From NCBI GenBank assembly GCA_022539475.1, contig VCMS01000471.1:1-25868 (forward strand): 25,868 bases of DNA. The letters run 5' to 3'. A model generated the notes under the pieces. That model saw only the letters and a program-made list of their open reading frames with translations, was not told the DNA's origin and searched no databases. A program made the translations under genes and the position numbers. Of the stretch, positions 1 to 25,868 are shown one piece after another. The DNA comes from Gracilaria domingensis (lineage: Eukaryota > Rhodophyta > Florideophyceae > Gracilariales > Gracilariaceae). The first letter of the stretch is position 1. Each line of letters begins with the position of its first letter.

Positions 1-420
1 GCGTCCATCCGCATGTCTGGTGGCGTTCCAAGAATACGTGAATAGTTGCCTGCGAAACCATTCCGAAGTAGGTCTTCAGGTTTGTCCATACCCCGGCAGG
101 GTTTCGTATCTTCATGACTGGTGCAACGCAGGACTCATGAATTGATAACAGAATGAAAGACAACGCAGTGGTCGCAACGCGTTCGTACTTCGCTGTTCCT
201 CACCTGTCTCGGGCTTGGCTTCCGTACCCGTAGCCAGTTGCCGCACACCCTTTGAACGCAGTACAAGCTCGATCTCGTGTGACCATATAAAGTAGTTGTC
301 TGCCTTCACGAGCGGTATGCGTAGCCTTCCGGCGTCAAACAAGTCTCCGAAATCCTGAAACTCCGCGTACGAGCGTTCACGTTGGCGTTGAGTAGTGGTA
401 TTGTTGCGTGAGGGTGCCCG
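1..420 (-). pseudogene. Decayed Ty1/copia gag fragment, truncated at window edge
   Basis: Read on the minus strand from about 420 to 112, the translation contains LRIPLVKADNYFIWSHEIEL and a following GVRQLATGTE. This resembles the start of copia-type Gag polyproteins, where a LxxxNYxxW motif is typical. A stop falls at about 112, but the match continues in another frame from about 115 to 1 with a PAGVWTNLKTYFGM segment, which fits the later Gag W-x-x-L block. The reading frame has therefore shifted. No ATG start is visible upstream before an in-frame stop. It runs off the left edge of the window. The gypsy element at 507 inserted just upstream of this gag. The family call is from motif memory, without alignment. 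Confidence 0.6.
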
Positions 421-501
421 ATAACCTGTTCAAAGGTAGCACAGGCGTCTCGCCTGGAGTCAAGGAAGGTTGGAGAGGATGTCTTTCCCTCTAGATGTTT
501 A

Positions 502-506
502 CTGAT
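502..506. repeat. Target-site duplication, left copy (CTGAT)
   Basis: CTGAT directly precedes the TG of the 5' LTR. The same five bases directly follow the CA of the 3' LTR at 12237-12241. Five-bp duplications are usual for Ty3/gypsy integrases. Confidence 0.93.
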
Positions 507-1078
507 TGTAGTATAGCTCGGCCAGATCAACGGGGGCTCTACAAGACCAAGTGGTGACGTCACGGGCTCCCGGGCACGTGTGTCTACTGTACCACGTGGG
601 ACGCGCAAGCGCAGGCTTGGACAGGACTAATTAGTCTATTTTCGATAATTTAGAATTAATATTTACTAGGTAGTGTAGATATGTGGCCGGGGTGGTGCAC
701 CACAAATGCACCTCCCGGTGGCCCACGTGGCACTAGGCCCGTGAGAGCCGGAGGGGCGCTCGGGTGTACTAAACCCCCGAGACGCCAACCTCCCACACCA
801 AATGGTAAAGTCAAGCACCAACTAGGCTAATTTGACACCAGTTCGGTTCTACAGTCACCAATTGGTAAGTCTAGTAGTCCTCTAATAGTTTTGCTGACCT
901 CGAGGGTTATACGTGCCTGCCGCACACCAGTGCAGGCGTATTTACCACTTGGTCACCGTGCACTATAGGCAACGGCGGGTGCTGCCGACCTATTAGGTGT
1001 CACGCGTTTCACTCCTCCGCCGGGTCGAGCCCACGCAGGGCTCCCCACTAGCAGCTCGCACCGATCGGTTATACCACA
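507..1078 (+). repeat. 5' LTR (572 bp)
   Basis: It begins TGTAGTATAG and ends TATACCACA, and matches 11665-12236 base for base as far as can be read. It contains a perfect TGACGTCA (555-562), CACGTG cores at 574-579, 593-598 and 724-729, and an AT-rich stretch at 630-670 that may be promoter DNA. A GC-rich hairpin (GCCTGC/GCAGGC arms) lies at about 915-938. Six CCANNTGG palindromes lie inside (547, 592, 723, 798, 858, 945). U3/R/U5 borders cannot be set from sequence alone. Confidence 0.95.
555..562. promoter_or_regulatory. CRE-like palindrome TGACGTCA in the LTR
   Basis: A perfect 8-bp bZIP/CRE consensus lies 48 bp into the LTR and abuts the ACCAAGTGGT palindrome at 546-555. The same site is at 11713-11720 in the 3' LTR. 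Several CACGTG cores lie nearby. ACGT-core sites are commonly bound by bZIP or bHLH factors. Function here is inferred. Confidence 0.45.
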
Positions 1079-1083
1079 TATTT

Positions 1084-1096
1084 TGGTCTCCCGACC
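1084..1096 (+). other. Putative primer-binding site
   Basis: TGGTCTCCCGACC lies 5 nt after the 5' LTR and starts with TGG, the complement of a tRNA CCA end. The implied tRNA 3' end has A73 and G72, hence C1. A C1-G72 pair with A73 is characteristic of eukaryotic tRNA-Tyr, so tRNA-Tyr is a tentative primer. The host tRNA set is needed to confirm. Confidence 0.5.
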
Positions 1097-1211
1097 TAGA
1101 AATCTGTGGATTACCAAGTGGTTTTGGGAAGGGAGGATTTGGAAGTCACGAGATACCTGAGTGGTTTGGTTGCCGTTGCCGAAGCAATTTGCTCCGACAC
1201 CAGTTACCTAA

Positions 1212-2801
1212 ATGGAGAAACGGAGCGTCCGTCACCCGAAAAGGGCGCCGAGCGCTCCACCAAGTGGCCACCCCGTACGGGGTTCGGTGTCCTATCCGGT
1301 GTTGGATAACCCGGAGGACCTGATTCGGAAGGAACGCCCACCGAGGGGGAAGAAGGAAGACCGAGAGGCTGGGGGCCCCTCGACCCTTCCCCGGGCTGAC
1401 CAAGTGGACGGAGGAGCAGGCTCCGCAAGGGCGGAGCCCGCTCCTGTAACAACCCCAGTGGTAGACCAAATGGAGGTGCCAGTCGGACCGCGACTGGACT
1501 TGGACGAGGTCACCCGAGTGGTAGTTGATCGAGCCTCCCAGGAGGTCCTCGACAAGGTACCTGTGGTGGTGTTACAGTACCTCGAGAACGAGGTACGAGG
1601 ACACATCGACCGATTGGTTATGCTGGCTCTGCAGCAGCAAGGGGCTAAGCTTCAACCTGAGATGGTGGCCCAGGCCGCGCTCATGAAGCAAGCTCCCCCG
1701 CCTGCAGTAGACGCCACCAAACCACTTGGTATTCTCCACCCTAACCTTCCTACACAACCGACTGGTGAAGGATTTATCGACCGCATGGGGAAAGGGGCAG
1801 AGCCTCCAGGGATGGAGGGCCCGAGGTACGTTTACCTCCCCCAACCTACTGGTGTAGCTCCGTCAGGACCAAGTGGTGGAGACCCTGATGGAGATTCGTC
1901 GAGCTCAGGAGACGAGCGTCGACGTAAACCAAATGGTAAGAAGAAGAAAACCAAAAGGGGAAAGAGAAAGAGTCGCCGGTCGGACTCGGACTCTTCGTCC
2001 TCAGACACCGATTCGGATTCGTCAGGAGACGACGACCGTACAGGTTCACGACGCAAGAGGAAGGACTCTCGCAAGAAGAAAGGAAAGAATCCCCGCAAGG
2101 GTAAGACCAAAAGGTATAACGATTCGGACTCAACTTCCGACGAGGAGACTGACCTAGAGGTGCTTACGCCGCTCAATGATTTATTCACCAAAGCGGTTGA
2201 CTATCGTACCTATAGGTTAGAGAACAGACAGGCTGAGTATACCAAAGAGGTAGCTCAGAAGATAACGAAGCATCATAGGAAGCTTCGTTTCCAACTGGGT
2301 GAAACTCGCTTTAGCGGGGATGACCCTATTGCGATCATTGATTTCCTTCAAAGGTTCAAGATCGCTTGTGATCAGAATGGGTTTTCAGAGGCAGCAGCCA
2401 TGTGGCTGTTTCAATTCTACCTAACTGGTCAGGCTGGAGCGTTGCTCCACAGCCGCCTCCAAGGAAACACCATGGCGGTGGACGAAGACCAAACGGAAAT
2501 GTTGACGACATACCCACAGGTGGTTCACTTCCTACTGGAAACCTACGCGACTGATGAGGTAATCCAGGAGGCGTACGCAGAGGTGCTTGCGTACCGCCAG
2601 CGCGCGGGACAAACCGAATTGGAATTCGCTCGCTCCTTATGGGCATTAGCCTCCCGCTGTGGAAGCGTCTTTACTACCAAAAGGTTGAAATCGATGTACG
2701 CCGACAACGTGGCGAAGTCTATCCGATCACAGGTTCGTAACTACCTAGCTACCAACCGCACGGTCGACTGCAACGCACTAGCCCGCCATGCACAGGACTA
2801 G
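1212..2801 (+). CDS. gag: Ty3/gypsy Gag (capsid portion), ends at a TAG
   Basis: This ATG-started ORF of 529 codons follows the 5' LTR and a 133-nt leader. Residues about 220-310 are an unusual run of alternating basic (KKKKTKRGKRKSRR) and Ser/Asp-rich blocks, which could serve in nuclear entry or nucleic acid binding. Residues about 345-520 look like the retrotransposon capsid domain, with motifs such as FQLGETRFSGDDP and AYRQRAGQTELEFARSLW. The ORF ends at TAG 2799-2801, before the zinc knuckle that normally closes Gag. The missing part is found downstream at 2961-3476 in the same frame. In between, the plausible protein sequence moves through other frames, so the gag end is broken or misassembled here. 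Confidence 0.85.
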   Translation: MEKRSVRHPKRAPSAPPSGHPVRGSVSYPVLDNPEDLIRKERPPRGKKEDREAGGPSTLPRADQVDGGAGSARAEPAPVTTPVVDQMEVPVGPRLDLDEVTRVVVDRASQEVLDKVPVVVLQYLENEVRGHIDRLVMLALQQQGAKLQPEMVAQAALMKQAPPPAVDATKPLGILHPNLPTQPTGEGFIDRMGKGAEPPGMEGPRYVYLPQPTGVAPSGPSGGDPDGDSSSSGDERRRKPNGKKKKTKRGKRKSRRSDSDSSSSDTDSDSSGDDDRTGSRRKRKDSRKKKGKNPRKGKTKRYNDSDSTSDEETDLEVLTPLNDLFTKAVDYRTYRLENRQAEYTKEVAQKITKHHRKLRFQLGETRFSGDDPIAIIDFLQRFKIACDQNGFSEAAAMWLFQFYLTGQAGALLHSRLQGNTMAVDEDQTEMLTTYPQVVHFLLETYATDEVIQEAYAEVLAYRQRAGQTELEFARSLWALASRCGSVFTTKRLKSMYADNVAKSIRSQVRNYLATNRTVDCNALARHAQD

Positions 2802-3476
2802 GCGACACCGTTCGGTCAGGGGCCAGGAAGACTCCGCACCACTTGGCAAACCATCGAAGGAGAAAGGAAAAACCAGGCGGTCAGTGTTTGACGTAGAGGA
2901 AGAGGAGACCACTACGGGGAGGCGTCCACACAATACGCCTCCCAGGGTCACCCAGTCCACTTGGTGCATGCACAACCGACAACTCGATCGCACGGTAATA
3001 CCTCTTGGTCCAGCTCGCTATCCAGCGAGCCACCCTCGAGACAAACCTCAGCTCCACCATCACAGGTATCCGTACCGGTCAGCCCGGTCCTAGCGGTACC
3101 ATTCAAGCAATATGGTGAACGAGGACCACCCCCGCAGCAACGGAGTGCAGTACCTACTGGAGGCCGTCCCCCATCGCGCGCGTCGTCGCTCGCGATGAAG
3201 GACCCCACAACCGGCAATCTCCTCTGTTGGTTCTGTTTGTCGCCTCACCACTTGGCCACAGCGTGCCCAAGTGTGGCTCCGCAGAACAGGAACGCTCTCC
3301 TGACTGCTCGCCAGCAGAACCACCAGGATATATTTGGGCCCCCGGCGCGGAGCGCAGGCACGGGACACGCAAATGCGCGACCCAATGCAGCCACACCTCA
3401 TCAGGTACACCTCGTTACGGAGCAGGACCAAACGGATCCCGCCCCGCAGGCGGAAAACGCCGAACAGTTGGGATAG
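2802..3476 (+). pseudogene. gag: Gag C-terminal part with CCHC zinc knuckle, disconnected from upstream gag
   Basis: In the gag frame there are stops at 2799-2801 (TAG) and 2889-2891 (TGA). Gag-like linker sequence appears in frame 1 around 2840-2960 (GKPSKEKGKTRRSVFD and an acidic run), then returns to the gag frame from about 2950. The downstream part is Ser/Pro-rich and then has CWFCLSPHHLATAC, a perfect C-X2-C-X4-H-X4-C nucleocapsid knuckle at about 3224-3265. It ends at TAG 3474-3476, overlapping pol, which is in the -1 frame. The simplest reading is two or three single-base deletions, real or from sequencing. Confidence 0.7.
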
Positions 3477-5038
3477 AGGCCTTCCCCAACTGTCCGAAGA
3501 CGGAAGGCCTTCCAGAACCAAGTGGTGCAAGTATGGACAATTACCCATTGGTTACAGGGGAGGAGAGCCTCATGGACGGCACCGAACCGATATGCTTTCT
3601 CAAGCATAGTAACTATAAGGTAAACGTCACCCTCGGGTTTACTTCTAACCACTTGGTACCATGCGTCACTGTCCTGGACACCGGGGCAGGACCTAATCTG
3701 GTGAATGCCAAACTATTAACTAACAGACAACGTAATAAGCTTCAGCCATGTACATTAACTAACCCACTGGTTGACGCCAACAACAGACCACTAACCGTCA
3801 TGGGAGCGCTTACCATAATGGTATTGATTGACACCATGAGGGTCCGAGTTCGCTTCATAGTCGTTAACCAACTGGCAACAGACTGTGTCCTCGGAACAAC
3901 TTTTATAGACCAGCATGTCAGGGCAATTTTTCCACGTTCTAAGACAGTTCTGTTCCATAATGGCCCCCGGATCGCCATTATTGGTAACCACAAGGGTGCC
4001 TCTCCGAAAGAGAACCGCACTCAACACCAACCGGTCCCGGAAAACACACTCTCCAACAAGGTGCGATTGGCAAAGGCGGTAACCATACCGTCTATGAACC
4101 ACTTGGTAGTGAAGGTCACATGCCAACAACCTGGCCTGTTATCCATTCAGAACCATTCACGGTTGGCCGAACGACACATGACCTTAATGGCGAATGGTAT
4201 AGTCGACAACATACCGACAAAACCGTTTCAGGTCTACCTGAGTAACTTCAGCAACCGCCCGGTCAAGTTGCCAAAGCACACCGTAATCGGTCTTGCCTTA
4301 CCGGCTCCCCGTACGATCTTTACAATTATACCACAATGGTCCCACGAGGTCGTGGATGCTAAGGAAGGGGGGGGCAGTGTCAATTCGTTCAATTCGTCGA
4401 ATTCGTCGCGAACAGACCATATGGTGCAGCGACTAGCTGAGCGAGAAGACCAGAAACTGGAGCTCGACCCAGTGACCAATTGGAAGACGGAGGTGAATAT
4501 AGGACTTGAAGGGGAAGAGCTCAGAGCTCGGATCCTTGGACTCCTGGAGCCATTCAGTACCATGTGGTCGGGTAAGCTGGGAGCCATTAAGGCCACCCAG
4601 CACAGGATTGACCTCAAACCGGACTCCCGTCCCATCCACCAACAGCCATACCGCGCGGGACATAAGGCCCGTGAGGTAGAGCTGGAGGAGGTAGAGCGGA
4701 TGCTCCGCGAGGGGGTTATAGAACCGGCAAACTCGGAATGGGCTAGCCCTGTAGTGCTAGTCCAAAAACGAGGAGAGACCCGTATGAGGTTCTGTATTGA
4801 CTACAGAAAACTTAATGCCGTAACGGTAAGGGACTCGTACCCCATCCCGAGGATGGATGAATGCATCGACTCCCGAGGAGATGCGAACATCTTTACCACA
4901 CTGGACGCGAACTGCGGGTATTGGCAGATCGAAATACCAGAGGGTGACCGTGATAAGACTGCGTTTACATGCCACGCAGGCCTGTATCGCTTCTTACGCA
5001 TGCCGTTTGGTTTAAGAAACGCCCCCGCTACCTTCTAA
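3227..5038 (+). CDS. pol: Pol, first segment: protease and N-terminal reverse transcriptase, ends at premature TAA
   Basis: This frame is -1 relative to gag and overlaps its end. There is no convincing ATG (the open frame begins at a TTG), so a frameshift fusion to Gag is expected. It carries the aspartic protease motif LDTGAGPNLV (catalytic Asp codon 3677-3679) and then reverse transcriptase with blocks such as WASPVVLVQK, RFCIDYRKLN, TTLDANCGYWQI and MPFGLRNAPATF. The frame is cut by TAA 5036-5038 directly after ATF, a position usually held by Gln in this family. The same frame resumes immediately with the rest of RT, so this is a nonsense change, not an indel. Confidence 0.88.
   Translation: MVLFVASPLGHSVPKCGSAEQERSPDCSPAEPPGYIWAPGAERRHGTRKCATQCSHTSSGTPRYGAGPNGSRPAGGKRRTVGIEAFPNCPKTEGLPEPSGASMDNYPLVTGEESLMDGTEPICFLKHSNYKVNVTLGFTSNHLVPCVTVLDTGAGPNLVNAKLLTNRQRNKLQPCTLTNPLVDANNRPLTVMGALTIMVLIDTMRVRVRFIVVNQLATDCVLGTTFIDQHVRAIFPRSKTVLFHNGPRIAIIGNHKGASPKENRTQHQPVPENTLSNKVRLAKAVTIPSMNHLVVKVTCQQPGLLSIQNHSRLAERHMTLMANGIVDNIPTKPFQVYLSNFSNRPVKLPKHTVIGLALPAPRTIFTIIPQWSHEVVDAKEGGGSVNSFNSSNSSRTDHMVQRLAEREDQKLELDPVTNWKTEVNIGLEGEELRARILGLLEPFSTMWSGKLGAIKATQHRIDLKPDSRPIHQQPYRAGHKAREVELEEVERMLREGVIEPANSEWASPVVLVQKRGETRMRFCIDYRKLNAVTVRDSYPIPRMDECIDSRGDANIFTTLDANCGYWQIEIPEGDRDKTAFTCHAGLYRFLRMPFGLRNAPATF
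4358..4374 (+). repeat. Internal polypurine tract, copy 1 (in pol)
   Basis: GCTAAGGAAGGGGGGGG lies in the protease-RT linker. The same 17-mer recurs at 7781-7797. Polypurine tracts resist RNase H and prime plus-strand synthesis, and a second internal tract would act like the central tract of lentiviruses. Role inferred. Confidence 0.5.
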
Positions 5039-7414
5039 AGAGCGTTAGACATCATACTGTCTAAAGTGAAGTGGACAACCGCATTGGTATACATAGATGA
5101 CGTAGTCATCTACTCGAGGTCCATAGAGGAGCACTTCTCGCACGTCCAAGTGGTACTGCAGTTGCTACAAGAGGCAGGCGTGACCCTCAAACTACGAAAG
5201 TGTATGTTCTTCAACCAAGAGGTAGAGTACCTAGGGCATACAATAAGCCCCGGGAAACTCGAAGTGACCAAACGGAATATCCGAGCGGTACAGGAAGCGA
5301 AGCTCCCTACGTCGCAAACGGACATACGATCCTTTATAGGTCTATGCAACGTTTACCGGCGGTTCATCAAGGGTTTTGCAAAGATAGCCGCACCCTTGAA
5401 CCGGAGGTTGCAGAAGGGGCAGCCCACACACTTTGACCACCTGGAAGAGGACGAGGTAGAGGCGTTCTATACATTGAAAGCAGCGCTTCTCTCCCCACCG
5501 GTACTGGCATTGCCCAAAACGGGACTCCCGTATACACTGGACACGGATGCGTCGGACGCCCAAATAGGTTGCTGCCTAATGCAGGAACAGGAGGACGGCA
5601 AGCTCGCACCAATTGGGTATTGGAGTAGAGCTCTTAACCAAGCGGAGCAGAACTACACCGTAACGGAGAAGGAATGCCTAGCGGTTGTTTGGAGCATGCT
5701 CATGCTACGTCCTTACCTATATGGTGTGCGCTTCACGCTCCGAACGGATCACGACTCCTTGAGATGGATATTAGGCTTGGCGGACGCATCGGGTCGTCTG
5801 GCCCGATGGCGTCTGAGACTCTCGGAGTTTGAGTACGATGTGCAGTACCGCCCCGGGGTCAAGCACCGAGTGGCGGATGCATTGTCCCGGTTGAATACCG
5901 AAGGATTGGACACTGACCCAGTGGACGACGACATCCCATGCTTTACTATAGAACTAGCTAACCACGAGGTCAATGAAGTTCTGAAGGGATATTGGCATGA
6001 TGACAGTACGTACCAAGTGGTAGTGGAGACCCTCCTTCCTGTGGAGGAAGGGGAACACGCTCCAATCACCCGTGAGGAATTCTTACGCGAACAATCGACC
6101 GATAGGTTGTGCAAAACGCTCGCTGACGTACTTGGAAGGAAGGATTCTCATTTCGACGTCGACCACAATGGGTACCTCATCAGACGCTCACCTTTAGACG
6201 GAGCTCTCCAGAAGGTCGTACCTGAGTCATTAAGACAAAGGGTGTTATATCTGTCACACAATCCACGGCTTTCGGGGCACCCTGGAGCCACGCGGTTGTA
6301 CTATACCCTTCGGAGGCAATTCTACTGGCCGCATATGGCTAACGATGTATATACCTATGTGGCGCAATGCAATTCGTGCATTAAGACCCGAGGTGGTGTG
6401 GCGAAGCACAGGAAGTACCTGAAGCTATTCCCGGCGGCGGGGCCCCTGGAATTCGTAGCAATCGACATACTGGGGCCCCTGCCCAAGACCTCAGAGGGTT
6501 ATCGCTTTGTAGTAGTCATAACCGACAGGTTCACAAAGCTCACCAGAGCCATACCCCTGAAGAACCAAACGGCAACGACACTAGCGACAGCCTTCCTGGA
6601 GAATTGGGTCTACCCGTACGGTGCTCCCATGTACCTACTGACCGATAACGGTTCGAACCTAGCTTCTAAGTTCTTCGAGGCGGTTTGTACAATGCTAGGG
6701 GTCAAGCACTACTTTACCACGGCCTATCATCCGCAAACAAACGGCCAAGTGGAACGCTTCAATAAGACCCTAGTGGCACGCCTACGGCACTATGTCGAAG
6801 AGCACCAAACCACATGGTCGGAGTATGTCCAACCATTGACATATGCGTACAACCTCCAGGTCCACAGGGTCACTCAAACAACCCCATTCGACCTGGTACT
6901 TTCGCGAACACCACATGGTATTATCGTCCAGCCCGGACCTGACCGCTCGGAAGCGGCCGGGACACTCACACCGGCGAAGGTCAAGAGAGACATACTCCAG
7001 AAGTTACGCGCCGCTTTGGCTGCTGCCAAAGTTAAGATGACAGCAGCCCAAGAACGGTATAAAGCGGACTATGACCGAACGGTGAGCAAAGTGACCAAAG
7101 TGGTAGCAGGAGACATGGTCTTCCTCGACGTGCCACCAAAAGGTAAGCGACCAACCCCAGCGGAGATGGAAGAGGACATCCGCCTTGAGGAGGATATCAA
7201 TTCTAAACTACTACCCAAGTCCACGGGACCATACAAGGTGATTCGCTCCGACGAGCATACCGCTACGGTCATAATGGAAGGTTTGGAGAACACGGTCTCC
7301 ATCGACAGGATTGTCAAGGCCGCACAACCGACGACAGCGAATGCACAACCAATAGGTGAGCCAACGCAGCAGGAAGCGGAGAGGGAGCAAACGTCTCCCA
7401 TACCCCCCCTATGA
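5039..7414 (+). CDS. pol: Pol, second segment: C-terminal RT, RNase H, integrase
   Basis: It continues the frame of the first pol segment after the in-frame TAA. It contains the RT catalytic box YIDDVVIYS (Asp codons 5096-5101), the RT connection and RNase H (LDTDASDAQIGCCL, TEKECLAVVWS, TDHDSLRW, HRVADALSRL), and integrase. The integrase has an HHCC zinc domain (H and H before WPHM, then CNSC at about 6365-6380), the catalytic D,D,E set (FVAIDILGPL, LLTDNGSNL, VERFNKTL), and a GDMVFLDV C-terminal motif. It ends at TGA 7412-7414 after a C7 run. The order RT-RNase H-integrase is diagnostic of Ty3/gypsy. Without suppression of the TAA this segment would not be joined to the N-terminal RT. Confidence 0.9.
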   Translation, partial: RALDIILSKVKWTTALVYIDDVVIYSRSIEEHFSHVQVVLQLLQEAGVTLKLRKCMFFNQEVEYLGHTISPGKLEVTKRNIRAVQEAKLPTSQTDIRSFIGLCNVYRRFIKGFAKIAAPLNRRLQKGQPTHFDHLEEDEVEAFYTLKAALLSPPVLALPKTGLPYTLDTDASDAQIGCCLMQEQEDGKLAPIGYWSRALNQAEQNYTVTEKECLAVVWSMLMLRPYLYGVRFTLRTDHDSLRWILGLADASGRLARWRLRLSEFEYDVQYRPGVKHRVADALSRLNTEGLDTDPVDDDIPCFTIELANHEVNEVLKGYWHDDSTYQVVVETLLPVEEGEHAPITREEFLREQSTDRLCKTLADVLGRKDSHFDVDHNGYLIRRSPLDGALQKVVPESLRQRVLYLSHNPRLSGHPGATRLYYTLRRQFYWPHMANDVYTYVAQCNSCIKTRGGVAKHRKYLKLFPAAGPLEFVAIDILGPLPKTSEGYRFVVVITDRFTKLTRAIPLKNQTATTLATAFLENWVYPYGAPMYLLTDNGSNLASKFFEAVCTMLGVKHYFTTAYHPQTNGQVERFNKTLVARLRHYVEEHQTTWSEYVQPLTYAYNLQVHRVTQTTPFDLVLSRTPHGIIVQPGPDRSEAAGTLTPAKVKRDILQKLRAALAAAKVKMTAAQERYKADYDRTVSKVTKVVAGDMVFLDVPPKGKRPTPAEMEEDIRLEEDINSKLLPKSTGPYKVIRSDEHTATVIMEGLENTVSIDRIVKAAQPTTANAQPIGEPTQQEAEREQTSPIPPL

Positions 7415-7785
7415 TGAGTCAGCCGAGCGGTCAACCTTCCACCAGAGCCGTAACGGCTGACCCCACGACCCAAGCGGCACAGGAGATCGAGCCTCGGCAA
7501 GACCAACGGGTCACACCACCCACGGGGAGCCACGCACCCCATGACCAAATGGAAGAGTCACACCCTCAAGTAGACACTCAGGAGTGCGCTATTGACACCA
7601 TTGTAGGTCACGAACACACCACAAAGGGTATGCGCTACCGGGTAAAATGGTATGGATGGTCGCCCGAGCACGACTCTATGGAACCACCTGGTCATATCCC
7701 TAACAACTTCATCATCCGATACTGGCGCAAACAAGGGCGAACGCCCCCACCAACTGGTATTGCTTCGCGTGGTACGCGTCGCTAA
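7411..7785 (+). CDS. Chromodomain-containing C-terminal ORF of the gypsy element
   Basis: This ORF of 124 codons starts at an ATG that overlaps the pol stop (ATGA, 7411-7414) and lies in the -1 frame relative to pol. The N-terminal half is Gln/Pro/Thr-rich linker. Residues about 62-110 form a chromodomain-like fold, with RVKWYGWSPEHDSMEPP and an adjacent FIIRYWRKQ helix. Chromodomains at the integrase C-terminus define chromoviruses and direct integration to marked chromatin. It may be joined to integrase by -1 slippage at the C7 run (7403-7409), translated by stop-start reinitiation, or really be fused and split by a one-base error. TAA 7783-7785 sits at the start of a G-rich tract. Confidence 0.8.
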   Translation: MMSQPSGQPSTRAVTADPTTQAAQEIEPRQDQRVTPPTGSHAPHDQMEESHPQVDTQECAIDTIVGHEHTTKGMRYRVKWYGWSPEHDSMEPPGHIPNNFIIRYWRKQGRTPPPTGIASRGTRR

Positions 7786-7801
7786 GGAAGGGGGGGGGGG
7801 G
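7781..7801 (+). repeat. Internal polypurine tract, copy 2, with G12 run after the chromodomain ORF
   Basis: GCTAAGGAA followed by twelve G covers the stop codon of the chromodomain ORF. It is where the terminal polypurine tract would be if the element ended after pol. The true terminal tract is at 11653-11662, so the region between appears to be an added module. Confidence 0.55.
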
Positions 7802-7894
7802 TATCGAAGCCGTTGAAAGCCACGCTACACGAAAAGCTAACTAACTAACCTAACAGGAAAACAAAAGAAGATCAGAGATCACAATGCAAGACAC

Positions 7895-7900
7895 TTTATT
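7895..7900 (-). terminator. Poly(A) signal AATAAA for the antisense ORF
   Basis: TTTATT on the plus strand reads AATAAA on the minus strand, about 40 nt after the antisense stop codon. This supports a separate antisense transcript that ends before the G12 tract. Confidence 0.5.
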
Positions 7901-7938
7901 AGTCGAGAAGAATCCACGAGAGCGAACCACGAGGTGAC

Positions 7939-10665
7939 TTAGGAGGCCTTGGAGGACCCACGGCCACGTCCGCGTCCACGACCGGTTCCACGACCGCGAC
8001 CACGTCCACGGGAGGTCCCGCGAGATGAAGCGGAACCTCCACGACCAGAGGACACCGACACAGGTCCGGCGGAGCTTCCACCCCCGCCGCTAGCCGCGCT
8101 CGCTGGCGCACCACCACTTGGTAAGGGAGCAGAAGTACCAGCAGGTCCCGCAGGGGTACCGCTGCTGACTACCGGCATGATATTCGCAGGACCAGTGGGT
8201 GGATGGAAGGAAGGCGGTAAGCTAGACGGAGGGATGCCACCAGAGGTCGGAGGAGCAAGACCACTAGACGGCCCTGCACCGGGGGTCAGACCAGTAGGCG
8301 GCATAGGAGCACCGGACGTCGACGGAAGCGGAGCCGAACGGAAACCAGTTGAGAAACCACTTGGTGCTCCTGTCCCAGTACTTGCTGGAGGAAGAGGAAC
8401 GTTGTGAGGACCAAGCGGAGTATGGAAAGGTGCCGAAGGATCACCACCAGGAGGTCCACCAGGGAGTTGATACGTACCAAGGCCACCAAAGCCTACCATT
8501 GGGGTCGCAGGTTGCTGTGACGCAGGAGCGTACGGGTTGAAACTTTCCACAGAGGGTCGATGTAACGGCGCGTGGCCTTCCACAAGGTTGCTCAACTGAC
8601 CAACATAGGCTGTCACCTCACGGTAGAGATTGCGCTGGAAGTAGTCGCGGAACTGTCGCAGCTCAGAAGTGCGCCGCTCGTGGTGAGCAACCACAGGGAG
8701 CAAGTTGGTAAGAGTATCCACAGCAGTGAGGATGTCATTTGGACCAGGACGGTTGAAGTGCACCATCGAGGCGTGGTTGAGACGAGCCAGAGCGCTCCGT
8801 ATCGCGCCACTATCACCACCAGGGGGCACCGGATTCACCGGAAGCGACTGGAAACCAACCCGAAGAGGCCCCTGGGCAGCCCGTCCGGGAGGGTGAGCAG
8901 CCGCCTGAGGGTTCGCCGGACCACTTGGAACAGGAGCAGCCACGCTGGTCGGAGGAGTAGCCTGTACAGGTGCCGACGGAGGCAATGCGGGGGACTCATA
9001 GTTCTCGGCAGCCACCATCACGGTATCGTCATTACCAAATGGGTCTTCGCCAGCCATGTGCTGCTGTTGGAGAGGCACGATGCTATGAACCTCCGGGTCG
9101 TAGACATCCCAACCCTGTTCAGGCCCCCAATTGTGGTTACTTACCGCAGTGAGGTAACTATCCAACTGCTGCGCAGTATATTTGGTGCCCTCCACGATGT
9201 TGGAGAGCCCCATGGCACGAATGTCGCCGACCACATCGTTGGGAATATTGAAGATACGACCAACTGGTTGAGTTCCGCTGATCCCGACAGACTTGTCAGG
9301 GCAGCGCGTGTCCCAAGTCACACCTTCCACGGAAGCCTGAAGGGCGAGGATAGCCACCATGACGGCCCACTCGCTGCGCGCGACCGACCAAACGGCATAT
9401 GCGTTGTTCCTCTCGAGGGAGATGCTACTACCAAAGTACGCAAGGACCGGCGGGGTCGGCACTTCCAGCCACTGACATACTTCATAGTGGTCCCACCAAG
9501 AGGGTCGATTGACATACCATGTCCGGCGGTTGTGGTCGCTCTGCGACCAATACTCAACGTTGTGGAACAGGAACATGGTCCGCGTACGGTTGTTACGGTG
9601 ACGAACACGGCTCTCAGCCATCGCATCGGTCGCCCACCTCCCACGGTCAGTCCAATAATTGGTATCTAAAGGGCGCTCAAACGCGACGTACTCCAGATCG
9701 ACCTCGATGTGCGTAGCAGGTTCGTCCAAGCGGTGAAGGATATCTACCAAACGGCGGAAGTAGTGGACCTCCCCATCGCAGCGGATGAAGGGGAGATCCG
9801 ATGGTACGGCCACGGGGATGTAGTATAGAAACTTCGTGTGTCGCTGCCGCGCATGGAAACACTGCTGTCGACCGAACTGGCTCTGCTTCTCGCCCTTGCG
9901 TGGTGGAGGAGGTGCCATAGGCACCGCCTCCAACCGGCGACAATCCCAACGGGCAATTGCGGTATACTGCGTGAGACCCATGTGGCGGAACCGCAAGGGA
10001 CAGAATGAGGAACTGATGTGGAAAGGCCAGTTCCCCAGAGCGACCAATTCGGCGGAGATATCGGCAAAGCGTGCATCATAGTGGGCATGCGGCTGCCCGT
10101 GCGTCCTATTAAGGTCATGAGGATTCAGCTGTTGAGCCTCCACCGTACCGGCCACCGCAAGAGGGTTAACATTGCTCGGACCCGCGACGGCCGCGTAGGG
10201 ATCATACCCACCGCGACCGTAAGGGTCTTGACGAGAGCGCGTATTCGACCGCGTGTTAGGCTTGAAGATGCCACCGCCGCGGCCGCGCGCTACCCCAGGG
10301 GTCTTGCCAGACATCCTCGACCGGGAGGCAACAGTTTCGCGAACCGAACGGTTGACCTCCGCCGAGGGGGAGACTTCAGAAGCCGAATATCCCTTTATAG
10401 GGTCATAGTGCGGCTCCTCCAATACCAAGTGGTTGGCCACCACGGGGGCCTCGGCGCCCGATGGAAAGGACACGGGTGTACCGGTCTGGGACGGCAGACA
10501 GGGCTGCGAAGAGTCAACCACGTGGTAATTCGGTTGAAACGGCGCCGTCTCACCCCCGGGGTCCACCACACCGGGAAGGGCGCGAGTGATGCCCTCCTCG
10601 GCACCGTCTTCACGGCGTTCGAACGTCATCGACCACCCCGTTGGGGAAGCGGGTTGATCACCCAT
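7939..10665 (-). CDS. Antisense 908-aa protein of unknown family within the retrotransposon
   Basis: A single uninterrupted frame is encoded opposite to gag-pol. The first ATG is at 10665 (MGDQPASPTG); the open frame extends to a TTG at 10716. Stop TAA is at 7939-7941. I recognise no known family. Visible layout: a low-complexity N-terminus with Gly/Arg patches (GVARGRGGGIF, about residues 120-135); a probably folded, Trp/His/Tyr-rich core (about 190-560, e.g. YWSQSDHNRRTWYVNRPSWW); a helical segment near 620-700; a long Pro/Gly/Ser-rich stretch; and an RG-repeat tail of about 40 residues (RGRGRGRGTGRGRGRGRG) that suggests nucleic acid binding. No signal peptide or membrane segment is seen, so it is not an obvious envelope. 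An AATAAA lies about 40 nt beyond the stop. It is intact while gag-pol is broken. Confidence 0.75.
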   Translation of the reverse strand: MGDQPASPTGWSMTFERREDGAEEGITRALPGVVDPGGETAPFQPNYHVVDSSQPCLPSQTGTPVSFPSGAEAPVVANHLVLEEPHYDPIKGYSASEVSPSAEVNRSVRETVASRSRMSGKTPGVARGRGGGIFKPNTRSNTRSRQDPYGRGGYDPYAAVAGPSNVNPLAVAGTVEAQQLNPHDLNRTHGQPHAHYDARFADISAELVALGNWPFHISSSFCPLRFRHMGLTQYTAIARWDCRRLEAVPMAPPPPRKGEKQSQFGRQQCFHARQRHTKFLYYIPVAVPSDLPFIRCDGEVHYFRRLVDILHRLDEPATHIEVDLEYVAFERPLDTNYWTDRGRWATDAMAESRVRHRNNRTRTMFLFHNVEYWSQSDHNRRTWYVNRPSWWDHYEVCQWLEVPTPPVLAYFGSSISLERNNAYAVWSVARSEWAVMVAILALQASVEGVTWDTRCPDKSVGISGTQPVGRIFNIPNDVVGDIRAMGLSNIVEGTKYTAQQLDSYLTAVSNHNWGPEQGWDVYDPEVHSIVPLQQQHMAGEDPFGNDDTVMVAAENYESPALPPSAPVQATPPTSVAAPVPSGPANPQAAAHPPGRAAQGPLRVGFQSLPVNPVPPGGDSGAIRSALARLNHASMVHFNRPGPNDILTAVDTLTNLLPVVAHHERRTSELRQFRDYFQRNLYREVTAYVGQLSNLVEGHAPLHRPSVESFNPYAPASQQPATPMVGFGGLGTYQLPGGPPGGDPSAPFHTPLGPHNVPLPPASTGTGAPSGFSTGFRSAPLPSTSGAPMPPTGLTPGAGPSSGLAPPTSGGIPPSSLPPSFHPPTGPANIMPVVSSGTPAGPAGTSAPLPSGGAPASAASGGGGSSAGPVSVSSGRGGSASSRGTSRGRGRGRGTGRGRGRGRGSSKAS

Positions 10666-11652
10666 GAGGTATAAAAGGCGCGAGTTGGAGCGAGAGCGTG
10701 CCACGGAGGATACCAACCGAGAGGGGGAACACCACCAATTGGATGACTAGATGAGACCTGAGGGGTCACAGAGAACGGGCACGCCGCTCAAGCGAGCCGA
10801 CACACCGTGAAAATGACCAGGGTTGTGCGCCGGCTGGACGGGTTCCGTGAACAAGGGAGGTCACAACCACCCCAGAGGGAACCTAAGGGATGGAAGGAGA
10901 CCGCGAGGAACCAGGTGGAGGGGCGTTGAACGCCGCGCAGTCGGGTAAACCCCTCGGCTGGACCTGAATCAAGCCTGAACACCACGATGAGGCAGACCAC
11001 TAGGTAGAAACGGCGTCAGCACCGGTACGGTCACGAAGTCTGAAGAGCCACGGGCAGGAGTCTCCTCACCCTCGACGCGGCCGCCCAAGGCAACGACACC
11101 CCAGTGGCGCCCTCACTCAAGCAGAGAAACAGTACGTGTCGGAACCAACGAGGTATCACCTCAGTACGGCACGGGACCAAGTGGCCAACGAAGAATAGGA
11201 GCGACACCACGAGGGGGCGGTGTGCCGATCGGTTGACAACGGCGAACCCCACCGACGGGAGGCTCGAAACCAACTGGTAAGCCGGGACTAACCCGCCCAG
11301 GGGGAGGACGGATAGGGGAAGATGGAGTGGCGGACTCCTTCGGGAGGGACCGAAGAGGCGAAGACAACCACGTGGTACCAGGCGCGCGACAAGATCAACC
11401 TGAATGGTCGCGGTTCGCGGTTTCGCGTTCCAATACCACGAGGGACGTAAGGTACGGTCGCACCTACCACAGGGGGGTACGGCGGCGTGGGTAATGGCGC
11501 TGCAGTGCATGTGGCGAACCGCGCCGTGCACCGCGCCATCTTCGCGTCATCGCGAGACGCGCCGTGCGCCAGGCGATGCGCGCCGACGACCGTTTGGTGA
11601 AAAGGCGGCAAACGCCGTGGGAACTTCGCAGCCACGGGGCGTGCCTGTCGGT
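10666..11652. other. Spacer between antisense ORF and 3' LTR; likely antisense leader/promoter
   Basis: About 1 kb without a convincing gene. Short minus-strand frames here (for example 11031-11531) begin with GTG codons and show no recognisable protein. It holds five CCANNTGG palindromes (10735, 10911, 11177, 11270, 11368) and a very GC-rich block at 11490-11640. By position it should contain the promoter of the antisense gene, but no clear minus-strand TATA box was found. Confidence 0.4.
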
Positions 11653-11662
11653 AGGAGGGGGG
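11653..11662 (+). other. Terminal polypurine tract
   Basis: AGGAGGGGGG followed by TC sits immediately upstream of the 3' LTR TG. This is the expected position for the plus-strand primer of an LTR retrotransposon. Confidence 0.8.
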
Positions 11663-11664
11663 TC

Positions 11665-12236
11665 TGTAGTATAGCTCGGCCAGATCAACGGGGGCTCTAC
11701 AAGACCAAGTGGTGACGTCACGGGCTCCCGGGCACGTGTGTCTACTGTACCACGTGGGACGCGCAAGCGCAGGCTTGGACAGGACTAATTAGTCTATTTT
11801 CGATAATTTAGAATTAATATTTACTAGGTAGTGTAGATATGTGGCCGGGGTGGTGCACCACAAATGCACCTCCCGGTGGCCCACGTGGCACTAGGCCCGT
11901 GAGAGCCGGAGGGGCGCTCGGGTGTACTAAACCCCCGAGACGCCAACCTCCCACACCAAATGGTAAAGTCAAGCACCAACTAGGCTAATTTGACACCAGT
12001 TCGGTTCTACAGTCACCAATTGGTAAGTCTAGTAGTCCTCTAATAGTTTTGCTGACCTCGAGGGTTATACGTGCCTGCCGCACACCAGTGCAGGCGTATT
12101 TACCACTTGGTCACCGTGCACTATAGGCAACGGCGGGTGCTGCCGACCTATTAGGTGTCACGCGTTTCACTCCTCCGCCGGGTCGAGCCCACGCAGGGCT
12201 CCCCACTAGCAGCTCGCACCGATCGGTTATACCACA
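11665..12236 (+). repeat. 3' LTR (572 bp)
   Basis: Same length and apparently the same sequence as 507-1078. It follows a polypurine tract at 11653-11662 and is followed by the duplicated CTGAT. It carries the same six CCANNTGG motifs (11705, 11750, 11881, 11956, 12016, 12103). Confidence 0.95.
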
Positions 12237-12241
12237 CTGAT
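12237..12241. repeat. Target-site duplication, right copy (CTGAT)
   Basis: Matches 502-506 exactly and abuts the 3' LTR terminus. Confidence 0.93.
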
Positions 12242-12477
12242 CGGTGTGCGGGGTTACCGTCTCGCAACAAAATTCATGAAAATTAGTGACAAGACTTTGG
12301 AAACGTTTTAATCAAGAGATATGGTTAATGATAATTTTTAAGTTTGCTGGAGTGCAGCTTCTTACACGAAACAGAAAGTAAGAAACGAATCACGGAGACT
12401 TCTAACGAAAGATAAAGCCAATGAACGATGTCTCCAACTATGATAAATTTTGATCTACGCAAGCTCGACCAACGTGT
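12242..12477. other. AT-rich flank right of the gypsy element, no gene seen
   Basis: Base composition drops sharply in GC after the 3' LTR. The sequence should be the continuation of the interrupted copia leader (minus strand) but nothing recognisable is seen in it. Confidence 0.4.
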
Positions 12478-13127
12478 TTGGTTTATTCTTATCCACCGCC
12501 TTCCTTCTATGTGAATAAATGGGCTCAGGTTACTAAAATCTTGTTTCATGACAAGCATGGTAAGCGCATGAACACGGTCATTAACGAACTACAGAAGAAA
12601 GATGATATATTTATAAGGCTTGTCAAACGTGATTTAGAATCACTTCATCTTTGGGTGTACAGCGACTCTTTTTTTGCAAGCAATAATGAAACTACCCCTT
12701 CACAAAGCTAAATTGTTCGGTTAGCTAATGCTTATCATAAATGTAACGTTCTACATTTCTAAAGTCATAAAAGCACGTGGGTTGTACGCTCCAAAATTGG
12801 TAAAGAAGTGTATGCGTTTGTAAGTGCTTCTGATTCTGCAATTATAGTCAACCAAGACTTATAAACCTTAGATGGTCAATTATTATAAAGATCTTCACGG
12901 ATTCGAAAAGTCAATTTGCAGTGATTACGAAGTAATTTGAAACCGCTCAAAGCTGTTGTTCATTGGTGTGTCGGCTTTCCGAGAATCGTATGAACATAGC
13001 AGAATTATAGATGTCAGATTTAGTTGTTTTTGCAACAAAGTTGCTGACGTTTTGAAGAAATTGATTAAAAAAGCTATATTATATGCGATTATTACCGGTA
13101 ACAAATGCATTTATGATACAAAGCGAT
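12478..13127 (+). pseudogene. Decayed Ty1/copia pol fragment (RT C-terminus and RNase H)
   Basis: The first frame (12478-12711) contains RLVKRDLESLHLWVYSDSFF followed by ASNN and TPSQ, close to copia RNase H where an Asp-Ala-Ser-Phe-Ala-Asn-Asn block is usual. After the TAA the match continues in pieces: KCNVLHF, then WVVRSKIGKEVYAFVSASDSA, then FREYEHSRIIDVRF and VADVLKKLIKKAILYAIITG, the last matching the copia ADALTK region. Several stops and frame changes separate the pieces, so it is an old relic. It lies on the opposite strand to the gag relic at 1-420 and is probably a different insertion. Confidence 0.65.
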
Positions 13128-14430
13128 GACTCATTAGTGTCTGAAAGTAGGCAAAGCAATTACTATTTGTTTGTTAATGAAAAAGAAGTAATGGTTTCAA
13201 TTTTTTGTTCCTTGTGCAATAAGCGCTACGAATTTTGGTAGTGCGTGGATGACATTCTGAACGTAAAGTACAGAGTGTATCTATTGAGTTGTACTTTGCG
13301 CCAATTAGCTTTAGTAGGCCATTATAGAAAGAAAAGAAGATTGGGCTCAAGAGTCTTACACTCCGTCACAATTGTTGTTGTTTTCATTAAAATTGTTCTT
13401 GCAAACGACAATATGGGGTATAAACGGAGCACCGATATGGTGCTGACGCATGTATGAATTTGATTGATACAAGCGCGAGCCGTGTTAAAGATCGCCCGCG
13501 AGCTCGCCTGCAGCTGTGACTGCAGGCGACGTTCATGACTGCGTAGTTAAGTCGCTGGGCGCATTGCTATAAGGATAGCCCTCCGGAGAGGTCAAAAGAG
13601 TTTTCAGATAAGTATTAAGTAAAAACACTTTCTTTGGTGCGAAGAGACGCACCAGCCCAGAGCGATCTTGCTCACTTCCGATTGTACGAAAGCTCGCTCT
13701 GCAGAGCTCGATTTCGTTTACACGACACTTTCGTAGTATTCTTGTGAGGCGCATATGCTTCCAATTACAGGATACTTACAGGGACATTCTAGAATGTCCT
13801 GTAAGGATCTAAAAATACCTGGAGCTATGTAGAATATTCTAGAAGGCACTACAAATCTCTCTTTATTTCTTTTTAGAGATGTGCAATTTCTACGTTTAAG
13901 AAGCACAGGCGCTTCTGGATGTTTCTGAATGACTTGTTTAGAATTCTTTACTTTAATCTAAAATTTCTAGAAGCTCCCAAACAAAGTGTTAGAAATAGCT
14001 CAATGGCTGGGAGCTTCAGAGGAGGAACTAGTAAGGCATTAGTAAGGCGACAAAGTGACTAGAATTAATTTTGCGATAGAGTAGAAATTAGAAATGCGTA
14101 GAAATGGTTTCAACGATTTGCTACCCTTAAACGAAAGCTAGAATAGAGGGTAGCAATCTTCTCTATAAGCAGGGTTGCATTCGAGTTGACCATTGTTTGG
14201 TTCTCTCCAACCAGCCACCAATCATCACATCTCGACATAAACAGCAACACTTGCTGGTCAACCTTTCCGTCAACTTTGTTTTCTTTGCTCCTTGTAGTGT
14301 GGTGTGGTTGCGTCAATTGTCATGCACTCTCCTCTTGATCACTTGGTGGTTCTGGCCTTTCACTTTTTTTTCTTTGTTTTATCCTTTGCCTACCTCTGGC
14401 TATTGGCTCCTATTATTTTCTTTTATTATT
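13128..14430. other. AT-rich intergenic region, no supported gene
   Basis: Only short frames without recognisable similarity are present. The region contains a perfect 9-bp hairpin (13505-13513 with 13520-13528, CGCCTGCAG/CTGCAGGCG) and a cluster of TTCTAGAA palindromes at 13776-13972. It is probably repeat-derived DNA. Confidence 0.5.
13776..13972. promoter_or_regulatory. Cluster of heat-shock-element-like sites
   Basis: Three TTCTAGAA cores occur within 200 bp: in a near-perfect inverted repeat at 13776-13804, in GAATATTCTAGAA at 13832-13844 (a perfect GAAnnTTCnnGAA array), and at 13965-13972. This is the consensus bound by heat-shock factor. No gene start lies close by, so the target is unclear. 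It may be part of an old LTR. Confidence 0.35.
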
Positions 14431-14608
14431 TCGAGTTCGTTTCTGAAGTTTGACACAGACTTTTGCCGAGTGAAGTCGAGCTGTGTCGGAAATTTGGCAC
14501 GGGCTTTAGCCGTTTGGTTTCGAATCTGTGTCTGAAGTTTGACGCAGAATTTAGCCGAATTATTTCGAGTCCTCGTCTGGAGTTGGCGTGGGCTTTAGCC
14601 GTTTTTAT
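14431..14608 (+). repeat. Diverged 45-bp tandem repeat, four units
   Basis: Units start TCGA at 14431, 14476, 14520 and 14565 with lengths 45, 44, 45 and about 43. They share TCGAG, a TGAAGTTTGA-like middle and CTTTAGCCG near the end. A period of 15 codons gives peptide repeats such as ELCRKFGTGFSRL and NLCLKFDAEFSRI, but the 44-bp unit breaks the frame. It may be a relic of a repetitive coding region. Confidence 0.6.
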
Positions 14609-14918
14609 TTGTTGTTTATTTTATTGTGCACATCTGCACATTGCCATTAATTTGGCTGGTACCCCCTGGCACTTCCGTTGGGTTTGTCACCACCCGCGTC
14701 ATTCCGTTCAAAAATGACGTCCACAATTCTGATGATAAATTACAAATTTAATATTAGTTACATACTTTTCTCTCGAAAGGAAACGAACTCGTCAATTCTT
14801 CAGGTTTAAACGAAATACAGATAAATGATGAGGTAGGTCTATTGTATAGAAGGTGGACAATTTTTCCGGTTCAAAGGATTCAGCTTGACCGCGATTGTTA
14901 GAACTAAAGCCTTTGGAT

Positions 14919-16143
14919 TTAGCTAGCAGTAACCGTTCGGAAATCATGCCCTGAAACACCTAGCAAATAGAGAACGCTAGCAAGACTCTTACTCCCAATT
15001 CTCCCGCTGTGGACAGAGTCCAGTGCATCTGGTTGATCAAAGGCAATGCTCATACCAACACTCTCCAGCATCTTTGCACTAACCGGACCGTCGCCCACTG
15101 CAATGACTTGTTCAGAGTCAATGCGTTCCTGCATCGCTAACATCGCAATAAGATCAGACTTTCGTTGAGCATCAACAACAGGTTCCTTAAGTGTTCCAGT
15201 GAAACATTCCCGCCGAATCGATTTCAACAACATTGCCGAAGACGAAGTCTAGGTCAAGAGCTTCTTTCGCAGCCATGGCGATGTCTTTCGAGCCAGAAGA
15301 CACGATGGCGAGTTTACATCCTAGACGTTTCAGACCCTTGCACAATTCGACAGCGCCATTTGTGTAAACCAAGCTTTGAACTGATCTGCTGTTCACTTCC
15401 TCCGCATTGAATCCTTTTAGTAGCTGTACTCTGAAGCGAACCCACTCCAAACCACTGATTTCTCCGCTACGGAACTTCTGCTCCTCCTCGTTTGGCACGT
15501 CTATATTGGCTGCATGAAGCAAGATATTGATGGAATCACACTGAACAAGAGTCCAACTGAGGTCGAAGACGACCATTCTCTTGGCCTTGCGAGATACGTT
15601 GCCCTTCTGGAGGGCAAGATCGCACTGAAATTCAGTTCGACCGAGCTCAAAAAGCTGGCGTTGAAGCTTTGGTATTACCAGCTCGTCTGCGACGGTCATG
15701 GTGAATTCCAAGCACATATACTTATCTCCCTCCTCTGTGAGACGATTTATAGAGATGATCTTAGCATCACCGTCGAGCAAAATTTGAGCTACCTTTGCGA
15801 GTAGTTTTGGCGGAATAAAGCCGGGAGAAAACACAGTGAGAATGTATTGATCCTTGATCACAGAATAGGATGACAAAGACGATGTGGAGATGTGAGCGGG
15901 ACCGCGTGCAACGTTGAAGTGAACCTGAATTTGAGCCTTGTGAGCGCGGAAGAGAATTTCCTTTACTGCGTCATGAGCGCCCTTGGCTGATATAAGCGCC
16001 GTTGCGATGAAGCGATTGCGCACGACGAGCTGGCCAAAGTCGATGAGCTCTGAATCTTCTGTAGAGAGTACGTGCATGACAGACGCGAGCGCTCCTGGCG
16101 ACTGCTTTCCGCACAAGGTGACGATAACGTTTTGAGGGTCCAT
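14919..16143 (-). CDS. Phosphoserine phosphatase-like (SerB) protein with two ACT domains; frameshifted, catalytic residues lost
   Basis: The start is ATG 16143. The layout ACT (about 5-80), ACT (about 97-180), HAD phosphatase (about 190-400) is that of SerB2-type phosphoserine phosphatases, which make serine and can bind amino acids through ACT. One extra base in a short T run at about 15201-15206 shifts the frame after GMF. The protein continues in the next frame as TGTLKEPVVDAQRK and ends at TAA 14919-14921; with that base ignored it is 407 aa. Motif I reads FDLSWT: the nucleophile Asp194 is kept but the acid/base Asp is Ser196. Motif IV reads GDGPVSAKM: Asp351 is kept but the second Asp is Ser355. 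Ser-Ser-Gly and the motif III Lys328 are present. A pseudo-phosphatase with a sensing role is likely. Confidence 0.75.
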
Positions 16144-16664
16144 GACACAACCTTGGTGGCTTCTTGGAAGCAAAGCAGGTCGGACTTTGGGCACAAAGAC
16201 TAGACGATTTTGTGTGTAGCAGAGGCCCAGTGCTGTCGCGAGGGGCTGGACTTCAAATTCTCAACCAGCGTAGGCTTGGAGTGGCTTCGACCAAGTCATT
16301 GATTTGTGAGTCAGAAGGGGTTTCAAGGCACTCCCTCTCGAGGAGCACTCCTCGCCTCGTCTTGCAGCGTGGATGATACCGCTGGACGGGGCGCAGAGGC
16401 GTGTGGTCCTGGAAGCTTTTTCTGAGAAGGCCCGTTTGTCCCATCGTCGATTCGTCGTACCGTACCGCATGTGCTCGAGCTCCCTTGCGCAGTTTCAGAG
16501 CGCTTGACAGCAAGATATTTTTACAGTGACGCCGGCCAGGCGTGCAATGTTCGCCGTGGCAGCTGGATCAACGCGGAGCACGACACACTCTGGACGTCTT
16601 CGCCGTCGCGTCGCGCGTGCGTTGTGCTGCGTCCTGTTTGCTGCGCGAGCAGTTTGTGGGAACC
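16144..16664. other. Divergent intergenic region between SerB-like and GRWD1 genes
   Basis: 521 bp separates the two ATG codons of the divergently transcribed genes and so should hold both promoters. No TATA consensus stands out. A minus-strand ATG frame at 16470-16261 is open but unrecognisable. It could be an upstream exon or transit peptide of the SerB-like gene, which cannot be shown here. Confidence 0.4.
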
Positions 16665-18326
16665 ATGGCAGGACCGAAGAACAGAAGCGCCAAAACTCGG
16701 GGTAAGCCCAAAATGTCGCGCTCGCAGTTACGCGCTTCCCTGGCCTCATCAAGCAATGAGGCGAATGCATCCCCGTCGTCTGCTTTGAGGAAGCGCAAGG
16801 CTGAGACTCAACTGAGCAGGCAGCAGGAGGAACCGGATACCGAAACGGTGTTTGAAGATCCCTACGGCGATGAGTATGAAGAAGAACGCCAGAGCGAAGA
16901 TGAACAACCCCGCGCCGAGATTCGGGACCCCATGATGGTCAACGCCGCGGTTGTGTTTAGACCCGGCAAGGATAAAGTTGGTGAGGGTGAAAAACTCGTC
17001 TATGATCAAACTGCATATGATCAATATCATCGTTTCACGATGGAATGGCCGTCTCTGTCGTTTGATTTTATATGTTCTGATGCTAGTGGTGAATACAGCA
17101 ACATCTCACCATTGCTCCAACAAACATATCCCATGAATACCACCCTTGTGCTTGGCTCTCAAGCAGGTACCAATTCGAAGAACAAACTCGTGTGTCTCAA
17201 GGTGACCAATATGCATAGAACAAGTAGCCGCAAAGGAAAGCCGAGCGCGGTCAAGACAGTGGGTGCCGAAGATGACTCGTCTGACGAATCTTCGGACGAT
17301 GAAGACGATGAAGGAGACAGTGACCAAGAAGAAGATAAGCTCTCACTACCAAGTCGAAATCCGGTTTTGCAGAACGTTGACATAAAATTCGACTCCGTCG
17401 TCAATCGTATTCGCACAATGCCCCAGCATCCGAACATTGTCGCTGCGTGGAGTTCTTCTGGTCGATTCTATATCACAGATGTGGCTCCTGCATTGGACGT
17501 TTTGAACCTGGATAGTCGCCGAAGAATGAGACCACCAAATTCCATTTCACCCTCTAACATCAAGCCCATGTACTCTTTCAGAGGTCATGGAGTGGAAGGT
17601 TATGCGTTGGATTGGAGCCGAGTTGCGGAGGCACATATGCTCACTGGAGCATTAAACGGAAGTATATATTTGACTCAACCATCAAATCGAGAAGGGGCCG
17701 CGTTCACTACATCTCCGGATCGTTACAGTGGTCATCGAAAGTCTGTGGAAGACATTCAATGGTCTCCCAATGAACAAAATGTTTTTGCTAGCTGTAGTGC
17801 AGATAAATCAATACGGATATGGGACACTCGGGAAAGAAGACGGAATGCTCTCGCTATCGAAAAAGCGCATGACGCAGATGTCAACGTGATTTCCTGGAAC
17901 AGGAACGAAACCCATTTGATAGTGAGTGGAGGAGATGAGGGTTTGGTCAGGGTCTGGGATATGCGATATTTGACCACTGCAGGTGATGGAGGACCTAAAG
18001 CGGCTGCAGAATTTAATCAGCACACAAAACCAATAACCTCCGTGCAATGGAACCCTACCGATACTTCTATGCTCTGCGTCAGTTCAGAGGATGGAACTGT
18101 ATCAGTGTGGGACCTTGCTGTTGAACGAGATGCAGAGGAGGAATTGCGAGAAGGTGTGGTGCTTTCTGGGGCGGATGAATTTCCACCGCAGCTTCTTTTC
18201 GTCCACATGGGGCAAGTGAATGTTAAAGAAGCGCAATGGCATCCGTCATGTCCTTCTCTGATCGTTAGTACCGCTGAGGATGGCTTGAATTTGTTTCAAC
18301 CCTCCAACATCACTTCGCCCGTATGA
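16665..18326 (+). CDS. GRWD1: Ribosome assembly protein GRWD1/Rrb1 (glutamate-rich WD40 repeat protein)
   Basis: The start ATG 16665 has a strong context (AACCATGG). The open frame upstream lacks another ATG. The protein is 553 aa. After a basic N-terminus and acidic patches (EDPYGDEYEEERQSEDEQ and SSDESSDDEDDEGDSDQEED) comes the conserved domain with YDQYHRFTMEWPSLSFDF, then WD40 repeats with typical endings (SIRIWDTRERRR, LVRVWDMRY, TVSVWDLAV), and the family-specific end LLFVHMGQVNVKEAQWHP and STAEDGLNLFQ. In yeast and human this nucleolar protein chaperones ribosomal protein L3 during 60S assembly. It is somewhat longer than human GRWD1 (446 aa) because of the acidic linkers. No intron is needed. 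It converges on the NUS1-like gene 161 bp downstream. Confidence 0.93.
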   Translation: MAGPKNRSAKTRGKPKMSRSQLRASLASSSNEANASPSSALRKRKAETQLSRQQEEPDTETVFEDPYGDEYEEERQSEDEQPRAEIRDPMMVNAAVVFRPGKDKVGEGEKLVYDQTAYDQYHRFTMEWPSLSFDFICSDASGEYSNISPLLQQTYPMNTTLVLGSQAGTNSKNKLVCLKVTNMHRTSSRKGKPSAVKTVGAEDDSSDESSDDEDDEGDSDQEEDKLSLPSRNPVLQNVDIKFDSVVNRIRTMPQHPNIVAAWSSSGRFYITDVAPALDVLNLDSRRRMRPPNSISPSNIKPMYSFRGHGVEGYALDWSRVAEAHMLTGALNGSIYLTQPSNREGAAFTTSPDRYSGHRKSVEDIQWSPNEQNVFASCSADKSIRIWDTRERRRNALAIEKAHDADVNVISWNRNETHLIVSGGDEGLVRVWDMRYLTTAGDGGPKAAAEFNQHTKPITSVQWNPTDTSMLCVSSEDGTVSVWDLAVERDAEEELREGVVLSGADEFPPQLLFVHMGQVNVKEAQWHPSCPSLIVSTAEDGLNLFQPSNITSPV

Positions 18327-18410
18327 TTATTCGGTAAAAGATAGTCGTGGAATGATGATTGCCTTGGCGTGGTATCAGCCGAAACCATCAGGCGTACCAT
18401 CCCAACTTCG

Positions 18411-18426
18411 AAAAAAAAAAAAAAAA
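18411..18426. repeat. A16 homopolymer in the convergent 3' spacer
   Basis: Sixteen A in a row lie 85 bp after the GRWD1 stop, between two convergent genes. This is probably part of the 3' end signals or a neutral microsatellite. Confidence 0.8.
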
Positions 18427-18487
18427 CTGTATGCTTCTGTCGAATGTTAGGTAATGTGATGCACATCCGTGGTAAGGAATTAGTCCG

Positions 18488-19372
18488 CTATCTGCCAAAG
18501 CGTTTCGGCGCACTTGACGCTTTGGTAACAAGTCGTAGTAACTCTTGCAATTTCAGACTCTTGATGGGTATGCTTGCGAACACGATTTGAGACAGACGAA
18601 GTTGCCACACAGGAAACCCGTCCAGCACAGGTGCCCACGACGAAAGCGATGATGGAAAAACCATAACGACATCGGGTTCGGACGGCAGCATGCATCTGGC
18701 GGCGTTGCTATCCAACCATTCGGTGACAGACTCGGGGCAAAGTAGAGAGGTTTCAATATCTGTCGAATGTGCCAGTGTTCGAGCCGCGCGGGTAAGGAGG
18801 GGCACTCCGCTTCGTCCCTCCACGATGGTTATGACGATTTCGAGTTCAGCGCCGATCACCTCGGTATATGTTCGTATTCCTATTGATCCGTCCAAGCCAC
18901 TAACTTTGTCCACACTCGAATTGGCAACGCTTCGAATAACTGATTCCAATGTGTACCTTGAACCGATCTGTATAACCTTGCATGCCAAACCAATATGACT
19001 TTCCTTCACCAGTCGCTCAACTTCAGACGCATCGATCTTTTCGTTTGGATCGTGGAGAGTAATGTGCCTCGTACCGCGCGAGATAAGGCTCTGCACATTA
19101 CTCCATACCGCTTGCATATCATTAGAGATGGCACCAGATAATGCGACATGATTCGGGGTTTCCACCACCGCCTTTTCCGTCCGCAATTTGCCCTGACACT
19201 GCTCAAACAAAATTTGAAAGCGGGCGTTCGCGTTCGCGGCTTTCTTTGATATAGTGTGCAACAACTTCAGGAAAATATAAAAGAGATAGTAGAAACAATC
19301 CATCAGCTTCGATAGTAACATGGTGAGAAAGCCAGGTCTCAAGATGTTGGGTCTGTTACAAGGAGCGATCAT
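18488..19372 (-). CDS. NUS1: NUS1/NgBR-like subunit of dehydrodolichyl diphosphate synthase
   Basis: Start ATG 19372 (MIAPCNRPNI); a second ATG at 19321 is possible. The protein is about 294 aa, like human NUS1 (293 aa). An N-terminal hydrophobic stretch (about residues 18-42, MDCFYYLFYIFLKLL) fits a membrane anchor. The domain starts with PNHVALSGAISNDMQAVW and ends with GFPVWQLRLSQIVF and KRFGR. The GF-P-W-x-x-RL signature and the C-terminal RxG motif (RFG) are hallmarks of NUS1-type cis-prenyltransferase subunits. The RxG motif contributes to catalysis in the heteromer with DHDDS/Rer2. The product, dehydrodolichyl diphosphate, leads to dolichol for N-glycosylation in the ER. The family call rests on these end motifs; the middle is diverged. 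Confidence 0.75.
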   Translation of the reverse strand: MIAPCNRPNILRPGFLTMLLSKLMDCFYYLFYIFLKLLHTISKKAANANARFQILFEQCQGKLRTEKAVVETPNHVALSGAISNDMQAVWSNVQSLISRGTRHITLHDPNEKIDASEVERLVKESHIGLACKVIQIGSRYTLESVIRSVANSSVDKVSGLDGSIGIRTYTEVIGAELEIVITIVEGRSGVPLLTRAARTLAHSTDIETSLLCPESVTEWLDSNAARCMLPSEPDVVMVFPSSLSSWAPVLDGFPVWQLRLSQIVFASIPIKSLKLQELLRLVTKASSAPKRFGR

Positions 19373-20201
19373 TGACTTCAAAGCGCTACTTGACTAACCA
19401 GTCGACTACCTATGCGTCCAAGCATGCGTGTGTCCACCGAAACTTTCGGAAATTAAAGTTAAGATGACGAAAAAGTACGTGACACAGGCGATTTTCGTTT
19501 TCCTGCTTTTCGGGCGTCCACGCGAGCAAGACAACTCGCAAGCGCTCGCGCATGTTGTAGATATCCTCGAGGCCCTTTGAACTTTCCAGTGGGAAGATGT
19601 CCTAGCTGCTCTGCATCTTCGGCAAGAAAGATACCTCGAGCGTATCTTTCGTACTTCTATCAATAAGAGGGCGAGTTGCATTTTCAACGCATTACTAGTG
19701 GCCAAAAGCTTGGTGGTCACAGCTATTTGTCGTAACAATATGAAACAATCTGATACCGAAGGACTTTCGAACATGAGTACTCATTCCACAGAGCACAAAA
19801 CCAAGATGAGCATGACCATCATCTTCGTTTGATTGCCAGTCGTTGAGGTCAGAACAGCTGCTGTCGTCTGGCAGCGCTCGGAAGGAACGTTGTAGCACGG
19901 AAAGTCGCTGGTGCAGCAAATACTAGAAAGGTGCAAGCTATTTGTTTACATGCAGTCTTCATCCGGATTACCCTGTGAAGTCGTTTGAATCAAGTATAAA
20001 CTGGGCACGCGTGATCAACAGTGTATCAAAGCTGCCAACCAACACTTTTCACAAGACGCAGAGACAGCAACGCAAAATGGTGTGGCCACAATCGCTATGG
20101 CATGTCAAGATTCTTGGCTACATTTTGTATCAACCACACTTATTTTGAGTAAGGATACCGTTGGGGTACGACGGTACCGTGACGTGATAAGATACACAGC
20201 G
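19373..20201. other. Intergenic region, no supported gene
   Basis: 829 bp between the NUS1-like start and the end of the starch-binding gene. Several short frames on both strands (for example minus 19406-19774) have no recognisable features. It should contain the NUS1-like promoter and the 3' end of the next gene. Confidence 0.5.
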
Positions 20202-20936
20202 CTACTGCACAACGGCCGGTAAGGCCGGAGCTGCTATCCCGAGACCCGAAGCGGCAGGCACCGACACGGCTTCCTTGGTAGGCATTGCCTTCAAATCCTT
20301 ATCGGAGGGTGAAACGTACGTGGCAGCGCCGCCACTAACTTCATACTTGCCGGGGCATCCGATAAGGTAATTGTTGTTTAATCTAGAGTCCCAGTTCTCA
20401 CCGCCATCGTTGAACGCACAAGCCATACGAGAAGCCTCTACAGAAATTTCAAAGTAACGTCCTGGCTGATCCTTAGGCACGAGGGTCATGAGCTCTCCAG
20501 GCGGCTTTGTCCACTCATTGTCATCACTCTGGAAGGAACAGAAGCACTTGTCCCACAAATCGGCCCTGAAACAGAGCTGGATGAAACGATCGTTGGGGCG
20601 AAAGACGGTTTGAACACATTCATTCGCGTCGGCATCGGCGACGCGACGAATTCCATGCTCGACGACGTAACGACCAGGGACGTCGATGACATAGTTATGG
20701 CCATTATTATCCTCCCAATTTCGGTTGGTGCCGTTGGTAAGCACGAACTCTACGCGCCGAAACGGCAGGCGAAAGACGCGGAAGCCGGCGCGAATGTGAG
20801 AGGCATCTCGGAGACGATTGTCCAGAGACGGCTTTGAGAAGGTGCCATCCGGTAGCTTTTCGAGCAGATGGCAGTACCGCATTGACGGCTTGCTATGGAA
20901 TATTTCTATCCACTGCTGGGTTGCGGCGGAAGCCAT
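20202..20936 (-). CDS. Protein with two tandem starch-binding modules (CBM25/CBM53-like)
   Basis: The start ATG 20936 has a strong context (GCCATGG); the open frame continues upstream but only to a GTG. The product is 244 aa. Each half carries the CBM25/53-type pattern of a hydrophobic strand followed by a W-x(n)-N-x-NY core: RRVEFVLTNGTNRNWEDNNG then HNYVIDVPGRY (about residues 55-95), and MACAFNDGGENWDSRLNNNY then LIGCPGKYEV (about 175-215). These modules bind alpha-glucans. No catalytic domain is attached and no transit peptide is evident, which would suit the cytosolic floridean starch of red algae. It could be a starch-granule protein or a targeting scaffold. The tail is Ala/Pro-rich. 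The family call is from motif memory. Confidence 0.65.
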   Translation of the reverse strand: MASAATQQWIEIFHSKPSMRYCHLLEKLPDGTFSKPSLDNRLRDASHIRAGFRVFRLPFRRVEFVLTNGTNRNWEDNNGHNYVIDVPGRYVVEHGIRRVADADANECVQTVFRPNDRFIQLCFRADLWDKCFCSFQSDDNEWTKPPGELMTLVPKDQPGRYFEISVEASRMACAFNDGGENWDSRLNNNYLIGCPGKYEVSGGAATYVSPSDKDLKAMPTKEAVSVPAASGLGIAAPALPAVVQ

Positions 20937-21368
20937 GGCGAACAGGGGCGGAAAGCGCGACGCTGGCGACGGGGGCGAGGCGAGTTTGAGGTGGAGCGCG
21001 TTATCTTTATGGTTACGACATCGGCAGGCAACTGGCAGCGCGCGGGTGAATCTCCAAAGGTGGTGGCGCACGCCAACTGGCGAAGCGCCATTGGCCACTG
21101 CGCCCACCCGATCACGCGCTGCGCGGCAGAGTGAATTTCCGTAAAACAGTTCGGTCACACGCTTCTACCTTCGGCGTTTCGCCCACACATGCGTCAACCC
21201 CGTCGCCAAATATACAATGAAGAATCTGCGAACTTCGCAATGCGAGGGTATACTGTACCAAGGGTAGATCCCAACGGTTCAGTAGATTCGGAGTAAAAAA
21301 GTTAGTGTCTGGGGCTAGTGCAGCTACCTAGTACCGTCGGTACGTCATGCAGCGCACAAAACAGACCG
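20937..21368. other. Promoter region of the starch-binding protein gene; no gene seen
   Basis: 432 bp that must hold the minus-strand promoter of the 20202-20936 gene and the 3' end of the membrane protein gene. Only unsupported overlapping frames are present. Confidence 0.5.
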
Positions 21369-23291
21369 TCAGGTCTGTGTGTGCGGGTAGCGCCACGCGT
21401 TGCTACTTCCGAAGCGCGCCTCCACTTCGTCGTGGTTCAGCCCGTGTTCGGGCGTCTGATTGCCTGGTTTTCTCTCGATGAATTCGCTCGCCCATCCGGC
21501 GCTAAACGCGGGCAGTCCATCCATATGACTCGCCTCAGCCGGTAACTTGAGCGTCTGACATGCCATTCGAATCGCACACACACCGCTTCCTCGACACGTC
21601 TTGCCCTTGTTCTCCTTGTACCGTTTGAGCAGTTCGTCCTTGCGGTCTTCTGCAATTCGCTTCCCCACTGCGCGGTCGCTCACTTCAAATGCTGCGTAGC
21701 CGTATAGCATGGACCTTACGTTGGGGTCCAAGTACTCTAGGTCGTCTGTGGACGTGAGCGCGAGGAGTGATAATCCGTTTAGCATCGCCACGAAGATTCG
21801 TTCCTTGGTCCACAAGTGCGTGAAACACGCCAAAAGTCCGCTCCATCCAAACGTCCAGCGCGCTTCCAGCCCCGTCTGATGGATGATTTCCACCAGCCGT
21901 CTATACCTGATGTAATAGCGACTGAGGATGAGGCTAGCACTCGCCAACTCTCCCGCGTAAACCGTAAGGTTCATATCACTCAGATACATGGGTCGCTCAA
22001 GATGCGACGCAATATCCTGCGCAAGATGCAGCCAACTAGCCCAGGTGGGAAACATCAAGTGCTCAAATTGTTCGCTTTCCTTTGTCTCCTCGCTTAGCAC
22101 GCGGTATCGCTCCTCAAATTTGGCGGTGTTGTACCACAAGGCACTCATTCGATTCGGAACGCGGGTGATCTTTTCGTGGATCAGTATGGCAATGCCGCAG
22201 GCGGTGGACGGGTCCATTACGCTTCGCAGCGCGCCTCCGTGCGTGTCCTGCTGACCTTCATCAGAGCCGTAGGTCATGAGCGCCTTTGCCCATTGATCCT
22301 TGGTGGTGATTCTGGTGTTGGTGCTTTGGTTCATGACGACGCGCTCGTGGAGGTGTCCCTCTTTATCTGTGTACGGTTCGAGTCCGCTAGGGTCTGTGTG
22401 GATGGAAGTTGGTTAGTGGTCTGGGTAGAGTGCAGAACAAAATGTGACGCAAAAGTCGTAAGGAGGTAGGTACGTACATGTCTCGAGTAAATCGTAGACG
22501 TTGGCCTCGCGATGCAGTCGATCGCATCGGAATCGCTCCTCGGCGACGGTGAGGTCACGACCATTTCGCGGCGAGGTATCCTGCGTCCACCACGCGCGCC
22601 ACAGCGCAATGGCCCAGGCCTCGTACTCGGGGGTGGGAAGGGCGGGCGACGCTGGCAGGGCAATCTTGAAGAACGGGCTGAGATAAGGGGTCTTGTTGGT
22701 CCACTCGTTGTCGAACAGACGGTTGGAGACGCGCAGCTGTTCCAGCCCTTGGATGCAGTCCTTCTTCGGAAACAGGGCGCGCGGCCCCGGGAAGGAGATG
22801 GCAAAGTTGTTCTGCAGCAGCACAAACGGGGTTTGCAGCTTGTGGATGGCGAAGAACTGGGCCCAGCCGAAGATGTTGCGGCCGATGTGCCACACGTTGA
22901 ACAGCAGCAGCGCGAGCACGGCGGCTACCTCATCCTGGCGTTCGCGCTCGGCGCACTTGATGAGGTAGTAGGCGAGCGAGACGGAAAACAGCAAGCCGCA
23001 GACGTAGGCGACGAGCAGGCACGAGGTGGAGAGCAGCAGTCGTCTGGCGACCTCGTTCTTGGTGCGGTACGATGCGTCAATGGCGTCCCACACGGCGACG
23101 ACGGCCCAGGGAAGGGCGGTGGCCAGGGTGATGAAGAGAATCCACCAGCTGTTGATGAAGGGCCCCAGCAGGAAGGGCTTGGAGTCGGCGTCACACAGCG
23201 AGCGGATGGAGGCGGTGGTTTGGTTGAGCGCGGCGTGATCGGCCGTGGGAAGGACGACCGCGGGGGAGACCAGCAGCAAGGCAGGCAGCAT
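21369..23291 (-). CDS. Multi-pass membrane protein of unknown family, one 84-bp intron
   Basis: Two frames join through a GT-AG intron at 22394-22477. Exon 1 is 22478-23291 and exon 2 is 21369-22393, giving 612 aa and an in-frame LLETYPSG junction. Without splicing, exon 1 runs into a stop. The start ATG 23291 begins a signal-peptide-like segment (MLPALLLVSPAVVLP). At least three hydrophobic segments follow (INSWWILFITLATALPWAVV; LLLSTSCLLVAYVCGLLFSV; VAAVLALLLFNVWHI). The second half is mostly soluble with an amphipathic character (LHLAQDIASHLERPMYLSDM; FGWSGLLACFTHLWTKERIF) and a Cys-containing stretch (KTCRGSGVCAIRMACQ). I do not recognise the family. It is divergent from PP2A across a GC-rich region. 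Confidence 0.7.
22394..22477 (-). other. Intron (84 bp) of the membrane protein gene
   Basis: On the minus strand it begins GTACGTACC and ends CCACACAG. Removing it keeps the frame (phase 1, making a Tyr codon across the junction). Its size is close to the PP2A intron. Confidence 0.75.
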
Positions 23292-23328
23292 GTCTGCGCT
23301 TCATCTAACGCGGGATAGGCGGGCGGTG

Positions 23329-23370
23329 GTAGCGGCGGCGGCGGCGGCGGTGGTGGTGGTGGTGGTGGAG
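23329..23370. repeat. GGC/GGT trinucleotide repeat upstream of the membrane protein gene
   Basis: An uninterrupted run of GCG/GGC units followed by GGT units lies 40-80 bp upstream of the minus-strand ATG, in the presumed 5' UTR. Confidence 0.8.
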
Positions 23371-23942
23371 CGCAGCGCAGAGCGACGGCGAGGAAGATGA
23401 AGACGCGCGCAGGCGAATCGCTGTGCGAGGGGAGCTGCTCGGTGGCAACGTACCAAACGCGAGGCGGGGGCGGCGGCAGACGGACATGGCGGCGGCGGCT
23501 TTATGGCACGCCGGGAGGCGGCGTTCCGGAGCGTGACGTCTCCGGAAAACGACGCTGTGGCATCTCTGCGCGCGGCGCGCGAGCTGCAGAGCGAGCGGCA
23601 CGCGGATTCGCCGCGCGCGCGCGCGCCGCGGCGGCGAATGGCGCGCCGGCAGCGGCGCAACCCGCGCCGCGCCGCGCCCTTTTGCCACACGTCAGCGCGG
23701 CGCGCGGCGCGCGCCGACGTGTAGCGGCCGGCGCCACGTGCACGCGTGGCCGCGTGGCCGCCGCGCGAGTGCGCGCGCCGCGCCGCGGCGGCGCGGCCGT
23801 GGCGCGCGCGTCGCCGCACACGTCGAAGCGCCGAATTTTTTCATGGCGCGCGCGCGAGAGCGCGCGCCGCGCGACGCACCGCCGCGCGCGCGCTTTTTGC
23901 GCGCTGCCGCTGGCGGCGCGCGGGCGCGGCTGCCACAGCCCG

Positions 23943-23964
23943 ACCCCCACCCCCACCCCCCCCC
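23943..23964 (-). other. Potential G-quadruplex sequence
   Basis: The minus strand reads a run of nine G, T, five G, T, five G, which fits the four-tract G-quadruplex pattern. A C18 run at 24043-24060 gives a second G-only tract on the same strand. Confidence 0.5.
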
Positions 23965-24170
23965 GCCAGACGCGCTCAAATCGAAACACGTCACTTGCAC
24001 GCCGCGCGCTCACTCGCCGTCGACACCGTCGCGTTCCTCCCGCCCCCCCCCCCCCCCCCCTTCCTCCCCGCCCGCCGCGCCTCGCTTGCTGCTGCTGCGC
24101 AGCGCTCTCTCGCGCTCGGCGCCGTTCCAACAGTTTGTCGCCGCGCGTTTGCCGCTGATTCCGGCTCGTC

Positions 24171-25282
24171 ATGTCGGGCGCCGAGGTTGATACGGCGCCG
24201 GTGCCGCCCAAGCCGCCCGTCGCGCCCGTCCCCGCCGCCGCGCCGCCCGCCCCCACGCCCTCGCCCATCTCGCTGTCCAACGCCGATCTCGATCGCTTCC
24301 TCGAGCAGCTGCTGTCCGAGTCGTGCAAGCCGCTCGCCGAGGAGGAGGTCAAGAGCCTGTGCGAGAAGGCCAGGGAGATTCTCATGGAGGAGTCCAACGT
24401 GCAGGCCGTCAACTGCCCCGTCACCGTCAGCGGCGATATCCATGGCCAGTACCACGATTTGCTGGAGCTCTTCAGGATTGGCGGCACCTGTCCGGATACC
24501 AACTACCTTTTCATGGGCGATTACGTCGATCGCGGCTATTATTCTGTTGAAACTGTTACCGCACTCGTGTGCCTCAAGGTCCGATATCCTCATCGCGTCA
24601 CCATTTTGCGTGGCAACCATGAGAGTCGTCAGATCACCCAGGTCTACGGCTTTTACGACGAGTGTTTGCGCAAGTACGGCAACGCAAACGTATGGAAGTT
24701 TTTCACCGATATGTTCGACTATCTGCCATTGACGGCTTTGGTAGAGATTAGTATCTTTTGTTTACATGGCGGCTTGTCTCCGAGCATTGAGACACTGGAT
24801 CAGATTCGCGAGCTCGATCGCGTGCAAGAAGTCCCGCACGAGGGGCCCATGTGTGACTTGCTGTGGTCGGATCCGGATGACCGCTGTGGCTGGGGAATAT
24901 CGCCCAGAGGTGCGGGCTACACCTTTGGCCAGGACATTTCGGACCAGTTCAACCACAACAACTCCATCACTTTGATTGCTCGAGCGCATCAGCTCGTTAT
25001 GGAGGGCTACAACTGGTGTCACGACCGAAACGTCGTCACCATTTTCTCTGCCCCCAACTATTGTTATCGATGTGGAAACCAGGCCGCTATCATGGAATTA
25101 GACGGTATGTTATTCTGTTCATACATCGCATGTTTTCAAGACTGCGCCTTTGAGAGCACTCTGCTGACCTTTTCTTTGCTGCTGCTACAGAGAATAAGAA
25201 CTATACCTTCCTACAATTTGACCCGGCGCCCCGGCGAGGAGAAGATCACGTTTCCCGACGTAGTCCAGACTACTTTCTGTAA
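24171..25282 (+). CDS. Serine/threonine protein phosphatase 2A catalytic subunit, one 86-bp intron
   Basis: Exons 24171-25104 and 25191-25282 give 341 aa. All PPP-family metal and catalytic motifs are present: [72 protein letters not shown] and [14 protein letters not shown]. The second exon supplies [15 protein letters not shown] and the hallmark C-terminus SPDYFL, where the Leu is the methylation site. In animals and yeast the tail is TPDYFL, so the phosphorylatable Thr is replaced here by Ser. An N-terminal extension of about 35 residues rich in Pro and Ala precedes the usual start and is not typical. Reading through the intron gives an unrelated tail, so splicing is required. Confidence 0.96.
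25105..25190 (+). other. Intron (86 bp) of the PP2A catalytic subunit gene
   Basis: Begins GTATGTTATT and ends TGCTACAG. Removal joins GAC G to AG AAT and restores the conserved PP2A tail. A pyrimidine-rich tract precedes the AG. Confidence 0.93.
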
Positions 25283-25868
25283 ATTGATAAATTTGATTCC
25301 TCAGCACCCACGCTTGAGCTCGTGTTCACCGCCAGCTACAAGGGTAGGCGACCAACACCTCGAACACCATTGGTACCACACCATGATAAAGCTTAGTTTT
25401 TGTGGGCCAGGCGACTTGTACCTTTATACGCTTTATACACCTTCGTATGTGCCGGTCGATTGCTTCAGTAGACAGAGTGCTGTTTGACGAACAAGTCCAA
25501 CTGTAGCAGTGCTGTACATGAAAATTCTGGAAGCACGCCTGCGCCTACACCCTGCACAACGTGCGTACGTATCTTGACACGCTTTCGCGTGAGACGAGAG
25601 AAATCGAAATGTCAACGTCATCGAAACGATGAAAAGCCAGGCTCCTGATTTTTTCACACCGTTACGAGGACCTTGAGGGGAGCGTCTCAAAAGCCTTCTG
25701 CACAACGTGTCGTGTCTTCATCCCTTGCGCGGACGTTTGAAAGTAGGCATTCCTGGCTGTTCAGAAACATTGTTTCTAACTTTCATGCCTTGCACTTCTA
25801 ACGAATGACGAATGGGGGAGTGCAAAATGAAGTTTTTGGTCACAAGGAAAGATCAAACTTGCCGTATG
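25283..25868. other. PP2A 3' flank, no supported gene
   Basis: Contains the PP2A 3' UTR and unassigned sequence. A minus-strand frame at 25433-25705 has no recognisable features and is not called. Confidence 0.5.

Follow-up and report, generated by a model that had tools for sequence, protein, structure and literature searches.

A Ty3/gypsy LTR retrotransposon in the red alga Gracilaria domingensis carries a short dyad throughout its length, and this DNA dyad is under selection at both synonymous codon positions and LTR positions. Its consensus is ACCA-NN-TGGT, in which the strict part is CC-N4-GG, A and T are preferred outside and inside, and spacings of 5 and 6 (N5, N6) are less favoured. 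The element occupies positions 507..12236 of the window, by which we mean the whole 25,868-nucleotide stretch that was analysed. Judging from sequence comparisons, we give a probability of roughly 0.48 to the reading that a dimeric protein which tolerates several spacings, and whose most likely source is the antisense ORF, marks the element's own DNA through these dyads in a VANC-like form of anti-silencing.

The features expected of a Ty3/gypsy element are present: identical LTRs, a target-site duplication, and the order RT, RNase H, integrase. The 5' LTR (507..1078, plus strand) is 572 bp long with TG...CA ends and has the same sequence, and so the same dyads, as the 3' LTR (11665..12236, plus strand), and the element is flanked by the 5-bp target duplication CTGAT. 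The gag-like ORF (1212..2801, plus strand, 529 aa) contains 12 copies of ACC-N4-GGT; it had no Pfam family above the cut-off, and it is related to the gag of the flanking elements in two other loci, L025 and L016. Downstream, in the gag frame, an ORF at 2892..3476 (plus strand) had no Pfam match, and a CCHC-type zinc knuckle, CWFCLSPHHLATAC, was spotted in it by eye. The pol frame (3119..7414, plus strand) encodes RT, RNase H and integrase and, in the copy studied, has a single in-frame stop at 5036-5038; elsewhere in the genome the frame runs open for as much as 1571 aa. The antisense ORF (7942..10746, minus strand) encodes 935 aa and is the candidate reader of the dyads. The composition of the element differs from that of the flank, with A exceeding T on the plus strand.

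An exact count of CCANNTGG gave 54 sites in 507-12236 (6 per LTR and 42 between the LTRs) and 3 in the flank. A preliminary description of this DNA had the LTR sites right and listed 26 motif starts, all of them correct, but it counted 38 sites between the LTRs and only two in the flank, at 21073 and 22041, where there is also one at 18203; ACCANNTGGT, which it took to be the commonest form, makes up half of the internal sites (21/42). Against 300 dinucleotide shuffles the internal excess survives (42 sites versus 3.75 +/- 1.85, with a shuffle maximum of 10), as does that in the LTR (6 versus 0.25), while the right flank shows no excess (3 versus 2.6). Codon-preserving shuffles of each ORF contained 3.6 to 4.7 times fewer ACC-N4-6-GGT dyads; in the two parts of pol, for example, there are 20 and 23, compared with 5.3 and 4.9 in synonymous shuffles. 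Codon use was therefore rejected as the cause, and the earlier statement that protein coding does not explain the sites holds. The dyads are present in all ORFs and in the spacers, at about one ACC-N4-6-GGT per 100 bp of element, and the N4 sites are not evenly spaced along it (CV 1.04, random 0.97). Tandem repeats were rejected as the source of the sites, there being only one short array in the element, at 7958-8010.

At gap 2, the most frequent of the 64 possible three-base half-words was CCA, with 42 occurrences (the runner-up had 16), and ACC-N4-GGT is a stronger word still, with 57 internal occurrences compared with 4.2 in shuffles. These lie, unstranded, between 1113 and 11598, with starts at 1113, 1609, 1721, 1757, 1844, 1868, 1928, 2106, 2152, 2208, 2512, 2676, 2755, 2807, 2872, 3000, 3517, 3543, 3629, 3648, 3762, 4026, 4098, 4254, 4416, 4559, 4936, 5214, 5961, 6012, 6098, 6521, 6809, 6852, 6910, 7074, 7135, 7348, 7502, 7683, 7749, 7926, 8113, 8137, 8191, 8356, 8446, 8615, 9089, 9259, 10343, 10424, 10517, 10996, 11269, 11367 and 11589. 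The weaker internal dyads, spanning 1155..11408, comprise 32 ACC-N5-GGT (starts 1155 to 11398) and 18 ACC-N6-GGT (starts 1559 to 9636). ACC-N7-GGT is marginal (9 versus 4.3, shuffle maximum 10), and neither ACC-N3-GGT (6) nor ACC-N8-GGT (2) is enriched in the element. Some of the N5 dyads are N4 cores with one additional C or G. In the 5' LTR, dyads occupy 546..1069, with ACC-N4-GGT at 546, 710, 797, 857, 944 and 1060 and ACC-N5-GGT at 837, 897 and 988, and both kinds recur 11158 bp downstream.

The reduced form CC-N4-GG occurs 196 times internally, where larger gaps average 78-79, and 12 times in each LTR; it ranks first among 256 dinucleotide pairs at 16 gaps (z 13.3) and has no excess in the flank (33 versus 38). 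No comparable peak was seen for direct or everted arrangements of the half-sites, leaving the inverted orientation only. From base counts, the outer A and T of the dyads stand at 2.37 and 2.39 times background, and the inner A and T at 1.98 and 1.97 times. One inner half-site position differs between left and right. The proposal of ACCA/TGGT half-sites with a 2-bp gap was thus right about paired half-sites and needs amending in that the strict part is CC....GG at spacing 4, with 5 and 6 as less favoured spacings. For this reason the E-box core CANNTG noted earlier is incidental, inner A and T occurring together in only 48 of 208 CC-N4-GG sites; a bHLH E-box, which requires an invariant CANNTG, was rejected as the core.

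The evidence for selection comes from several comparisons. When the element was compared with a relative of 81% identity, 2 of 52 third codon positions in ACC-N4-GGT cores had changed (13.8 expected), so that synonymous positions in the cores are kept between the two, a check that the preliminary description had proposed. The deficit extends to ACC-N4-6-GGT (9/103, 26.3 expected) and CC-N4-GG (15/125, 33.7 expected), and was absent from three control words, CC-N20-GG, CC-N9-12-GG and GG-N4,5-CC (observed/expected 18/15.8, 33/35.1 and 25/24.5). In the noncoding LTR, compared with that of L061, 1 of 54 core bases of ACC-N4/5-GGT had changed, as opposed to 65 of 518 other bases; N6 sites were not kept above controls in L061 (6/15). 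Among genome copies, 45 of 1212 dyad-core bases had changed, versus 202 of 2548 in other ACC/GGT. The conserved synonymous positions and LTR cores, taken with the mirror symmetry described below, are what would be expected of a selected recognition site for a dimeric protein, as had been suggested.

The antisense ORF is itself under purifying selection, with dN/dS of 0.15-0.27 against five copies. Its matches in the genome are 78-100% identical, 25 of the 30 that were extracted (including the element's own, and some partial) have no stop, and related ORFs are present at other places in the same genome. The protein matched no Pfam-A family at E up to 10 and has no recognisable DNA-binding domain. 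Of 7997 and 7993 candidates scored in searches for homologues outside the genome, none reached E 0.001; no relatives were found in phages or in solved structures, and a search of viral contigs with pol gained none. AlphaFold2 models, made from the single sequence without an alignment, had pLDDT of 33.6 and 30.8, too low to be of any use.

The genome also holds two distantly related sister families, L062 and L063, with pol identity of 53-54% and related ORFs that are likewise antisense and downstream of pol. The element's antisense ORF matches theirs over short stretches (31% of 75 aa and 25% of 59 aa), and between families the antisense protein has 22-23% identity over a partial alignment, pol being far more conserved. 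The top dyad is CC-N3-GG in L062 (98 versus 36) and L063 (63 versus 21), and CC-N4-GG in L061 (110 versus 51), so that among the four elements sampled the preferred spacing is 4 in our element and L061 and 3, with 4, in L062 and L063. This shift is only partial, because in the pol of L062 and L063 N4 is as enriched over synonymous shuffles as N3 (z 8.1 and 8.4; 6.8 and 6.6). In neither of these two families does the antisense ORF part show an excess of the family's own dyad, and what ties ORF to dyad is co-occurrence alone, in three families. Genome-wide, close pairs of ACC-N4-GGT number 961, compared with 160 for the reversed word. Pfam searches of five flanking ORFs gave one family above the cut-off, Pol_BBD in L003.

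Among other explanations, composition, codon use, tandem repeats or chance could be invoked given that the element differs from its flank in base composition, but the dinucleotide and synonymous shuffles, the gap-shifted controls, the conservation and the single short tandem array make the chance that they give the count negligible. An alternative in which the motif works at the RNA level, for instance by forming numerous short stem-loops through which Gag packages genomic RNA, would suit the sharp minimum of spacing with a tail towards longer loops, and sites cover the whole genomic RNA. However, G-U variants are not favoured over mirror images in the element, no other three-base palindrome exceeds 10 occurrences at gap 4, compared with 57, and GG-N4-CC has just 95 against 75. 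No complementarity was found past the dyad core or beyond the fixed word (outer 2 pairing 33, 50.3 expected), and once composition is corrected for, the left and right halves mirror each other in their main base preferences. RNA hairpins were rejected on these grounds, and we regard a function in RNA as very improbable; such symmetry, with no wider pairing, indicates that the dyad acts as double-stranded DNA.

If the dyads act as DNA, their reader might be another element-encoded protein, such as integrase, or Gag in cDNA packaging or nuclear entry, with the antisense ORF serving another role. Pol is also present in the sampled families, and the L025 and L016 elements have N4/N5 dyads where an antisense ORF was not seen. 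Nevertheless, pol is conserved far above the antisense protein and yet the spacing changes, and we know of no need of integrases for dispersed internal sites; we think this alternative unlikely. Many host transcription factors use short symmetric half-sites, and the presence of dyads in the LTRs as well as the element body would agree with recruitment of a dimeric host protein, whether DNA-binding or architectural. We consider this improbable, as the preferred spacing varies between families within one host, and an N4 excess is lacking both in the host flank and in 24 other flanking segments (31.6 kb; 99 versus 93.6). An element-encoded reader also fits better than a host bHLH factor because spacing differs between element families.

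In the reading that we prefer, the antisense ORF product is the likeliest candidate for a dimer that would bind the dyads, at more than one spacing, across LTRs, genes and spacers; with so many bound sites on each copy, the element could identify integrated copies of itself in trans. The least certain step is anti-silencing, in which proviral chromatin would be held open against host repression, as VANC does for VANDAL. Because the sister families, with their diverged antisense protein, prefer a shorter spacing (N3, then N4), spacing may be a family address. We advance more tentatively, as a possibility, that across a whole clade of LTR retrotransposons in this one genome each family has a dyad spacing of its own (N4, N3, perhaps N5 and N7-8). 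Such addresses would lie in synonymous codon positions and be recognised by a DNA-binding protein from that family's antisense ORF, which would coat integrated copies in a system of self-recognition.

VANDAL elements are Mutator-like DNA transposons, whereas the host element here is an LTR retrotransposon. According to two reports, the VANC proteins of Arabidopsis bind family-specific motifs of their own VANDAL element and remove silent chromatin marks, and related families have diverged motifs, which lie in noncoding tandem repeats (PMC5735166, PMC10398659). Similarly, our element has many copies of a short family-specific motif that diverges between related families (spacing 4, or 3 with 4, in four elements). 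Unlike VANC motifs, the dyads are palindromic, with families differing in spacing, and are dispersed rather than in tandem repeats, within coding sequence whose synonymous positions are constrained. Their reader is putative, and its effect is unlikely to be demethylation of the Arabidopsis kind, since a search of the host turned up no C5 DNA methyltransferase. Spm/En TnpA also binds a repeated short motif of its own element and counters silencing, as an element protein would in our proposal, but its motifs are subterminal, confined to the ends of a DNA transposon. The bacterial words matS, KOPS and Chi, each the target of a DNA-binding protein or an enzyme, are likewise short and dispersed throughout coding DNA; they serve chromosomal housekeeping and no mobile element.

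Reports of antisense ORFs between pol and the 3' LTR in plant and fungal retrotransposons go back to 1997 or earlier and leave them without an assigned function (PMC7264820). Those of Grande (gene23), RIRE2, Retand (TRP28) and Boty lie between pol and the 3' LTR, the same place and orientation as the extra ORF here; nuclear localisation is reported for the Grande product and DNA binding predicted for TRP28, and the function is stated as unknown (PMC7264820, PMC11963269). Here the host is a red alga, and no TRP28 domain (PF04195) was found in the antisense protein, which is without a Pfam match, or among the Pfam matches of L062 and L063. The accessible parts of those papers do not mention dispersed dyads (PMC7264820, PMC11963269), and a limited literature search found no earlier description.

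The co-occurrence of an antisense ORF with a strongly selected, family-specific dyad makes the question of the ORF's function directly testable by binding. If our reading is true, self-recognition and anti-silencing would reach from VANDAL transposons to retrotransposons, a regulatory code would be overlaid on coding sequence and paid for in synonymous freedom, and the so far unexplained antisense ORFs of LTR retrotransposons would have a function.

The element is an LTR retrotransposon (507-12236) with two identical 572-bp LTRs and a 5-bp target duplication, CTGAT. It carries a gag-like ORF (1212-2801), a pol frame (3119-7414) with reverse transcriptase (RT), RNase H and integrase of Ty3/gypsy type, and an antisense ORF of 935 aa (7942-10746). 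The window copy has an in-frame stop in pol at 5036-5038, within the RT region; the frame is open in other copies, many of them 1552 aa long. The assembly comprises 77.9 Mb in 680 contigs, and an LTR search of it gave identities of 98-100% in all 40 matches scored of 290 candidates. Phycobilisome linker sequences matched 14 times over nine contigs, four times on C680, a contig that we read as plastid; these matches identify the host as a red alga.

The preliminary description held that the palindromic word CCANNTGG is enriched throughout the element, and exact counting bears this out: the element contains it 54 times and the 14.1 kb of flank 3 times, and the 42 internal sites compare with 3.75 +/- 1.85 expected from dinucleotide shuffles. 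We scanned every three-base half-word at gaps of 0-7; for ACC, ACCA and CCA as half-sites, the arrangements were compared at gaps of 0-30. The stronger word is the inverted dyad ACC-N4-GGT, with 57 internal sites, as against 32 for N5 and 18 for N6 (N denoting the bases between half-sites). Some ACC-N5-GGT sites consist of an N4 core plus one additional C or G, and the N5 and N6 classes are therefore secondary. One-base variants at gap 4 reveal a strict inner CC/GG and a soft outer A/T. When 256 dinucleotide pairs were scanned without bias at 16 gaps, CC-N4-GG ranked top (196 vs 78.8, z 13.3). The flank had 33 such sites vs 38, and its maximum z over all pairs was 5.1. Genome-wide, ACCANNTGGT occurs 4164 times and its reversed word 1620 times, and ACC-N4-GGT pairs no more than 40 bp apart number 961, against 160 for the reversed word.

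Codon use might have generated such a pattern within genes, yet counts of ACC-N4-6-GGT exceeded the maximum of 500 synonymous-codon shuffles in every ORF: 21 in gag (mean 5.5, maximum 11), 20 and 23 in the two parts of pol (means 5.3 and 4.9, maximum 11 in each), and 23 in the antisense ORF (mean 6.4, maximum 13). The N4 sites occupy all three codon phases in gag and in both pol parts, as had been proposed for pol, and site density is 8.7-15.7 per kb in the LTRs and spacers and 8.2-13.2 in the genes. Two host gene frames have no dyad excess. Tandem repeats were likewise rejected as a source, the element containing a single short tandem array; site positions along it do not depart from random.

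An RNA motif was also considered and rejected. At the N4 sites of the window, flanking positions 2-5 have no pairing excess except at one position (60 vs 52), and G-U variants are favoured no more than their mirror images. The arrangement GG-N-CC is raised weakly at most (95 vs 75 for N4 in the window; 74 vs 49 for N5 in L061, a relative of the element). Composition-corrected enrichment is 2.37x and 2.39x for outer A and T, and 1.98x and 1.97x for inner A and T; this equality amounts to the mirror symmetry expected of a dimer bound to duplex DNA. In the window, the second inner position of CC-N4-GG is asymmetric (A at 87 on the left and T at 38 on the right of 208), its neighbours being symmetric.

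The sharpest evidence of selection comes from third codon positions compared with L061, which is 80.7% identical to the window across 7.4 kb. We used codons whose amino acid and first two bases were unchanged, with codon-matched expectations. Only 2 of 52 third positions in ACC-N4-GGT cores had changed, against 13.8 expected, so that synonymous positions in the cores are retained. Values were 9 of 103 (26.3 expected) for ACC-N4-6-GGT, and 15 of 125 (33.7), 19 of 92 (25.9) and 8 of 61 (15.3) for CC-GG at N4, N5 and N6; three control words gave 18, 33 and 25 changes for 15.8, 35.1 and 24.5 expected. Whole ACC-N4-6-GGT sites were kept in 43 of 71 cases vs 503 of 1124 control arrangements (45%; P 0.01), with 24/36, 13/20 and 6/15 kept at N4, N5 and N6; for CCANNTGG the contrast was weak (14/25 vs 87/193). 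Sites 10343 and 10424 went from spacing 4 in the window to 5 in L061. Within the LTR, which is noncoding, differences affected 1 of 54 bases of ACC-N4/5-GGT cores vs 65 of 518 elsewhere (P 0.013), a contrast again weaker for CCANNTGG (3/36 vs 63/536; 4 of 6 sites kept). Among five copies that we chose from 30 and pooled (L050, L052, L058-L060), differences affected 45 of 1212 core bases; the corresponding figures were 202 of 2548 for other ACC/GGT words and 1484 of 19717 for the rest of the sequence. The Fisher value of 5e-7 is nominal, because the copies share ancestry. Cores diverged less than the rest in 12 of the 13 copies listed, the exception being L050, where they were level (4/186 vs 70/3305).

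The spacing differs among families. In the sister families L062 and L063, with pol 54% and 53% identical to that of the window, the unbiased scan placed CC-N3-GG top (98 vs 35.8, z 10.3; 63 vs 20.6, z 9.5), whereas the window has 89 vs 79. CC-N4-GG is raised too (80 and 44), and against synonymous shuffles of pol both spacings are strong (N3 and N4 z of 8.4 and 8.1 in L062, 6.6 and 6.8 in L063), which indicates a shift to shorter spacing without a clean switch. Most dyad positions have been replaced since the window and L062 pol diverged (18 of 97 coincide, vs 4-12 at ten offsets). While pol is full of dyads, the sampled antisense ORF parts (L062:5758-6999, L063:3042-4250) have no excess of their own dyad (N3 z -0.2 and 1.6) nor of N4, which counts against a uniform coat. 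Gag-related elements flanking other copies (L025, L016 and a short stretch of L052) hold 45 N4 and 49 N5 sites vs 17.2; L025:1-1499 and L016:2076-3572 are partial sequences of other elements, whose gag shares 35% and 47-60% identity with the window's. The remaining 24 flank segments (31.6 kb, nine duplicates removed) have 99 N4 sites vs 93.6, 122 at N5, and 146, 144 and 133 at N6, N7 and N8. This N6-N8 excess comes mostly from L050:4216-5742 (N7 31 vs 11), L058:1-350, L028:2074-3572 and L004:2073-3572, which are possibly further families with longer spacing, the N7-N8 lead spanning about 4.9 kb. We conclude that the dyad is a selected duplex-DNA site with family-dependent spacing.

The antisense ORF evolves as a protein. 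Comparison with L061 gave a dN/dS of 0.15, and four further copies gave 0.19-0.27 (pol, 0.11); the other frames tested gave 1.4-2.0, and the codon-mirroring sense frame 0.26. No stop interrupts it in 25 of 30 cut-out copies (the window's own among them; three partial). By tblastn the protein matches L062 (31% across 75 aa, E 6e-7) and L063 (25% across 59 aa, E 1e-4), and C-terminal halves align at 22-23% identity. Searching the assembly with the L062 antisense piece gave at least 102 matches, with identity down to 28% (101 scored of 217 candidates); at least 11 of them, compared by eye, lie antisense about 3.2 kb past an RNase H match in a listing of 150 rows. Residues 1 to 70-110 of that piece recur at numerous sites, in some cases within frames of 790-827 aa. 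Pfam returned no family for the antisense protein at E up to 10, no homologue appeared among candidates scored from 5.8 billion proteins, and structure prediction gave no usable model.

We infer that a flexible dimer may read the dyad. The antisense protein would be the best candidate, since it is conserved and encoded by the element, has diverged faster than pol, and has relatives in two sister families with different spacing. It co-occurs with the dyads in all four elements read at length (the window, L061, L062 and L063), a co-occurrence that does not amount to causation. H3K27 methylation silences transposons in red algae. The whole assembly yielded four Piwi matches and no match to a C5 DNA methyltransferase. 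In Arabidopsis, VANC protects VANDAL transposons from silencing (PMC5735166, PMC10398659). By analogy we speculate that a dyad reader might shield integrated copies from silencing in a VANC-like manner; given the absence of a C5 methyltransferase match, it would act on chromatin features distinct from cytosine methylation.
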